From the NCBI RefSeq assembly GCF_007785775.2, contig NZ_VNIK02000003.1, positions 214,902 through 278,901 on the forward strand: a DNA stretch of 64,000 nt, written 5' to 3'. The notes beneath the pieces were generated by a model, which ran no database searches, was not told the origin of the DNA, and saw nothing but the letters and a program-made list of their open reading frames with translations. How positions within the stretch are numbered: position 1 is the stretch's first letter; the number at the start of each line of letters is the position of its first letter. The position numbers were made by a program, and so were the translations under genes. The stretch is from Flagellimonas hadalis. GTDB taxonomy: Bacteria > Bacteroidota > Bacteroidia > Flavobacteriales > Flavobacteriaceae. Shown one piece after another: positions 1-64,000 of this stretch.

Positions 1-393
1 CTCTTCCTCCTTCGGCTGGCTCGGCTTTGGATCCAAGTCTATCTTGCCCACGGTCTTGGGGCCAGCGAGCTCGGCCTTGGCTTTGATCACCTGCTGTTCT
101 GCGTTCCGTTTCTCCCTGGCCAACCTGCGCTCTTCCTGCTCTTGTTCCATTTGGACCCGAATAGCTTCCTTTTCCTTGCGCTTTTCCTCGCCTACTTCTT
201 TGGAAGCTACCTTTTTGCTCTTATCCGTTTGGAATTCATCCAACAGTACCTGATACACCTCATCGGATATTTTTGTTGTGGGACGCGCCTCTATCTCATG
301 CCCCATAGAGGTGAGATGATCCACTGCCCTATCCAATGAAATGTTCAGTTCCCTAAGAACTTTGTTGAGTCGTATTGTTGGGTTTCCTGCCAT
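1..393 (-). CDS. infB: Translation initiation factor IF-2, N-terminal part (3' end beyond window)
   Basis: Only the first 131 codons are present; the gene runs off the left edge. The protein starts MAGNPTIRLNKVLRELNISL and continues with an IF2_N-type helical module (AVDHLTSMGHEIEARPTTKI), then a charged K/E/R/Q-rich linker typical of the long, low-complexity N-terminal region of Bacteroidota IF-2. The GTPase domain is outside the window. IF-2 delivers fMet-tRNA to the 30S subunit. The gene is last in the visible rimP-nusA-infB order, the same order as in most bacteria, and starts 41 bp after the nusA stop, so co-transcription is likely. Confidence 0.93.
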   Translation of the reverse strand, partial: MAGNPTIRLNKVLRELNISLDRAVDHLTSMGHEIEARPTTKISDEVYQVLLDEFQTDKSKKVASKEVGEEKRKEKEAIRVQMEQEQEERRLAREKRNAEQQVIKAKAELAGPKTVGKIDLDPKPSQPKEEE

Positions 394-434
394 AAATTGT
401 TTTACTTGCCCTAAAATTCGCTGCTAATATAAGT

Positions 435-1667
435 CTAATCTTCAAATTCTTCCTTGAGGATGCGTACGACCTCGCGGATTGTTTCTTCTTCCAGATCTGT
501 TCTTTTGATCAAATCGTTGACATCTTGTTCCAAAACACTACGGGCGGTGTCCAGTCCAATCTTCTTGAACTCTTCGATCACCCAGCTTTCTATTTCGTCG
601 GAGAACTCGGTCAATTCCACATCTTCTTCCACTCCTTCACGGAATACATCTATTTCATAACCAGTCAACTGACCTGCCAATCGTATGTTGTGCCCTCCCC
701 TACCGATGGCCTTGGAAACCTCATCTGGCTTCAGGTATACTTGGGCAGTTTTTTTCTCGTCGTTCAGCTTAACGGACGACACCCTTGCAGGGCTAAGGGC
801 ACGGGTCACCATCAACTGTGCATTGTTGGTCCAATTGATCACATCGATGTTCTCATTGCCCAACTCCCTCACGATACCATGGATCCTAGATCCCTTCATG
901 CCCACACAGGCCCCTACGGGATCGATCCTGTCATCATAGGAATCCACGGCCACTTTGGCTTTCTCTCCTGGGATACGGACCGCTTTTTTGATGGTTATCA
1001 GCCCGTCGAACACCTCTGGGATTTCTTGGAAGAACAATTGCTCCAAGAAAACAGGCGAGGTCCTGGACATGATGATGGTGGGCTTGTTTCCTTTCAGTTC
1101 CACGCTTTCGATGATACCTCTTACGTTGTCCCCTTTGCGGAAGAAATCTGATGGAATCTGTTTTTCCTTTGGAAGAATGATCTCATTCCCTTCATCGTCC
1201 AACAAAATTACGGCCTTATGTCGAATGTGGTGTACCTCTGCGGTATAAATCTCACCTTCAAGGTCCTTGAACTGTTTGTAGATGGTGGTATTGTCATGCT
1301 CGTGGATCTTGGAGATCAAGTTCTGGCGCAAGGCCAAAATGGCCCTTCTTCCCAAATCGATAAGCTTCACCTCTTCCGACACATCTTCGCCGACCTCAAA
1401 ATCGGGCTCTATCTTTCTCGCTTCGGAAAGGGAAATCTCCTCATTGGGGTCTTCCACTTCCCCATCTTCAACGACCACACGGTTTCTCCATATCTCCAAA
1501 TCCCCTTTGTCCGGGTTGATGATGATATCAAAATTGTCGTCAGAACCAAACTTCTTCTTTAGGGCACTTCGGAACACTTCTTCCAAAATGGCCATAAGGG
1601 TCACCCTGTCTATAAACTTATCGTCCTTAAACTCCGAAAAGGATTCGATGAGCGCTAGGTTTTCCAT
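435..1667 (-). CDS. nusA: Transcription termination/antitermination factor NusA
   Basis: A 410-residue NusA. The N-terminal RNA-polymerase-binding domain (about 1-130) is followed by an S1 domain (about 135-200, with EIILPKEKQIPSDFFRKGD) and two KH domains (about 205-345; landmarks DPVGACVGMKGSRI and AIGRGGHNIRLA, the GxxG loops). It ends after a short acidic tail and lacks the C-terminal acidic repeats of E. coli NusA, as is normal for Bacteroidota. It binds the elongating polymerase and modulates pausing, termination and antitermination. It lies 12 bp after rimP in the same operon. A terminator-like hairpin in the operon leader could let NusA control its own synthesis, as is known for the E. 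coli operon. Confidence 0.97.
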   Translation of the reverse strand: MENLALIESFSEFKDDKFIDRVTLMAILEEVFRSALKKKFGSDDNFDIIINPDKGDLEIWRNRVVVEDGEVEDPNEEISLSEARKIEPDFEVGEDVSEEVKLIDLGRRAILALRQNLISKIHEHDNTTIYKQFKDLEGEIYTAEVHHIRHKAVILLDDEGNEIILPKEKQIPSDFFRKGDNVRGIIESVELKGNKPTIIMSRTSPVFLEQLFFQEIPEVFDGLITIKKAVRIPGEKAKVAVDSYDDRIDPVGACVGMKGSRIHGIVRELGNENIDVINWTNNAQLMVTRALSPARVSSVKLNDEKKTAQVYLKPDEVSKAIGRGGHNIRLAGQLTGYEIDVFREGVEEDVELTEFSDEIESWVIEEFKKIGLDTARSVLEQDVNDLIKRTDLEEETIREVVRILKEEFED

Positions 1668-1679
1668 TAGCTACTACAA

Positions 1680-2141
1680 TTAAAATTTTAATATGACTTT
1701 TGCTTCTTTGATATCAGAAAATGCAATGTCCTGCTTTTTCTGTACGGTAACTTTCCCTTTCCCTTCGGGCTTAGGCTCGCGGGCCTTCCACTCCAAGGTA
1801 ATATTATTTTCCGAGGTTTGTACCAGCGTGCCCTCCAATTCTTCGGCACCTGTCCTCACCTTTAAAATCCTACCAATATTCTTGGTGTACTGTCGCGGAT
1901 ACATCAAAGGTGATGTGGCCCCTGCCGAGGTGACTTCCAGTGAAAAATCCTCTTCCTCACGATCCAGGTTGTGCTCAATGGCACGGCTTATGTCCATGCA
2001 ATCCTTGAGGTTCACCCCATTGTCCCCGTCCAGGACCACCCTGATGGTGTTGTCGCCACCCATCGTAAAATCAATCAAAAACAAGGACGGACGCTCATCC
2101 AAAGCCTTGTTCAACAGTGATTCCACTTTTTCCTTCAGCAT
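1680..2141 (-). CDS. rimP: Ribosome maturation factor RimP
   Basis: A 153-residue protein of the RimP (YhbC/DUF150) family, needed for 30S subunit maturation. The N-terminal alpha/beta domain contains IDFTMGGDNTIRVVLDGDNG and DCMDISRAIEHNLD, followed by DFSLEVTSAGATSPL, the family's signature region. The C-terminal SH3-like barrel (about 85-153) contains RILKVRTGAEELEG. Position immediately upstream of nusA confirms the assignment. ATG start at 2141; the leader upstream holds a promoter and a GC-rich hairpin listed separately. Confidence 0.95.
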   Translation of the reverse strand: MLKEKVESLLNKALDERPSLFLIDFTMGGDNTIRVVLDGDNGVNLKDCMDISRAIEHNLDREEEDFSLEVTSAGATSPLMYPRQYTKNIGRILKVRTGAEELEGTLVQTSENNITLEWKAREPKPEGKGKVTVQKKQDIAFSDIKEAKVILKF

Positions 2142-2151
2142 AACAATTCAG

Positions 2152-2179
2152 AATAAAAGAGGGGACTCGAAGTCCCCTC
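2152..2179 (-). terminator. Terminator-like hairpin (possible attenuator) in the rimP-nusA-infB leader
   Basis: On the minus strand, between the promoter at 2209-2240 and the rimP start at 2141, there is a perfect 9-bp stem GAGGGGACT/AGTCCCCTC (arms at 2159-2167 and 2171-2179) with a 3-nt loop, followed at once by TTTTATTC. That is the form of an intrinsic terminator, but it lies about 10 nt upstream of the first gene, so it would act as an attenuator. In E. coli the equivalent operon has leader terminators used in NusA autoregulation; function here is inferred. Confidence 0.6.
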
Positions 2180-2208
2180 ATGAATACTTGTATATCCGTT
2201 CAGTGGTG

Positions 2209-2240
2209 CAAATATACAACAAATATTACCTTTTGTGCAA
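2209..2240 (-). promoter_or_regulatory. Bacteroidota-type promoter of rimP-nusA-infB
   Basis: Reading the minus strand: TTG (2238-2240), 21-bp spacer, TATATTTG (2209-2216). This matches the flavobacterial consensus TTG-N17..23-TAnnTTTG. The predicted start of transcription is near 2202, giving a leader of about 60 nt that contains the hairpin at 2159-2179. Confidence 0.6.
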
Positions 2241-2490
2241 CCCCCTTTCCATCAAAGACTTTCTTTGCCCGATATTTAACAAGGGAGCCATAAAAAACAC
2301 AAGGACCATCGACCCAACAAACCATTGAGACCCCCATCTTTTATATGTCAGACCCTGTCTCATCGACAAAATGCAACGTAGGAAACCATAGGTATCCACA
2401 GTTTACCATAGCTATTCTTCCATTTCACAACAAATATTTTCCACAGAGTGTGTGCCGACTAGTTTTGCACCCGTAAAAGTATATTTGGTC
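2241..2490. other. Intergenic region with no recognised gene
   Basis: Together with the rimP leader this makes a 349-bp gap between divergent genes. I find no RNA gene or convincing ORF. A TATATTTG box at 2480-2487 lies only 3 bp before the ATG at 2491 and has no TTG at the right distance, so the promoter of the surface-protein gene is not identified. Confidence 0.5.
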
Positions 2491-5400
2491 ATGGGAATAT
2501 TTTCTATTGGACGTCCGCTCCGTGGTTGTACCACCGGCAGGATTGTTTTTTTTATCTTTTTCCTTCAAGGGACCTTGTCCCTGTTTTCCCAGACCACACT
2601 TTGGAGCGAGAACTTCAACAGCTACTCCAACGGCACAGAGAATGGCACCGCAACCGGTCCTTCCGCAACCAGTTGGACCACCAATAGGCCTGGACGGCTT
2701 ACCATACAGGACAGCAGGGTTCGAGGAAGGGATCTGGATGCTGAAAGTACCTGGCAAACCGGCCCAATAAACATTTATGGGTACACCTCGGTAAGTTTCA
2801 GTTTGGATGCATACGTAAACACTGCCAGCAATTTTGAGCAGGGTTCGGATTATTTTATCGGGGAATATCGGGTGGATGGTGGTTCTTGGACCCAGTTTGA
2901 GAATGCCTCCGGAGATTCAAGTCCCTCTGACCCCTTAGGTCCCTCTTATACCGTCAATCTTGCCTCAACAGGATCCACCCTTGAAATTAGGGCCCGGATG
3001 TTCAACAACTCTACCAATGAGCATTATTATATAGATAATGTGGAGGTTGAGGGTACTTTGGATCTCTGCAACGGGGAAGTTGACTTTGAGTTTTATGACA
3101 GTTCGCCTTCGGGAAGCACAGTGGACAACATTCCGACTTCTGGGGCATTGGCCACGGGTGCATTCACCAGTTTTGATGTCGATGCACTTCAAAACCAAGA
3201 GGATCCGGGAGATACCGACAACTTCAGCATTCGCTATATAGGTTACCTTCAGATAGACACAGCAGGCTCCTATACCTTTTATACCACATCGGATGACGGT
3301 TCCAAATTATACATCGATGGCACCCAAGTGGTGAACAATGATGGTGCCCATGGCTCCCAGGAAAGATCGGGAAGCATTACACTGACCACTGGTCTGCATG
3401 ACATCACCGTACTTTTCTTCGAAAATGGAGGGAGTGAAAACCTGTCCGTGCAATATCAGGGACCATCCATTTCCAAACAGAACATTCCATTTTCCAAGCT
3501 CTATTCCAATTGCAGTGTTGCAGTGGCCGACTTGGACGGCGATGGCATTGGTGATGATGTGGACGTAGATGACGATAACGATGGTATTTTGGATACCGAT
3601 GAATGTGGGGGTCTTGGCGGCAATTATGCACAGGTATCAACCAACCTAAGACATTTTAGCAACCCAGCCAGCGCACAGGGCAACCCCGGAACAACTTATG
3701 CATCCAATCCGCCCAGCGTATATCCCGGTGCGAGCTCCAGACTATTATTGGAATTTCCTGAAGCACTTCCCATCGGGACACTGGTACGTGTTTATGTAGG
3801 GGCGGACCCAGGCGTATCAAGCACCAATATGCAAATACAGCGTACCAATGCAACAGGAACTTCCAATAGTTGGTTGGCAGATGCCAATGGCACAACACCC
3901 GGCACCATTCGGGAAGTGACATTTACGGTATCGGGTAGCAGTTTACAATACATCCGTGTGGAAGCGTGGCAAGTTGGTGCGAGGGTCTATGGAGCCAGTT
4001 ATGGCGGATCCGTGGATTGCACCACAGTGGATACCGATGGGGATGGCATTCCCAACTATCAGGATCTGGACAGTGACGGGGACGGCATCCCTGATAATGT
4101 GGAGGCACAGGCATCATTGAACTATATTGCCCCCTCTGGAATAGATGCAAATAACAATGGCTTGGACGATGCTTACGAAGCCGCAGGGATTTCCCCTGTT
4201 GACACCGACGGGGATGGAACTCCAGATTTTATGGACACCGACAGTGACAATGATGGCACCAATGATACCACTGAGGCCACTTTGACCCTCTCGGGCAACG
4301 ATAGCGACGGTGATGGGCTCGACAATGCCATGGACACCTCTGCAGATTATAGTGATCCAGGAGGAAGAATAGACAATCCCTTGAACACCAATGGCGGCTC
4401 CTTGATGCTTCCCGATTCCGATGGCGATGTGGCCACAGGCGGGGACCTTGATTTCAGGGACGATACCAATGATGGCAACCAACCCCCATCCATAATAGCG
4501 ACCGGGGACCAAATATTCTGCCCTGGTGATCCAATTGCCGTTGTTGAAAGTGTTTCCATTACCGATCCCGACAGCAGCACCTTGGAAGCTGTTTATGTAC
4601 AGATCACCTCTAATTATGACAATACGGGCGACCTCTTGACCCTGACCGGTTCGCACCCCAATATCACAGCAAGTTGGAGCGCCTCCGAAGGAAGATTGAC
4701 CTTGGAAGGCCCTGCCACACTTGCGGAATTTGAGGCCGCAATCAGCGCGGTCATGTTCCAGACCACGGCCACTGTCGCCAGCGGGGACGCCAGAGGGTTT
4801 TCCATAGTGATGAACGAAGCCAACTATCTGGCTTCCACAGGTCACTATTACGAATATGTACCCTCGCTGGGCATTACCTGGACCTCGGCCCGAGATGCCG
4901 CGGCATTGCGCAACTTCTATGGGCTGCAAGGCTATTTGGCCACCATTTCCATTCAGGATGAGTCCGACCTTTTGGGATCCCAGGCCCCTGGCGCAGGATG
5001 GATCGGCGCCAGCGATGCTGCCCTTGAAGGCGATTGGTACTGGGTGACAGGACCAGAGGCAGGGACCCTGTTCTGGAGAGGGGGCGCAGGCGGCACCGCC
5101 TTTGCCTACGAATTCTGGAACGGTGGGGAACCCAACAATTCAGGGGATGAAGACTATGCGCATATTACCGCACCGGGAGTTGGGGCACCAGGCTCTTGGA
5201 ACGACCTTTCCAATACTGGAGCGGCGAGTGGTGATTATCAACCCAAAGGATATTTGGTGGAATATGGCGGTATGCCCGGTGACCCCGCTGGACCCAATAT
5301 TGCCGCAACAACTTCCATAACCGTTGAGAACGTTGCGCCTACCGCAAGTAGCCCGACTCCTATAAACGTCTATTGTTCCGATGACATCCCCGCTCCTGAT

Positions 5401-5913
5401 GTGACCGTCATCACGGACGAGGCGGACAATTGTGACACAGACCCCACTGTCACTTTCATAAGTGATGTGAGCGATGGTGGCAACCCAGAGACCATAACCC
5501 GCACCTACAGGGTCACTGATGATGCCAGCAACACTTTTGACGTACAACAGACCATTACAGTCACACCATTTTCAATAGCGACCCAACCTGTAAACCAAAG
5601 CATCATTGTTGGTGCCAATGGAGGTTTTTCGGTGACAGCAAGTGGTACGGACACCTATCAATGGGAAGTCAGTACGGATGGTGGAAGTAGCTTTGCCCCT
5701 ATTTCCGATGGAGCTGAATATTCGGGAAGTCAAACGGCCAACCTTACTGTAGTTACACCCGATTTGGGCAAGAACGGATATGTATTCCGTGTCCTGGTCT
5801 CCAATTCAACAGCTTCCTGTGATGCCCTGACTTCCAATGGGGCCGTACTTACCCTTAGTGTGGGAACGGTGATCACCAACAGGAAAATCACATATAGGGT
5901 GAACAAGAACTAG
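2491..5913 (+). CDS. Large secreted multidomain surface protein (PA14, TSP3, C-type lectin, Ig-like)
   Basis: About 1140 residues. A hydrophobic stretch ([15 protein letters not shown]) ends a signal peptide. Then come a jelly-roll-like region (about 35-185), a PA14 domain (about 190-337; [19 protein letters not shown]), calcium-binding thrombospondin type 3 repeats (about 349-372 and 514-650; DSDGDGIPD-like units), and a C-type lectin domain (about 783-928) with WIGASD, the EPN sugar-binding motif and WND. These are followed by a HYR-like segment (about 950-1025) and an Ig-like domain (about 1025-1125). It probably binds glycans at the cell surface. The protein ends [15 protein letters not shown]; neither a type A nor a type B (CHU_C) T9SS sorting domain is visible. 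The ATG at 2491 is chosen because it directly precedes the signal peptide; a GTG at 2452 is in frame upstream. Confidence 0.85.
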
Positions 5914-5929
5914 CGGGCCTGCACAGAGG

Positions 5930-7060
5930 TCACTCTTTTCCCAATGTATCCATCAACGAAAAGCAGAGCTGATCTACGTTCCTGGATTTCTTGTGAAAGG
6001 CTGAAATATTGGACAGGATGATGACGCCATTTTTGGTGTTCACATCAAGCACCATGGATGTGGAGTACCCTCCGGTTCCTCCATTGTGCCAATACCATTT
6101 GGCCCCATTCTTTCTATGGATGATGAACCAACCCAACCCAACATCCCTGGAGTCGTTTTCCGTGAACGTTTTTCTTCTTGTAAGGACCAATTCCCTGTTG
6201 AGGGTATCAAACTGTGCCAATGCAAATTTTGAAAGGTCTTCCGTGGTCGAATAGATGCCGCCCGCACCGATCAGCGCACCCGAATCCCAATTTGGCGTTG
6301 GCCTTCCTTTGTCGTCCAGCCCCTTTACCAAAACATTGCCCACCTCTTCTTTTTTGGTTGTGGAGCTGGCCATGCCATACTTACTGAATATCCGTTCCTC
6401 CAACAATTGCCCAAAGGGCTTTTGGGAATACTTCGTGAGGGTATAGGAAAGCAACCCCATTCCCAAATTGGAATAGGAGCTCTTTGTCCCTTTTTCATAT
6501 TCCAATGCCACTTTATCCTTCAGATATTCCTCCAACTTTTCCCCATCATAGTTCTTGTAGGGATTCTTTGGGGTCAAAAAAGCCAAAGCATGGATATTGG
6601 AGGGTAGACTGGGCAATCCCGACGTATGGTTGGCCAATTCAAGGAACGTAAAGTCCAACCCCTCATTAAAGTCAAAGTCAAAATAACCATTGATCCTGTC
6701 GTCCAAAGACAGACTACTATCGATAATATAATTGGCGAGAAGCGTCGTGGTGAACACTTTTGTGATGGAACCTAGCTCAAATGCCTTGTCGTGATTTTCA
6801 ATGGTTTGGAGTGTATCGTTCAGACGTATTGCCCCATAATGGTCCACATTGCCGTTATGGATAAAAGCAAATGACACTTGTGTCCCATTTGAAAAATCCT
6901 TCAGCTTGGAGAAAATGGTGTCCGTTTGCCCCAAAAGTAGGTTTCCAGCCTCCAGTCCATTTTCTGCTGGCTTGGGAATTTCATCCTCACCACAAGCAAG
7001 CAAGGCCGCTATAATGATAATAATCACAAAAACCTTGGCCATCAATTCCTTTCGCTTCAT
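5930..7060 (-). CDS. Serine hydrolase lipoprotein, class C beta-lactamase/PBP family
   Basis: A 376-residue protein with a lipoprotein signal (lipobox LLAC with Cys at about 23), so probably anchored in a membrane facing the periplasm or outside. It carries the three motifs of the class C beta-lactamase/DD-peptidase fold: SITK (Ser98/Lys101), YSN (196-198) and HNG (325-327). The natural substrate is not evident; members hydrolyse peptides, esters or beta-lactams. Convergent with the surface-protein gene (16 bp between stops). A second member of the family lies at 11414-12502, but the two are not tandem copies. Confidence 0.9.
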   Translation of the reverse strand: MKRKELMAKVFVIIIIIAALLACGEDEIPKPAENGLEAGNLLLGQTDTIFSKLKDFSNGTQVSFAFIHNGNVDHYGAIRLNDTLQTIENHDKAFELGSITKVFTTTLLANYIIDSSLSLDDRINGYFDFDFNEGLDFTFLELANHTSGLPSLPSNIHALAFLTPKNPYKNYDGEKLEEYLKDKVALEYEKGTKSSYSNLGMGLLSYTLTKYSQKPFGQLLEERIFSKYGMASSTTKKEEVGNVLVKGLDDKGRPTPNWDSGALIGAGGIYSTTEDLSKFALAQFDTLNRELVLTRRKTFTENDSRDVGLGWFIIHRKNGAKWYWHNGGTGGYSTSMVLDVNTKNGVIILSNISAFHKKSRNVDQLCFSLMDTLGKE

Positions 7061-7201
7061 TTGACAACTGTTTAAAACTAAATTACAACTTAAACCATTT
7101 CACCAAAGGTGAGAACACACTCCATGGTTCAAATTTGTTGACATGGGATGTTATATCGTCAATTGAGAGAGGGGGATATTGCAATGGCAACCAGAACAAA
7201 T

Positions 7202-7237
7202 AAAAAAACCCCTACAAATCAATTGTTTATAGAGGTT
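7202..7237 (-). terminator. Intrinsic terminator downstream of tRNA-Gln
   Basis: On the minus strand an 8-bp stem AACCTCTA/TAGGGGTT (one G-U pair; arms at 7230-7237 and 7207-7214) is followed by a run of T (7202-7208). It begins 7 nt after the tRNA 3' end. Confidence 0.7.
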
Positions 7238-7244
7238 TATTTTG

Positions 7245-7316
7245 TTGGCCTACTAGGACTCGAACCTAGAATGACTGAACCAAAATCAGTAGTGTTGCCA
7301 ATTACACCATAGGCCA
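7245..7316 (-). tRNA. tRNA-Gln (UUG)
   Basis: A 72-nt cloverleaf on the minus strand: 7-bp acceptor stem TGGCCTA/TAGGCCA, anticodon arm ACTGA-TTTTGGT-TCAGT with anticodon TTG, T arm with GGTTCGAGTCC and discriminator A. The 3' CCA is not encoded, as is common in Bacteroidota. Confidence 0.95.
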
Positions 7317-7357
7317 GTACCATATAAAAGCCAAACTTGATTCAGCTTTTGAGCGTG

Positions 7358-7387
7358 CAAATTTATAACAAACTTTGGTTTCAACAA
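7358..7387 (-). promoter_or_regulatory. Promoter of tRNA-Gln
   Basis: On the minus strand: TTG (7385-7387), 19-bp spacer, TAAATTTG (7358-7365), followed by GCAC. It matches the flavobacterial TTG/TAnnTTTG pattern and lies about 40 bp upstream of the tRNA 5' end. Confidence 0.6.
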
Positions 7388-7508
7388 ATATTTTGGCAAG
7401 TTTAAAACCTATTTTTATCATAGCCTGCTGTTAAAGCTTTTCCAAAAATGGCCGACCTTCTATTCTATATTTACTAAATTCGCCACAATTCGGTTAACGA
7501 CCAGTTCT

Positions 7509-10500
7509 ATGTTCGAAAAAAACTTCAGAAAATGGGATACCATCCTAGGGTGGGCATCCTTTGCCATTGCCTTTATCGTTTATGCCCTGACCGTTGAACC
7601 CACAGGAAGTTTTTGGGATGCCGGGGAATACATTTCCACCGCTGCCAAGTTGCAGGTGGGACACCCTCCTGGGGCCCCTTTGCTTCAGATGATAGGTGCC
7701 TTTTTTTCCATTTTTGCCTTTGGCGACCCTTCCAAAATTGCCTTGATGGTGAATGCAGTATCCATTGTGTCCAGTGCCTTTACGATATTGTTCACTTTCT
7801 GGACCATAACCAACCTGACCCAAAAACTCATTACCAGTAACAGTCCCATGTCAAACAGCAAGGCCATTGCCATATTGGGAAGCGGTCTGGTGGGCGCATT
7901 GGCCTTTACTTTTTCCGATAGTTTTTGGTTCAATGCCGTGGAGACCGAGGTCTATGCCATGGCCAGTCTCATCATGGCACTTTTGCTATGGTTGGGACTG
8001 AAATGGACGGACAATCTGGAGGACCCAAGAGGACACCGATGGCTTTTGCTCATCTGCTTCGTGGTCGGTCTTACCTTTGGTATACAGTTCATGGGCTTTT
8101 TGGCCATTCCCTCGATTGGTCTGCTATATTATTTCAAAAAATACAAGACCACTACGGTCAAGTACTTCCTATTGGCCAACATCATTGTAGTGGCCGTTTT
8201 GATATTGGTCTATAAATTCTCCCTGACCTATGTGCTCGAGCTCTTTGGCTGGAGCGAGGTCTTCTTCATCAATGAGATCGGGCTTCCGTTCAATTCCGGT
8301 TCCATCATCATGGGGCTGTTGTTTGTCGCCGCCTTCTATTTTGGACTGCGCTATACGCGAAAGCACAACTTCTACAGTGGGCACTTGATCATCATGTGCC
8401 TCATGTTCCTCATCCTTGGTTTTTCCTCATGGTTGATGCTCCCCATCAGGGCCAATGCCAAAACCGTGGTCAACGAGAACAATCCCGCCGATGCGCGTGC
8501 CCTTCTGGCCTATTACAACAGGGAACAGTATCCTGGGGTGGACAGTCCAATTTATGGGGCCTACTATTCGGATTCCTTTGCCCCCTCCGGTGAGGATAGG
8601 GACGATAGCCCCAAATACGAAAAGGACCTACAATTGGGCAAATATGTCATCGTGAACAAGTACAAGGATGCAGTCCCGGGGCCCAACGAAAAGCATGTAG
8701 GACTGCTGCCCCGTATGTGGAGCGACCAACATGCCGAAAACTACATGCGCTATTTTGGCGTATTGAATTTCCGAATCAAATCCGAATACATCTCCAATAA
8801 CGAACTAAGGGATGCCGTGGGCCAATTCAAGGCGGCCTATGCCCAAGGAGAGCTGGATGCCGAACAGTATATCCGTTTCCTTCGGGAATTTGGGGAGTAT
8901 ATCGAAGTGGAGCCTCCCACACTTGGACAGAACCTCCGTTACATGTTCGAGTTCCAGTTTGGCTATATGTATATGCGCTATTTCATGTGGAACTTTGTGG
9001 GCAAGCAGAACGATGTGCAGGGCCGCTACGATGACAATGGCGACTGGCTCAGCGGTATCGGTTTTGTGGACAGTCTCCGCTTGGGCAGTCAAGAGAACCT
9101 TCCAAGTGACTGGACGGACAACAAAGGGCGCAACACCTATTTCTTCTTGCCATTGCTATTGGGCATTCTGGGCATTGTTTTCCAGATTTCCAGAAACCCC
9201 AAACAGTTCTGGGTATTGTTCATCTTTTTTATGTTCACTGGGCTTGCCATACAATTTTATACCAACCCCTACATCTTCCAACCCCGTGAAAGGGACTATT
9301 CCTTGGTAGGATCTTTCTACATATTCTGTATATGGATCGGGATCGGGGTGTTTGGCCTTTACGAAGAGTTCAAAAAACTATTGACCCCAAAAATAGCGGC
9401 CCCTGCCATAACCACTATATGCCTTTTGGCCGTTCCCTTGCTCATGGCCTCCCAGAACTGGGACGACCATGACCGCTCCGACAGATATACCGCGCCTTCC
9501 ACTGCAAAGGCCTATCTGGATTCCTGCAAGGAGGATGCTGGTGCTATCCTATTCACCATAGGTGACAACGATACCTTCCCGCTGTGGTACATCCAAGAGA
9601 TCGAGAACTACCGGACCGATGTCCGTATTGTCAACACCAGTCTTTTTGCCACGGATTGGTACATTGACCAGATGAAGAGCAAAGCTTATGAGAGCGACCC
9701 CATTCCATCCCAATTGACACATGACAAATATCGGTATGGGACCCGGGACGCCATTTATTACCAAGGCATCACCGACAGCCGATGGGCCATCAAGGATTTC
9801 ATGAACTGGGTAGGGAGCGACAAACCGCAGACCAAGTTCAGGCATATTTTGGAAAGCCGTGGCGCAGACCTCAGCGCATACCCGGAAAACAATCTGGACA
9901 TTGTGTATTACCCCACCAATAAGATCAGGATCCCTGTGAACAAGCAGAACGTGCTGGAAAGTGGCTTGGTCAAGGAGAAAGATTCCGCATTGATCGTGGA
10001 CTATATCGACATCGACCTTCCGCAGAGCGCATTGCCCAAAAACCGCATCATGATGCTGGATCTGATCGCCAACAACGATTGGAAACGTCCTATCTATTTC
10101 TCGGGGGGTAGTTTTGACAGTGCCGAGTACATCTGGATGAAGGATTACCTGCAAATGGACGGATTGGTCTATAAATTGGTGCCTATCAGGACCCCGAACA
10201 GGAATTCTTTTGAAATGGGCCGCATCGATGCTGAACTGACCTATGACATTGTAAAAAAATGGGAATGGGGCAATTCGGGCAGTGATGACATCTACCACGA
10301 CCCCCAGACCCGCTCGCAGGGACTCTCCTTTAGGAGCAATATTGCCCGATTGATGGAGACCCTGATCGAGGAGAAGAAAATCGACAAGGCCAAAAATGTC
10401 ATCGACATCGCCATGACCAACATGCCCGTGGAACATTTTGGCTTCTATGCCTTTGTGGAACCCTTTGTGGATGGGTACTACAAAGTGGGCGAGACCGAAA

Positions 10501-10847
10501 AAGCTCGGGGACTATATGCAAAGCTAAAGAAGATATACCAAGAACGCTTGGAATATTACGCAGGCATTCCCTTGGATGAGCAATATGAAAAAATGGACGA
10601 CATCCTGGCCGATATGCAGGCCTACCGAAGGAACATTGATATATTGATAGAAAACCAGGATAGGGAACTGGCAGAATCCGAAACCTTGATCTTTAATGAG
10701 TACATTGACAAGTTCTCCCAATTTGTGGAAGGTGAGGATGAAGAAGATATGCTGGAGGGACCTTTGGGCATAGACCCCGACATGGAGGATTCCATTCCGC
10801 TGGACACCATCAGGCCAGTTGAGGAAGACTCAACAGTACAACAATAA
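7509..10847 (+). CDS. GT117/DUF2723 family membrane glycosyltransferase (protein O-mannosyltransferase-like)
   Basis: A 1112-residue integral membrane protein. The DUF2723 (CAZy GT117) domain is at the N terminus: after the first membrane helix comes GSFWDAGEYISTAAKLQVGH, whose acidic pair corresponds to the catalytic/ligand region of protein O-mannosyltransferase-like enzymes, then HPPGAPLL and many membrane helices to about residue 650. The C-terminal third is soluble and acidic, with TPR-like helices at about 940-1030 (LIEEKKIDKAKNVIDIAM). In Bacteroidota this family is thought to transfer the first sugar of the general protein O-glycan; the assignment here is by family only. Monocistronic, with a terminator just after the stop. 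Confidence 0.88.
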   Translation: MFEKNFRKWDTILGWASFAIAFIVYALTVEPTGSFWDAGEYISTAAKLQVGHPPGAPLLQMIGAFFSIFAFGDPSKIALMVNAVSIVSSAFTILFTFWTITNLTQKLITSNSPMSNSKAIAILGSGLVGALAFTFSDSFWFNAVETEVYAMASLIMALLLWLGLKWTDNLEDPRGHRWLLLICFVVGLTFGIQFMGFLAIPSIGLLYYFKKYKTTTVKYFLLANIIVVAVLILVYKFSLTYVLELFGWSEVFFINEIGLPFNSGSIIMGLLFVAAFYFGLRYTRKHNFYSGHLIIMCLMFLILGFSSWLMLPIRANAKTVVNENNPADARALLAYYNREQYPGVDSPIYGAYYSDSFAPSGEDRDDSPKYEKDLQLGKYVIVNKYKDAVPGPNEKHVGLLPRMWSDQHAENYMRYFGVLNFRIKSEYISNNELRDAVGQFKAAYAQGELDAEQYIRFLREFGEYIEVEPPTLGQNLRYMFEFQFGYMYMRYFMWNFVGKQNDVQGRYDDNGDWLSGIGFVDSLRLGSQENLPSDWTDNKGRNTYFFLPLLLGILGIVFQISRNPKQFWVLFIFFMFTGLAIQFYTNPYIFQPRERDYSLVGSFYIFCIWIGIGVFGLYEEFKKLLTPKIAAPAITTICLLAVPLLMASQNWDDHDRSDRYTAPSTAKAYLDSCKEDAGAILFTIGDNDTFPLWYIQEIENYRTDVRIVNTSLFATDWYIDQMKSKAYESDPIPSQLTHDKYRYGTRDAIYYQGITDSRWAIKDFMNWVGSDKPQTKFRHILESRGADLSAYPENNLDIVYYPTNKIRIPVNKQNVLESGLVKEKDSALIVDYIDIDLPQSALPKNRIMMLDLIANNDWKRPIYFSGGSFDSAEYIWMKDYLQMDGLVYKLVPIRTPNRNSFEMGRIDAELTYDIVKKWEWGNSGSDDIYHDPQTRSQGLSFRSNIARLMETLIEEKKIDKAKNVIDIAMTNMPVEHFGFYAFVEPFVDGYYKVGETEKARGLYAKLKKIYQERLEYYAGIPLDEQYEKMDDILADMQAYRRNIDILIENQDRELAESETLIFNEYIDKFSQFVEGEDEEDMLEGPLGIDPDMEDSIPLDTIRPVEEDSTVQQ

Positions 10848-10856
10848 CAATAAATA

Positions 10857-10884
10857 AAAAAGCGAGGTAAAAACCTCGCTTTTC
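10857..10884. terminator. Bidirectional intrinsic terminator
   Basis: Stem AGCGAGGT/ACCTCGCT (10861-10868 and 10873-10880) with an AAAA loop, flanked by A-rich and T-rich runs. It sits between the convergent GT117 and thioredoxin-fold genes and can serve both strands. Confidence 0.85.
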
Positions 10885-10887
10885 TTT

Positions 10888-11184
10888 TTAGATATATTCG
10901 TTCAAAATGCCTATCAGCGTATTGGCGTCCTGTTCGCCGCTCTGTCGCCAGACCATTTCACCTTTTTTGTAGATCATCAAGGTGGGCAATCCTTTTATCC
11001 GAAGGGCCTGTGAGAGCTCCTTGTTCTTGTCCACATCGATCTTTATCACTTTTCCCTTATCGCCAAGGGCAGCGGCCACATCACGCAGTACAGGGTGCAT
11101 CGAAGTGGACTGTTCGTTCCATTCCGCATAAAAGTCCAGCAGTACGGGGACCTTTACATCTATGAGTTCACCAAATTTGGACAT
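10888..11184 (-). CDS. Thioredoxin-fold protein lacking the active-site cysteines
   Basis: A 98-residue single-domain thioredoxin fold: VPVLLDFYAEW, then KVIKIDVDKN, then GLPTLMIYKKGE with the conserved cis-proline (Pro67). Where thioredoxins have WCGPC this protein reads WNEQS, so both redox cysteines are missing and disulfide reduction by the usual mechanism is excluded. A binding, chaperone or scaffold role is possible but not shown. An upstream ATG at 11244 would add 20 residues. I prefer 11184 because the added stretch would span a TATTTTTG promoter box at 11205-11212 and is atypical for the family. Confidence 0.85.
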   Translation of the reverse strand: MSKFGELIDVKVPVLLDFYAEWNEQSTSMHPVLRDVAAALGDKGKVIKIDVDKNKELSQALRIKGLPTLMIYKKGEMVWRQSGEQDANTLIGILNEYI

Positions 11185-11204
11185 GAATTCTAAAGGTTTA
11201 CGGT

Positions 11205-11212
11205 CAAAAATA
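11205..11212 (-). promoter_or_regulatory. Probable -7 promoter box of the thioredoxin-fold gene
   Basis: TATTTTTG on the minus strand matches TAnnTTTG and lies about 20 bp upstream of the preferred ATG. No clear TTG is found at the expected -33 spacing, so support is partial. Confidence 0.35.
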
Positions 11213-11413
11213 AGAAAAAATGTTAACGTTTTATATCCTGACATTGCTTTCCCTTCAAGTCCTTAGTTAAATTCACGTTAAACGTTACTCCCACAAACCA
11301 ATCCTAGGATTGCCTCTTCCTATCAAAACACCCAAAACCAAAATTCCTTCCCATTTATGTAACCTGTCCTTTTCAATGCCAGTCTATTTGAAAAAGCCGT
11401 AGTCAGGATAATC

Positions 11414-12502
11414 ATGAAAAACAGACACCAAACCAAAATCCTTGTACTTTCCCTAATCCTTATCTGTATGTCCATTCAGCCCAAGGCCTTTGGGCAGTCA
11501 CTGGAATCCAGTATTGATAGTGTATTGATGAAAAAATATGTGAGCAGTTCGCCCGGTGCGGTCGTCCTGGTCTCAAAAAAGGGCAAGCCAGTTTATCAAA
11601 AGGCCTTTGGCCTTTCCAATTTGGAATCCAAAACTCCAATGGTCACGAACAACGTGTTCCAACTAGGTTCCATTACAAAACAGTTTACCGCCATGGCCAT
11701 ATTGATGCTGGTCCAAGACAAAAAATTGGACCTCCATGACACGCTCAACAAGTTCCTCCCCGACTATCCTGACGGGAAGAGCATCACCATACACCACTTG
11801 CTCACACACACCTCAGGAATCAGGGATTTTACAAAGATCAAAGGACTGAACGATATTGCAACGGAAGAACTGAGTGCAAAGGAACTAGTGGATTTTTTTA
11901 AAGATGGGCCCAAAGACTTTCCTCCGGGAGAAAAATTTGAATATTGCAATGCTGGTTATATGCTGCTTGGATACATCATTGAACTGGTCAGTGGAAAAAG
12001 CTATGGGGATTTTGTGAAGGAAAACATCTTCGATAGATTGAAAATGGACAATTCGTATTATGCGAGCCATCAAAAAATCATACCAGACAGGGCGTGGGGC
12101 TACGACCAAAAGGACAGTACTTATGTGAACACCAGATATATAAGTTTTTCCATCCCCTATGCTGCGGGTTCGCTGATGTCAACCGTTGATGATATGCTGA
12201 AATGGCAAGAGGCCCTAAACAACAATGTCCTGATCAACGAGGAACTCACCAAAAAAGCATTCACGAACCACACTCTGAACAACGGGGAACAAATAGAATA
12301 TGGTTACGGATGGCACATCAAATCCTTGGATGGGGCTCTTAGCCATGAACACGGAGGTTCCATCTTTGGGTTTAAATCGATGGGAGTCTACTTGCCCGGT
12401 CAAGATGTATATGTGCTTGCCTTGACCAACTGCGGATGCAATTCACCCACCGAAATCACAAGAGAAATTGCCACAATGGCACTGGAGTATTTCAGAAAAT
12501 AA
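11414..12502 (+). CDS. Secreted serine hydrolase, beta-lactamase/PBP family
   Basis: 362 residues with a classical signal peptide (hydrophobic core ILVLSLILICMSI, probable cleavage after AFG). Catalytic motifs are SITK (Ser86/Lys89), YCN (177-179) and HGG near residue 320 (SHEHGGSIFG), the same fold as class C beta-lactamases, DD-peptidases and esterases. HLLTHTSGI is the usual second landmark. Periplasmic or secreted; substrate unknown. It stands alone on the plus strand between a minus-strand thioredoxin-fold gene and a convergent phosphoesterase. Confidence 0.9.
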   Translation: MKNRHQTKILVLSLILICMSIQPKAFGQSLESSIDSVLMKKYVSSSPGAVVLVSKKGKPVYQKAFGLSNLESKTPMVTNNVFQLGSITKQFTAMAILMLVQDKKLDLHDTLNKFLPDYPDGKSITIHHLLTHTSGIRDFTKIKGLNDIATEELSAKELVDFFKDGPKDFPPGEKFEYCNAGYMLLGYIIELVSGKSYGDFVKENIFDRLKMDNSYYASHQKIIPDRAWGYDQKDSTYVNTRYISFSIPYAAGSLMSTVDDMLKWQEALNNNVLINEELTKKAFTNHTLNNGEQIEYGYGWHIKSLDGALSHEHGGSIFGFKSMGVYLPGQDVYVLALTNCGCNSPTEITREIATMALEYFRK

Positions 12503-12532
12503 AAAATTACAGAACGATAGGGCAAAACAGTG

Positions 12533-13765
12533 TTATGCCAATCCTTTCTTCTTCAAGGTGATCACGGAAATTTCAGGCCAGATACCAAAACGCCCAGGAT
12601 AACCAATAAACCCGAAGCCGCGGTTCACGTTGATGAACTGTCCGAGTTCCTTATAAATGCCCGCCCAATACTTGTAGCGCCATTTCACAGGGCTCCACTT
12701 GATCCATCCGGGAATCTCCACCCCAAACTGCATGCCGTGGGTGTGTCCGCTCAAGGTCAGGTGGAAATGGTAGTCGTCATGGATCACCACATCTTCCCAA
12801 TGCGAGGGGTCGTGGCTCAACAATATCTTAAAATCGTCTTGGGAAATGGCTTCCTTCGCCTTTTGTAGGTCCCCAGCTTTTTTGAATCCGCCGCGGCCCC
12901 AATTTTCTACCCCAAGCAAGGCAATTTTCTGCCCGTTCTTCTCCAGGTATCGGCTGGAGTTCAAGATCAGGTCAAAGCCCATATCCTTCTGCAAATTCTT
13001 TAGGTTTTCCAGGTTTTTGGATTTGGCCTCTTCCGTGGGCCAGACGGCATAATCGCCATAATCGTGGTTGCCCAGAATGGAAAACTTGCCGTCCTTGGCC
13101 TCCAAGCGGGCAAAGACATCCTTCCAAGGTTCCATTTCGTTGGATCGGTTATTGACCATGTCTCCAGTGAAGAAAATCACATCGCTTTTTTGCTCATTAA
13201 TTAAGTCAACGCCATAGGCCACTTTGTTATAATCGTCAAAACTGCCACTGTGCACATCGGAAATCTGCGTGATCTGGTAATTGTGAAAAGCATCGGGCAG
13301 GTCATCGAACTCCAATTCGTACTTGAGCACCTGATAGTTGTATTTTCCTCGGTACATGCCATAGAGCAGGGCGCCGAAGGGCAAGGCCGCCAAGCCCAGC
13401 GCCAAACCACTGATGAACTTTCTGCGTGAAGGAAAATAGCTGGCATCGGGGTCGGACATCCCGACCAATTTGTTGTACCCAAACCCGAACAAACGAACCA
13501 CATCTTCCAACAAAAGGAAAAAACCTAAAACCAGTGCCAATAGAAAAAACGCCGCAAAGATGGTCCCGGCCACGGCCATGGTCCCTTTGAATCCATTACT
13601 GGGGTCGTAGCCCATGATCTTGATGGCCAAGAACAACAGTGCACCCAGAAACAAAATCCCATAGGCCCAATGCATCCAAGGACTCTTGAACAAAGTTCGA
13701 AAAGCCTGGAAACCGTATATGGTCAAAGCCACATAAATAAAGGCCAGAATGATAAATCGGGACAT
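12533..13765 (-). CDS. Membrane-anchored calcineurin-like metallophosphoesterase
   Basis: 410 residues. The first 100 carry about three membrane helices, and a further hydrophobic segment (FISGLALGLAALPFGALLY) precedes the catalytic domain. The metallophosphoesterase motifs follow in order: SDVHSG, GDMVNNR, GNHDYG, LSHDP and SGHTHG. The metal-binding set is complete, so it should be an active dinuclear metal phosphoesterase, probably facing the periplasm. It resembles the YkuE/YaeI-type phosphodiesterases; the substrate (phospholipid or nucleotide) cannot be told. Confidence 0.9.
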   Translation of the reverse strand: MSRFIILAFIYVALTIYGFQAFRTLFKSPWMHWAYGILFLGALLFLAIKIMGYDPSNGFKGTMAVAGTIFAAFFLLALVLGFFLLLEDVVRLFGFGYNKLVGMSDPDASYFPSRRKFISGLALGLAALPFGALLYGMYRGKYNYQVLKYELEFDDLPDAFHNYQITQISDVHSGSFDDYNKVAYGVDLINEQKSDVIFFTGDMVNNRSNEMEPWKDVFARLEAKDGKFSILGNHDYGDYAVWPTEEAKSKNLENLKNLQKDMGFDLILNSSRYLEKNGQKIALLGVENWGRGGFKKAGDLQKAKEAISQDDFKILLSHDPSHWEDVVIHDDYHFHLTLSGHTHGMQFGVEIPGWIKWSPVKWRYKYWAGIYKELGQFINVNRGFGFIGYPGRFGIWPEISVITLKKKGLA

Positions 13766-13820
13766 AGTCTATTTTTTGCAAAATTATGGGTAATCCACTA
13801 GAAAATAGGTCTTTTTAAAT

Positions 13821-14540
13821 TTATTTAACGGCCTGCACAATGCTCCGTACCATTTCCACATGGGTGGTCGCCACCCTATCCTCCGCCAAATGTTTGGCCG
13901 AATTCATGGGAATTTTCCCCGCAACGTCGAGCTGATTTCCAAAGGAAGTCCCTGAACAGTGGACGGCCCTCAGCCCTATTTTTTTGAACCCAACGGCATT
14001 GGAAGGAGAGACCCCTCCCCCGGCCATAATGGTCATGGAAGTCCCTTTTTGCCATTTTTCAAGTTGCTCCAATCCCTTTTCTGCGGAAGGATGTCCACCC
14101 GACGTGAGGATGGTATCTACCCCCATTCGTTCCAACTCCGCCAAAGAGGCAATGGGGTCTTGGACCCAATCAAAGGCGCGGTGGAAGGTAAAATGCATCG
14201 GTTGGGCAAGTTCCACCAATTGCCGCGTCCGTTCCACATCCACAGAAAAATCCTTCAGCAGCACTCCCGAGACCACCCCATCCACCCCCAGTTCCATGCA
14301 GGCCACGATGTCCGCTTTCATCACTTCAAACTCGACATCGGAATAGGTAAAATGACCGCTTCGTGGGCGGATGAGCACATGCACGGGAATCGTCAACCGT
14401 TTCCTCACCAATTGAATCAGGCCCATGGATGGGGTAATGCCCCCTACCCCGAGTTCGGAACAGAGTTCGATTCGGTCCGCTCCTGCCTTTTGTGCATTTA
14501 GGGCCGATTCCAACGAATTGGCACAAACTTCTACAAGCAT
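13821..14540 (-). CDS. cutC: Copper homeostasis protein CutC
   Basis: 239 residues, a TIM-barrel CutC: starts MLVEVCANSLESALNAQKAG, then GADRIELCSELGVGGITPS, IRPRSGHFTYSD, MHFTFHRAFDW and LTSGGHPSAEKG, all family landmarks. CutC is cytoplasmic and linked to copper tolerance, though its biochemical activity remains unclear. The frame stays open upstream to 15011, but that extension overlaps the divergent asparaginase gene and is unrelated to CutC; the ATG at 14540 gives the normal length. Divergent from 14581 with only 40 bp between starts. Confidence 0.95.
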   Translation of the reverse strand: MLVEVCANSLESALNAQKAGADRIELCSELGVGGITPSMGLIQLVRKRLTIPVHVLIRPRSGHFTYSDVEFEVMKADIVACMELGVDGVVSGVLLKDFSVDVERTRQLVELAQPMHFTFHRAFDWVQDPIASLAELERMGVDTILTSGGHPSAEKGLEQLEKWQKGTSMTIMAGGGVSPSNAVGFKKIGLRAVHCSGTSFGNQLDVAGKIPMNSAKHLAEDRVATTHVEMVRSIVQAVK

Positions 14541-14580
14541 ATTGCTATATTTATCCAGCTTAAAAATAAAGATCCCTTGC

Positions 14581-15579
14581 ATGAAACGACGCAATTTCCT
14601 TAAAAATTCCAGCTTAACGGCAGCCGGATTGGTTTCTGCCTCTGCCATGGTCGCCTGTAAAACGGAGACCAAACCCGAAGAAACCGTTGTGGCCCCCGCC
14701 CCAGTCAAACCCATCAAACCCATTGTGGTCTGCACTTGGAACTTTCTGAATGCCACCGACAAGGCCTGGCAAGTACTGAAATCGGGCGGAAGTTCCCTGG
14801 ATGCCGTGGAACAAGGGGTGATGGTGGAAGAGGCCGATGTGACCAACGAGACCGTGGGCAAGGGCGGCCGGCCAGATCGGGATGGGAACGTGACCTTGGA
14901 TGCCTGCATCATGGACAAGGACGGTAATTGCGGCTCCGTGGTCTGCATGCAGAACATTGCACATCCTGTATCCGTAGCAAGAAAAGTGATGGAAGAGACA
15001 CCACACATCATCTTGGCCGGAAAAGGCGCTGAAAAATTTGCCTACGAGCAAGGCTTCAAAAAAGAAAACCTGCTGACCGAAAGCACCCGAAAACAATACC
15101 AAGAATGGTTGAAAACCTCCAAATACGAGACCATCATCAACATAGAGAACCACGATACCATCGGCATGCTGGCCATTGACGAGAAAGGGGACATTGCCGG
15201 GGCCTGTACCACCAGTGGCATGGCCTACAAAATAGCAGGCCGTGTGGGCGATTCGCCCATCATCGGGGCAGGCCTTTTTGTGGACAACGAAGTGGGTGGG
15301 GCAACCGCTACGGGCGTCGGTGAAGAGGTCATCCGCACCGTGGGCAGCTTTTTGATCGTGGAACTGATGCGACAGGGCAAAAGTCCGCAAGAAGCCTGTG
15401 AGGAAGGCGTAAAGCGCATCATGCAAAAAAACAAGGACCGGAAGGATTTCCAGATTGGGTTTCTGGCCATCAACAAGAATGGGGAAACCGGAGGGTATTG
15501 TGTACATCCCGGTTTCACCTACCGCGAGTACAGCGAGAAGGGGCATGAGAACAAGGAGGTGACGAGTTTTTACAGTTAG
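14581..15579 (+). CDS. Glycosylasparaginase-like N-terminal nucleophile hydrolase (Tat/lipoprotein signal)
   Basis: 332 residues. The start carries a twin-arginine-type signal (MKRRNFLKNSSLTAAGL) ending in a possible lipobox (MVAC). The mature part is an Ntn-hydrolase of the glycosylasparaginase/isoaspartyl peptidase family. The nucleophile is expected at Thr193 in NHDTIG, where autocleavage would create alpha and beta chains. GRVGDSPIIGAG and TATGVGEEVIRTVG are the substrate-binding landmarks. It would cleave N4-(beta-N-acetylglucosaminyl)-L-asparagine from glycoprotein fragments, or isoaspartyl/asparaginyl bonds, in the periplasm. The ATG at 14581 is used because it begins the export signal; the frame is open further upstream. 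Confidence 0.9.
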   Translation: MKRRNFLKNSSLTAAGLVSASAMVACKTETKPEETVVAPAPVKPIKPIVVCTWNFLNATDKAWQVLKSGGSSLDAVEQGVMVEEADVTNETVGKGGRPDRDGNVTLDACIMDKDGNCGSVVCMQNIAHPVSVARKVMEETPHIILAGKGAEKFAYEQGFKKENLLTESTRKQYQEWLKTSKYETIINIENHDTIGMLAIDEKGDIAGACTTSGMAYKIAGRVGDSPIIGAGLFVDNEVGGATATGVGEEVIRTVGSFLIVELMRQGKSPQEACEEGVKRIMQKNKDRKDFQIGFLAINKNGETGGYCVHPGFTYREYSEKGHENKEVTSFYS

Positions 15580-15740
15580 ATGTTAGACCGCTTCGCTTCT
15601 AGATGAAAGAATCAAGACGTCTCTATTCTTGGCTCTATATTCTAGGTTCTTTTGAGCAGCAATTCGTACTTTTAATCCCCACCATTTTTTTGATGATTAT
15701 ACATTACTGATTGTTTATTGAACATTGATATTTGAACAAC

Positions 15741-18575
15741 ATGCCTGAACAAAAAAGACTTTTCCTTCTCGACGCCTACGCACTCATTTTCCGTGGCTAT
15801 TATGCCCTCATCAAAAATCCGAGGATCAATTCCAAGGGGATGGACACCTCCGCGATCATGGGTTTTATGAACTCCCTTTTTGATGTGATCAAGCGGGAAC
15901 AGCCCGACCATTTGGCCGTGGCCTTCGACAAGGGCGGCAGTGTGGAGCGCACCGAGCTTTTTGAAGCCTACAAGGCGAATCGGGACGAGACTCCCGATGC
16001 CATCCGCATAGCCGTGCCCTTCATCCAACAAATCCTGAAAGCAATGAAGATTCCCGTCGTGGAACTGGAAGGCTACGAGGCGGACGACCTCATCGGTACC
16101 TTGGCCAAGCAGGCCGAAAAGGAAAACTATAAGGTGTTCATGGTGACCCCCGACAAGGATTTTGGGCAGTTGGTGAGCGAGAACATCTTTATGTACCGCC
16201 CGGCCCGATTGGGCAACGGCATCGAGATCTGGGGAATTCCCGAAGTCAAAAAACGCTTTGGGGTGGAACGCCCCGAACAGGTGATCGATTACTTGGGGAT
16301 GATGGGCGATGCGAGTGACAACATTCCCGGACTGCCGGGGGTGGGCGACAAGACCGCCAAAAAGTTCCTTGCCGACTTCGGTTCCTTGGAAGGTTTGTTG
16401 AGCAATACGGACAAGCTTTCGGGCAAAATGAGGGAAAAAGTGGAAGAGAATGCCGAATTGGGCCGACTTTCACGAAAATTGGCCGAGATCAAGACCGATT
16501 GTGAGGTGACCTTCCACGCAGACGATTATGAAATGTGTCCGCCCGATTTCGAAGAAGTACAAAAAATCTTTGAAGAACTCGAATTCCGAAGGTTGAAGGA
16601 GCAATTCATCAAAATATTCTCTGGTGAGGCAGAGGCCGGAACACAGGTGACCAGTACGGAAACCGCAAAACAGGAAGCCAAGGTGGCGGGCAGCGGACAG
16701 TTTACCCTCTTTGGGGGCGACCCAACCGAGGCCCCAGCGACCATCAAGGATGTGAGCGGACGGAAGACCATTGCTGATGTTCCCCATTTTTATCAGACCG
16801 TTCAAACGGGTCTGGCCATGGAACTCTTCATGGAAACCTTGATGAAGCAACCTGCCGTGTGCTTCGACACGGAGACCACCTCCATCAACCCCTTGGAAGC
16901 GGAATTGGTGGGGATTGCTTTCAGTTGGTCGCCCGGCAAAGGGTTTTATGTGCCCTTTCCCGAAACCAGAAACGATGCCATGCCCTTGATCGAGAAGTTG
17001 CGTCCTTTCTTTGAATCGGAAAACGTTCAAAAAATCGGGCAAAACTTGAAATACGACATCAAGGTGATGCTCAATTATGGCGTGGATGTCAAAGGCACAT
17101 TGTTCGATACCATGTTGGCCCATTATCTCATCAACCCCGATATGCGGCACAACATGGACGTGCTCTCGGAAACTTACCTCAACTATACCCCGGTGTCCAT
17201 CACCGAACTGATCGGCAAAAAGGGCAAGAACCAGTTGAATATGCGGGATGTTCCTGTGGAAAAACAAACCGAATATGCCGTGGAGGATGCCGATGTGACC
17301 TATCAGTTGGCGCAGCATTTCGCGCCTGAACTGAAAGAGACGGGCACCGACAAATTGTTTGCGGACATCGAGGTTCCGTTGCTACGTGTTTTGGCAGATA
17401 TGGAACGGGAGGGCATCAACCTGAATGAGGATTATTTGAAAGAACTCTCGACAGCGCTCGAAACGGACATTGCGGAGTTGGAAAAGAAAATTTACGAACA
17501 GGCCGGAGAGCAGTTCAACATTGCTTCCCCCAAACAATTGGGCGACATCCTTTTTGACAAACTCAAACTGGTGGACAAGCCCAAAAAGACCAAAACAGGG
17601 CAATATTCCACGGCGGAAGATGTGCTTTCCTACCTTGCCAAGGACCATGAGATCATCCAAAATGTGTTGGATTACCGTGGATTGACCAAACTGAAAAGCA
17701 CCTATGTGGATGCCCTACCGAACGAGGTGCAAAAACACAGTGGCCGGGTACACACGGACTATATGCAAACGGTGGCCGCCACGGGCCGTTTGAGCAGCAA
17801 CAATCCCAATTTGCAGAACATCCCCATCCGCACGGAACGGGGGCGACAGGTGCGCAAGGCGTTTATTCCACGGGATGAAAACTATGTTTTGCTCGCAGCG
17901 GATTATTCCCAGATAGAGCTGCGAATCATTGCGGCTTTGAGCGAGGAGGACACCATGATTTCCGCATTCAAACACGGGGAGGACATCCACGCTTCCACGG
18001 CATCGAAAGTGTTCAATGTACCGATAGAAGAAGTGACCCGTGAACAACGGAGCAATGCCAAAACGGTGAACTTTGGGATCATTTACGGGGTATCGGCCTT
18101 TGGATTGAGCAACCAAACCGATTTGAGCCGCACCGAGGCCAAGGACCTTATCGATACCTATTACAAGACTTATCCCAAATTACGCAACTATATTAGCGAG
18201 CAGATTGATTTTGCCCGGGAGCATGGCTATGTGCAGACCATTTTGGGCCGAAGGAGGTATTTAAAGGACATCAATGCGGGGAACCAAGTGGTGCGCGGGG
18301 CCGCGGAGCGCAACGCGGTGAATGCACCCATACAGGGAAGTGCGGCGGACATCATCAAGATTGCGATGATCAACATCCATAAAAAACTTTCCGAAGGAAA
18401 ATACAAGACCAAAATGCTCTTGCAGGTGCACGATGAATTGGTGTTCGATTGCTACAAGCCCGAATTGGAGGACATGAAAAAACTCATCAAATCCGAAATG
18501 GAGAACGCTTACCAACTCTCTGTGCCCTTGGATGTGGAAGTTGGTGTGGGTGAGAATTGGTTGGAGGCGCATTAA
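15741..18575 (+). CDS. polA: DNA polymerase I
   Basis: 944 residues with all three domains. The 5'-3' exonuclease is at about 1-300 (LLDAYALIFRGYYALI; VTPDKDFGQLV; GDASDNIPGLPGVGDKTA). The 3'-5' exonuclease is at about 360-540 and intact (VCFDTETTSINP with the DxE pair; AVEDADVTYQL). The polymerase palm follows, with motif A DYSQIELRIIA, motif B RSNAKTVNFGIIYG and motif C VHDELVF. It fills gaps and removes primers in replication and repair. A TTG at 15732 is in frame, but the ATG at 15741 fits the family start (MPEQKRLFLLDAYAL). The 161 bp upstream contain only A/T-rich noncoding sequence. Confidence 0.97.
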   Translation: MPEQKRLFLLDAYALIFRGYYALIKNPRINSKGMDTSAIMGFMNSLFDVIKREQPDHLAVAFDKGGSVERTELFEAYKANRDETPDAIRIAVPFIQQILKAMKIPVVELEGYEADDLIGTLAKQAEKENYKVFMVTPDKDFGQLVSENIFMYRPARLGNGIEIWGIPEVKKRFGVERPEQVIDYLGMMGDASDNIPGLPGVGDKTAKKFLADFGSLEGLLSNTDKLSGKMREKVEENAELGRLSRKLAEIKTDCEVTFHADDYEMCPPDFEEVQKIFEELEFRRLKEQFIKIFSGEAEAGTQVTSTETAKQEAKVAGSGQFTLFGGDPTEAPATIKDVSGRKTIADVPHFYQTVQTGLAMELFMETLMKQPAVCFDTETTSINPLEAELVGIAFSWSPGKGFYVPFPETRNDAMPLIEKLRPFFESENVQKIGQNLKYDIKVMLNYGVDVKGTLFDTMLAHYLINPDMRHNMDVLSETYLNYTPVSITELIGKKGKNQLNMRDVPVEKQTEYAVEDADVTYQLAQHFAPELKETGTDKLFADIEVPLLRVLADMEREGINLNEDYLKELSTALETDIAELEKKIYEQAGEQFNIASPKQLGDILFDKLKLVDKPKKTKTGQYSTAEDVLSYLAKDHEIIQNVLDYRGLTKLKSTYVDALPNEVQKHSGRVHTDYMQTVAATGRLSSNNPNLQNIPIRTERGRQVRKAFIPRDENYVLLAADYSQIELRIIAALSEEDTMISAFKHGEDIHASTASKVFNVPIEEVTREQRSNAKTVNFGIIYGVSAFGLSNQTDLSRTEAKDLIDTYYKTYPKLRNYISEQIDFAREHGYVQTILGRRRYLKDINAGNQVVRGAAERNAVNAPIQGSAADIIKIAMINIHKKLSEGKYKTKMLLQVHDELVFDCYKPELEDMKKLIKSEMENAYQLSVPLDVEVGVGENWLEAH

Positions 18576-18614
18576 CTTCAATTCAATAATATAATGTAAC
18601 CAACGAAATCCAAA

Positions 18615-19247
18615 ATGACCAACATCTTCCTAAGAGCCAAACATTGGCAGTTATTCCTACTGATGATCGGGATTCCCCTCCTCTCTAAAATCTATATGTA
18701 TGCCCGCATCTGGATGTTTGAATCTTACTCAACTCCAGAAATGGTAACCGATGATATGGGGTTTACACAAGTCTTGGATGAAAAATTCATTCAGTTTGGC
18801 TGGTTCCCGGCCATCATGCTTTTGTTCTCTCTATTGGTTTTTGGTTGGTTATGGTCCTTGGCCATTGGATTACAAAAATGGGTGCCGACCGATGTAAAAA
18901 TGAAAACTTTAAGGTTCAAGGTATTTTTCTTCATCCCATTCATTGATATTTTGTTCATTATCAACTACATGACCGGAATTTTTATGTTTAATGGGACCGC
19001 TTTTTTGATGTACCTGGGGATTATTGACCCAGTTATGATACCCTTACACCTGTTTTCAATATTTTGTATTTTCCATACGCTCTATTTTGCTGCGAAAACC
19101 CTAAAAACTGTTGAATTCAAAAGAAAAGTCGGTCTTGGGGATTTTATAGGTGAATTTTTTCTTTTGTGGTTCTATTTTGTTGGAGTCTGGATCATTCAGC
19201 CAAGGGTGAACCAGTTATATGAAAAGAACAAAACTATAACCCATTAA
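18615..19247 (+). CDS. Unknown multi-pass membrane protein
   Basis: 210 residues with about five predicted membrane helices (LFLLMIGIPLLSKIYMYA; FPAIMLLFSLLVFGWLW; VFFFIPFIDILFIINYM; around 135-155; FFLLWFYFVGVWIIQP). I recognise no family. It follows polA by 39 bp, but there is no functional link. The sequence is more A/T-rich than polA. Comparable membrane proteins of unknown role are frequent in Flavobacteriaceae. Confidence 0.75.
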   Translation: MTNIFLRAKHWQLFLLMIGIPLLSKIYMYARIWMFESYSTPEMVTDDMGFTQVLDEKFIQFGWFPAIMLLFSLLVFGWLWSLAIGLQKWVPTDVKMKTLRFKVFFFIPFIDILFIINYMTGIFMFNGTAFLMYLGIIDPVMIPLHLFSIFCIFHTLYFAAKTLKTVEFKRKVGLGDFIGEFFLLWFYFVGVWIIQPRVNQLYEKNKTITH

Positions 19248-19357
19248 GAAAACCATTAAATACCCTTTCCTTTTTTTAACAATCAAAACCATCTACTGAC
19301 AGGCCTAAATTGACCTAACTTCCGAATAAAACATCGTCCCCATTTTCAAATTTCATT

Positions 19358-19373
19358 TTTCAATTAATTGAAA
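19358..19373. promoter_or_regulatory. Perfect 16-bp palindrome upstream of the SET-domain gene
   Basis: TTTCAATTAATTGAAA reads the same on both strands and lies 82 bp before the ATG at 19456. It could be an operator; chance is possible in A/T-rich DNA. Confidence 0.25.
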
Positions 19374-19455
19374 TTCAAATCATTAACCTCTTTAAATTTT
19401 TCATCAACGGATTGAACAATTTTATACCTTCATTCGAAAATTCATTACGTATAAA

Positions 19456-20061
19456 ATGATCCATCCCGATACAGAATTGCGCTTTATCAGCAACGAAATT
19501 GGCTACGGCGTCGTCGCCACCAAATTCATTCCCGCAGGGACCATTACCTGGGTGCTCGACGAACTGGACCGCGAGTTTACCCCTTTGGAACTGCAACGCA
19601 TGGCCCCCATCTACCAAAACATTCTGGACACCTACACCTTTCGGAACAACAAGGGCAACTACATCCTCTGTTGGGACAACGGGCGCTACGTGAACCACAG
19701 TTTCAACTCCAATTGCCTCACCACGGCCTACGATTTTGAGATTGCCATCCGCGACATCCAGCCCGGGGAGCAGCTCACGGACGACTATGGCTACCTGAAC
19801 ATTCCCATGCCCTTTAGGGCAGCCGACGAGGGCACCCGCCGAAAAGTGGTGTACCCCGACGACCTTTTGAAATACTACAAGGTCTGGGACAGTAAGATCA
19901 AAAAGGTGTTCGGCAACATCACCCAACTGCAACAGCCCTTGCGCTCCATTCTTGACGAAGGGCTTTGGGGCAAGATAGAGGATATCATCGGCGGCAAGGA
20001 AGAGCTGGAATCCATCCTGGCCAATTTCTATAACGGAAACCACGTAGCACTTTCCAAATAA
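19456..20061 (+). CDS. SET-domain protein (putative lysine methyltransferase)
   Basis: 201 residues. The SET core spans about 8-115: GYGVVATKFIPAGT (first strand motif), RYVNHSFNSNC (the NHS/C motif that contacts S-adenosylmethionine; Asn80-His81, Cys87) and GEQLTDDYG (the final pseudoknot and catalytic-Tyr region, Tyr111). No pre-SET or post-SET zinc cysteines are visible. The C-terminal 80 residues are helical and unique. SET proteins methylate lysine side chains using S-adenosylmethionine; the bacterial substrate here is unknown. Stands alone, with a terminator after it. Confidence 0.85.
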   Translation: MIHPDTELRFISNEIGYGVVATKFIPAGTITWVLDELDREFTPLELQRMAPIYQNILDTYTFRNNKGNYILCWDNGRYVNHSFNSNCLTTAYDFEIAIRDIQPGEQLTDDYGYLNIPMPFRAADEGTRRKVVYPDDLLKYYKVWDSKIKKVFGNITQLQQPLRSILDEGLWGKIEDIIGGKEELESILANFYNGNHVALSK

Positions 20062-20075
20062 CCCACCAAAACCAA

Positions 20076-20101
20076 AAAAGGCACCCAATTGGGTGCCTTT
20101 T
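20076..20101. terminator. Bidirectional intrinsic terminator
   Basis: A perfect palindrome with arms AAAAGGCACCCAA (20076-20088) and TTGGGTGCCTTTT (20089-20101), between the stops of the SET-domain gene and the convergent gene at 20122-20685. Confidence 0.85.
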
Positions 20102-20121
20102 CCATTCTTCTTCATTGCAAT

Positions 20122-20685
20122 TTAATTGCCAAAACTATTGGCCAATCGTGGTCTTGGGCTTTTGCTCCGTATAAACAGATCCGTTAGCGGTTTAAAGTGT
20201 CGCTTCCACTCAAATGGAGCAAAGTCGAACCACAATTTTACTTCAGTGGCCTCACCACCTTCCATTTGGAAACCATCTTCAATGGTGAAATCCAATCGCT
20301 CAAAGGCGTTGGCAGATTCCTCCACCCCGTCCTGATACACAAACTGGTTGCCCCAGCCTGCCAGATAAAACCGAAGTTTGGTGTATTTCCCTTCGGGAAG
20401 GGTGAGTACGCTCTTGGAGCGTAGAAAGGTCCCAGAAGGGATTCCCTTTAGGGAAACCGGGTTCTGGCCTGGAAAATCCACGATGAAATGCTCCTTACCA
20501 TGTTCATCAATGGCCGAGAACTTCGTGATGTTCAACAACATTTCCGAAACCTTCAGCGATGTGGCGGCCTCGTTTTTCAATATCAATTCCTTCACGGCCC
20601 GTTCCTCTGCATACCAATCACCAATGGCATTGGGGGCAAAAGGTACGGTGGACCATATCGTGGGATAAAAGTTCGTTTTTTTCAT
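20122..20685 (-). CDS. Conserved-looking protein of unknown function
   Basis: 187 residues from the ATG at 20685 (MKKTNFYPTIWSTVPFAPNA); the frame is open 14 codons further upstream. No signal peptide or membrane helix. It appears rich in beta strands, with PEGKYTKLRFYLAGWGNQFV and GGEATEVKLWFDFAPFEW. The latter part (KYTKLRF, then VKLWFDF) is reminiscent of DUF4382-type beta-sandwich modules, but the match is too weak to assign. No operon partner. Confidence 0.65.
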   Translation of the reverse strand: MKKTNFYPTIWSTVPFAPNAIGDWYAEERAVKELILKNEAATSLKVSEMLLNITKFSAIDEHGKEHFIVDFPGQNPVSLKGIPSGTFLRSKSVLTLPEGKYTKLRFYLAGWGNQFVYQDGVEESANAFERLDFTIEDGFQMEGGEATEVKLWFDFAPFEWKRHFKPLTDLFIRSKSPRPRLANSFGN

Positions 20686-20961
20686 AGCGCGTATATTTTG
20701 GGTTATACGGGTACAAAGTTGCAGCAAACCAATAGGTTACGCGTCCAATAAATTGACCAGTTTATATGCTGCATTACCCTGGAATGCCAATTTTAAGATT
20801 TCGTTAGGTTAAAATGACATAAATATGAAAAAAGGGGCATTCCAATCGATTCGCCATATACCCTGCAACACCCCAAACTCCCATCAAAAACAAAGAGATG
20901 GTAGAATATCAGTTTTTGGCTCTGCTAAAAAGACTATCTTTTCTTTCCGTAAAATCATTGA

Positions 20962-21711
20962 ATGAAAATCAACGTCCTATTCCTGATACTGGCCTTGGTG
21001 GCCGAGGTCATTGGCACCATTGGCGGTTTTGGGTCATCGGTCTTCTTTGTGCCCTTGGGAAATTTTTATTTTGATTTTTACTCCGTTCTGGGGATGACGG
21101 CCATTTTCCACCTCTCCAGCAACATCAGTAAAATATTCCTGTTCAAAAAAGGGCTGGACAAAAAACTGTTGCTCTACATCGGTGTACCTTCCGTGCTGTT
21201 CGTGGTGATCGGTGGTTTTTTGTCGAAAATGGTAGACAGCGGCGCCCTGGAAATAATCTTGGGAATTTTTTTGGTGATCTTCAGCTTGCTGTTCCTCATA
21301 AAAAGTGAAATTGTGGTGCTCCCCAGTAAGAAGAACGCCATGATCGGGGGCACACTTTCCGGGTTCTCCGCAGGGCTTCTGGGTACGGGCGGTGCCATCC
21401 GTGGCCTGACGATGGCCGCCTTCAATCTGGAGAAAAATGCGTTCATCGCCACTTCTGCGTTTATCGATTTCATGATCGATTTCTCACGCACCTTTGTGTA
21501 CTACGACAACGGCTATATCGGAAAACAGGAATTAACCTACCTCCCTTTTTTATTGGTCATTGGTTTTGTGGGCACGTATTTGGGCAAGAAAATCTTGGCC
21601 TACATCCCGCAGGAAAAATTCAGAAGGTTGAGCCTTATTTTTATCTTGATCATCGGTCTGGCCACCCTAATCCAGTTGACGGTGGAACACTGGGGTCAGT
21701 TCCCCTCGTAA
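20962..21711 (+). CDS. TSUP/TauE-SafE family permease
   Basis: 249 residues with 7-8 membrane helices. The two half-repeats each show the family's glycine-rich loop: EVIGTIGGFGSSVFFVPLG near the N terminus and GFSAGLLGTGGAIRGL in the second half. TSUP proteins export or import small anions such as sulfite, sulfoacetate or organic acids; the substrate cannot be predicted. Its 3' end overlaps the convergent marR gene by 16 bp, and it lies next to the tyrosine-degradation genes, though on a separate transcript. Confidence 0.87.
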   Translation: MKINVLFLILALVAEVIGTIGGFGSSVFFVPLGNFYFDFYSVLGMTAIFHLSSNISKIFLFKKGLDKKLLLYIGVPSVLFVVIGGFLSKMVDSGALEIILGIFLVIFSLLFLIKSEIVVLPSKKNAMIGGTLSGFSAGLLGTGGAIRGLTMAAFNLEKNAFIATSAFIDFMIDFSRTFVYYDNGYIGKQELTYLPFLLVIGFVGTYLGKKILAYIPQEKFRRLSLIFILIIGLATLIQLTVEHWGQFPS

Positions 21712-22142
21712 TTATCCCCCATTTGGTCCAAGACCCTTAAAAAGGTCTCGAACTCCACGGGATCGATATTTTTTACGGCCAGTTTTCTTAAAGCTAGCGC
21801 GCTGGGCAAGGTCAGTTCAATGATTTTCCTCCCCTGCTCGGTCAGTTCCAGTTTATAACGTTTTTGGTCGCCCTCGAACCGGGTCTTGGCAATCCACCCC
21901 TTGCGCTCCAACCCGCCAATCACCCTGGAAATGGTGGCACGGTTACGGAAGTTGCCCTTTACGATCTCCCGCTGGCTCGCCCCGTCACCCAGTTCGTAGA
22001 TCTGGTGCAGGATCACCCACTGCTCAATGGTCACTTCAACCCCCAATTCATCAAAGGCCCGCAAATAGGCTTTTTGAATCTTACGGAGCACCAAGTCCAA
22101 GTGCAGCCCTATCCCCTGTATTTCGTCAATCCGGTTGAGCAT
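21696..22142 (-). CDS. MarR-family transcriptional regulator, divergent from hppD
   Basis: 148 residues: a winged helix-turn-helix of the MarR type (EQWVILHQIYELGDGASQRE, then NRATISRVIGGLERKGWI as recognition helix and wing start, then KRYKLELTEQGRKI). Dimerisation helices lie at both ends. It is divergent from hppD, and an inverted repeat overlapping the hppD promoter is the likely operator, so it probably represses the homogentisate pathway until an aromatic intermediate binds. An ATG at 22184 would add 14 hydrophobic residues atypical of the family; 22142 is preferred. Confidence 0.88.
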   Translation of the reverse strand: MLNRIDEIQGIGLHLDLVLRKIQKAYLRAFDELGVEVTIEQWVILHQIYELGDGASQREIVKGNFRNRATISRVIGGLERKGWIAKTRFEGDQKRYKLELTEQGRKIIELTLPSALALRKLAVKNIDPVEFETFLRVLDQMGDNYEGN

Positions 22143-22266
22143 TCCAAAACTAATTGCCACAAAAATAGGGATTCCGTTTTTCATGCCCTTGTCCCAGTGC
22201 AGGGTAAAGACAGAAACTTTAACCTAAATTTTAATCCTGAAAACGTTATAGTGACTTAAAATTACT

Positions 22267-22289
22267 TATTTTTGTTGTTAATGCAACAA
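22267..22289 (+). promoter_or_regulatory. hppD promoter box with overlapping inverted-repeat operator
   Basis: TATTTTTG (22267-22274) matches the flavobacterial -7 box and starts 52 bp before the hppD ATG. It overlaps a perfect inverted repeat TTGTTG-N6-CAACAA (22272-22289), of the size and shape bound by MarR dimers. Binding here by the neighbouring MarR would block the promoter. No clear -33 TTG is seen, as expected of a regulated promoter. Confidence 0.5.
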
Positions 22290-22318
22290 TTTAATTAAAC
22301 AACTAAATCATAACGAAC

Positions 22319-23455
22319 ATGGCGACATCAACACTTCCAAAGACGCAAAAGGATACCGAACAGGATTTCATGCCCATCAACGGCACGGACTATGTGGAAT
22401 TGTATGTGGGCAACTCCAAACAGGCCGCCCATTTTTACAAGACCGCTTTTGGGTTCCAGTCCTTGGCACAGGCGGGGCTTGAAACCGGCTTGAAGGATCG
22501 GGAAAGTTACGTGGTAGTCCAGGACAAGATCCGCTTGGTGCTCACCTCTCCCCTAAAAAGTGGTACCGAGATTGGGAAGCATATCGACAAGCACGGTGAT
22601 GGTGTGAAGGTCGTGGCCCTTTGGGTGGACGATGCCACCTATGCCTACAACGCAGCCATGGAAAGAGGGGCCAAATCCTATATGGAACCCAAAGTTGAGG
22701 AAGATGCCCACGGAAAAGTGGTGCGGTCAGGCATTTACACCTATGGTGAAACCGTCCACATTTTTGTGGAACGCAAGGATTATAACGGAACTTTCCTGCC
22801 CGGTTTCAAAAAATGGGAGACACCGGATTACAACCCCGCTCCCACTGGATTGAAGTTTGTGGACCATATGGTGGGCAACGTGGGTTGGAACCAAATGGAC
22901 CATTGGGTAGGTTTTTATGAAGATGTATTGGGATTCAAAAATATTCTTTCGTTTGACGATAAGGACATTTCCACCGATTACACCGCCCTGATGAGCAAGG
23001 TGATGAGCAACGGGAACGGACGCATCAAATTCCCCATCAACGAACCTGCCGAAGGAAAGAAAAAATCACAGGTGGAAGAATACCTCGATTTTTATGAGGG
23101 TGAAGGTGTACAACACATTGCTGTTGCCACGGACAACATTATCCAAACCGTGCGTGACCTCAAGAGCCGTGGGGTGGAATTCCTTCGTGTGCCCAACACC
23201 TATTACGATGCCGTGACCGACCGTGTGGGTGAAATCGATGAGGACATTGCCCCATTGAAGGAACTGGGCATCTTGGTGGACCGTGATGACGAAGGCTATC
23301 TACTTCAGATTTTCACCAAACCAGTTGAACCCAGACCCACGATGTTCTTCGAAATTATCCAAAGAAAAGGCGCACAATCGTTTGGAAAAGGTAACTTTAA
23401 GGCACTGTTCGAGGCCATTGAGCGCGAGCAGGAGCTAAGAGGCACTTTGCATTAA
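22319..23455 (+). CDS. hppD: 4-hydroxyphenylpyruvate dioxygenase
   Basis: 378 residues; converts 4-hydroxyphenylpyruvate to homogentisate, the second step of tyrosine degradation. Two vicinal-oxygen-chelate halves; the iron ligands are visible as His183 (FVDHMVGNV), His266 (VQHIAVAT) and Glu345 (FFEIIQRKG). Cytoplasmic, non-heme Fe(II). It is the first gene of the catabolic run, preceded by the MarR-type operator and promoter, and followed by hmgA after 79 bp. Confidence 0.97.
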   Translation: MATSTLPKTQKDTEQDFMPINGTDYVELYVGNSKQAAHFYKTAFGFQSLAQAGLETGLKDRESYVVVQDKIRLVLTSPLKSGTEIGKHIDKHGDGVKVVALWVDDATYAYNAAMERGAKSYMEPKVEEDAHGKVVRSGIYTYGETVHIFVERKDYNGTFLPGFKKWETPDYNPAPTGLKFVDHMVGNVGWNQMDHWVGFYEDVLGFKNILSFDDKDISTDYTALMSKVMSNGNGRIKFPINEPAEGKKKSQVEEYLDFYEGEGVQHIAVATDNIIQTVRDLKSRGVEFLRVPNTYYDAVTDRVGEIDEDIAPLKELGILVDRDDEGYLLQIFTKPVEPRPTMFFEIIQRKGAQSFGKGNFKALFEAIEREQELRGTLH

Positions 23456-23460
23456 TATGT

Positions 23461-23534
23461 TATGAGTGATGAGTTAGGAGTTATGAATCTTATTAACTTT
23501 TAACTCTAAACTCCGAACTCTAAACTGATAAAAA
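23461..23534. repeat. Low-complexity imperfect inverted repeat between hppD and hmgA
   Basis: GAGTTAGGAGTT (23471-23482) faces the related units AACTCTAAACTC and AACTCTAAACT (about 23502-23525). Such ACTC/GAGT repeats occur between genes in Flavobacteriaceae; no function is known to me. Confidence 0.35.
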
Positions 23535-24692
23535 ATGCCCATATATCACAAACTCGGGAAAATTCCGCATAAACGGCATACCCAGTTCGAAAAACCGAAC
23601 GGAGGGCTGTATTATGAGCAGCTTTTCGGCACCATTGGTTTCGATGGCATGTCGTCCCTGTCCTATCACGTCCATCGCCCCACGCAGGTGAAGGAAATTG
23701 GAAAGGCCATTGACGTATCGCCCAAAATTGCGGTGGAAAAGAACATCACCAGCAGAAAGCTTATCGGGTTCGATGTTCAGCCCAAGGATGATTTTTTGGA
23801 AGCCCATGAGCCTCTTTTGGTGAACAACGATGTGCACATTGGCTTGGCCGCGCCTAAAAAATCCATCACGGATTATTTTTACAAGAACGCCGATGCCGAT
23901 GAGATGCTCTTCATCCACAAAGGATCGGGAACCTTGAAAACCTTTTTGGGCAACATCCCGTTTGAATATGGGGATTACCTCATCATTCCGCGCGGGATGA
24001 TCTATCAAATCGAATTTGATACAGAGGACAACCGCATCCTGTATGCGGAATCCTTTCATCCCATTTACACCCCAAAGCGCTACCGAAACTGGTTTGGGCA
24101 GTTGTTGGAGCATTCCCCCTATTGCGAACGGGACTATAAATTGCCGCAAGACCTTCAGACCTTTGATGAGAAAGGGGAATTTTTGATGAAGATCAAAAAG
24201 CAGGGCATGCTGCACGAATTGGTGTATGCCAGTCATCCTTTTGACGTAATCGGTTGGGACGGATATAATTTCCCCTACGGGTTTTCCATCCACAATTTTG
24301 AACCCATCACGGGCCGTGTGCACCAACCGCCACCGGTACACCAAACGTTTGAAACGAGTGCCTTTGTCATCTGTTCGTTCTGCCCAAGGTTGTACGACTA
24401 CCATCCCAAAGCCATTCCGGCCCCCTATAACCATTCGAATATAGACTCGGATGAGGTGTTGTATTATGTGGATGGCGATTTCATGAGCCGCACCGGGATT
24501 GGCCCAGGATACATTTCGTTGCATCCGGCAGGTATTCCACACGGGCCGCATCCTGGTACCTATGAGGCCAGTATCGGTAAAAAGAGTACGGAAGAATTGG
24601 CCGTGATGATCGATACCTTCAAACCGTTGAAAATCACCGAAAATGCCCTAAAAATTGACGATGGCAAGTATTACAAGTCGTGGTTGGAGTAA
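23535..24692 (+). CDS. hmgA: Homogentisate 1,2-dioxygenase
   Basis: 385 residues; opens the homogentisate ring to maleylacetoacetate. A cupin-type double barrel. The C-terminal half shows the conserved metal region APYNHSNIDSDEVLYYVDGD (His and Glu ligands) followed by ISLHPAGIPHGPHPG (third His ligand). Slightly shorter than the human enzyme (445), like other bacterial members. It acts directly after HppD and is followed by fahA; the next step, maleylacetoacetate isomerase, has no gene in the cluster. Confidence 0.96.
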   Translation: MPIYHKLGKIPHKRHTQFEKPNGGLYYEQLFGTIGFDGMSSLSYHVHRPTQVKEIGKAIDVSPKIAVEKNITSRKLIGFDVQPKDDFLEAHEPLLVNNDVHIGLAAPKKSITDYFYKNADADEMLFIHKGSGTLKTFLGNIPFEYGDYLIIPRGMIYQIEFDTEDNRILYAESFHPIYTPKRYRNWFGQLLEHSPYCERDYKLPQDLQTFDEKGEFLMKIKKQGMLHELVYASHPFDVIGWDGYNFPYGFSIHNFEPITGRVHQPPPVHQTFETSAFVICSFCPRLYDYHPKAIPAPYNHSNIDSDEVLYYVDGDFMSRTGIGPGYISLHPAGIPHGPHPGTYEASIGKKSTEELAVMIDTFKPLKITENALKIDDGKYYKSWLE

Positions 24693-24713
24693 TCATTAAA
24701 GACCAATGCCTTC

Positions 24714-24778
24714 TGTCTTTTCGAGCGCAGTCGAGAAATGAAGGCTTTTTATTGCTCTCGACTGCGCTCGAACTGACA
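24714..24778. repeat. Palindromic intergenic repeat (GAGCGCAGTCGA type), copy 1
   Basis: Perfect 16-bp arms TCGAGCGCAGTCGAGA (24721-24736) and TCTCGACTGCGCTCGA (24756-24771), bounded by TGTC and GACA. This is the REP-like element often found between flavobacterial genes. It lies just before fahA; a second copy lies just after it. Confidence 0.8.
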
Positions 24779-24791
24779 TAAAAACACATTC

Positions 24792-26012
24792 ATGATCATA
24801 AACATCCCAGAAAACTCAGACTTTTCCATCCATAACATCCCCTTCGGGATTTTTTCCACCGAAGACAGAAGCCCACGTGTGGGCGTGGCCGTTGGCGAGC
24901 ATATTCTCGACCTGGCTGCCGTGGCCGAACTCGATGTGTTCGAATTCAACACTGCCGTGTTGGAAAAAGACACCCTCAATGATTTTATTTCCCTCGGGAA
25001 GGAAATCACCAGTCGAGTGCGAAAAAAAATCCAACATTGGCTGAAGGATGAGAATTCCGTTTTGGCCGGAAAACCGGAACTTTTTGTAAAGCAATCCGAA
25101 GCCCAAATGCACATGCCCGTTTCAGTGGGCGACTATACCGATTTCTATTCCAGCATAGAACACGCCACCAATGTGGGAAAAATGTTCCGCGACCCTGAAA
25201 ATGCCCTTTTGCCCAACTGGAAACATATTCCTGTGGGATATCATGGCAGGGCAAGTTCAATTATTGTGAGTGGGCAGCCCATCCATCGACCCAAGGGACA
25301 GACCTTGCCCAACAATGCGGATGCCCCGGTTTTCGGGCCCACGCAGCGGTTGGATTTTGAACTGGAAATGGGTTTTATCTGCGGCAAGGACACCCAGTTG
25401 GGGGAATCCGTCTCCACCGAAGATGCCGAGGATTACATTTTTGGCTTGGTATTGTTCAACGATTGGTCTGCCCGAGACATCCAAAAATGGGAATATGTAC
25501 CGCTTGGACCCTTTTTGGCGAAGAACTTTGCCTCTTCCATCTCGCCATGGGTGGTGACCCTGGAGGCATTGAATCCTTTCAAAGTGGCAGGGCCCACACA
25601 AGAACCTAAAGTATTGCCGTATTTGGCTTATGAGGGTGAGAAAAATTACAACATCAACTTGGAAGTGGGCATTACGCCCGAAGGGAGCGAAGAAACCACG
25701 GTTTGCCGCAGTAATTTCAAGTACATGTACTGGAACATGGCCCAGCAATTGGCACACCACACCGTGAACGGCTGTAACATCCATGTGGGTGATATGATGG
25801 CTTCGGGAACCATTTCGGGCAAGGAGGATGATTCCTTTGGCTCCATGTTGGAGCTTGCCTGGATGGGGACCAAACCTGTGAAGATGAAAGACGGTTCGGA
25901 ACGTAAATTCATCAACGATGGGGATACGGTGACCTTACGCGGTTTCGCCCAAAATGGCGATATTAGGGTCGGATTCGGGGAAGTTTCCACGAAAGTGCTT
26001 CCTGCGAAATAA
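24792..26012 (+). CDS. fahA: Fumarylacetoacetase
   Basis: 406 residues; hydrolyses fumarylacetoacetate to fumarate and acetoacetate, ending tyrosine degradation. An N-terminal SH3-like domain (about 1-110) precedes the catalytic beta-roll: VGDYTDFYSSIEHATNVGKM (catalytic His and metal Asp), YHGRASSI, ELEMGFI, NDWSARDIQ and SGTISGKEDDSFGSMLEL. All family landmarks are present. It is bracketed by two copies of a palindromic repeat and may be translated from the same transcript as hppD-hmgA. Confidence 0.96.
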   Translation: MIINIPENSDFSIHNIPFGIFSTEDRSPRVGVAVGEHILDLAAVAELDVFEFNTAVLEKDTLNDFISLGKEITSRVRKKIQHWLKDENSVLAGKPELFVKQSEAQMHMPVSVGDYTDFYSSIEHATNVGKMFRDPENALLPNWKHIPVGYHGRASSIIVSGQPIHRPKGQTLPNNADAPVFGPTQRLDFELEMGFICGKDTQLGESVSTEDAEDYIFGLVLFNDWSARDIQKWEYVPLGPFLAKNFASSISPWVVTLEALNPFKVAGPTQEPKVLPYLAYEGEKNYNINLEVGITPEGSEETTVCRSNFKYMYWNMAQQLAHHTVNGCNIHVGDMMASGTISGKEDDSFGSMLELAWMGTKPVKMKDGSERKFINDGDTVTLRGFAQNGDIRVGFGEVSTKVLPAK

Positions 26013-26037
26013 ATTTCACTTTAGATGAACATTGAGC

Positions 26038-26118
26038 TGTCATCCTGAGCGCAGTCGAAGGAACAGCTGAAATGTTACCTGAGAGTTATACCATATCTCG
26101 ACTGCGCTCGATATGACA
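26038..26118. repeat. Palindromic intergenic repeat (GAGCGCAGTCGA type), copy 2
   Basis: TGTCAT (26038-26043) and ATGACA (26113-26118) form the ends. Inner arms are GAGCGCAGTCGA (26047-26058) and TCGACTGCGCTC (26098-26109). It shares its core with copy 1 at 24714-24778, though the loop differs. Confidence 0.8.
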
Positions 26119-26129
26119 AGAAACAAACC

Positions 26130-26999
26130 ATGATCAAAACCGTAGACCCAACCCAAGTAAGCCAGCCCGAACTGCATAGCATTTTGCTCACGGCGGTGGC
26201 CCCAAGGCCCATCTGCTTTGCCAGTACCATCGACAAGGATGGGAACGTGAACCTGAGCCCGTTCAGTTTTTTCAATGTGTTCAGTTCCAATCCACCCATC
26301 ATGATTTTTTCGCCATCGCGAAGCGGCAGGGACAACTCCTTGAAGCATACCCATGAAAATGTATTGGAAGTCCCCGAAGTGGTCATCAATATTGTGAACC
26401 ACAACATGGCAGAACAGATGTCGCTTTCCAGCACGGCCTATGCCAAAGGAGTAAACGAATTTCAAAAGGCGGGATTTACCGAAGTGCCCAGTGAAAAGGT
26501 AAGACCTCCCCGCGTGGCGGAATCCCCCGTTTCCTTTGAATGTTCTGTTATGGAAGTTATTGAATTGGCCCAAACTCCGGGAGCGGGCAACCTCATCATC
26601 GCCAAAGTGGAACTCATCCATGTGGACGATGCCTATTTTACCGATGGCATTCTGGATACCGAAAAATTGGACCTCGTGGGCCGTATGGGAGGCAATTGGT
26701 ACATCCGGGCCATCAAGGATTCGTTGTTTGAAATTCCGAAACCACTCCGCACCCATGGTATTGGGGTGGATGCCTTGCCAAAGGGCATACGCGAAAGCGA
26801 GGTACTTACCGGAAACAATTTGGGACGATTGGGCAATGTGGAAAGCCTGCCCTCTGCATCCGAAGTCGAAAAAATCGTAAAAGCCGATGGCGTGGATACG
26901 CTTTCCCAAAGGGAACTCCATACCTTGGCCCAGCAGCTTTTGGAAGCCGGGGATACGGAAAAGGCGATGGCGTTGTTGTTGTTTGCTGAGGGTTTGTAA
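26130..26999 (+). CDS. Flavin reductase-like (flavoredoxin/DIM6-NTAB) FMN-binding protein
   Basis: 289 residues. The first 200 form the FMN-binding split barrel of the flavin-reductase-like family (APRPICFASTIDKDGNVNLS; SFFNVFSSNPPIMIFSPSRS; VINIVNHNMAEQM). A C-terminal helical extension (about 220-289) is of unknown role. Members reduce flavin or bind FMN in oxidative degradation. Genes of this type accompany the homogentisate cluster in Flavobacteriaceae, but a specific step is not established. It follows fahA by 117 bp occupied mainly by the palindromic repeat. Confidence 0.85.
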   Translation: MIKTVDPTQVSQPELHSILLTAVAPRPICFASTIDKDGNVNLSPFSFFNVFSSNPPIMIFSPSRSGRDNSLKHTHENVLEVPEVVINIVNHNMAEQMSLSSTAYAKGVNEFQKAGFTEVPSEKVRPPRVAESPVSFECSVMEVIELAQTPGAGNLIIAKVELIHVDDAYFTDGILDTEKLDLVGRMGGNWYIRAIKDSLFEIPKPLRTHGIGVDALPKGIRESEVLTGNNLGRLGNVESLPSASEVEKIVKADGVDTLSQRELHTLAQQLLEAGDTEKAMALLLFAEGL

Positions 27000-27020
27000 A
27001 AGTTAAAATAAAGGAATTGC

Positions 27021-27437
27021 ATGAAAATTAGCTACTACCCTGTCTTTCTATTCATTCTATTTATTTCATTGAATAGTTTTTCTCAGATGAATGACACAGA
27101 GAAGAAAAAAAATATAACTCTTTTGTTTGGGCAATGGGAGGCTTTTAAGAAAACGGATTTGGATGGAGGCGATGGAAGTGATATAACTTTTAATGGTTTA
27201 CCATATACCGTCAGATTAGAGTTGATTTTTTTAGACAGAGTCTATTCTTATTTTAATAATGGTGAGGGAAGAATAGAAACGAGTTATACTTTAAAACAAG
27301 ATACACTGAAAATTTCCCGCTTTACTTATTCCATTGTTGAAATCACTGACTCAGAATTGGTATTAAAAGAAGAAGAATTTTTAGGAAAACTTATCTATCT
27401 GAAGAAAATAGAAGATAATTCTACAACAAAGAATTGA
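27021..27437 (+). CDS. Small secreted protein of unknown function, AT-rich
   Basis: 138 residues with a signal peptide (FLFILFISLNSFSQ, probable cleavage near residue 21). The mature part is beta-rich and ends LTITDSEL-like strands followed by YLKKIEDN, similar in character to small lipocalin-like proteins of Bacteroidota, but no family is assigned. Base composition and codon use are visibly more A/T-rich than both neighbours, and it interrupts the tyrosine-catabolism run, suggesting a later insertion. Gap to the next gene is 24 bp. Confidence 0.7.
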   Translation: MKISYYPVFLFILFISLNSFSQMNDTEKKKNITLLFGQWEAFKKTDLDGGDGSDITFNGLPYTVRLELIFLDRVYSYFNNGEGRIETSYTLKQDTLKISRFTYSIVEITDSELVLKEEEFLGKLIYLKKIEDNSTTKN

Positions 27438-27461
27438 GCTAAGTCAAAGTTTAAATAAAAA

Positions 27462-28562
27462 ATGAAAAAAAACATCGAATCCATCTTTAAGGCCCATTTA
27501 GAACCCAAAGAGGTCTATAAAGGAGGAAAGAACATTCCGCCTTCCGATAAAAAAATCCATAAACTGTCCTCCAACGAGAACCCGCTGGGCGCATCACCCA
27601 AAGCGGTTGCCGCTATGAAAGCCGCTTTGGAGCATATCGACATCTACCCCGACCAAACCGACATCCGCCTTCGGGAAGCCTTGGTGAAGGATTTTGATGG
27701 AAAACTAAGTGCTGACCAATTTTTGTGCGGCAATAGCGGTTCGGAAATCATCGATATTATTTTGAGGGCCTTTATCAACGAAGGAGACGAGGTGATCTAT
27801 TCCAATCCCTGCTTTTTGCCGTATTCCGTTTTTTCCCGATGGTATGGAGCCAAGACCATTGACATTCCTTTGCTATCCCCCAACTACGATTTGGATGTGG
27901 AAGGGATTTTGAACGCCATCACGGAGCGTACCAAGGTCATTTTTCTCACCAGCCCGAACAACCCAACGGGCACCTATATTCCCAAACCCGTAATGGACGA
28001 CTTTTTGGAACGGGTGCCCAAGAACATTCTCATCGTTTTTGATGAAGTCTATCGTCACTTTGCGGATGCGGAGGATTATGTCACCGCCCTACCCTATGTT
28101 TTGGCGGGACACAATGTGCTTGGTTTGAACAGTTTTTCCAAAACCTACGGTTTGGCAGGTCAGCGTATCGGGTATGCCTACACCACCGCTACCATTGCCA
28201 ACTATATCCGGTTGATCCAAAAACCGTTCTTGCTCCCCTTGACGTCCATCGAAGCGGGCATCGGAGCCTTGAATGATTCGGAGTTTATCGAGAAAACAGT
28301 TCAGACGGTTCTCGATGGTAGAGCATATCTTGCCCAGGAGTTTGACCGCATCGGCATCAAATACTGGCCCAGTCAGGCCAACTTTTTTATCATTGACCCT
28401 CCATTGCCCGAAATGGAATTCACGGATAAACTAATGGAAGAGGGTATTATGGTTCGGCCCGTTTCGCAATTTGGTGCTCCGGGGAAAGTTCGTATCACCA
28501 TAGGTGACGCTGAAGCGAATGAAGCTTGCATTAAAGCGATATGGAAAATAATGGGTGTATAA
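27462..28562 (+). CDS. Class I/II PLP aminotransferase, histidinol-phosphate aminotransferase-like
   Basis: 366 residues, fold-type I PLP enzyme of the HisC family: LSSNENPLGASPKAV (N-terminal substrate motif), SPNNPTGTY, FDEVYRHF, and the PLP lysine in NSFSKTYGLAGQRIGY. The motif KVRITIGDAEAN near the C terminus carries the carboxylate-binding Arg. No other his genes are nearby. At the end of the hppD-hmgA-fahA run it probably transaminates tyrosine or phenylalanine to feed HppD; HisC-like enzymes are known to accept aromatic amino acids. I leave the symbol empty because HisC function is not supported by context. Confidence 0.85.
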   Translation: MKKNIESIFKAHLEPKEVYKGGKNIPPSDKKIHKLSSNENPLGASPKAVAAMKAALEHIDIYPDQTDIRLREALVKDFDGKLSADQFLCGNSGSEIIDIILRAFINEGDEVIYSNPCFLPYSVFSRWYGAKTIDIPLLSPNYDLDVEGILNAITERTKVIFLTSPNNPTGTYIPKPVMDDFLERVPKNILIVFDEVYRHFADAEDYVTALPYVLAGHNVLGLNSFSKTYGLAGQRIGYAYTTATIANYIRLIQKPFLLPLTSIEAGIGALNDSEFIEKTVQTVLDGRAYLAQEFDRIGIKYWPSQANFFIIDPPLPEMEFTDKLMEEGIMVRPVSQFGAPGKVRITIGDAEANEACIKAIWKIMGV

Positions 28563-28564
28563 TC

Positions 28565-28705
28565 GTCATGCTGCCCCCGATAGTTTTCGAGATGGTTCAG
28601 CATTGCATTGCCAGTGAGAACCTGAAACAAGTTCAGGTTGACGTGTTCCAACCGTGGATTCCACATGGTGCCACGACTGGGCTCAGCATCCGTTTGGAAT
28701 GACAG
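28565..28705. repeat. Degenerate palindromic repeat region
   Basis: Contains ATGCTG (28568-28573)/CAGCAT (28598-28603), CCTGAA (28621-28626)/TTCAGG (28632-28637), and GTCATG near the start facing AATGACAG near the end. It looks like a worn copy of the ATGCTGAAC..GTTTCAGCAT-type intergenic repeats of Flavobacteriaceae, between convergent genes. Confidence 0.45.
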
Positions 28706-28710
28706 TTGCA

Positions 28711-31359
28711 TCAAAGCACAAACCGATAGGTTGCCTTCACCAAAAAGATATTCTGGGGCTTCTGTCCAAAAATATTGTCCCCCAAACTGGGCAACAGTCC
28801 ATCGGTAGGGTCGCCACTTCGGGACACATCCTGCGACCAGACCAAGAATATCTCGGAACCGGGTATGTACTCCCATCGGACCACCAAATTGGAACGAAAC
28901 TGCACAAAGGAAAAATCAGGGTTTCCAAAACTAAAGTCCGCAACGTTGTCCAAATCCTCGTCAATGGCATACACGCCATCACTCAAAGTGGTCTGATCGG
29001 CCCCATATTGTACAAATCTGTCCTCAAACCGCTTGGCCGTAGCATCGGCAATATGTTTAAAATTGGAATACCTCCCCCGTGAAATAAAAGGTTGCCCCCA
29101 ATACTGGATGGTCAGGTTGGGATTGATGGTATAGTTCAACCGAACGGACATGCTCAGGGTGCGTTGGTCTATCTCACCGTTGAAGTACCTCGTGGAACCG
29201 TTCACATCATCCAAATTATCAATGAACTGGAGTTTATCATGATTGATGCCCAACGACGGGAAGGCAGACACCCTCAATGCATTGATGGGCTGATAGACAA
29301 ATCCTCCTTCCATATAATACGATTTAAAGGAATTGTCCACGGCTTTTCTACCTTCATGGTAAAATGAGAATTGTATCTTCTTCCTACTATCGGTCTGGAT
29401 ATTGTTCCAAAAGCTCATCCAGGGGGATTGTCTCAACCTCGGCCCGCCCCTCAATGCAAAATTGGAATATTCGATGGGAGCATAGTTGAATCCAATATTG
29501 GTCTGGTAATTGTTCTTCCAGTTTTGCCAGCTATTGGTGTTGAACTGCAAATAATTATGGTTCCCCCCAAAGTCCCAGGCGGTCCAGTGGTTGTAATTGA
29601 TGCCCACTCGCCTAAAGGTACTGTCCGGTTTCAGGGTCTGATAGCCTATCCAGGTATAGTGGCGGATGTCATCGGCCTGGCGTTGAAACCCGATATCGTT
29701 GAGTTCCAGTTCCGGGGAACGCCAGGTACCCCCCGACTCGAACCGCCAATGCCCATTACCGATCTTACCTATTTGCACATTGCCCCCTGTTCCCGACAAA
29801 GAGGTTCGCGTACTATCCACGGAGAGATAATCCGCATCCACCCTGTTGAACAAATGGGCTATGGATCTCTGCGTATTCTCGATGGCCTCCTCGCTGCCCT
29901 GCACATGGCTGAGGGTGACATTCCCGCCCACATACCAATCCCTGTTGTTCCACTGGTGCTTGAAATCCAAACCTCCGGTGTAAGCGGAACTATGCAAAAA
30001 TTGTAGCGATTCGGGCAGGTTTTCCCGATTGGTGGCCGTAAAGATGCCACCGATATAGGAATTACGATCATTGAAATCTTTCTGCAGTCGGCCCACAAAA
30101 TAGTTGGTCAGCGGTTCCACCACTTCTTTTCTCCTATTATCGCTTCCATCAATAATGGTGGCCTGTCGTTGGGAAGTCACACTTTCCAGAACGCCTATGG
30201 CCCAGCCGTTCTTGGTCTTTCCGCTGAACTTTGCCGCCCCAATGATCGGGGTATTGTCGGGCTGATCTACAAACTCGCCATCGACGGTGTTGGGATAGGC
30301 CTGTGGGCTCCTGCCTATGCGCCTGGAATAAAAAACATTGTCGGAACCAAAGGTATTGCCCGCCTCCGATTGCGAAACACTGAAATCGAAGATGTTCTTG
30401 TTCTCCACAAAAAATGGGCGTCTTTCCTGAAAAAATATTTGAAACCCATCCAAAGCAATGGCCGAGGGATCAGCATCCACTTGTCCAAAATCCGGATTCA
30501 CGGTCAGGTCCAAGGTAAGGTCGTTGGTGATTCCAATTTTAGCATCGAGTCCGCCGGTTATGTCACTCTCACTGCCATCCTTGAAAGGGTTGCCCTCCTC
30601 AGCCTCATACGTTTCCATTTTGGCAACGGTGTAGGGTTGGATCTCCAATTGTTTCTGTGGCTCGATGTTCTTCAATCCGTGCAGTTCGCCAAATTCGCTC
30701 ACCCAACCGGGTTGATCCACAGGTTTTCGTTGCCAGACCGAACGCTCTTCGTTCCTAAAATACCTTCTGGTGGATTGAAGCCCCCATACTTGGCTCTCGG
30801 CCTTTCCAAACTTCAACTGGCTCAGGGGAATCCGTATCTCTGCCGTCCAGCCCTCTTCATCAATATGGGTCTTTGCATACCAGATCGGGTTCCAACTGGG
30901 GTCCCAATTGTTGCCGTTATTGGAAACAAATTCATCGCCTTTCACGCCAGCAGCTGTTATGGTAAAGGAAAAAGCGGTCCGTTTGTCAAAATAACTATCG
31001 ATATTGAACTCTACCCAATCGCCCTCAAAGCCATCCCTTCGGGACAATCTCCTTACGATCTTGTCCGGTTCCGTGTCCAGACAACGTACACCTATGTATA
31101 GATTTTTGGTATCATATATAATCTTGAATTTGGTCTGATGGCTCGGTGGAGTATTCTCATCGGGTTGCCATTCAATATAATCCCCGGCCCAATCCACAAG
31201 GTTCCATGCCGGGTCGTCCAAAAGGCCATTGATCGTTGGTGGGGTTTCACTGCCCAGACCCTTGGTCACATAAATTTTCTTGGGGACCACATTGGTGGTG
31301 TCTTGCGCTTCAAGTTGGAAAGTGAGAAGGATGAGTAAAATAAAAGGTATGTATTTCAC
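28711..31359 (-). CDS. DUF5916 outer-membrane protein with N-terminal CBM9-like domain
   Basis: 882 residues with a signal peptide (FILLILLTFQLEAQ). A CBM9-like carbohydrate-binding sandwich lies at about 30-230 (PTINGLLDDPAWN; DTKNLYIGVRCLD; DGFEGDWVEFNIDSYFDKRT; GWTAEIRIPLSQLKF). The DUF5916 beta-barrel follows from about 240 (NPDFGQVDADPS; FFQERRPFFVENK) and the protein ends in F-V-L, as outer-membrane barrels do. The family is widespread in Bacteroidota and of unknown function, probably handling polysaccharide or other large ligands. The start codon is GTG at 31359. Convergent with the aminotransferase gene, which is separated by a degenerate repeat. Confidence 0.88.
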   Translation of the reverse strand: MKYIPFILLILLTFQLEAQDTTNVVPKKIYVTKGLGSETPPTINGLLDDPAWNLVDWAGDYIEWQPDENTPPSHQTKFKIIYDTKNLYIGVRCLDTEPDKIVRRLSRRDGFEGDWVEFNIDSYFDKRTAFSFTITAAGVKGDEFVSNNGNNWDPSWNPIWYAKTHIDEEGWTAEIRIPLSQLKFGKAESQVWGLQSTRRYFRNEERSVWQRKPVDQPGWVSEFGELHGLKNIEPQKQLEIQPYTVAKMETYEAEEGNPFKDGSESDITGGLDAKIGITNDLTLDLTVNPDFGQVDADPSAIALDGFQIFFQERRPFFVENKNIFDFSVSQSEAGNTFGSDNVFYSRRIGRSPQAYPNTVDGEFVDQPDNTPIIGAAKFSGKTKNGWAIGVLESVTSQRQATIIDGSDNRRKEVVEPLTNYFVGRLQKDFNDRNSYIGGIFTATNRENLPESLQFLHSSAYTGGLDFKHQWNNRDWYVGGNVTLSHVQGSEEAIENTQRSIAHLFNRVDADYLSVDSTRTSLSGTGGNVQIGKIGNGHWRFESGGTWRSPELELNDIGFQRQADDIRHYTWIGYQTLKPDSTFRRVGINYNHWTAWDFGGNHNYLQFNTNSWQNWKNNYQTNIGFNYAPIEYSNFALRGGPRLRQSPWMSFWNNIQTDSRKKIQFSFYHEGRKAVDNSFKSYYMEGGFVYQPINALRVSAFPSLGINHDKLQFIDNLDDVNGSTRYFNGEIDQRTLSMSVRLNYTINPNLTIQYWGQPFISRGRYSNFKHIADATAKRFEDRFVQYGADQTTLSDGVYAIDEDLDNVADFSFGNPDFSFVQFRSNLVVRWEYIPGSEIFLVWSQDVSRSGDPTDGLLPSLGDNIFGQKPQNIFLVKATYRFVL

Positions 31360-31530
31360 TTGTTCGTTTATTGATTGGTCTGATTACCCTAAAGACCACG
31401 TTAAAATGGGTTAGTTACAGCACCTCCAATCTTTAAGTTTTTTTTAACGTTTAAAAAGTGATGTTTACGCTGATTTTATCGGGAAGATGAAAAAAAGAAA
31501 AAAGGCGAAAAAATATTCCCAATCAACCGT

Positions 31531-31560
31531 TTGTAATTCAATCTAATAATTGTACATTTG
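31531..31560 (+). promoter_or_regulatory. Promoter of rplM-rpsI
   Basis: TTG (31531-31533), 19-bp spacer, TACATTTG (31553-31560): an exact match to the flavobacterial promoter pattern, 46 bp upstream of the rplM start. Strong placement for a ribosomal-protein operon. Confidence 0.75.
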
Positions 31561-31606
31561 CAGCCCGTTTATCGGGATAGGTATTCAAATCAATAATATT
31601 CTAGAA

Positions 31607-32062
31607 GTGGACACATTAAGTTATAAGACTATTTCCGCCAATAAATCTACCGTTGACAAGCAATGGTTATTGGTTGATGCAGAGGGGCAGAACTTGGGAA
31701 GATTGGCATCAAAAGTGGCCAAATTGCTTAGGGGGAAATACAAGACCAACTTTACTCCCCATGTGGATTGTGGGGACAATGTAATAGTCATCAATGCCGA
31801 GAAGGTGAACTTGACCGGCAACAAATGGGATGACAAAGTGTATTTGAGATATACCGGGTATCCCGGTGGACAGCGTTCCGCTACCGCAAAAGAAGTATTG
31901 AAGAAACATCCTGAGCGCATTATCGAAAACTCCGTGAAGGGAATGTTGCCAAAGAACAAACTTGGTGCTGAAATCTACAGAAACCTAAAGGTTTATGTGG
32001 GTGCCGAGCACGGACAGGAAGCGCAAAAACCAAAGGCAATAAACTTAAACGACTACAAATAA
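31607..32062 (+). CDS. rplM: 50S ribosomal protein L13
   Basis: 151 residues. Family landmarks: [36 protein letters not shown] and [19 protein letters not shown]. The frame is open from 31550, but the GTG at 31607 gives the usual Bacteroidota start (translated [15 protein letters not shown]), and an upstream start would overlap the promoter. L13 is an early assembly protein of the 50S subunit. rpsI begins at the next base after the stop. Confidence 0.96.
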
Positions 32063-32449
32063 ATGGAAGTGGTTCATAAGATAGGAAGAAGAAAGACCGC
32101 GGTGGCCAGAGTATATGTCTCCGAAGGTTCTGGAAACATAACCGTAAATAAAAGGGACCTTGGCGATTACTTTAGCACTGCCACCTTGCAGTACAAGGTA
32201 AAACAACCTTTCACCCTTACCGAGACCGAAGGAAACTATGATGTGAAGGTCAATGTATATGGTGGTGGAATCACCGGACAGGCAGAAGCGGTTCGCTTGG
32301 CATTGTCCAGGGCCATGTGCGAGATCAATGCTGAGAACAGGGAAGTCCTGAAACCAGAAGGTCTTTTGACAAGGGACCCAAGAATGGTGGAAAGAAAGAA
32401 ATTCGGTCAGAAGAAAGCCCGTAAGAAATTCCAATTCTCCAAACGTTAA
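32063..32449 (+). CDS. rpsI: 30S ribosomal protein S9
   Basis: 128 residues; MEVVHKIGRRKTAVARVYV at the start, VYGGGITGQAEAVRLALSRA in the middle, and the conserved basic tail RDPRMVERKKFGQKKARKKF ending in K-R, whose terminus reaches the P-site tRNA. It follows rplM with no gap, the usual L13-S9 pair, and is closed by a strong terminator. Confidence 0.97.
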   Translation: MEVVHKIGRRKTAVARVYVSEGSGNITVNKRDLGDYFSTATLQYKVKQPFTLTETEGNYDVKVNVYGGGITGQAEAVRLALSRAMCEINAENREVLKPEGLLTRDPRMVERKKFGQKKARKKFQFSKR

Positions 32450-32488
32450 TATTGCGGTGCCTTGGCACCTCTATATAAGTTCATTGAA

Positions 32489-32520
32489 AACCCTGAAAAC
32501 CATTTTCAGGGTTAAATTTT
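32489..32520 (+). terminator. Intrinsic terminator of rplM-rpsI
   Basis: An 11-bp stem AACCCTGAAAA (32489-32499)/TTTTCAGGGTT (32503-32513) followed by AAATTTTT. A second short palindrome GGTGCC-TT-GGCACC precedes it at about 32456. Confidence 0.8.
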
Positions 32521-32661
32521 TAACCAAGTTGTCGTTGTTCCAAAAGGAAAAAATGAATCGACTTTTTGGAATTTAGTTTAGCATCTAAATGGATTGGGCA
32601 AACCTAAAAGTGACCACCAGTTCATTGCTACTACAACGGAACGTAAACTAAGTACAAAAAA

Positions 32662-33768
32662 ATGGCAAGTAAAATTGAAGTAAAAGACTTACTGGAAGCA
32701 GGTGTGCATTTTGGACACCTAACACGAAAGTGGAATCCCAACATGGCTCCCTACATCTACATGGAGCGAAACGGTATCCACGTCATCAATCTCTACAAAA
32801 CTGTAGCAAAACTTGAGGAAGCCAACGAGGCCCTTAAGAAAATTGCGGCCTCTGGACGAAAAATCCTTTTTGTGGCCACCAAAAAACAAGCCAAGGACAT
32901 CGTTGCCGACAAGGTATCCAAAGTGAACATGCCCTACATCACAGAAAGATGGCCCGGTGGTATGTTGACCAACTTTGTCACCATCCGTAAAGCTGTCAAG
33001 AAAATGGCCGCTATCGACCGAATGAAAAAAGACGGGACCTTTGACACCCTTTCCAAAAAAGAAAGATTGCAAGTGGACCGTTTGCGTGCCAAACTGGACA
33101 AAAACTTGGGTTCCATTGCAGACATGACCCGTTTGCCAGGTGCACTTTTCATCGTTGACACCATGCGTGAGCACATTGCCGTCAAGGAAGCGTTGAAATT
33201 GAACATCCCTATTTTCGCGATGGTCGATACCAACTCCGACCCAAGACCCATCGACTTCGTAATCCCTGCCAACGATGACGCCGGAAAATCCATCGAGGCC
33301 ATTTTGGAAGAAGTGACCAAAGCTGTGGCCGAAGGTTTGTCCGAGCGTAAAAATGACAAGGCCAACGACAAAGAAGATGAAGATGAAGATGACGTGACCA
33401 CTAAAGCTGTTATGGTCGATGAGGATGAGGACGATGAAAAACCGTCCAAAAAATCAAAGCCCGTGGCCAAAGAAGTGAAGCCAGCACAAAAAGAAGTTAA
33501 AGCTGAAAAGGCAAAAACAGATGACTTGACCAAAGTGGAAGGCATTGGCCCAAAAGCAGCCGAAGCATTGGTTGAAGCTGGGGTATCCACCTTCGCCAAG
33601 CTTTCTGAAACGTCTGCTGATGACATCAAGGAAATCTTGACCGACGCCAGCTCCACCATGGCCCACTTGGATCCAACTTCTTGGCCCAAGCAAGCCAAAA
33701 TGGCCGCTGAAGGAAAGTGGGACGAATTGAAAGAATGGCAAGACAGTGTTAAGGGAGGCGTTGAATAA
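32662..33768 (+). CDS. rpsB: 30S ribosomal protein S2 with C-terminal helix-hairpin-helix extension
   Basis: 368 residues against about 240 for E. coli S2. Residues 1-228 are a complete S2 (LEAGVHFGHLTRKWNPNM; ERWPGGMLTNF; TRLPGALFIVD; NIPIFAMVDTNSDP). An acidic, then lysine-rich linker (229-286, with EDEDEDD) leads to an HhH module (287-332; LTKVEGIGPKAAEALVEAGV) and a helical tail (333-368; WPKQAKMAAEGKWDELKEWQ). HhH modules bind DNA or RNA backbones, and similar tails occur, as far as I recall, on other Bacteroidota ribosomal proteins such as L21. The extension is in frame with no sign of a sequencing break. Paired with tsf. Confidence 0.95.
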   Translation: MASKIEVKDLLEAGVHFGHLTRKWNPNMAPYIYMERNGIHVINLYKTVAKLEEANEALKKIAASGRKILFVATKKQAKDIVADKVSKVNMPYITERWPGGMLTNFVTIRKAVKKMAAIDRMKKDGTFDTLSKKERLQVDRLRAKLDKNLGSIADMTRLPGALFIVDTMREHIAVKEALKLNIPIFAMVDTNSDPRPIDFVIPANDDAGKSIEAILEEVTKAVAEGLSERKNDKANDKEDEDEDDVTTKAVMVDEDEDDEKPSKKSKPVAKEVKPAQKEVKAEKAKTDDLTKVEGIGPKAAEALVEAGVSTFAKLSETSADDIKEILTDASSTMAHLDPTSWPKQAKMAAEGKWDELKEWQDSVKGGVE

Positions 33769-33798
33769 ACCAACCTTGATTTAACATTGTCCTAAAAC

Positions 33799-33819
33799 AA
33801 AACACTTTAATAGTGTTTT
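33799..33819 (+). terminator. Weak hairpin between rpsB and tsf
   Basis: AAAACACT (33799-33806)/AGTGTTTT (33812-33819) with a 5-nt loop, followed by ACTTTACAT and not by a clean T-run. It could act as a partial terminator or processing site lowering tsf relative to rpsB. Confidence 0.35.
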
Positions 33820-33852
33820 ACTTTACATAAATTTTTAAAAAAGCATAGAAAA

Positions 33853-34677
33853 ATGGCACAGATTACCGCCGCAGAAGTAAATAAACTAAGACAGACCACC
33901 GGAGCTGGGATGATGGATTGCAAAAAAGCTTTGGTCGAGGCCGATGGCGATTTTGAAAAAGCAATCGAGATCCTGCGCAAAAAAGGACAGAAAGTAGCCG
34001 CCAACAGAGCTGACAGGGAATCCTCTGAAGGTGCTGCCATAGCAAAAGTGAATGCCGGCAGCACCCAAGGTGTGGTTATTTCATTGAACTGCGAAACCGA
34101 CTTCGTTGCCAAAAACGAAAGCTTTGTGACCTTGGCCAACGATTTGGCCGATCTTGCACTAGGTTTCGACAACAAGGAAGCTTTTCTTGCCGCTCCTTTC
34201 AGTGGCATGACCGTTGCGGATAAATTGACAGAGCAGACCGGTGTGATCGGTGAAAAAATCGAGATCGGAAGCTTCGAGAAATTGAGCGCCCCTTTCGTAG
34301 GATCTTACATCCACGCCGGAAACAAGATCGCTACATTGGTAGGTTTGTCCGCCAATGTTGACGGTGCTGCCGAAGCTGCCAAAGATGTAGCCATGCAAGC
34401 TGCTGCAATGAACCCTGTTGCCCTTAACGAAGAAGGCGTAGATCAGTCCATCATCGATAAGGAAATCGAGATCGCAAAAGAGCAATTGCGCCAAGAAGGA
34501 AAGCCAGAAGCTATGTTGGACAACATCGCCAAAGGTAAATTGAACCGTTTCTTCAAGGACAACACCTTGGTCAACCAAGATTTCATCAAGGACAGCAAAG
34601 TTAGCGTTGCCCAGTATGTAAAATCTGTTGACAGCAACTTGACCGTTACCGGTTTCAAAAGAGTAGCATTGGGATAA
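33853..34677 (+). CDS. tsf: Translation elongation factor Ts
   Basis: 274 residues. The N-terminal UBA-like domain contains EVNKLRQTTGAGMMDCKKAL; the core carries LNCETDFVAKNESFVTLAND (the EF-Tu-binding TDFV motif) and GSYIHAGNKIATLVGLS; the C terminus contains FFKDNTLVNQDFIKD. It is the guanine-nucleotide exchange factor of EF-Tu. It follows rpsB by 84 bp, the usual bacterial pair, and ends at a strong terminator. Confidence 0.97.
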   Translation: MAQITAAEVNKLRQTTGAGMMDCKKALVEADGDFEKAIEILRKKGQKVAANRADRESSEGAAIAKVNAGSTQGVVISLNCETDFVAKNESFVTLANDLADLALGFDNKEAFLAAPFSGMTVADKLTEQTGVIGEKIEIGSFEKLSAPFVGSYIHAGNKIATLVGLSANVDGAAEAAKDVAMQAAAMNPVALNEEGVDQSIIDKEIEIAKEQLRQEGKPEAMLDNIAKGKLNRFFKDNTLVNQDFIKDSKVSVAQYVKSVDSNLTVTGFKRVALG

Positions 34678-34694
34678 TCCCGTACCATTCAAAT

Positions 34695-34727
34695 AAAAAA
34701 AGGCCCCATTAAAATGGGGCCTTTTTT
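34695..34727. terminator. Intrinsic terminator after tsf
   Basis: Stem AGGCCCCAT/ATGGGGCCT extended by A6 and T6 runs. It separates tsf from the convergent DUF4097 gene and can serve both strands. Confidence 0.85.
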
Positions 34728-34746
34728 ATGCTTGGATTTTTCCTCA

Positions 34747-35556
34747 TTACTTTGACTTGATCATGATGTCACCGTTAAAGGTCTTGAACAATAGTTCGGG
34801 ACCGCCACCATTGATCTTGCCCCTGACCCATTGTTCCAATTTCACCTTATAACTGCCAGAAGTTTGCTTTTTGTCCATTTCAGGCTTGTTCTCTGAAAGG
34901 GCCATATCAAAATCGGTATAAACATCGCCCATATCCGATTTGGCCTTCACATTTGCCTTTATACTTCTCGGGAAGGTTACCTCCACATTTCCATTGAAAC
35001 TGCTAAAAGCCATATCCGTCATATTGCCCATCTTTTTAAAATCGACCTTCACTGGCCCATTGGTGGTATAGGCAATGACCGCACCTTCCACATTTAGGAG
35101 TGAAATAGCCCCGTTCACATTATTGATCTCCAAATCACCCGTAACTCCTTGCACCAAAATATCGCCATCATTTACCGTACTTAATTTTAAGGCAAAATTA
35201 TAAGGAACCTTGATCTCAAAATCAGCCTTTCTGCTCCACATCTCATTTTGGATCCTGACCTCGTTGCCTTTCTCCTCGGCACTGATGTTGAGCCCAGAAT
35301 TGCCAATACGTTTCATGCCATTCTTCTCGTTGTTGGAAGACTTCTTATCCCCCGAAACCGAAACCTTTGCAATAACTTCCTTGCCCTCATACCCGGTTAC
35401 GGTAATGGACCCACTGATCTGATCAAGAACCAATTTTCCGGATTGTCCGGGAGTGCTCAACGGAATGGTAAATAAATCGATTTCCTTGTCCTGTGCGGAC
35501 AACACACCCGTAATCAATACAAGGGTGACAACAGCTATAGTTTTGATCTTCTTCAT
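34747..35556 (-). CDS. DUF4097 family exported beta-helix protein (second copy)
   Basis: 269 residues from the ATG at 35556, with a signal peptide (TIAVVTLVLITGVLSAQ). The mature protein is a run of short beta strands of the DUF4097 (putative adhesin/auto-transporter-like) type, with turns such as TVNDGDILVQGVTGD, NNVNGAISLLNVEG and SFNGNVEV. The fold suggests a right-handed beta-helix; function is unknown. It is closely related to its upstream neighbour (both share TVNDGDILV), and its ATG lies 4 bp after that gene's stop. Together with the sigma and anti-sigma genes it probably forms one envelope-stress-type operon. Confidence 0.85.
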   Translation of the reverse strand: MKKIKTIAVVTLVLITGVLSAQDKEIDLFTIPLSTPGQSGKLVLDQISGSITVTGYEGKEVIAKVSVSGDKKSSNNEKNGMKRIGNSGLNISAEEKGNEVRIQNEMWSRKADFEIKVPYNFALKLSTVNDGDILVQGVTGDLEINNVNGAISLLNVEGAVIAYTTNGPVKVDFKKMGNMTDMAFSSFNGNVEVTFPRSIKANVKAKSDMGDVYTDFDMALSENKPEMDKKQTSGSYKVKLEQWVRGKINGGGPELLFKTFNGDIMIKSK

Positions 35557-35560
35557 GACT

Positions 35561-36427
35561 TTATATTTTTTTGATGAATACATTCCCGTTCAAGGTTTCA
35601 AAATCAAATTCCACTTGACCGCTTCCAATCTGGACAACGGGCCTGGATTCAAACTTGAATTTGGGCTTGTCGCCATCACCTTCATTTTTACTGGTCTTCA
35701 CAAATTGTTTGTTGATGTCAAAGTCCGTGAACATTTCCCCGTTCATACTTTTGAACGAGATGTTGGCCGAAAGTGATTGCTGGTATGAAATAATGATATC
35801 CCCGTTCAAAGCATAATAGCGAGAGGCCACCTTCGGATTGCGGGCATACGAAATATCCACATCCCCATTGATACAGCTTACCTTGGTCTTTCCTGAAATG
35901 TTGTTCAGGGAAATACCTCCGTTGATATTGTCAGCTTCCACGGACTCCCCGTTTGTGTTCTTGACCAAAATATCCCCATCATTGACCGTGCTTACATTGA
36001 TCTTGACCGAGTTCGGCACCTTCAAGGTAAAATTCAACTTGTGTTCATAGGGAACATCCTCGTTGTTGTTGCACCAATTGTACCTCAACTTGTCTTTTTC
36101 AAATTCGATGTAGGGAGCATCGGGATGAAGAATGACCCGATTGCTTTCCGCAATGACTTGGAGTTGCAGTTCCTTTTTTCCCAATTCCAGGTCTTCCGAG
36201 TTTTTGGCAGAAATAATTCGTTCCACCTCCAGCACCACTTCGTTTCCGTTGTATCCTTCCACGTTCACGGAACCGAATACGTTTTTCACAACCAAAGTGT
36301 TGTTGACATCATTGGCAAGGGGGACACTTTTTCGGATGACCTCCTTGAACTCCTTTTTCTGTGCCGTGGCACCCAACATGCCCACTCCCAAGGACAGACA
36401 TGACATAATAATTAACCGTTTCATCAT
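35561..36427 (-). CDS. DUF4097 family exported beta-helix protein (first copy)
   Basis: 288 residues with a signal peptide (IIMSCLSLGVGMLGATAQ). Beta-strand repeats like those of the following gene: LVVKNVFGSVNVEGYNGNEV, VSTVNDGDILVKNTNGES, DNINGGISLNNISGKTK and FETLNGNVFIKKI at the end. Exported, probably periplasmic or surface-exposed. It follows the anti-sigma gene by 60 bp on the same strand. Likely a duplicate of the next gene that has diverged considerably. Confidence 0.85.
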   Translation of the reverse strand: MMKRLIIMSCLSLGVGMLGATAQKKEFKEVIRKSVPLANDVNNTLVVKNVFGSVNVEGYNGNEVVLEVERIISAKNSEDLELGKKELQLQVIAESNRVILHPDAPYIEFEKDKLRYNWCNNNEDVPYEHKLNFTLKVPNSVKINVSTVNDGDILVKNTNGESVEADNINGGISLNNISGKTKVSCINGDVDISYARNPKVASRYYALNGDIIISYQQSLSANISFKSMNGEMFTDFDINKQFVKTSKNEGDGDKPKFKFESRPVVQIGSGQVEFDFETLNGNVFIKKI

Positions 36428-36487
36428 TTTAAAAAATTAGACTGTTCGTAATTTGATTTGCGCCCAAAGGGCAGATTGATAAATAAA

Positions 36488-37282
36488 CTATATGATGGAT
36501 TCAATACTCCTTTCGATTCGTTTTTTGACCGTGGTATCCAACTGTTTTTGCTTCAATAACTGCTTGAAGGGTTCTATGGATGCCTTTTCCTGAAGGGCCA
36601 CCATCAAATTGGCCAAGGTTATCTGTAAAATGGGTGACTCCTGGTTCGGGATGGATTGCACCAAACCTTGCCTAACCTCAGGCTTGTCCACATAATTGGT
36701 CAAGGATTCTATCGCGGCCAGCCTTACGTTTACGTTGGGATCACTATTGAGCGTTTTTAAAAGCGCCCTGATCACAATATCATCGGCATTCTCAAACTTA
36801 TTGGCTTCGCTCACGCCTTGCAATCGTTGGTTTGCCGATGGTTGGTCCAACAGGGTCAGCACCAACTTTTGACGCACTTCCTCGGTCTCGTTGTTCGCTG
36901 CCATGATTTGCGTAGGAATCGGTTCCACTTCGGGCCTAAAAAAATACCCGACACCCAACCCGATCATGAGCAGAAAAATTCCAATGGCCCATTGTGGCCT
37001 TAAAATCCCGGAAAGCATGGATATAACACTTTGTTTGGGCGCCTTGTCTTCCTTCTTTTCCATTTCGGAGGATAGCATGGTAAAAAAGGCCTCGTCCATA
37101 CTTTCCGAAGGCTCAGGGGTTTGGATAGCCTGCAATAGCTCCCAAGCTTTCAATAGGTCATCGTACTTTTCACGATACTCCCCATGCCCTTCCAAGAAAA
37201 ATTCAAATTCCTTCGCTTCGCTTTCTGAAAGGTTTCCGGACATATAGTCCATGGCCCATATTTCAAACTTTTCGTCCATCAT
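36488..37282 (-). CDS. Anti-sigma-factor-like membrane protein with HEAT repeats
   Basis: 264 residues in three parts. The cytoplasmic N-terminal region (1-95; DYMSGNLSESEAKEFEFFLE) resembles the helical anti-sigma domain of the RsgI/FecR-like type, without zinc ligands. A single membrane helix follows (WAIGIFLLMIGLGVGYFF, about 94-111). The C-terminal domain carries HEAT-type helical repeats (about 130-264; SDPNVNVRLAAIESLTNYV), expected outside the membrane. It starts inside the end of the ECF sigma gene (ATGA overlap), the classic arrangement for a sigma and its own anti-sigma. The HEAT part may sense a protein partner in the periplasm. Confidence 0.8.
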   Translation of the reverse strand: MMDEKFEIWAMDYMSGNLSESEAKEFEFFLEGHGEYREKYDDLLKAWELLQAIQTPEPSESMDEAFFTMLSSEMEKKEDKAPKQSVISMLSGILRPQWAIGIFLLMIGLGVGYFFRPEVEPIPTQIMAANNETEEVRQKLVLTLLDQPSANQRLQGVSEANKFENADDIVIRALLKTLNSDPNVNVRLAAIESLTNYVDKPEVRQGLVQSIPNQESPILQITLANLMVALQEKASIEPFKQLLKQKQLDTTVKKRIERSIESII

Positions 37283-37833
37283 CTCGTTTCCAATTGTAAA
37301 AAAATCGTTTTCAAATCCTTTAATGCCCGGTGTACCCTGACCTTCGCCGCGCCTTCGGAACAGCCCAAGATCTCACCGATCTCTTGGAACTTCAGTTCCC
37401 TGTATTTGCTCAGCAGCAATATTTCTCTTTTTTCAGAAGGCAGAAGACCCAATGCCTTGGTAAGCATTTGCGCATTCCCTTCCTGGTCCATGGTCTCATT
37501 CAAATAATCCCCTGTTCCTTTATCCACCTGCTCCGGGGCTATCCCTCTCGAAACTCCTTCGCGAGAAATTTTCTTATAATGATCATTGCCCACGTTGCGG
37601 GCCATGCTGAACATCCATGCCGTGAAAGGGCCCTCTCCCGTGAAGGAGTGTCGGTACTTCAAGATCCTCACAAACACATTTTGCACCAAATCTTCACTGA
37701 TGGATGGGTTGTTGCCCATATTATAGAAAAATCCAAAGAGCCTTTTCTTATGCCGTTCATAGAGCAGGCCCAACTTGTCCAAGTCGCCACTCTTCACTTT
37801 CAGCATCAAGACATTATCGGTCAGTGTTTGCAA
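37279..37833 (-). CDS. ECF-type RNA polymerase sigma factor
   Basis: 184 residues. Region 2 contains LYERHKKRLFGFFYNM, SEDLVQNVFVRILKYRHSF and PFTAWMFSMARNVGNDHYKK; region 4 contains LLPSEKREILLLSKYRELKFQEIGEILGCSEGAAKVRVHRAL (helix-turn-helix). First gene of a unit with the overlapping anti-sigma gene and two exported DUF4097 proteins, which may be its own targets. The frame begins with TTG at 37833; the first ATG in frame (37806) would remove nine conserved-looking residues (QTLTDNVL), so TTG is preferred. Confidence 0.9.
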   Translation of the reverse strand: MQTLTDNVLMLKVKSGDLDKLGLLYERHKKRLFGFFYNMGNNPSISEDLVQNVFVRILKYRHSFTGEGPFTAWMFSMARNVGNDHYKKISREGVSRGIAPEQVDKGTGDYLNETMDQEGNAQMLTKALGLLPSEKREILLLSKYRELKFQEIGEILGCSEGAAKVRVHRALKDLKTIFLQLETR

Positions 37834-37941
37834 TGAATTGTTTTTTTGGTTGTTGTAGGATATACCGTTGTTTTTGAAAAAGGTTACAGAATGTATGGAT
37901 TTTTATCCATTCGTATCTTGGGTCATCCCATTTTCACTGAT

Positions 37942-37969
37942 TTGCCATAATTTTTTTTGATTATTTTTG
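37942..37969 (+). promoter_or_regulatory. Promoter of pyrH-frr
   Basis: TTG (37942-37944), 17-bp spacer, TATTTTTG (37962-37969), 22 bp upstream of the pyrH ATG. It matches the flavobacterial consensus. Confidence 0.65.
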
Positions 37970-37991
37970 TCCGAACTTCAAGAAACCTTTG

Positions 37992-38699
37992 ATGCATTAC
38001 AAGAGAATTTTATTAAAACTGAGTGGGGAGGCCTTGATGGGCAAAAAGCAATACGGAATCGACGGGGACCGTTTGTCCGAATATGCAGATGAGATCAAGG
38101 CTGTGGTGGACAAGGGTATTGAAGTGGCCATCGTTATTGGTGGGGGCAACATTTTCAGGGGCCTTGCCGGCGCCAGTCAAGGAATGGACCGGGTACAGGG
38201 CGACCACATGGGCATGTTGGCCACCGTGATCAACGGATTGGCCCTACAGAGTGCCCTGGAACTCAAAGGCATCCAGACCCGCTTGCAATCGGCCATCAAG
38301 ATCAACGAAGTGGCCGAACCTTTTATCAGAAGAAGGGCCATCCGACATTTGGAAAAAGGTAGGGTCGTGATTTTTGGAGGAGGAACAGGAAACCCATATT
38401 TCACTACCGATTCCGCTGCTGTATTGAGAGCCATCGAAATCAATGCCGATGTGATCCTGAAGGGAACCCGTGTTGATGGCATCTACACTTCCGACCCTGA
38501 AAAAGATAAAAATGCCACCAAATTTGATTCCCTTTCATTCCAAGAGGTACTTTCAAAAGGTTTGAAGGTGATGGACACCACCGCCTTCACACTGAGCCAA
38601 GAAAACGAATTGCCCATCGTGGTCTTCGACATGAACACCAAGGGCAATTTGATGAAGATCGTATCGGGGGAGAACATTGGAACGGTGGTCAACGTTTAA
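37992..38699 (+). CDS. pyrH: UMP kinase
   Basis: 235 residues, amino-acid-kinase fold: [13 protein letters not shown] (phosphate-binding start), [44 protein letters not shown] and [13 protein letters not shown]. It phosphorylates UMP to UDP as a hexamer. An upstream TTG at 37989 adds one residue; ATG at 37992 is used. It forms the common bacterial pair with frr 40 bp downstream. Confidence 0.96.
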
Positions 38700-38739
38700 A
38701 ATGGTCACATTTTTGATATTGTTATAAAAATTTAAGAGC

Positions 38740-39294
38740 ATGGACGAAGAAGTAAAATTTGTACTTGATAGCACTAAAGAGAGCATGGATGCCAGTATTT
38801 CCCACTTGGAAAAGGCCTTTATAAAGATCCGTGCCGGAAAGGCCAGTCCCATAATGCTGTCATCCGTAATGGTGGACTATTACGGCGCGCAGACTCCCTT
38901 ATCCCAAGTATCGAACATCAACACGCCCGACGCCAGGACCATTTCAGTGCAGCCTTGGGAAAAGAACCTTATCGGGGAAATAGAAAATGCCATCATGAAC
39001 GCCAATTTGGGGTTTAACCCCATGAACAACGGGGAAATGGTCATCATCAATGTGCCGCCATTGACCGAAGAGCGCAGGAAACAATTGGTGAAACAGGCAA
39101 AGGCGGAAGCGGAAGATGCCAAAGTGAGCATCCGAAGTGCCCGACAAGAGGCCAACAAGGAGCTCAAGGCATTGGAAATCTCGGAAGACCTTTTGAAGAA
39201 TGCGGAAGTGGACGTGCAGGAACTCACCGACTCCTACAGCAAAAAAGTGGACTCCATCCTCTCCGTGAAAGAGGCGGAAATCATGAAAGTCTAA
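38740..39294 (+). CDS. frr: Ribosome recycling factor
   Basis: 184 residues of normal length. Landmarks: AFIKIRAGKASPIMLSSVMV, YYGAQTPLSQVSNI, ISVQPWEK, VPPLTEERRKQLVKQAK and SIRSARQEANKELK. With EF-G it splits the post-termination ribosome. Ends 13 bp before a strong terminator. Confidence 0.97.
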   Translation: MDEEVKFVLDSTKESMDASISHLEKAFIKIRAGKASPIMLSSVMVDYYGAQTPLSQVSNINTPDARTISVQPWEKNLIGEIENAIMNANLGFNPMNNGEMVIINVPPLTEERRKQLVKQAKAEAEDAKVSIRSARQEANKELKALEISEDLLKNAEVDVQELTDSYSKKVDSILSVKEAEIMKV

Positions 39295-39306
39295 AACTTT
39301 CTCCTT

Positions 39307-39345
39307 GATCGGCTGCTTTCTTAGGAACACAGCCGATCATTTTTT
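39307..39345 (+). terminator. Intrinsic terminator of pyrH-frr
   Basis: Stem GATCGGCTG (39307-39315)/CAGCCGATC (39330-39338), a 14-nt loop that can partly pair (TTC/GAA), then ATTTTTT (39339-39345). Confidence 0.8.
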
Positions 39346-39352
39346 ACCTTTG
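39345..39352 (+). promoter_or_regulatory. Probable -7 promoter box of the MMPL gene
   Basis: TACCTTTG matches TAnnTTTG and sits 17 bp before the ATG at 39370, directly at the end of the frr terminator. No TTG is found at the -33 distance. Confidence 0.4.
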
Positions 39353-39369
39353 CGCCCAACAAAACCGAA

Positions 39370-41766
39370 ATGGCAGTAAAGCTCATGAAAGGATTTTGGC
39401 CCAAGGTCTCCCGAATCATTCTCCGCAACAGGATACTCATCCTTTTAGGAATTGTGGCTTTTACTGTTTTTTTGGCGCTGCAGTGGAAGAACATCCGGTT
39501 TTCCAACACGGAATCCAATATCCTTCCCGATGACCATCCGGCCACCATACAGTACCGATCTTTTACCAAAATATTTGGCGAAGAGGGCAATGCCATTGTC
39601 CTGGCCATAAGGGACACCGCCCTGTTCACCCCAAAAAACTTCAATCGGTGGAACAAACTGAGCAAGCAATTGGAGGCATTTCCCGAGATAGACTTTGTCG
39701 TTTCCCTGGAAAACCTTCGGGTGCTCGTAAAGGACAATGACGAGCAGGTCTTTGTGATGGAACCTTTCCTGAAGAAAAAACCCAGCAGCAAGACAGAGAT
39801 CGATTCATTGAAGAACCATTTGTTCAATGAACTTCCTTTTTATGATAATCTGGTCTATAACCCCAAAAGCGGGACCATACAGACCATCGCCTATCTGGAC
39901 AAGGACATTATGGATACTCCGGTCAGGAACGAATTTATCCTGAACGATCTGGACGATCTCGTCAAAAGTTTTGAGGAGGAGACCCAAATGGATGTCCACG
40001 TTTCGGGAATGCCCTACATCCGAACCTGGAACACCAAGTCCATCGTGGACGAAATCGGGATCTTTATCGTGGCCGCCCTCTTGGTCACTTCCATTATCTT
40101 TTTCTTTTTCTTCAGAAGTTTCAGGGCCACTTTCATATCCATGTTCGTGGTCATCATCGGGGTCATGTGGGCCTTCGGCATCCTTGGATTGCTGAAGTAT
40201 GAGATGACGATTCTTACGGCACTGATCCCTCCACTCATCATTGTGATCGGCATCCCCAACTGTATTTTCCTCATCAACAAATACCAACAAGAGGTAAACA
40301 AACATGGGAATCAAGCCCTGTCCCTACAGCGGGTCATCTCCAAGATCGGGAACGCCACATTGATGACGAACATCACCACGGCATCGGGTTTTGCCACCTT
40401 TATCATTTTGGATAGCGACCTTCTTAGGGAATTTGGCATTGTGGCCTCCATCAATATTGTGGGGATTTTTATCCTTTCCCTATTGATCATACCGATCATC
40501 TATAGCTTTATGCCGCTTCCAAAGACCAAACACCTGAAGCACCTGAACAAGAAATGGATGGACTTCTTTGTGAACTGGATGGAGCGGATGGTCCGGGACC
40601 ACAGAATTGCCGTCTACATGACCACAGTGGCCATCTTGGTTCTTAGCATTATCGGTATTTACCAAATGCGGATCACCGGGAGCCGGATTGAAGACCTTCC
40701 CAAAGACACCCATTTTTATAAGGACATCCAATTTTTTGAACAGGAATTTGATGGCATCATGCCCATGGAAATTGTGGTGGACACAGAGCGGAAAAACGGG
40801 GTCCTCAAGCCAGCTACCCTCAAGCGAATGGACGAATTGGGCTCGGTCATCCATGAAATTCCTGAACTGTCCCGGCCTATTTCAGTGGTGGACCTGATCA
40901 AATATTCCAAGCAGGCCTTTTATAATGGCATCCCCAAATATTACCAGCTGCCCACCAACCAAGAGAACACCTTCATCATGGATGTGGCTCGAAAATCATC
41001 TACTGATGGCAATCTTCTGAAAAGCTTCGTGGACAGTACAGGGCAAACCGCACGCCTTACCACCTATATGCAGGATGTCAAGATCGACCGCATGGAGGAA
41101 ATCGAAAAAACAATACAGCAATCCATCACAAAGCTCTTCCCCGATGATCGGTATAATGTGTTCATGACCGGAAAAGCATTGTTGTTCCTAAAAGGAACCA
41201 AATACCTGGTCAAGAACCTGTTGCTTTCATTGGCACTCGCCATTGGCCTGATCTCCCTTTTTATGGCCTATCTCTTCCGGTCGTTCCGGATGGTCGTCAT
41301 ATCCCTGGTTCCCAACCTTTTGCCATTGGTCATCACCGCTGGCCTCATGGGATATTTGGGCGTCCCCATAAAACCGTCCACTATACTGGTGTTCAGCATC
41401 GCCTTTGGTATTTCTGTGGACGACACCATCCATTTTCTGGCAAAATACCGTCAGGAACTGGCTGCCAACCGTTGGCAGATCAAAAAATCGGTTTATGCCG
41501 CCCTTCGGGAGACCGGCGTGAGCATGTTCTACACCTCCATCGTCCTCTTTTTCGGGTTTTCGGTCTTCACCATATCCAGTTTTGGGGGCACCAAGGCCTT
41601 GGGTGCATTGGTATCCGCTACGCTATTGTTCGCCATGCTGTCCAATTTGATCCTGCTGCCCTCCCTGCTCCTTTCCTTGGAAAGAAGCATTGCCAACAAA
41701 CAGGTGCTCAAAAAACCGCAGATCGATATTTTACCACAGGACGAGGACAACGGCAAAGAGAAATAG
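39370..41766 (+). CDS. MMPL/RND-family exporter
   Basis: 798 residues with the two-fold RND layout: one helix plus a periplasmic loop, five helices, then a repeat of the same. The helix-4 type segments are visible (ILTALIPPLIIVIGIPNCIF in the first half, ILVFSIAFGISVDDTIHFLA in the second, with the acidic proton-relay pair DD). The periplasmic loops carry NTESNILPDDHPATIQY and GSRIEDLPKDTHF. This subgroup (hopanoid/lipid exporter-like, MmpL/SecDF-related) moves lipids or hydrophobic molecules using the proton gradient; the substrate is unknown. No periplasmic adaptor gene is adjacent. Confidence 0.9.
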   Translation: MAVKLMKGFWPKVSRIILRNRILILLGIVAFTVFLALQWKNIRFSNTESNILPDDHPATIQYRSFTKIFGEEGNAIVLAIRDTALFTPKNFNRWNKLSKQLEAFPEIDFVVSLENLRVLVKDNDEQVFVMEPFLKKKPSSKTEIDSLKNHLFNELPFYDNLVYNPKSGTIQTIAYLDKDIMDTPVRNEFILNDLDDLVKSFEEETQMDVHVSGMPYIRTWNTKSIVDEIGIFIVAALLVTSIIFFFFFRSFRATFISMFVVIIGVMWAFGILGLLKYEMTILTALIPPLIIVIGIPNCIFLINKYQQEVNKHGNQALSLQRVISKIGNATLMTNITTASGFATFIILDSDLLREFGIVASINIVGIFILSLLIIPIIYSFMPLPKTKHLKHLNKKWMDFFVNWMERMVRDHRIAVYMTTVAILVLSIIGIYQMRITGSRIEDLPKDTHFYKDIQFFEQEFDGIMPMEIVVDTERKNGVLKPATLKRMDELGSVIHEIPELSRPISVVDLIKYSKQAFYNGIPKYYQLPTNQENTFIMDVARKSSTDGNLLKSFVDSTGQTARLTTYMQDVKIDRMEEIEKTIQQSITKLFPDDRYNVFMTGKALLFLKGTKYLVKNLLLSLALAIGLISLFMAYLFRSFRMVVISLVPNLLPLVITAGLMGYLGVPIKPSTILVFSIAFGISVDDTIHFLAKYRQELAANRWQIKKSVYAALRETGVSMFYTSIVLFFGFSVFTISSFGGTKALGALVSATLLFAMLSNLILLPSLLLSLERSIANKQVLKKPQIDILPQDEDNGKEK

Positions 41767-41855
41767 TAGTGGAAACGGCCATAAATTAAGCCGCTCCATG
41801 CCCTCATTTTTCATCAAAAACCTATCTTTACCGCCTAAATTACGATAGCCTTACA

Positions 41856-43289
41856 ATGAAGTCTTATTCCATAAAAGAATTGCTGACAAAGCAGCCCGTA
41901 GGAGATTCCGTCGAAGTAAATGGATGGGTAAAAACATTTAGGAGCAACCGATTTATTGCCTTGAACGACGGCTCTACCATACACAACCTGCAGTGCGTAG
42001 TGGATTTTGAAAATGCCGACGAAGCATTGCTCAAACAAGTGACCACTGGCGCTGCCCTGAAAATTTCAGGCACATTGGTGGAAAGCCAAGGAAAGGGACA
42101 GACCGTGGAAATCCAGGCCACTGCCATTTTTGTGCATGGCACCGCAGACCCCGAGACCTATCCCATACAGCCCAAGAAACACTCGTTGGAGTTTTTGAGG
42201 GAGAAGGCCCACCTAAGGGTGCGCACCAATACCTTTTCGGCCGTGATGCGAGTGCGTTCCACTTTATCGTTTGCCATACATAGCTATTTCCAACAGAATG
42301 GCTTTTATTACATGCATGCCCCCATCATCACCGGATCTGATGCCGAAGGTGCCGGGGAAATGTTCCGGGTCTCCACTTTGGATGCCAAAAAACCACCTGT
42401 GGATGAAAACGGGGAAGTGGATTTTACCGAGGATTTCTTCGGAAAAGAGACCAACCTGACCGTTTCCGGGCAATTGGAGGCCGAAACCTATGCCATGGCA
42501 CTCGGAAAAGTCTATACGTTCGGACCTACCTTCAGGGCCGAAAACTCCAACACCTCTAGGCACTTGGCCGAGTTTTGGATGATAGAGCCCGAGGTGGCCT
42601 TCAACGATCTTGCTGCCAACATGGACTTGGCCGAAGATTTCATCAAATGGATCATCCAATATGTTTTGGACCACTGCAAGGACGACCTCGAGTTTCTGGA
42701 AGGCCGACTTTCCGACGAGGAAAAGACCAAACCACAGAACGAGCGTTCGGAAATGACCTTGTTGGAAAAGCTGAAATTTGTGGTGGAAAACAACTTCAAA
42801 CGGGTTTCCTATACCGAGGCCATCGATATTTTAAGGAACAGCAACCCCAATAAGAAGAAAAAATTCCAATACCTCATTGAGGAGTGGGGTGCCGACCTGC
42901 AAAGTGAGCACGAGCGCTATTTGGTGGAAAAACACTTTAAGTGCCCTGTGATCCTATTCGATTACCCGGCCAACATCAAGGCATTCTATATGCGTTTGAA
43001 CGAGGACGGCAAGACTGTGCGTGCCATGGACGTGCTTTTCCCCGGCATTGGCGAAATTGTGGGAGGTTCCCAAAGGGAAGAACGTCTGGATGTGCTCCAG
43101 CAGAAGATAAAGGCCCTCGACATTGATGAAAAGGAACTTTGGTGGTATTTGGACCTTCGCCGTTTCGGTACGGCGGTACATAGCGGATTTGGCCTTGGCT
43201 TTGAGCGCATGGTGCAGTTTGTCACCGGAATGGGCAATATCAGGGACGTGATCCCCTACCCCAGAACGCCCCAGAACGCGGAGTTTTAA
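41856..43289 (+). CDS. asnS: Asparaginyl-tRNA synthetase
   Basis: 477 residues, class IIb synthetase. The N-terminal OB-fold anticodon domain (about 1-115; [20 protein letters not shown]) is followed by the catalytic core, with motif 2 [20 protein letters not shown] and motif 3 [18 protein letters not shown], ending in [14 protein letters not shown], typical of AsnRS. It charges tRNA-Asn in the cytoplasm. It is 47 bp upstream of rpoN and probably co-transcribed. Confidence 0.97.
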
Positions 43290-43336
43290 ATTGAATTCAT
43301 AACTTTATAAGGAAGGACGATTGTAAACCAATCCCT

Positions 43337-44794
43337 ATGCTGAAACAACACCTACAGTTCAAGCTTTCCCAGAAACTGTCTCCACAGCAGATTCAGCTCA
43401 TGAAGCTCATCCAATTGCCCACACAGGCATTTGAGCAACGGCTGAAACAAGAGCTGGAGGAGAACCCTGCCCTCGAAAGTGGGAAAGAGGAGAGTGACAT
43501 TGTGGACGATGTTTATGAGGACACCTATGACGACAGTTCGGACAGTGAGACCATCGACACCGATGAGATCAACATTGATGACTATCTGAGCGATGACGAG
43601 ATTCCCGATTATAGGACACAGGCCAACAATTACAGTGCGGACGATGAGGAAAAGAGCGTGCCCTATGCCGCAGGAATTTCCTTCAACCAATATTTGATCA
43701 ACCAACTGAACACTTTCTATCTGGATGATGAGGAATGGGCCATTGCCGAGTTCTTGGTGGGCAGTGTGGATGAGAGCGGCTACATACGAAGGCCACTTCC
43801 AGATATTATGGACGATCTTGCCTTTACGCAGAACATCTATGTTGATGAGGACAAGATAGAATCCGTGCTGAAAATCGTGCAGGACTTGGACCCCCCAGGT
43901 GTAGGCGCACGATCTTTGGATGAATGCCTTATCCTTCAATTAAAACGAAAAGAGCGAAAACCTTCCGTGGAACTGGCCATCAATATCTTGGAAAAGTCGT
44001 TTGACCAGTTCACCAAGAAGCACTACGCCAAACTGGCCCAGAAGCACCACATCAGCGAGGATCAGCTCAAGGATGCCATTGCCGAGATAGAAAAATTGAA
44101 TCCCAAACCGGGCGGTTCGTATTCCGGCAGTACCCGGATCATCGAACACATTGTCCCCGATTTTTCCATCAGGATCGTGGACGGGGAACTGGAACTTACG
44201 CTCAATGGCCGGAACGCTCCAGAACTCCATGTTTCCAAAGAGTACAGCAATATGCTCGAAGGCTACAAGAACGCAAAGGAAAAGAGTAAATCCCAGAAGG
44301 ATACCGTACTGTTCATCAAACAGAAATTGGATGCGGCCAAATGGTTCATTGACGCCATCAAACAACGGCAACAAACGCTATACGTGACCATGAGTACCAT
44401 CATGGACTACCAAGAGGAGTATTTCCTGACCGGTGACGAACGAAAGCTGCGCCCCATGATCCTTAAGGACATTGCGGACAAAATCGATATGGATGTGTCA
44501 ACGGTATCGCGGGTGGCCAACAGCAAATATGTGGACACCCCTTATGGCACCAAGCTCATCAAGGACTTTTTCTCCGAAGCCATGAAGAACGAACAGGGAG
44601 AGGACGTATCCACCAAAGAAATCAAAAAGATATTGGAGACCGTGATCGGTGACGAACAGAAAAAGAAGCCGTTGACGGATGATAAATTGGCCAAGATCCT
44701 AAAGGAAAGGGGCTATCCCATCGCAAGGCGCACCGTTGCCAAATACCGGGAGCAACTGGGCATTCCGGTGGCCAGGCTAAGAAAGCAGATCTGA
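43337..44794 (+). CDS. rpoN: RNA polymerase sigma-54 factor
   Basis: 485 residues. Region I is Gln-rich (LSQKLSPQQIQLMKLIQLPT); region II is strongly acidic (about 50-110; DDVYEDTYDDSSDSETID). The core-binding domain includes DPPGVGARSLDECLILQLKR. The C-terminal HTH is followed by the RpoN box ARRTVAKYRE near residue 468. Sigma-54 needs AAA+ enhancer-binding proteins for open-complex formation; none is encoded in the window. It overlaps the next gene by one base (TGATG), so translation is probably coupled. Confidence 0.97.
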   Translation: MLKQHLQFKLSQKLSPQQIQLMKLIQLPTQAFEQRLKQELEENPALESGKEESDIVDDVYEDTYDDSSDSETIDTDEINIDDYLSDDEIPDYRTQANNYSADDEEKSVPYAAGISFNQYLINQLNTFYLDDEEWAIAEFLVGSVDESGYIRRPLPDIMDDLAFTQNIYVDEDKIESVLKIVQDLDPPGVGARSLDECLILQLKRKERKPSVELAINILEKSFDQFTKKHYAKLAQKHHISEDQLKDAIAEIEKLNPKPGGSYSGSTRIIEHIVPDFSIRIVDGELELTLNGRNAPELHVSKEYSNMLEGYKNAKEKSKSQKDTVLFIKQKLDAAKWFIDAIKQRQQTLYVTMSTIMDYQEEYFLTGDERKLRPMILKDIADKIDMDVSTVSRVANSKYVDTPYGTKLIKDFFSEAMKNEQGEDVSTKEIKKILETVIGDEQKKKPLTDDKLAKILKERGYPIARRTVAKYREQLGIPVARLRKQI

Positions 44795-45396
44795 TGCGCC
44801 ATTTCTATAACATCATCTCGTACATCTTTCACCCGTTGTTCATTCCCATTGGAGGTACCATTCTTTATTTTTTTGTTGCTCCCTACAGCACTTTGGAGAT
44901 GCAAAGCGGCAACATTGTCCCCATTTTTATCCTTACGGTCATCATCCCCATCATCTTCTTTTTGATCTTGAAAAATTTAGGGGTGATCAGTTCCATTTTC
45001 CTGCCCACCATCCAGGAACGGAAATACCCGCTCTATATCAGCTGTATCATATTTTTGATGATACTGTACAAAGTCATCCCGAATAATTACGTACACGAAC
45101 TCTTTTACTTTTTCACAGGGCTTTTGACGGCCACTGGGACGGCACTCCTCTTGCTTTTCATCAAATTTAAGACCAGTATTCATCTTTTGGGCATGGGAAG
45201 CATCCTTATGTTCATGATTGGGCTGAGCATCCATTTTGAGACCAATATTACCCTGGCCATCAGTTTGTTCACTTTACTGACCGGACTCGTGGCCACCTCT
45301 AGGCTCTACCTTAAATCACATACACGGAACGAACTGTTGATAGGCTTCCTGATAGGGTGCTGTTCCCAATTGATCATTCTGAAGTATTGGCTATAG
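44794..45396 (+). CDS. Integral membrane protein, PAP2-like arrangement (unassigned)
   Basis: 200 residues with about six membrane helices. KFKTSIHLLGMGS and ATSRLYLKSHTRNELLIGFLIG recall the second and third motifs of membrane-bound PAP2 phosphatases (SxH; R-x5-H-x3-E), though the first motif is unclear, so it may be a degenerate or distant member. Its start overlaps the rpoN stop, and its end overlaps the convergent beta-barrel gene by 6 bp. Conserved next to rpoN or not cannot be tested here. Confidence 0.7.
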   Translation: MRHFYNIISYIFHPLFIPIGGTILYFFVAPYSTLEMQSGNIVPIFILTVIIPIIFFLILKNLGVISSIFLPTIQERKYPLYISCIIFLMILYKVIPNNYVHELFYFFTGLLTATGTALLLLFIKFKTSIHLLGMGSILMFMIGLSIHFETNITLAISLFTLLTGLVATSRLYLKSHTRNELLIGFLIGCCSQLIILKYWL

Positions 45397-46083
45397 GATG
45401 TAGAAAATTACCCCTATCCGTAGTACCTTGAAATCTATGGATTCCCCAGATTGAAGATCGGTTCCATTTTTCAATATCGGATTGAGTCCATAATAGGCGT
45501 GAACGTTCCAGGTATTGTACCCAAAATTGAGGATAAGTCCATACTGCAGCTGCTCAATGTCCTTATTGTTGAACCCGTCGCTCCCTTCCTCCATGACCAA
45601 ACGTGACCTGCCGGAAAAAACATAGCCCAACTTGGCCCCCGCATAGATGCGCCAGAACTTGTATTCCTCCGCCGTGGAGGTACGCCATCTCAGTTCCAAT
45701 GGCACCTCAATGGCATGGGTCTCCAATTTGTTGCGCTTGAACTCAGATTCGTCCATGACCTCATACAGCACATCATTGCCCTGGTCGGTAGCAATCACAT
45801 TGGAATAATAGGAATTGACGGCGTAGCCCAAACCAAGCCCCACACCAAAATTTCTTCTAGGGTTGAGGGGAATGTCCTTGATAAATCCTGCTTGAAGGTT
45901 ATAGGAGAGGCTCCGTTGCACGACCCCCGAAGGCTTACCCAACAAAACGTTGTACCCGAGACCAATATAAAATTGGTCTTCAAGATAACGCGAATCCAAT
46001 TGGACGGAATCTGTAGGTTGCTCCTGGGCAATACCCAAGGAGAAGACCATCAAAAATGAAATGAAAATCTGGTACCGGCTCAT
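45391..46083 (-). CDS. PorT-like outer-membrane beta-barrel protein
   Basis: 230 residues with a signal peptide (FISFLMVFSLGIAQ). The mature chain alternates hydrophobic residues in strands of an 8-strand-type barrel (FYIGLGYNVLLGK; NFGVGLGLGYAVNS; EVPLELRWRT; IYAGAKLGYVFSG; VLRIGVIFYIL with a terminal aromatic-hydrophobic strand). It belongs to the broad porin-like/PorT family of Bacteroidota, whose founding member is part of the type IX secretion system. That exact role is not supported by these neighbours (ExbD genes upstream); it may be a companion of the energy-transduction genes. Confidence 0.8.
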   Translation of the reverse strand: MSRYQIFISFLMVFSLGIAQEQPTDSVQLDSRYLEDQFYIGLGYNVLLGKPSGVVQRSLSYNLQAGFIKDIPLNPRRNFGVGLGLGYAVNSYYSNVIATDQGNDVLYEVMDESEFKRNKLETHAIEVPLELRWRTSTAEEYKFWRIYAGAKLGYVFSGRSRLVMEEGSDGFNNKDIEQLQYGLILNFGYNTWNVHAYYGLNPILKNGTDLQSGESIDFKVLRIGVIFYIL

Positions 46084-46102
46084 TATAAAAACACTCCTAA
46101 AC

Positions 46103-46135
46103 TAAAAACAACCCAAATTAAGCATTTGGATTGTT
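46103..46135 (-). terminator. Intrinsic terminator of the second ExbD pair
   Basis: On the minus strand a stem of 10 pairs with one mismatch (AACAATCCAAA/TTTGGGTTGTT; arms at 46125-46135 and 46107-46117) is followed by TTTTTAG. It separates the ExbD pair from the beta-barrel gene. Confidence 0.65.
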
Positions 46136-46156
46136 TTTTAAGGCCAGGTTTATAAC

Positions 46157-46636
46157 TTAAAACCCCGAATTGGGATCATTGCCTTGGTAGGTGGTGTAGT
46201 TCACTTTGAACAAATGGGCTTTTTGTAACTCCTTTTTGATATCGGAAACCACACCTACTTTGACGCTCTTGTCCACTTTCATGGAGACCGTCACAAAATT
46301 CCGAACAGCCTCAGGCTTTTTTGAAAGCTCTCCCAAAACATAGGGAACCACATCGTTTAAGTGCGCTATGCGATCATCCAATTGGATCTGTGCACTTGTT
46401 CCCAGCACCTTTTTCAGGTTTTTCTTGGGCGTGCCCACATAAATCTCAATAATTCTGTCCCTTTTATCCAGTTTATTGACCGCTGTGGCCTCGGGCAGCT
46501 CATTGTCCACCAAGAGTTCACTATTGTTTATCGTGGTCACCGTCATAAAAAAGAACAAGAGCATGAAGACGATATCGGGCAATGAGGCGGTCGAGATTGC
46601 AGGTTCCGCTCTTTGATGGTTTCTCCATGTGCTCAT
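46157..46636 (-). CDS. ExbD/TolR-family proton-channel protein, short type (second pair)
   Basis: 159 residues. One N-terminal membrane helix with the family's proton-carrying Asp (STASLPDIVFMLLFFFMTVT), then a periplasmic domain ending KVNYTTYQGNDPNSGF. With ExbB it converts the proton gradient into mechanical work for TonB-dependent outer-membrane transport. Very similar in layout to 47431-47913 (both read STASLPDIVFMLLFFFMTVT). It overlaps the preceding long ExbD by 4 bp, so translation is coupled. Confidence 0.9.
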   Translation of the reverse strand: MSTWRNHQRAEPAISTASLPDIVFMLLFFFMTVTTINNSELLVDNELPEATAVNKLDKRDRIIEIYVGTPKKNLKKVLGTSAQIQLDDRIAHLNDVVPYVLGELSKKPEAVRNFVTVSMKVDKSVKVGVVSDIKKELQKAHLFKVNYTTYQGNDPNSGF

Positions 46637-47265
46637 TGTGCCAGTTTTTGTGATTGAACGTTCAATTCAGCTTCGGTAATGTTCAGGGGAAACATTTCCC
46701 GTATGCGTTCTATGTTCGCCTTAAGAGTTGCCTTTTCAGTTTCTTTGGTCTCGGCTGCATAGAACTTCTCTTCCATTACCGTGAAATCCTGCCCAAAAAG
46801 ACGTTGCGCTTCCCTATTCCGCAGTTCTCGATAAGCCAAAGCCAATCGGTCTTGAACCTGAACATACGTACCATAGGAGGCATCCCGGTCGCTGCTAAGC
46901 GAAATAATGGCCTTTTGGGGGTTGTCGGAAGATTTGGGGTCTCGTGCTCCTTTGCAGTAATCGCAGCGCAGTTGGTTTTCGGTTGCCCCGCCATTGTCCA
47001 AAAAGGCAACGGCCAGCCGCTTTAGCTCATCAATCTTCAGAACACGGTCCTCAACAAACAACTCATCGTTTTTGTTGAGGCTTATCCTAAGCACATTACG
47101 TTCATTTACATTGATGTGGTTGATGACATCATCGGAGGGTAGTTTTCGGTCAAGGCCCACATCGGTTTGGATGGTTGTGGTGACCAAGAAAAAGATCAAT
47201 AACAAGAATGCAATGTCCGCCATGGAGCCTGCATGCACCTCTGGGTTTTCTCTGGTTCTTCCCAT
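46633..47265 (-). CDS. ExbD/TolR-family protein, long type with CxYCKG insert (second pair)
   Basis: 210 residues from the ATG at 47265 (MGRTRENPEVHAGSMADIAF); the frame is open nine codons further upstream. The membrane helix SMADIAFLLLIFFLVTT carries the conserved Asp. The periplasmic domain has an insert with CDYCKGARDPKSSDNPQKAI (Cys101/Cys104), shared with the ExbD at 47927-48532. It appears to be a duplicate of that gene. The unit is separated from the first pair by a strong terminator, so it has its own transcript. Confidence 0.9.
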   Translation of the reverse strand: MGRTRENPEVHAGSMADIAFLLLIFFLVTTTIQTDVGLDRKLPSDDVINHINVNERNVLRISLNKNDELFVEDRVLKIDELKRLAVAFLDNGGATENQLRCDYCKGARDPKSSDNPQKAIISLSSDRDASYGTYVQVQDRLALAYRELRNREAQRLFGQDFTVMEEKFYAAETKETEKATLKANIERIREMFPLNITEAELNVQSQKLAQ

Positions 47266-47375
47266 AATTAAAGAGTTTGATTGGATTAACAATTGGTGTT
47301 GATTCTCATTAGCAAAGAGTTACAACAACCGTTCCAAATAGATCCAGGGAAATCAAATGGGTGAAGAATGGGAAT

Positions 47376-47408
47376 AAAAAAACGCTCCAAATATAATTTG
47401 GAGCGTTT
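47376..47408 (-). terminator. Intrinsic terminator of the ExbB-ExbD operon
   Basis: A perfect 13-bp stem AAACGCTCCAAAT/ATTTGGAGCGTTT (47380-47392 and 47396-47408) with a 3-nt loop, followed on the minus strand by a T-run (47376-47382). Confidence 0.85.
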
Positions 47409-47430
47409 CCCACTAAATCTAAGCTATTGC

Positions 47431-47913
47431 CTACTGTAGATTGTTAAATGCATCTCCTTCATAGGTGGTATAATTCACCTTAAGGGCATTTACCTTTCTC
47501 AATTCTTGTTTGATATCGGTGATAAGACCCATATTGGCATTCTTATCAACTTTCAATGCAGTAGTCAATACGTTTTGAAGCTCTTGAGGTTTCTTTGCAC
47601 GCTCTGCCAATATATATGAACCTACTTCGTCCACATTGGCAAATTTATCGTTCAATTGGATTCTTGGCTCTGATCCGAAAACCTTTTGATATTCCTGTGT
47701 AGGCTTGCCTACAAAAATATAGATCACCCTATCCTTTTTTTCCAACTTTTTGATCTCGGTTGCATTCGGAAGGGTATTTTCAACCAATAGCGAACTGTCC
47801 TTCATTGTGGTCACCGTCATGAAAAAGAACAGCAACATGAATACGATATCTGGCAATGAAGCAGTTGATACCGCTGGCAGGTCACCTTCTTTCTTTTTTG
47901 CAAATTTTGCCAT
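47431..47913 (-). CDS. ExbD/TolR-family proton-channel protein, short type (first pair)
   Basis: 160 residues with the same membrane-helix motif (STASLPDIVFMLLFFFMTVT, Asp for protonation) as its counterpart at 46157-46636, and a periplasmic domain ending KVNYTTYEGDAFNNLQ. Follows the long ExbD by 13 bp and closes the ExbB operon at the terminator. Part of the energising complex of TonB-type transport. Confidence 0.9.
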   Translation of the reverse strand: MAKFAKKKEGDLPAVSTASLPDIVFMLLFFFMTVTTMKDSSLLVENTLPNATEIKKLEKKDRVIYIFVGKPTQEYQKVFGSEPRIQLNDKFANVDEVGSYILAERAKKPQELQNVLTTALKVDKNANMGLITDIKQELRKVNALKVNYTTYEGDAFNNLQ

Positions 47914-47926
47914 GTCAATCTAAGTT

Positions 47927-48532
47927 TTAGTTGGTTGATGTATCTGCCTCGGACAGCTTTTGCGGAAACATATCCTGGATCCGCTTCACTTTATCCTTGA
48001 GTTCGTCCCTAACACTGGAGGGCGTCTCCGGGTTCAAGTATTCCGACTCCATATCCGTAAAGTCCCTTTGATACAACCTTTGTGCCTCACGGTTACGCAA
48101 GTCGTTGTATGCACCTACCAATTCGTTCTGAACAGTGATATAGGTGCTGTATTTGGTCTCACGGTCATTCTTTAGTGAAATGATGGCCTTTGTTGGGTTG
48201 TCGGACGAAGCTGGATCTTTCTTTCCCTTGCAATAAGTACAAGATCCATCTGCATTGTTCTCTAGGAATCCGATGGCTGCTGTCCTCAGATTCTTAAGGT
48301 TCATCAGTTCGTCCTCGACCAAAAGTTGGCCATTTTTATTGATGTTCACCGTAAAGATGTTCTTCTGTCTGATTATGACGTCCTCTTCTGGCGGTTCAAT
48401 GGGCGGCAACATACGGTCCAGACCTGCATCCGTTTCTATGGTGGTGGTCACCAAGAAAAAGATAAGCAAGAGGAACGCGATATCCGCCATGGAACCGGCA
48501 TTTACTTCCGGTGCTCCTTTTCTTCTAGGCAT
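47927..48532 (-). CDS. ExbD/TolR-family protein, long type with CxYCKG insert (first pair)
   Basis: 201 residues: MPRRKGAPEVNAGSMADIAF, then the membrane helix LLLIFFLVTT, a periplasmic domain and the insert CTYCKGKKDPASSDNPTKAI (Cys98/Cys101). The two cysteines are spaced as a possible disulfide or metal/redox site. The C-terminal helical part (YNDLRNREAQRLYQRDFTDM) is shared with the second-pair protein. It begins 11 bp after the unknown membrane protein gene. Confidence 0.9.
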   Translation of the reverse strand: MPRRKGAPEVNAGSMADIAFLLLIFFLVTTTIETDAGLDRMLPPIEPPEEDVIIRQKNIFTVNINKNGQLLVEDELMNLKNLRTAAIGFLENNADGSCTYCKGKKDPASSDNPTKAIISLKNDRETKYSTYITVQNELVGAYNDLRNREAQRLYQRDFTDMESEYLNPETPSSVRDELKDKVKRIQDMFPQKLSEADTSTN

Positions 48533-48543
48533 AATTCAAACTT

Positions 48544-48981
48544 TTACTTTACAAACATTTTTTTCAAGCCTGGAAAAACCATCAGAACTACCGCTACAAC
48601 GGTAAGGATGAAGAATACATTCAATCCCATTCCAATGTTCTTTACAGTTCCCTCAGTGGTCTCGATACCTCTTTTGGCCATTTCCTCAACCACAGGTGCG
48701 TTGTTGGAAGAAAGTCCATAGGACACTAAAACGACAATGGCCAATCCACCAATGCCGAACAGGGCCTTCTTAAGGCTTCCAGGTGTGGAAAGCAATTTTG
48801 TCAATCCAAAAAACAGGGATGCCACCACCGCTATTGCAAGCAAGATGTACATGATGATGAACATAAAGTTCATCGCCCCGCTGCTTATTGCGTTCGGATC
48901 TTCTGCCGATGGTAATGAGAACCAAAGAACGGCTGCGATCAACCCGATTACAATGAGTGCTATTTTTATTAATTTATTCAT
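48544..48981 (-). CDS. Small membrane protein of the ExbB-ExbD operon, function unknown
   Basis: 145 residues with four predicted helices (IKIALIVIGLIAAVLWF; FMFIIMYILLAIAVVASLFF; ALFGIGGLAIVVLVSYGL; VFFILTVVAVVLMVFPGL). It lies between exbB and the first long ExbD with gaps of 26 and 11 bp, so it is transcribed with them. Its regular place in the operon suggests an accessory subunit of the proton channel, but no domain assignment is possible. Confidence 0.8.
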   Translation of the reverse strand: MNKLIKIALIVIGLIAAVLWFSLPSAEDPNAISSGAMNFMFIIMYILLAIAVVASLFFGLTKLLSTPGSLKKALFGIGGLAIVVLVSYGLSSNNAPVVEEMAKRGIETTEGTVKNIGMGLNVFFILTVVAVVLMVFPGLKKMFVK

Positions 48982-49007
48982 GATTCCCGATAGATTTTGA
49001 TTCGTAC

Positions 49008-49736
49008 TTATTTCTTGTGAGCAGCCAACATGTCAATCAAGGCGATGGAGGCGTCTTCCATGTCATTTACGATACTATCGATCTTTGCAATGATGTAGTT
49101 ATAGAAAATTTGAAGGATAATCGCAACGATCAAACCAAATACCGTTGTCAACAACGCCACCTGGATGTCACCAGCGATCAAAGAGGCACTCAAGTTACCT
49201 ACTGCAGCAATTTTCTGGAAGGCCTGGATCATACCGATTACCGTACCCATGAACCCAAGCATCGGGGCAATGGCGATGAACAGAGACAACCAAGAAACGT
49301 TTTTCTCCAACTGTCCCATCTGTACTCCTCCGTAGGCAACAACCGCTTTTTCAGCAGACTCCAATCCTTCGCTTGACCTATCCAATCCTTGGTAGAAAAT
49401 GGAAGCAACAGGTCCTTTGGTGTTTCTGCAAACTTCTTTTGCAGCCTCAACACCACCGGAAGCCAAAGCATCCTCTACTTTTTGTTTCAATTTGGCGGTA
49501 TTGGTAGTAGCCAAGTTCAAATAAATAATTCTTTCGATAGCAACTGCCAATCCCAATATCAAACAAAGAAGTACGATACCCATGAAGGCAGGACCTCCTT
49601 GGATGAACTGTTCTTTCAATACCTGGGTGAAACCTTTGCTGGCTTCAGCTTCTTCTTGCAACATTGCTGCAGATGCAGTTGTAGTTCCCATCACAAACAT
49701 TCCGGCAGCAGCCAGAGTAAAGGATATTTTTTTCAT
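49008..49736 (-). CDS. exbB: MotA/TolQ/ExbB-family proton channel
   Basis: 242 residues. An N-terminal signal-like segment (SFTLAAAGMFVMGTTTASA) and a helix (MGIVLLCLILGLAVAIERII) are followed by a cytoplasmic loop and two further helices. Family motifs are WLSLFIAIAPMLGFMGTVIGM and SLIAGDIQVALLTTVFGLIVAI. It forms the pentameric proton channel that works with ExbD to drive TonB-dependent transport. First gene of the operon at 47376-49736; the promoter was not identified with confidence. Confidence 0.93.
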   Translation of the reverse strand: MKKISFTLAAAGMFVMGTTTASAAMLQEEAEASKGFTQVLKEQFIQGGPAFMGIVLLCLILGLAVAIERIIYLNLATTNTAKLKQKVEDALASGGVEAAKEVCRNTKGPVASIFYQGLDRSSEGLESAEKAVVAYGGVQMGQLEKNVSWLSLFIAIAPMLGFMGTVIGMIQAFQKIAAVGNLSASLIAGDIQVALLTTVFGLIVAIILQIFYNYIIAKIDSIVNDMEDASIALIDMLAAHKK

Positions 49737-49815
49737 TTTACTTAAAACTTAAATTTAGTTAGTTAATAATGTTAAAGATATAAAAATTTTATAATTGAAA
49801 AACTAAAATACCTTG

Positions 49816-49903
49816 CAGAGAGGAAGGGATTCGAACCCTCGATACACTTTTGGTGTATACACACTTTCCAGGCGTGCGCCTTCGACCACTCGGCCACCTC
49901 TCT
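49816..49903 (-). tRNA. tRNA-Ser (GGA)
   Basis: An 88-nt class II tRNA on the minus strand. Acceptor stem AGAGAGG/CCTCTCT, D arm GGCCGAGTGGTCGAAGGC, anticodon loop CTGGAAA (anticodon GGA), a long variable arm (GTGTATACACC..AAGTGTAT) and T arm GGTTCGAATCC. Discriminator G; CCA not encoded. Confidence 0.95.
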
Positions 49904-49969
49904 ATTCCTTCATTTAGGCCGACCAATAAACGAAAAAATAATCAGTTATAGAAATTTGACGCGTTAATT

Positions 49970-51001
49970 TTACACCATTTCACCACGGAGCGGTGTCTCG
50001 AAAATTGTCTTGAACAACTTGTCGGGAACCCCTGTGCCCAAAAGGTACATGGCCTTTGTTATGGCCGCTTCCGTTGTAATGTCCTTTCCATTAATCAGTT
50101 GCATTTCCTTTAACCTTTCGCTGGTCTCATAGTGCCCCATGGAGACACTGCCTCCGGAGCACTGGGTAACGTTAATTATATGTAATCCTTTTTTAACAGC
50201 TCTTTTTAATTCTTCCAAAAACCAATCGTCCATTGGAGCATTTCCCGCACCATAGGTTTCCATGACCAAGGCTTTCAGGTCGGGAATGTTCAAGATGGCG
50301 TGAAGCGTATTTTGGTTCAATCCGGGAAATAATTTGAGTACGGCCACCCTATTGTCCATCTCTTTGTGGACGGTCAACATCTTGTTCTTGATCGGCCGTT
50401 TGATCAAATGGGTATGGTGCACCTTCAGATGGACTCCCGATTCCACCAAAGGTGGATGGTTGAGCGATGCAAAGGCCTCAAAATGCTCCGCATTGATCTT
50501 GGTGGTGCGGTTGCCCCGATAGAGTTTGTACTCAAAATAGAGCCCCACCTCCTGCACCACTGACCTTCCCTTTTCCTGAAGGGCAGCGATCTCTATGGAG
50601 GTGATCAGGTTTTCCTTTGCATCTGTCCGCAGGTCCCCGATGGGCAATTGAGATCCCGTGAAAATGACCGGTTTGTCCAGATGCTCCAGCATAAAACTGA
50701 GTGCCGATGCCGAATAGCTCATCGTATCGCTCCCATGCAGCACCACAAAACCATCGTTTTCCGCATAATGCTCCTCTATGATCGAGGCGATCTGCGCCCA
50801 ATAATCAGGGTTCATGTTGGAGGAATCGATAGGTTTTTCAAAGGAAACACCCTTTAGGGTGCAGTCCAATTGGTCCAATTCGGGAATGTTCTTGATGAGC
50901 TCGTCAAAATTGAAGGCTTTCAGCGCCCCGGTCTGGTAATCCTTCACCATTCCGATGGTGCCCCCGGTATAGATCAGCAGTATGTTGGTCTTCTTTTGCA
51001 T
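49970..51001 (-). CDS. ansA: Type I L-asparaginase
   Basis: 343 residues without a signal peptide, so cytoplasmic. First catalytic Thr in YTGGTIGMVKD; second catalytic region HGSDTMSYSASALSFML with Thr and Asp (the TDT-equivalent). NVTQCSGGSVSMG is the C-terminal family region. Hydrolyses L-asparagine to aspartate and ammonia. It follows tatD with 3 bp between them, so the two are co-transcribed. Confidence 0.93.
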   Translation of the reverse strand: MQKKTNILLIYTGGTIGMVKDYQTGALKAFNFDELIKNIPELDQLDCTLKGVSFEKPIDSSNMNPDYWAQIASIIEEHYAENDGFVVLHGSDTMSYSASALSFMLEHLDKPVIFTGSQLPIGDLRTDAKENLITSIEIAALQEKGRSVVQEVGLYFEYKLYRGNRTTKINAEHFEAFASLNHPPLVESGVHLKVHHTHLIKRPIKNKMLTVHKEMDNRVAVLKLFPGLNQNTLHAILNIPDLKALVMETYGAGNAPMDDWFLEELKRAVKKGLHIINVTQCSGGSVSMGHYETSERLKEMQLINGKDITTEAAITKAMYLLGTGVPDKLFKTIFETPLRGEMV

Positions 51002-51004
51002 AGG

Positions 51005-51772
51005 TCAGATGCCAAAAATGTCCTTGGAATTTGCTGTGGTAATCGCCGCGATCTCTTCCTCCGGCATGCCATATAACGAAGAAAGTTTCTCCAATACCTT
51101 TAATATATAAGAACTCTCGTTGCGCTTTCCTCGAAAGGGGGCCGGGGCCAAATAGGGCGAATCGGTCTCCAGTACAATATGTTTCAAATCGATTTGATCC
51201 AAAAACTGGTCAATCTTGCCATTTTTGAAGGTCGCCACTCCCCCAATACCCAATTTCATATTGTAAGATAAGGCTTTGTGCGCTTGCTCCAAGGTTCCTG
51301 TGAAACAATGGAAAATTCCGAAAAGATCATCACTTTTCTCCTGTTCCAAAATCTCAAAGATCTCGTCGAACGAATCCCGTCCATGGATCACGATGGGCAG
51401 TCGGTGCTTTTTGGCCAAGCGGATCTGGTACACAAAAGCTTCTTGTTGTTCTTTCAAAAAGGTCTTGTCCCAATATAGGTCGATGCCTATCTCCCCCACC
51501 GCATAGAACTTCCGTTTGGACAACCACTCTTCCACCAACGCCAGTTCTACCTTGTAATTCTCCTTGACATGGGTGGGGTGCAGTCCCATCATCAAAAAGA
51601 CATTCTCGGGATAGTTGGCTTCAAGGTCCAACATGGATTGGGTGTAGGTGGAATCGATGGCGGGGATAAAAAAACGCTTCACCCCGGCATCCAGGGCTCG
51701 TTGCATCATTTCACCACGGTCCTCCACAAATGCTTCGCTATATAAATGGGTATGGGTGTCGGTAATGGTCAT
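51005..51772 (-). CDS. tatD: TatD-family metal-dependent hydrolase/DNase
   Basis: 255 residues, TIM-barrel metallohydrolase: ITDTHTHLYSE (metal-binding HxH), MMGLHPTHV, AVGEIGIDLYW (Glu ligand), IHGRDSFDE, FHCFTGT and VLETDSPYLAP. All metal ligands are present. TatD proteins are 3'-5' exonucleases acting on single-stranded DNA and RNA or on D-aminoacyl substrates. Overlaps the end of the upstream lipoprotein gene by 4 bp. Confidence 0.93.
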   Translation of the reverse strand: MTITDTHTHLYSEAFVEDRGEMMQRALDAGVKRFFIPAIDSTYTQSMLDLEANYPENVFLMMGLHPTHVKENYKVELALVEEWLSKRKFYAVGEIGIDLYWDKTFLKEQQEAFVYQIRLAKKHRLPIVIHGRDSFDEIFEILEQEKSDDLFGIFHCFTGTLEQAHKALSYNMKLGIGGVATFKNGKIDQFLDQIDLKHIVLETDSPYLAPAPFRGKRNESSYILKVLEKLSSLYGMPEEEIAAITTANSKDIFGI

Positions 51773-52380
51773 TGTTCAATCTCTTGTCGGACAGGTATCG
51801 AGTCTGTCCTATTTCTATAAAATGCCATGGCTTTTTGGTAATTCATCGCTCCCTGTTTGGTCTGATCGTGAATGAAACCATTTAAATCTGGATAATGGAC
51901 TTCAATCCACGACACCAGATCTTCCCGTTTGGCTCCCCACAAAGAATCATTGAAATCAACGTACTCCACAATATCAATACTATGGATTTTACCTTCTTTT
52001 ATGTTCATGATTTCGCTGGAAATAAAAGGACCCTCATGCAAAAAACGGATGCGTTCACATTCTTTTGAAATAGTCAAATGAAGATTTTCGCCCTTCTCCT
52101 TAATATCTAAAATCTCATATCTAGGGTTAAAAACAGAATCCCATTGGAACAATGAATGGTAACTTTCCTTGTCAAAGGTTCGTATGTATTCCATTTCGTT
52201 GAACCGAACACTATCTTGGAACAGTCCAACCAATTGCTCAAAATCTGATGCATTCAATGCTTTGATATAATTTTCAGCAATCGCCCTTTTATCCAATTTC
52301 TTTGGAGCATCCCCACAGGACACCAACATGGCAATAATTAAAAATGGAGCTACTACCTTCTTTAAGTTGAAATCAATCAT
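51769..52380 (-). CDS. Lipoprotein of unknown function, SnoaL/NTF2-like
   Basis: 203 residues with a lipoprotein signal (FLIIAMLVSCG, Cys at about 22). The mature N-terminal part (ENYIKALNASDFEQLVGLFQDSV) is the opening of an NTF2/SnoaL-like cone fold; residues 120-203 are unassigned. More A/T-rich than tatD. The 4-bp overlap with tatD indicates one operon, lipoprotein-tatD-ansA, though the functional tie is not obvious. Confidence 0.75.
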   Translation of the reverse strand: MIDFNLKKVVAPFLIIAMLVSCGDAPKKLDKRAIAENYIKALNASDFEQLVGLFQDSVRFNEMEYIRTFDKESYHSLFQWDSVFNPRYEILDIKEKGENLHLTISKECERIRFLHEGPFISSEIMNIKEGKIHSIDIVEYVDFNDSLWGAKREDLVSWIEVHYPDLNGFIHDQTKQGAMNYQKAMAFYRNRTDSIPVRQEIEQ

Positions 52381-52432
52381 AACACAAAAATAGGTTTATC
52401 TTAGTCGTCCCAAAACATTGTTCCCAATAATA

Positions 52433-52461
52433 CACCCCTAAAGTCCCCTCAAGGGGACAGT
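52433..52461. repeat. 29-bp inverted repeat, left copy
   Basis: Begins CACCCCTAAAG and contains the palindrome GTCCCCTCAAGGGGAC. Identical as a reverse complement to 52978-53006. Ends 6 bp before the ATG of the retropepsin-like gene. Confidence 0.9.
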
Positions 52462-52467
52462 TTACTT

Positions 52468-52908
52468 ATGGCATCACTCAAAAAATTTCTCACATCCAAA
52501 AGCTATATCCGCATACCACTGGTATTCACGGAGACCAACCATTTTGAAATCATCGCTAAGATCAATGGCATTTCGGGCAAATTCATTTTGGACACCGGAG
52601 CTTCGAACACCTGTGTGGGGATGGATAAAATCGATTTTTTCCGGATGGCCTCCGAAGCTACCGATATCAAGGCGGCCGGAGCAGGTGCCACTGAAATGGA
52701 AACCCTCATTTCCTCGAAAAACAAGATCCAGATCGGGGACTGGAAGAAAGGGAAACTGAAAATCGTGCTCTTCGACCTTGTGCACGTGAACCAAGCGCTG
52801 GTCTCGCACAAGGCCCTTCCTGTGGATGGCATCATCGGGGCCGATGTACTGAAAAAGGGAAAGGCCGTCATCGACTACAATAAAAAATGCCTCTACTTAA
52901 AAAAGTAA
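52468..52908 (+). CDS. Retropepsin-like aspartic protease (clan AA)
   Basis: 146 residues. The catalytic motif FILDTGASNTCV (Asp42-Thr43-Gly44) and the later hydrophobic pair GIIGADVLKKGKAVIDY (flap/second Gly-rich motif) define a single-lobe retropepsin-type domain, which must dimerise to be active. No signal peptide. Retropepsin-like proteins in bacteria are processing proteases of unknown partners. The gene is enclosed by a perfect 29-bp inverted repeat and stands alone between convergent or diverging neighbours on the minus strand. Confidence 0.85.
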   Translation: MASLKKFLTSKSYIRIPLVFTETNHFEIIAKINGISGKFILDTGASNTCVGMDKIDFFRMASEATDIKAAGAGATEMETLISSKNKIQIGDWKKGKLKIVLFDLVHVNQALVSHKALPVDGIIGADVLKKGKAVIDYNKKCLYLKK

Positions 52909-52977
52909 AGACATTTAATTTTACATCCCCCGCACTCCCTTCAAAGGGGGAATTATACTCCATTTTTTTCAGATTGG

Positions 52978-53006
52978 ACTGTCCCCTTGAGGGGACTTTA
53001 GGGGTG
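52978..53006. repeat. 29-bp inverted repeat, right copy
   Basis: Reverse complement of 52433-52461 over all 29 bases, ending in CTTTAGGGGTG. The 516 bp between the copies contain the retropepsin-like gene and a degenerate palindrome with CCCTTCAAAGGGGG at about 52937-52950. Confidence 0.9.
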
Positions 53007-53035
53007 ATTTTATATAAAAAAAACCAGTCCTACTA

Positions 53036-54253
53036 TTATAGTTCCAACGCTTTTTTCACGTTTCCATCCATCAACAATTCCTCTGGACTTTCCAAAGCTT
53101 CCTTCACGGCCACTAAGAACCCAACAGATTCCTTACCATCGATAATCCGGTGGTCATATGAAAGGGCCACGTACATGATGGGCGCTATGGCAATGGCTCC
53201 ATCCCTTACAATGGGGCGTTCCACAATGTTGTGCATGCCCAAAATACCACTTTGGGGTGGGTTGATGATCGGTGTGCTCAACATGGAACCAAAGACACCT
53301 CCATTGGAAATGGTAAAGGTGCCACCTGTCATTTCATCCACGGTGATCTGTCCGTCCCTGGCACGAAGTGCCAATCGTTTTACCTCGGCCTCAACACCTC
53401 TAAACGTAAGGTTTTCCGCGTTTCGGATCACGGGCACCATCAAGCCTTTGGGGCCTGATACGGCAATACTGATATCGCAGAAATCATACGAGATCATTTC
53501 CTTGCCATCGATCATGGAATTTACGGCAGGGTACATCTGCAATGCCCTGATCACCGCTTTGGTGAAGAAGGACATAAATCCCAGCCCTACACCGTGTTTG
53601 TCCTTGAATTCTTCTTTGTATTGATCGCGCAATTTAAAAATAGCCGACATATCCACCTCGTTGAACGTGGTGAGCATGGCGGTCTCATTCTTGGCGGCCA
53701 CCAAACGTTCGGCCACTTTTCTGCGGAGCATGGACAATTTGGAACGGGTCTCACCACGGTTACCACCAGTTGGCGTTCCCATGGAAGGCACCGCTTTTGC
53801 AGCATCCTCCTTGGTGATACGTCCATCCCTTCCAGATCCGGAAACGGATGAAGGTTCTATGCCTTTTTCATCCAATATCTTTTTGGCGGCCGGAGAGGGT
53901 GTGCCAGAAGCATACGTCTCTTTTTTAGGCTCGGCCTTTTTGGGTTCCTCTTTGGGCTCTTCCTTTTTGGGCTCCTCTTTTTTCTCGGCCTTTGGCGCAT
54001 CGCCCTCTGGTTTCTTGGCACTGGTGTCGATCAGACATACCACTTCGCCAACGGCCACGGCGTCGCCTACCTCTGCCTTAAGGGTGATGATCCCGCTTTC
54101 CTCTGCGGGAAGCTCCAATGTTGCCTTGTCCGAGTCCACCTCGGCTATGGCCTGATCCTTCTCCACATAGTCACCATCGGCAACCAACCATTCGGCGATT
54201 TCGACCTCTGTAATGGATTCCCCAGGTGAGGGAACTTTCATTTCTAAAACCAT
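53036..54253 (-). CDS. odhB: 2-oxoglutarate dehydrogenase E2 (dihydrolipoyl succinyltransferase)
   Basis: 405 residues. The lipoyl domain (1-80) carries the lipoylated Lys in EVDSDKATLELP. A Lys/Glu/Pro-rich linker (about 85-125, PKAEKKEEPKKEEPKEEPKK) leads to the E1/E3-binding domain (about 128-165; SPAAKKILDEKGIEPSSV). The catalytic domain follows, with active-site His and Asp in SYDHRIIDGKES. It transfers the succinyl group to CoA in the TCA cycle. It follows odhA by 23 bp. E3 (lpd) is not in the window. Confidence 0.96.
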   Translation of the reverse strand: MVLEMKVPSPGESITEVEIAEWLVADGDYVEKDQAIAEVDSDKATLELPAEESGIITLKAEVGDAVAVGEVVCLIDTSAKKPEGDAPKAEKKEEPKKEEPKEEPKKAEPKKETYASGTPSPAAKKILDEKGIEPSSVSGSGRDGRITKEDAAKAVPSMGTPTGGNRGETRSKLSMLRRKVAERLVAAKNETAMLTTFNEVDMSAIFKLRDQYKEEFKDKHGVGLGFMSFFTKAVIRALQMYPAVNSMIDGKEMISYDFCDISIAVSGPKGLMVPVIRNAENLTFRGVEAEVKRLALRARDGQITVDEMTGGTFTISNGGVFGSMLSTPIINPPQSGILGMHNIVERPIVRDGAIAIAPIMYVALSYDHRIIDGKESVGFLVAVKEALESPEELLMDGNVKKALEL

Positions 54254-54276
54254 TCCTATTGTAGTTTATACTTGTT

Positions 54277-57075
54277 TTATCGAATTAACATATTGTCCTT
54301 ACCCTTGTCGAAGACATACTCCAACACTTGGGCATGACGTCTCTTGGAACGCACCGCACTTCCTGCGGCAGGTGCCCCATAAAATCTTCGGGATGCCACC
54401 CTAAATTGCTTGGCCTCGTCCATATGCATCAACATATGGCCCCAAGCCCCCATGTTCCTTGGTTCTTCCTGGGCCCAAACAATATCGTCCGCATTTTTGT
54501 ATTTCTTGATGATGCCGCGCATTTCGTCCGCTGGCAATGGGAACAATTGCTCCACTCGTACCAAAGCTACATCGTCCCTTTTCAGTTCCTCCCTTTTTTC
54601 CAAAAGATCGTAATAGAACTTTCCGGTACAGAACACCAAGCTCTTCACTTTTGAAGTTTTCGCCTCTTCGTCGTCAATTACCATTTGGAAGCTTCCCTGT
54701 GCCATTTCTTCTTTTGTGGATACCACTTTGGGATGCCTCAACAAACTTTTTGGCGTGAAGACCACCAATGGTTTCCTGAAACCAGCTTTCATTTGTCGTC
54801 TCAACAAATGGAACAGGTTGGCCGGAGTGGTCACATCGGCAACGTACATGTTATCCTTGGCACAAAGCTGTAGGTAACGTTCCATACGGGCAGAGGAGTG
54901 CTCCGCACCTTGGCCTTCATATCCGTGGGGCAACAACAGCACCAAACCGTTCTGTAATTTCCATTTATCCTCAGCGGCCGATAGGTATTGATCGATAATG
55001 ATCTGCGCTCCATTACTGAAATCCCCAAACTGGGCCTCCCAGATGGTCAGCGTCTTGGGACTTGCCATGGCATAGCCATAATCAAAGCCCATTACGGCAT
55101 ATTCGGAAAGCAATGAGTTGTAGATATGGAACTCGCCGTTCTGATTTTCACCCAGTTCGTTGAGCAACACCACTTCCTCTTCGTGCATCTCCGTTTTGAT
55201 GACGGCATGCCTGTGGGAAAACGTACCACGCTCCACATCCTGTCCGGTCATCCGCACATCGTACCCTTCCTCAATCAATGAACCGTAGGCCAAAAGTTCG
55301 CCCATGGCCCAATCGAGCTTGTTGTCCTCAAAATACATGGTTTGGCGGGCTTCCACCAAACGCTCCAATTTCCTGAGGAATTTTTTCCCTTTTGGAAGTG
55401 CCGTGATGCTCTTGGCTATCGCATCCAGCTTCTTGATGTCGTAAGTGGTGTCCATGGGAGACAGCATCACCTCTTCGGTCACCTGCTCAAAACCTTCCCA
55501 CTCGTCCTGCATGAACGGGGTGATCCTGGTCTTCTCTATCTTTCGGGAATCCATCAGGTTTTCCTCCAGATTGCTTTTGTATTCCTCCTCAAGTTTACTC
55601 ACATAGTCCTTGTCAATGACCCCTTCAGCCAACAACTTTGCCGCATAGATGTCCCTTGGATTGTCGTGCTTGGATATGGCCTTATACAGCAAGGGTTGGG
55701 TAAACTTGGGCTCGTCGCCTTCGTTGTGACCGTATTTACGGTAGCCCAATAGGTCGAGGAAAATATCCCTCTTGTATCGCATCCGATACTCCAACGCAAA
55801 GGTAGCTGCATGCACCACTGCCTCGGCATCATCTGCATTCACATGGAGTACGGGGGAAAGGGTGACCTTGCCCACATCGGTACAGTACGTGGACGATCTT
55901 GCGTCCAAATAGTTGGTGGTAAACCCAATTTGGTTGTTCACCACAATATGTATGGTACCGCCGGTGGTGTATCCGTCCAAGCGGGCCATCTGTATGACTT
56001 CGTAAACAACTCCTTGACCTGCAAATGCAGCATCGCCGTGCACCAATATGGGGAGCACTTCGGAGTTATTGTCCTTGTGGTCATGATCTTGTTTTGCCCG
56101 GGCAATCCCCTCCACTATGGAGTTCACGGTCTCCAAGTGTGAAGGATTCGGGGCGATGTTCATATTGACCATCTTTCCTGAATCGGTCTCGCGCATGGAG
56201 GTCCATCCCAAGTGATATTTTACGTCGCCATCAAAGATGGTCTCTTCGTAATCCTTTCCATCGAACTCGCTGAAAATATCCTTTGGCGATTTTCCAAAAA
56301 TATTGGTCAGCACGTTCAAGCGACCCCTGTGGGCCATCCCCATCACAAATTGTTTCACCCCTTGATCCGCGGCCTTTTCGATGATCACATCCAAAGCGGG
56401 GATCAACGATTCGTTACCTTCCAATGAAAAGCGTTTCTGACCCACATATTTGGTGTGCAAAAAGCTCTCAAAGGAAACCGCTTCGTTCAGTTTTCGGAGA
56501 ATGTTCTTCTTCTCGTCAGGCGTAAAATTGGGGTGGTTGTCATTGACGTTGAGCCAATCCTGTATCCATTGGATGCGTTCCGGGGTTCGGATATACATAT
56601 ATTCCACACCGATGGAGTCGCAGTAGATGCTCTCCAAATGCCGCACGATCTCTTTGAGGGAAGCTGGTCCGATGCCGAGTATCTTACCTGCATCGAAAAC
56701 GGTCTCCAAATCGTCCTGCGACAGCCCAAAATTGGCAATATCCAAAGTAGGCTCATATTTTCTTCTATCCCTGACCGGATTGGTCTTGGTGAACAGGTGC
56801 CCCCTGGATCGGTAACCATCGATCAAACGGATGACCTGAAACTCCTTTTGAAGGGTCTCGGGCATCTCCACTTGTTTCCCGTTGGACAGGACGACCATTC
56901 CGTTTTTTTCGGGCTCCAACCCCAAATCTTCCAACGAGCTTTCCAGTCCAAAGTCAAAACCTTGAAAAAAAGCCCTCCAACTGGGCTCAATGCTATCGGG
57001 ACTCGTTAGGTATTTATCGTACAACTCAGCAAAAAAAGAGGTGTGCGCTGCATTTAAAAATGAATATTTGTCCAT
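54277..57075 (-). CDS. odhA: 2-oxoglutarate dehydrogenase E1 component
   Basis: 932 residues, thiamine-diphosphate E1. The N-terminal E2-binding segment (SIEPSWRAFFQGFDFGLE) is followed by the E1 core: FVMGMAHRGRLNVLTNIFGK, then GDAAFAGQGVVYEVIQMA (ThDP-binding GDA...N region; the partner HIVVNNQIGFTTN follows), then the transketolase-like pyrimidine domain (GQDVERGTFSHRHAV) and the C-terminal domain. It decarboxylates 2-oxoglutarate in the TCA cycle. First gene of the odhA-odhB pair. Confidence 0.97.
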   Translation of the reverse strand: MDKYSFLNAAHTSFFAELYDKYLTSPDSIEPSWRAFFQGFDFGLESSLEDLGLEPEKNGMVVLSNGKQVEMPETLQKEFQVIRLIDGYRSRGHLFTKTNPVRDRRKYEPTLDIANFGLSQDDLETVFDAGKILGIGPASLKEIVRHLESIYCDSIGVEYMYIRTPERIQWIQDWLNVNDNHPNFTPDEKKNILRKLNEAVSFESFLHTKYVGQKRFSLEGNESLIPALDVIIEKAADQGVKQFVMGMAHRGRLNVLTNIFGKSPKDIFSEFDGKDYEETIFDGDVKYHLGWTSMRETDSGKMVNMNIAPNPSHLETVNSIVEGIARAKQDHDHKDNNSEVLPILVHGDAAFAGQGVVYEVIQMARLDGYTTGGTIHIVVNNQIGFTTNYLDARSSTYCTDVGKVTLSPVLHVNADDAEAVVHAATFALEYRMRYKRDIFLDLLGYRKYGHNEGDEPKFTQPLLYKAISKHDNPRDIYAAKLLAEGVIDKDYVSKLEEEYKSNLEENLMDSRKIEKTRITPFMQDEWEGFEQVTEEVMLSPMDTTYDIKKLDAIAKSITALPKGKKFLRKLERLVEARQTMYFEDNKLDWAMGELLAYGSLIEEGYDVRMTGQDVERGTFSHRHAVIKTEMHEEEVVLLNELGENQNGEFHIYNSLLSEYAVMGFDYGYAMASPKTLTIWEAQFGDFSNGAQIIIDQYLSAAEDKWKLQNGLVLLLPHGYEGQGAEHSSARMERYLQLCAKDNMYVADVTTPANLFHLLRRQMKAGFRKPLVVFTPKSLLRHPKVVSTKEEMAQGSFQMVIDDEEAKTSKVKSLVFCTGKFYYDLLEKREELKRDDVALVRVEQLFPLPADEMRGIIKKYKNADDIVWAQEEPRNMGAWGHMLMHMDEAKQFRVASRRFYGAPAAGSAVRSKRRHAQVLEYVFDKGKDNMLIR

Positions 57076-57286
57076 TCTTCCTATTTCTCCAAAACTTTAT
57101 GGAAAATTTTGTCAAAAATACGGGTTTTACGGTTCATATAAATGGGTTTTAACCAAATAATTCCCCAAAAATCACAACTCAGTCACAGAACCCACAGGAA
57201 AGCAACAATAATGAAATTTTTACCCTAAATGCCGCCGTCCAATTAAAAAAAATTTAACTTGGATGCTTCTAAAAAACTACCCGACC

Positions 57287-58387
57287 ATGACCGAATTGAA
57301 AAACCGATACCTCTCCCTGGATGTGTTCAGGGGACTCGATGTTGCACTGATGATCATCGTCAACTCTCCCGGGAACGGTTCCACTACTTTTTCGCCCTTG
57401 CTCCATGCCGATTGGAACGGGTTTACGCTGACCGACCTCGTTTTCCCCACATTTCTTTTTGTGGTGGGAAATTCGATGAGTTTCAGCATGAAAAAGTATG
57501 AGGCCATGGGAAATGCGGCTTTTTTCAAAAAAATACTGAAGCGCACCGCCCTGATTTTCTTGCTCGGTTTTTTGATGTATTGGTTCCCATTTTTTGATGA
57601 CGGCCAACTGAAACCGCTTTCCGAGACCCGAATTTTTGGGGTATTGCAGCGCATTGCCCTGTGCTATATGTTCGCTTCCATCATCCTTCACTTTGTGAAG
57701 ACCCGAACGGTCATTTGGTTGAGTTTGGCCTTTTTGGTGGCCTACCATTTGATCTTGATCGGTTTTGGCGACCTTACCCTTACCGGGAATGCGGTCCTCA
57801 AATTGGATGAATGGCTCATCGGCCCAAATCATATGTACCACGGGGAGGGCATCGCCTTTGATCCTGAAGGATTGCTGAGCACTTTGCCTGCCATTGTGAA
57901 TGTGATCATCGGTTTTCTTGCCGGAAGGTTCATTCAAAAGAACGGTCAAAATTTTGAGACCATCTCCAAGTTGATGATGGTTGGTTTCGCCCTTGTCTTT
58001 GCAGGTTTGGCCTGGGACCTATTGCTTCCCATCAACAAAAAGCTGTGGACAAGCTCCTTTGTGCTCCTTACGTGTGGGATTGACCTGTTTGCCATCGCCA
58101 CTCTCATCTATATCCTCGATATGAAAAAAATGAAGGGTTGGAGCTACTTTTTTGAAGTATTTGGCAAGAACACCCTTTTCATCTACCTCTTATCGGAATT
58201 GTTCGTGATCAGCCTGTTTTCCATAGAGATGAATGGCTCTACACTCTACCGTTGGATTGCCGATAATGTTTTCATTTCATGGTCGGGCGGATATATGGGC
58301 TCGTTGTTGTTCGCCCTTTGGGTCATGCTCACCTGTTGGGTAGTGGGCTATATTATGGACAAAAAGAAAATTTATGTCAAGGTCTGA
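57287..58387 (+). CDS. NagX/HGSNAT-like membrane acyltransferase
   Basis: 366 residues with ten or so membrane helices. The N-terminal RYLSLDVFRGLDVALMIIVN and the segment LTDLVFPTFLFVVGNSMS are characteristic of the heparan-alpha-glucosaminide N-acetyltransferase-like family (NagX, DUF1624/DUF5009), which acetylates amino sugars or transports N-acetylglucosamine in several bacteria. Exact substrate unknown. ATG at 57287 gives the short family-like N terminus; an in-frame ATG at 57263 would add eight residues. Its 3' end is 7 bp from the convergent gene at 58395-58751. Confidence 0.87.
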   Translation: MTELKNRYLSLDVFRGLDVALMIIVNSPGNGSTTFSPLLHADWNGFTLTDLVFPTFLFVVGNSMSFSMKKYEAMGNAAFFKKILKRTALIFLLGFLMYWFPFFDDGQLKPLSETRIFGVLQRIALCYMFASIILHFVKTRTVIWLSLAFLVAYHLILIGFGDLTLTGNAVLKLDEWLIGPNHMYHGEGIAFDPEGLLSTLPAIVNVIIGFLAGRFIQKNGQNFETISKLMMVGFALVFAGLAWDLLLPINKKLWTSSFVLLTCGIDLFAIATLIYILDMKKMKGWSYFFEVFGKNTLFIYLLSELFVISLFSIEMNGSTLYRWIADNVFISWSGGYMGSLLFALWVMLTCWVVGYIMDKKKIYVKV

Positions 58388-58394
58388 CCAAAGG

Positions 58395-58751
58395 TCAGGT
58401 GCTGTATTTAGATCGGTACCATACCTTTTGCCATTCACGTTTCAACAATAAAAAGGACACCTCTGCCGAAATGTCCACGGCATCGGACGGGACGATTTTT
58501 TTTACTTGTTGTTCGGAAATGTCCACAACATACAACAGGTTGAGGTAATCATGGAACCGTTCCACGATGAGAAAATAAATTTTTTCGTGGAGCAGGCTCT
58601 TCAGTTCTGATGGGTTCACATCCATGGAAAGTTTAATCGGGACATTGGCCAGTTCAAAATCCTTTCTCAATTGGATAAGCAATTCATTGTAGAGCTGCTC
58701 TTTTTGAACCGTCTCCAGCAATTCCAGGCTATTGTTATAATTGGACAGCAT
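58395..58751 (-). CDS. Small protein of unknown function
   Basis: 118 residues, no signal peptide or membrane helix. The sequence is helical at the N terminus (LELLETVQKEQLYNELLIQL) and mixed later (HEKIYFLIVERFHDYLNLLYVVD). No family recognised. Located 26 bp downstream of galE on the same strand, so probably co-transcribed with the galE-DegT pair. Confidence 0.7.
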   Translation of the reverse strand: MLSNYNNSLELLETVQKEQLYNELLIQLRKDFELANVPIKLSMDVNPSELKSLLHEKIYFLIVERFHDYLNLLYVVDISEQQVKKIVPSDAVDISAEVSFLLLKREWQKVWYRSKYST

Positions 58752-58777
58752 ATCTTATGTACGTCCAAACACCCTTT

Positions 58778-59809
58778 TTAGGATTTGGTATGGGACATTC
58801 TCACCTTTTGTTCCCAGTCCCAAGCTGATTTCAGGGATTCATCCAAGGTGGATTTGGACTTCCAGCCCAGCACCTCGTTGGCCTTTTTGGTGTCCGCATA
58901 AGCCTGTATCACATCGCCCTCCCTTCTATCGACTATTTTATAGTTGAGTTTTTTTCCAGAAACCCGCTCAAAGCTGTGTATCACCTCCAAGACAGAACTT
59001 CCTTTGCCCGTACCCAGATTGAATACTTCATAATTACTGCTGTTCTCGTTTTGTAGCAGACGCTGCAATGCCTTTACGTGCGCCTTTGCCAGATCCACCA
59101 CGTGGATGTAGTCCCTGATGCAGGTGCCATCTTCGGTAGGGTAATCGTCCCCAAATACCGATAACCGTTCCCTCAAACCAATCCCAGTTTGGGTAATGAA
59201 GGGCACCAGATTTTGTGGAACACCAAGGGGCAATTCGCCTATTTTGACCGATGGATGGGCCCCAATCGGGTTAAAGTATCGCAGGGCTATGGCCTTGAGG
59301 TTCGGTGTGACCTTACAGGTATCCCGAATGATCTCCTCCCCCACCTGTTTGGTATTTCCGTAGGGTGATTCCGCTGGTTTTACAGGGGCGTTCTCGGTAA
59401 TGGGCAGCTCATCTGCCTGGCCATACACCGTACAGGATGAACTGAATATGAAACTGGCTCCTTTCTTTTTCTCCAATTCCTGAAGGATGTAGACCAACAC
59501 TCCCAAATTGTTCTCATAGTAAAGCAATGGTTTTTCCACGCTTTCTCCGACGGCCTTTGAAGCGGCAAAATGGATAACGCCACCAACATCCGAATGCCTG
59601 GCAAAGAAATCTTGGACCTTGGTCTTGTCCCTAAGATCGAACTCCTCAAAAATGGGGCGCTTTCCGGTTATTCCCACAATGCCATCCAAAACAGCAATGG
59701 AGGAATTGGACAGATTATCGATGATGACCACCTCAAAACCCTCATTTTGCAATTCCACCACCGTATGGGAACCAATGTAGCCCAGCCCCCCTGTTACCAA
59801 TATTTTCAT
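58778..59809 (-). CDS. galE: UDP-glucose 4-epimerase
   Basis: 343 residues, extended short-chain dehydrogenase: Rossmann motif VTGGLGYIGSH (GxxGxxG), VIHFAASKAVGES, catalytic Ser in FSSSCTVYG, and the Tyr-x3-Lys pair in SPYGNTKQ. C-terminal substrate region ALRYFNPIGAHPS. It interconverts UDP-glucose and UDP-galactose for surface polysaccharide. It lies 2 bp downstream of the DegT aminotransferase gene, and the pair is likely for O-antigen or capsule sugars. Confidence 0.95.
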   Translation of the reverse strand: MKILVTGGLGYIGSHTVVELQNEGFEVVIIDNLSNSSIAVLDGIVGITGKRPIFEEFDLRDKTKVQDFFARHSDVGGVIHFAASKAVGESVEKPLLYYENNLGVLVYILQELEKKKGASFIFSSSCTVYGQADELPITENAPVKPAESPYGNTKQVGEEIIRDTCKVTPNLKAIALRYFNPIGAHPSVKIGELPLGVPQNLVPFITQTGIGLRERLSVFGDDYPTEDGTCIRDYIHVVDLAKAHVKALQRLLQNENSSNYEVFNLGTGKGSSVLEVIHSFERVSGKKLNYKIVDRREGDVIQAYADTKKANEVLGWKSKSTLDESLKSAWDWEQKVRMSHTKS

Positions 59810-59811
59810 GC

Positions 59812-60939
59812 TTATTTGTTTACGAAGTCAATGACCAATTTTGTGATGAACTGGATCTGTTCATCGTCGAGTTCGGTATGCATGGGCAAGGAGATCACCT
59901 CTTCCACCAATTGATTGGTGACCGGGAAATCGGCCTCGTTGTACCTACTGTCCAGATACGCCTTTTGACGGTGCAAGGGCACTGGATAATACACTCCACA
60001 GGGCACACCGTTATCGTTCAAGTGCTGCACCAGCGCATCCCGCTTGCCATTTGTTATTTTCAAAGTGTACTGATGGAACACATGGCTGTCCCCTACAATC
60101 TTTGGCACCACAATATGTTCTTGCCCTTCAAAGGCCCTAGAGTATTTGGCTGCCGATTCGGCACGTTTCCGGTTATAGGTATCCAAGTGGGGAAGTTTCG
60201 CGCGGAGTACCGCGGCCTGAATGGAATCCAAACGGGAATTCACCCCGACCACATCGTGATAGTATCTTTTGTACATGCCATGGTTGACCATACCCCGGAT
60301 GATATGCGCCAAATCATCATCATTGGTGAAAATGGCCCCGCCATCCCCGTAGCATCCCAAGTTTTTGGAAGGGAAGAAGGATGTGGATGCCACATGCCCC
60401 ATGGTCCCGGCCTGTTGTTTTTTGCCGTTCTTGGACGAATACGTGGCCCCAATGGCCTGCGCATTGTCCTCAATAACATATAGATTATGCTTTCCCGCCA
60501 ACTCCATGATCTCGTCCATATTGGCGCACTGCCCGAACAGGTGCACCGGCACAATGGCCTTCGTCTTGGGCGTTATCGCTTTTTCAATGGCTTTGATGTC
60601 TATGTTGAAGGTATCCGGTTCCACATCCACCAGCACTGGAACCAAGTTCAGGAGCGCAATCACTTCCACGGTGGCCGCGAAGGTAAAATCCGCAGTGATG
60701 ACCTCATCACCGGGCTGCAAACCCAAGCCCATCATGCAAATCTGAAGGGCATCAGTGCCATTGGCACAGGGAATCACATGCTTTACCCCTAAATAGGCTT
60801 CCAGTTCCTTCTGGAAGGCATGGACGTGTGGCCCGTTGATGAACGCCGAAGAATCCAAGATTTCGGCTATGGAATCGTTGACCTCTTTTTTGATGTCCTC
60901 ATACTGACCTTTTAGGTCAACCATCTGTATTTTTTTCAT
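59812..60939 (-). CDS. DegT/DnrJ/EryC1/StrS-family sugar aminotransferase
   Basis: 375 residues, PLP-dependent nucleotide-sugar aminotransferase: HVHAFQKELEAYLG, then HVIPCANGTDALQICMMGLG, EDNAQAIGA (PLP-binding Asp), and the PLP-binding Lys in SFFPSKNLGCYGDGG. C-terminal HQYTLKITNGKRDAL and PCGVYYPVPLHRQKAY. It would aminate a 3-oxo or 4-keto nucleotide sugar for lipopolysaccharide or capsule; the sugar cannot be named. Operon with galE. Confidence 0.9.
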   Translation of the reverse strand: MKKIQMVDLKGQYEDIKKEVNDSIAEILDSSAFINGPHVHAFQKELEAYLGVKHVIPCANGTDALQICMMGLGLQPGDEVITADFTFAATVEVIALLNLVPVLVDVEPDTFNIDIKAIEKAITPKTKAIVPVHLFGQCANMDEIMELAGKHNLYVIEDNAQAIGATYSSKNGKKQQAGTMGHVASTSFFPSKNLGCYGDGGAIFTNDDDLAHIIRGMVNHGMYKRYYHDVVGVNSRLDSIQAAVLRAKLPHLDTYNRKRAESAAKYSRAFEGQEHIVVPKIVGDSHVFHQYTLKITNGKRDALVQHLNDNGVPCGVYYPVPLHRQKAYLDSRYNEADFPVTNQLVEEVISLPMHTELDDEQIQFITKLVIDFVNK

Positions 60940-61018
60940 CCAAATAGATTATGCTCCAAAATTAAGAAATTAAGATGCCATAATGTGCTCTTCCCGAAAG
61001 AATGTATTTTAGCAAAAA

Positions 61019-62272
61019 ATGATGCCTTTGCGCTTTTTCTATAACATTCTGATATCCTTGGCCTGGTTCGGTCTAAAAGTGATCGCACTGTTCCGGCCCA
61101 AGATCCATTTATTTGTCTCTGGAAGAAAAAACACTTTTCCCCTGCTTGAAGAAAAGCTTTCAGGGAGCAAAAAAACCATCTGGATGCACGTGGCCTCATT
61201 GGGGGAATACGAACAGGGCCTCCCCATTTTGGAAGGATTGAGACACAACTATCCCGAACACCAGATTGTACTCACCTTCTTTTCCCCTTCGGGATATGAG
61301 GTGAAAAAGAACACGACAGCAGCCGATGTAGTGGTCTATCTGCCCATGGACACCCTATCCAATGCCAAGCGTTTTCTGGAAAGGACCGATCCTGAACTTG
61401 CCATTTTCGTGAAATATGAAATCTGGCCCAACTATCTTTCAGAACTGAAAAAACGAAACGTCCCCACCTTTTTGGTATCGGCCCTATTCTCCAAAAGGCA
61501 GATTTATTTTAAAGTTTTCGGAGGTTTTATGCGGAAAAGCCTAAGAACATTTGCCCACTTTTTTGTCCAGGACATTAATTCGAGGGAATTGCTGGAATCC
61601 ATCGGGTTTTCCAATGTGACCATCAGCGGTGACACCCGATTCGACAGGGTCTCCAAAATCCTGAAGCAGGACAATCGGTTGGATTTCATGGAGCGTTTCA
61701 AAGATGGTCGATTGTGTTTGGTGGCGGGCAGCACGTGGCCCGAGGACGAGGAAATTTTGATACGGCACATCAACCGTTCCGCCGATGGGGAAACAAAGTT
61801 TGTTTTTGCCCCGCATGAGATCAAACCTGCCCATGTCCAGAAAATTGAGGAGGGGCTGCAAAGAAAAGCGGTGCGTTTCAGCCAGATGGACGGAAAAAAT
61901 CTTACTGATTTCAATGTGCTGATCGTGGACACCATCGGTCTTTTGACCAAGGTTTACAGCTATGCCGATGTGACCTATGTGGGTGGAGGCTTCGCCACGG
62001 GGCTGCACAATACGTTGGAACCTGCGGTATATGGCGTTCCCGTCATCATCGGGCCTGATTATCAAAAGTTCAAGGAAGCCAAGGACCTTGTGGAGAAGGG
62101 TGGGGTTCTCCCCATTTCGGACCAAATAGGTTTTGACACTTTGATGGACACTTTTTTGACCAATCCCTCCCTCCGTGAAAAAACGGGCAAGATCAATGCT
62201 GAATACATCAATGCCAATGTCGGGGCCACCGATTTGATCTTGAATCACCTATCATTAATGAAATTTGGTTAG
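61019..62272 (+). CDS. waaA: 3-deoxy-D-manno-octulosonic acid (Kdo) transferase
   Basis: 417 residues, WaaA/KdtA (GT30). An N-terminal membrane anchor (RFFYNILISLAWFGLKVIAL) precedes IWMHVASLGEYEQGLPILEG, which carries the catalytic Glu. GDTRFDRVSK follows in the middle, and GGGFATGLHNTLEPAVYGVP in the C-terminal Rossmann half. It attaches Kdo to the lipid A precursor at the inner membrane. An ATG at 61022 is also possible. Divergent from the DegT gene (79 bp), fitting a cell-envelope neighbourhood. Confidence 0.95.
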   Translation: MMPLRFFYNILISLAWFGLKVIALFRPKIHLFVSGRKNTFPLLEEKLSGSKKTIWMHVASLGEYEQGLPILEGLRHNYPEHQIVLTFFSPSGYEVKKNTTAADVVVYLPMDTLSNAKRFLERTDPELAIFVKYEIWPNYLSELKKRNVPTFLVSALFSKRQIYFKVFGGFMRKSLRTFAHFFVQDINSRELLESIGFSNVTISGDTRFDRVSKILKQDNRLDFMERFKDGRLCLVAGSTWPEDEEILIRHINRSADGETKFVFAPHEIKPAHVQKIEEGLQRKAVRFSQMDGKNLTDFNVLIVDTIGLLTKVYSYADVTYVGGGFATGLHNTLEPAVYGVPVIIGPDYQKFKEAKDLVEKGGVLPISDQIGFDTLMDTFLTNPSLREKTGKINAEYINANVGATDLILNHLSLMKFG

Positions 62273-62292
62273 CTTTAACCAAATTCACATGC

Positions 62293-63681
62293 ATGGACAA
62301 ACGTATTTTCAGGATTTCATTGACTGCGGCCCTTGCGGGCTTTTTGTTTGGATTTGATACCGTGGTCATTTCAGGGGCCAACCAGCCCATCAAGGAACTA
62401 TGGGGCACCAATTGGTTCTTGGGCGATTCCATTTTCACCTTCCACGGCATCTTCATCATGTCCATGGCCCTTTGGGGCACCGTGTTGGGATCCCTTTTTG
62501 GGGGTATTCCCACCGACCGATTGGGGCGTAAAAAGACCTTGTTCTGGATCGGGGTGTTGTATTTTATCTCGGCAGTGGGTTCCGCGCTTGCTCCTGAAGC
62601 CTACAGTTTTTCCTTTTTCAGGTTCATCGGTGGAATCGGCGTAGGGGCATCCTCCGTGGCCGCTCCGGTCTATATTTCCGAAATTTCGACCGCTGCAACC
62701 CGGGGTAGGTTGACGGCCATGTACCAGTTCAACATTGTTTTTGGGATACTGGTGGCCTTCATTTCCAATTATTTCATCGGAATGTTTTTTGATGAGGGAG
62801 TGGCCTGGCGTTGGATGTTGGGCATTGAGGGCCTTCCCGCCTTGATCTACACCTTCATGGTCCTTAAAATACCGAACAGTCCCCGATGGCTACTTTTGAA
62901 AAATCGTGACGATGCTGTAATCATCCGATCCATAACCCTGCTCGGCATCGAAAAGGAGAAAGCCTCACTGCACCTTTCAGAAATCAAAGTGTCCCTTTAC
63001 GAAACCGTCGAAAAGCATAAGGAGAGCCTGTTTTCGGGCAAGTACAACAAACCCTTGGCCCTTGCTTTTCTGATCGCTTTTTTCAACCAGCTTTCCGGGA
63101 TCAATTTTGTGCTCTACTACGCTCCCGAGATCTTGGAACGGGCCGGACTGGCCTCGGGCGAATCCCTTTTCAGCTCCATTTCCATTGGGGTGATCAACTT
63201 GATCTTCACCTTCGTGGGCATCGCCCTCATCGATAAATTGGGCCGAAAGCAATTGATGTACATTGGTTCCATCGGCTACATTTTGAGTTTGGCCATGGTG
63301 GGCTGGTGCTTCTATTCCAATGCAAGTTCCCTGCTGCTCTTGATCTTCATCCTGGTCTTTATCGCTTCCCATGCCATTGGGCAGGGAGCGGTCATCTGGG
63401 TGTTCATTTCGGAAATTTTTCCCAACAAGGTGCGCTCTTACGGACAATCGTGGGGGACGGGTACCCATTGGGTGTTTGCCGCACTGATCACCCTGCTCAC
63501 CCCTACCTTTTTGGATGCGGAAATCGGTATTTTCAAGGACAACCCATGGCCCATTTTCATCTTTTTTGCCTTTATGATGGTACTGCAACTGCTATGGGTC
63601 GCCTTCATGATGCCAGAGACCAAGGGAATCAGTTTGGAGGAACTGGGCAAACTGCTGAGTGGTAAAAATCAAAAAAAATAA
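62293..63681 (+). CDS. Sugar porter (MFS) family transporter
   Basis: 462 residues with 12 membrane helices. MFS sugar-porter signatures: DRLGRKKTLFW (loop 2-3), GGIGVGASSVAAPVYISEIS (PESPR-region analogue follows as PNSPRWLLLK), DKLGRKQLMY (second half) and PETKGISLEELGK at the C terminus. It imports a hexose or pentose with H+ or Na+ symport, probably. Starts 20 bp after waaA. A sugar-binding selectivity cannot be read. Confidence 0.93.
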   Translation: MDKRIFRISLTAALAGFLFGFDTVVISGANQPIKELWGTNWFLGDSIFTFHGIFIMSMALWGTVLGSLFGGIPTDRLGRKKTLFWIGVLYFISAVGSALAPEAYSFSFFRFIGGIGVGASSVAAPVYISEISTAATRGRLTAMYQFNIVFGILVAFISNYFIGMFFDEGVAWRWMLGIEGLPALIYTFMVLKIPNSPRWLLLKNRDDAVIIRSITLLGIEKEKASLHLSEIKVSLYETVEKHKESLFSGKYNKPLALAFLIAFFNQLSGINFVLYYAPEILERAGLASGESLFSSISIGVINLIFTFVGIALIDKLGRKQLMYIGSIGYILSLAMVGWCFYSNASSLLLLIFILVFIASHAIGQGAVIWVFISEIFPNKVRSYGQSWGTGTHWVFAALITLLTPTFLDAEIGIFKDNPWPIFIFFAFMMVLQLLWVAFMMPETKGISLEELGKLLSGKNQKK

Positions 63682-63786
63682 CACTGCTGCACGACATAGT
63701 CTGAAACCATCCGTTAATCGAATATGGCACAGGATGTTATGGCCATTGAACGGATAATTCCGTATATTGAATGAAATTACACTATT

Positions 63787-63933
63787 ATGGCTGAAGAAAT
63801 CTCTTTTGGAAATAGGCTGATGGTCGGTTTCCTGCGGATCATGGTCTTTGTGCTGATCGTTATCCTGATCGCTATCCCCGTTTGTATCCTACTCGACTTC
63901 CTTGGAGTCATGGACGCCATTGGTCTTTCCTAG
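63787..63933 (+). CDS. 48-residue single-helix membrane protein
   Basis: MAEEISFGNRLMVGFLRIMV then FVLIVILIAIPVCILLDFLG and a short end. One membrane helix with a cytoplasmic N terminus by charge. It is too short for common gene-calling thresholds, but the start, helix and stop look real. It lies 105 bp after the sugar transporter and overlaps the 3' end of the convergent partial gene by 4 bp. No family recognised. Confidence 0.5.
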   Translation: MAEEISFGNRLMVGFLRIMVFVLIVILIAIPVCILLDFLGVMDAIGLS

Positions 63934-64000
63934 AAAATCACCTCTTGCTCCCCCATGGCCTTGGTGATCAATTTGATGTAAGTGTCCATGGCCTTTTCGA
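63930..64000 (-). CDS. C-terminal end of a gene entering from the right
   Basis: The minus strand reads EKAMDTYIKLITKAMGEQEV then IF and a TAG stop (63930-63932). Only 22 codons are visible, with an open frame to the window edge. The helical, amphipathic composition fits the end of a protein, but no family can be named. Confidence 0.5.
   Translation of the reverse strand, partial: EKAMDTYIKLITKAMGEQEVIF

Follow-up and report, generated by a model that had tools for sequence, protein, structure and literature searches.

Ribosomal protein S2 of Flagellimonas hadalis carries a C-terminal helix-hairpin-helix module that recurs on other ribosomal and membrane proteins

The S2 protein encoded in the window (the whole 64,000-nucleotide stretch of F. 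hadalis DNA that was analysed) ends in a helix-hairpin-helix (HhH) module, as the first-pass annotation had proposed from the sequence alone. Both parts lie in one frame (Table 1): the Pfam family Ribosomal_S2 (PF00318) covers residues 10-225 (E 1.1e-89), its model being matched from end to end (1-216 of 216; 299.8 bits against a cut-off of 26.1), TIGR01011 covers residues 5-226 (E 1.9e-89), and HHH_5 (PF14520) covers residues 287-325 (E 4.2e-8; 34 bits against a gathering score of 27). The annotation had also suggested that the module may be a shared ribosomal add-on, and its range turned out to be broader than supposed: the same extra domain was found on at least seven ribosomal proteins (uS2, bS1, bS16, bL17, bL20, bL21, and bL27), and also on subunits of membrane energy complexes, even though ribosomal proteins are highly conserved. 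We tentatively propose, with confidence short of an even chance, that the tail is a nucleic-acid-binding leash that would hold ribosomes to the nucleoid or to transcripts.

Table 1. Features of the S2 locus, in positions of the window.
Feature	Position	Strand	Basis and remarks
ORF reading as rplM (L13), precedes rpsI	31550-32062	+	ORF list; name from sequence
rpsI (S9), upstream neighbour	32063-32449	+	ORF list; name read from sequence
S2 fusion ORF (rpsB)	32662-33768	+	368 aa, ATG start, single open frame
Ribosomal protein uS2 core, residues 1-228	32662-33345	+	Pfam PF00318, TIGR01011
Charged, predicted flexible linker, residues 229-284	33346-33513	+	pLDDT, low identity, charge count
C-terminal HhH module, residues 285-368	33514-33765	+	HHH_5, AlphaFold2; further helices carry SWPKQAKMAAEGKWDELKEWQ motif
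TAA stop codon, immediately 3' of module	33766-33768	+	Sequence
tsf (EF-Ts), downstream neighbour	33853-34677	+	ORF list; name read from sequence

Judged from the sequence, the fusion gene sits in an ordinary ribosomal operon context, rpsI-rpsB-tsf, its neighbours being what we take, by eye, to be rplM, rpsI, and tsf. The best PDB match of the S2 core was 9oy8 (E 1.7e-126), one of the ribosome entries related to 7jil that we take to be from Flavobacterium johnsoniae. A single S2 match was obtained in the whole genome that contains the window (4.07 Mb, 99.94% complete), and since the fusion is the only S2 gene, the tail should be present on every S2-bearing 30S subunit, unless it is clipped. 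A gap of 212 bases (32450-32661) separates rpsI from rpsB, and an A-rich stretch abuts the S2 start. An Rfam scan of window positions 28000-40000 gave no family at gathering score.

The 56-residue stretch that follows the S2 core is a charged linker, as annotated, with 14 K+R and 19 D+E residues, and is disordered in the structural model. The annotation had divided the remainder into an HhH domain (287-332) and a helical tail (333-368). The HhH nature stood, but the division did not: AlphaFold2, run on an alignment of 51 modules, predicted six helices that make up a single folded unit, with a mean pLDDT of 85.7 and values of 86-93 for ten-residue blocks in the folded part. In the full-length S2 model (38 sequences; mean pLDDT 73.2), blocks of residues 291-360 reached 85-92, nearly all of residues 238-284 fell below 50, and the S2 core was moderate only (blocks at 52-89). 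Residues 285-368 are thus predicted to be a single module at the end of a disordered leash. Within it, E-G-x-G-P-K, W, and Q were invariant in alignments of 17 and of 51 modules, and the GxGPK hairpin was present in 217 of 221 module matches from a redundant set. The module is acidic in the window S2 (10 K+R versus 17 D+E), and its net charge averages -3.6 among S2 carriers. Linkers of S2 fusions are neutral on average and those of L21 fusions are basic (mean +7.9). In its carriers, the module lies at or near the C-terminus, followed by a median of 1-3 residues and at most 18.

The linkers vary in length and sequence in both S2 and L21 fusions, with 20-124 aa in the 62 distinct S2 fusions. Over 600 sampled pairs of these 62 sequences, mean pairwise identity and pN/pS were, respectively, 0.90 and 0.10 for the core, 0.33 and 0.62 for the linker, and 0.74 and 0.21 for the module; with synonymous sites near saturation, the pN/pS figures are to be read as ratios and not as rates. 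The pN/pS contrast was weaker in 52 L21 fusions (core 0.26, linker 0.47, module 0.32). By this comparison of sequences, selection preserves the S2 module relative to the linker. A sequencing error joining two genes, which had been named as a possible refutation, is excluded as the source of the fusion because a conserved core and module with a variable linker recur in 62 distinct sequences. The statement that S2 normally ends near residue 240 does not describe the family: 37 of its module-free S2 proteins measured 241-331 aa, mostly ending in charged low-complexity tails. About 8 of these 37 (among L243-L282) share an end motif like EVPSKDAEDKKAMKEAKKPVKLESK, possibly a second type of S2 tail.

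Of 120 genomes sampled from the family of F. hadalis, 116 gave an S2 match, and at least 17 of these encode S2 and the module in one frame, all 17 being confirmed by sequence. S2 fusions were found in at least 13 named genera (Allomuricauda, Flagellimonas, Maribacter, Zobellia, Zeaxanthinibacter, Pareuzebyella, Ulvibacterium, Pricia, Eudoraea, Croceivirga, Croceitalea, Robiginitalea, and Arenibacter), some of the carriers being uncultured or MAGs. In the public MAG Allomuricauda sp. BWSM_41 (L117), the module is identical to that of the window while the S2 that bears it differs slightly, which also speaks against an error. A tree was built from 57 of 60 S2 cores (L265, L272, and L276 yielded no usable frame); its family fusions were the 17 sampled ones and that of G248, and 17 of these 18 formed one supported group (98/89). 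The fusion of G056 adjoins this group, in a wider group with five module-free genomes, and a single clade of all 18 was not rejected (p-AU 0.48); on these sequences, G056 may reflect one loss, or a second gain, of the module. S2 fusions were also present in G398 and G425, which belong to a different family (f89). They are most simply explained by an independent gain; a less simple alternative is that the gain is old and was followed by many losses. The 86-column module tree gave no order of transfer between S2 and L21; an alternative that united the S2 modules in one clade was not rejected, and its score was in fact the better one.

In the genome of the window, the module was found on three proteins. 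Besides S2, a second strong copy (47% identity) is carried by a 185-aa membrane-anchored protein (L003), in which a hydrophobic segment near the N-terminus looks like a transmembrane helix. The third is a protein assigned by eye as ActC-like (NrfD), whose divergent module lies on the contig of the window, some 9 kb ahead of its first position (G000:C23:205562-205783, minus strand; E 1.7e-9 to the model of the phasin PhaH, E 0.012 to the S2 tail). The genome's own L21, a 184-aa frame, gave no module match.

An L21 match was obtained in 118 family genomes, and in at least 56 of them L21 carries the module (in a divergent form in G097 and G042, strongly in the other 54), coordinates having been matched by hand and the sequence inspected for 24 of the 56; a similar tail on some Bacteroidota L21 proteins, mentioned in the first-pass annotation, is therefore real. 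Among the matches listed, which were obtained with a single-sequence query and reach to about E 1.6e-4, so that module presence is a lower bound, neither S2 nor L21 was fused in 54 of the 120 genomes and both were fused in 7. Strict mutual exclusion of the two fusions, considered as a rule, fails on these 7 genomes. The scan that gave the named genera retained the 80 top-ranking stretches out of 549 confirmed ones; classed by motif or by eye, these comprised 44 S2, 29 L21, 2 L17, 2 L27 (L182 and the partial L169), 1 S16, 1 S1, and 1 small basic protein. Pfam matches confirmed bS16 (L165), bS1 (L193), bL17 (L098), bL27 (L099), and bL20 (L231) as ribosomal carriers, and NrfD/ActC and ActD (L223) as non-ribosomal carrier domains. 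HHH_5 was matched below E 1e-3 in all of them except L231, the module of which rests on our own module profile (E 7e-33).

In a wider sample of the class, 25 of 295 genomes had a module match at E 1e-8 and the other 270 had none at that threshold. The 51 matches fell in 50 proteins, with identities mostly assigned by eye: 20 were ribosomal (3 S2, 5 L21, 5 L27, 3 L17, 1 L20, and 3 S1, two of the S1 being divergent), 4 ActC, 4 ActD, 2 of one kind of small basic protein, and 20 others, mostly membrane-anchored and including one frame with stops. The ribosomal share corresponds to p 3e-21 against an assumed background of 2% and to p 1e-13 against 5%. Both f89 genomes have strong modules on ActC as well as on ActD (L223 in G398, L224 in G425). 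Taken together, module carriers are large assemblies or membrane-anchored proteins. Eleven genomes (the 7 of the family, G398, G425, G183, and G435) have the module on two ribosomal carriers, and in none of the 11 were both in one ribosomal subunit, G435 counting as a two-subunit case only if its small basic carrier belongs to the 50S subunit. The occurrence of one domain on at least seven different ribosomal proteins, and on subunits of energy complexes, suggests that selection favours a hook somewhere on the ribosome rather than at one fixed site. A rule of one module per ribosomal subunit was not retained, 11 genomes offering too few independent combinations.

To what is the module related? 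The 79-aa S2 tail alone matched positions 174-229 (of 234) of the PhasinPhaH model NF045508 (E 5.9e-5) and the L21 models NF008916 (E 6.8e-7) and NF008915 (E 1.2e-6). The whole S2 scored 42.3 bits against NF045508, far under its cut-off of 250; S2 is thus not a PhaH and has at most the C-terminal domain in common with it. At E<=1e-5, NF045508 matched only S2 and ActC in the genome of the window, the longer PhaH matches taking in low-complexity linker. Among 14 control genomes, it matched two, Caulobacter vibrioides, as expected, and Methanocaldococcus jannaschii, one of them over the cut-off, and given the M. jannaschii match, part of the PhaH similarity may be general to HhH domains. NF008916 matched 10 of the 14 control genomes, over its cut-off in none, and so says nothing of tail carriers. 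Profile searches also linked it to the C-terminal domain of NuoE. A search of PDB chains with the module retrieved chain O of 8yy9, which is protein-O of an RC-LH1 complex (E 1.4e-9), and, in 9wqv, a complex I subunit labelled "41 kd" (E 1.2e-5). In Shinella sp. PSBB067 (L311), two adjoining frames, one apparently coding for NuoE, have the module at their ends and matched the Bacteroidota module profile at E 1.3e-10 and 4.9e-10. At the level of sequence similarity, the module is homologous to the C-terminal domains of alphaproteobacterial NuoE, protein-O, and the phasin PhaH.

The PhaH of Caulobacter crescentus has a C-terminal HhH domain similar to the S2 module, but its N-terminal partner is a granule-binding phasin and not a ribosomal protein; the S2 module differs also in being acidic. 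A 2025 review states that PhaM, PhaF, and PhaH bind granules by their N-terminal ends and DNA nonspecifically by their C-terminal ends, PhaH through its HhH domain, and that PhaH positions PHB granules along the nucleoid (PMC13052382). The NuoE of Shinella and its neighbour, the NuoE model NF009040, the 9wqv subunit, and protein-O of Dinoroseobacter shibae (8yy9) bear the same type of module, on membrane energy complexes instead of ribosomes. In the protein-O report (PMC12079452), the gene is placed between nuoE and nuoF and the protein is described as a transmembrane part, a long flexible loop, and a helical C-terminal domain, of which only the N-terminal part was traced; its authors mention that NuoE, one subunit of ATP synthase, and an endonuclease share this domain, and call its function obscure.

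The fold neighbours of the predicted module were SAM-like HhH domains, with Z values that are not decisive. Neighbours at Z 3.8-8.6 were a Pol theta helicase region, the RadA N-terminus, NusA acidic repeats, SAM domains, and BAF, a mixture of protein-binding (NusA acidic repeats, SAM) and DNA-binding domains; a fold family missing from this list is not thereby excluded. NusA acidic repeats and RadA N-termini superposed at Z about 5.2-7.4 (rmsd 2.5-4.6 over 60-74 residues; Foldseek E >=0.87), NusA AR1/AR2 at Z 5.7-6.9, and SAM domains at Z 4-5. Foldseek with the module model gave no E below 0.37. Weak matches to PRK12766 (E 0.029) and to PDB 9l94 (E 0.087), which we take to represent haloarchaeal eL32, amount to an analogy at most, and our literature search found no paper about this parallel by title.

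HhH additions to ribosomal proteins are already known as annotation models, and an object of this kind is not new. Models of an extended S2 (NF008966) and of L21 (NF008915, NF008916), presumably alphaproteobacterial, join a ribosomal protein to a module-like C-terminal domain and carry no assigned function. NF008966 (PRK12311) matched the window's S2 tail alone at E 0.044; the whole S2, aligned over 4-348, scored 276.8 bits, below the cut-off of 526. L084 and L087 did better, their module regions matching the terminal part of NF008966 with E values of about 9e-9. Another NCBI-recognised add-on to S2 (NF051451) and L20 (NF051450), the Sunset domain, is in our understanding a domain different from the HhH module; the window's S2 scored 238.5 bits against NF051451 (cut-off 710), and L20 was likewise far below the NF051450 cut-off. 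In the ribosome of what we take to be Flavobacterium johnsoniae (7jil and related entries), S2 (254 aa) and L21 (147 aa) both lack the module, the L21 chain having a K/A-rich tail. These solved ribosomes therefore miss a feature that is common in the family sampled here, and our PDB searches found no solved ribosome with the module. Among open-licence papers, neither a Bacteroidota S2 fusion nor one module moving among seven ribosomal proteins was found described, and the literature search returned no experiment on a module borne by the ribosome.

The explanation that we favour, a leash to the nucleoid or to transcripts, would work as follows. The disordered 56-residue linker would be the leash and the 84-residue SAM-like HhH domain the hook, which would bind nucleic acid weakly and without sequence preference, on nucleoid DNA and/or nascent transcripts. 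Ribosomes would thereby be attached to the nucleoid, as PhaH reportedly attaches storage granules, and the membrane-anchored module protein of the same genome and ActC of alternative complex III would be attached likewise. Nucleic-acid binding by the S2 module is plausible by analogy with PhaH. Such a leash would account for a module that lies at the C-terminus on a variable linker, that can sit on one ribosomal protein or another, and that also has non-ribosomal carriers; a ribosomal site that is not conserved is as expected of a tether. The conserved GxGPK hairpin, the basic L21 linkers, and the selection on the S2 module are in its favour too. Several observations count against it: the acidity of the module is unusual for nonspecific DNA binding, and S2 linkers are neutral on average; the PhaH model also matched in M. 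jannaschii, its match to the tail alone is modest (E 5.9e-5), and its longer matches take in low-complexity linker; the fold neighbours include protein-binding domains, with no Foldseek E below 0.37; and in many relatives the matches listed show the module on neither S2 nor L21. If the module binds DNA as reported for PhaH, the ribosome and the nucleoid would be linked in a hard-wired manner. A bolder extension, which we consider unlikely, is that the module is a general nucleoid-attachment tag, bolted via flexible leashes, by Bacteroidia and separately by Alphaproteobacteria, onto any convenient ribosomal protein (never onto two of one subunit among the genomes seen), onto membrane complexes of respiration or photosynthesis, and onto proteins of storage granules; if true, it would couple ribosome, nucleoid, and membrane at the protein level.

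The main rival to the nucleic-acid leash is protein docking, a possible but rather doubtful explanation in which a SAM-like/NusA-AR-like domain would bind itself or a shared partner, such as one of the membrane-anchored module proteins or else RNA polymerase, and ribosomes would be joined to membrane complexes, to one another, or to the transcription machinery. The acidic surface and the structural neighbours NusA AR1/AR2 and SAM domains are in keeping with docking, but these Z values are in a range that may mean a common arrangement only. Inspection of the sequences showed that each of the 17 genomes with an S2 fusion has, in addition, a gene for a membrane-anchored protein with the module. 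Among the matches listed for the 120 genomes, strong ribosomal and membrane-anchored modules occurred together in 31, ribosomal ones only in 35, membrane ones only in 8, and neither in 46 (odds ratio 5.1, Fisher p 1.9e-4, kinship ignored), all 39 genomes with a strong membrane-anchored copy having been inspected by sequence. Ten weaker short-frame matches were also membrane-anchored proteins with a divergent module, and 9 of them fell among the 35 "ribosomal only" genomes, so that the absence of a membrane partner from 35 of 66 genomes with a ribosomal module does not hold; this fits a membrane partner being common. With the divergent copies added, the counts become 40, 26, 9, and 45, the Fisher figure belonging to the earlier counts, and 26 of the 66 genomes still have no membrane-anchored module among the matches listed, which speaks against docking. 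We find it quite improbable that the module is instead a promiscuous C-terminal domain, easily joined to genes with charged tails and tolerated in a near-neutral manner with no ribosome-specific role. The differing carriers between lineages, the many relatives in which the module was not found, and the disordered charged tail already present on module-free S2 as a point of attachment would agree with this view, but the purifying selection on the S2 module as compared to the linker, the ribosomal share in the class sample, far over the assumed background, and the retention of the S2 fusion across 13 genera argue against it.

S2 adjoins S1 and the mRNA path on the 30S subunit, and the first-pass annotation had accordingly suggested that the tail could function in initiation, as an RNA-binding arm acting on mRNAs without Shine-Dalgarno (SD) sequences. 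The lack of SD sequences in Bacteroidetes, reported in PMC3155529 and PMC6847099, is compatible with this role, as is the module borne by bS1 itself in some relatives. However, the module is also found on the 50S proteins bL17, bL20, bL21, and bL27 and on membrane proteins such as ActC and ActD, and what is conserved is therefore not a location next to S1 and mRNA; within the family, L21 fusions are more numerous than S2 fusions; and the F. johnsoniae chains of S2 and L21 lack the module even though that species is also without SD sequences. An initiation-specific role is weakened by these carriers to the point of being very unlikely. We give least credence to a handle for assembly or quality control, by which the module would recruit an assembly factor or mark a subunit during biogenesis only: carriers occur in both subunits and no genome was seen with two in one subunit, as such a handle might have it, but ActC, ActD, and the membrane-anchored carriers have no role in ribosome biogenesis.

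Several further carriers were observed. A small basic protein with about 45 residues before the linker bears the module in L191 (2279-2746, plus strand), L208, and L209, and the company that it keeps suggests an unrecognised ribosomal protein. Its N-terminus gave no credible PDB, Pfam, or NCBIfam match, and, given the PDB result, bL38 is not claimed as the identity of L191. A search of 12 genomes found short frames that resemble it at the N-terminus but have no module in G525, G121, and G481 (E 2.6e-9 to 9.5e-4); the genome of the window yielded no such frame. Membrane-anchored proteins with a tandem pair of modules were seen in G183 (L114) and G156 (L112). A second membrane-anchored type, with frames of 178-214 aa in 10 family genomes (L296-L305), has a divergent C-terminal module with the motif GRxxRDxWVxQA or near it, resembling the alphaproteobacterial form. 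Two proteins of about 300 aa also end in the module, L087 (G085; E 5.2e-13 to the PhaH model) and L092 (G086; alike by eye, with a sub-threshold HHH_5 match), and PhaH-like phasins may thus occur in the family of F. hadalis. Finally, three Riemerella anatipestifer sequences filed as plasmids (NZ_CP081938.1, NZ_CP081932.1, and NZ_CP072187.1) carry the module on an annotated rplU (L21); compared with the S2 module, it is 45% identical (E 1e-17).
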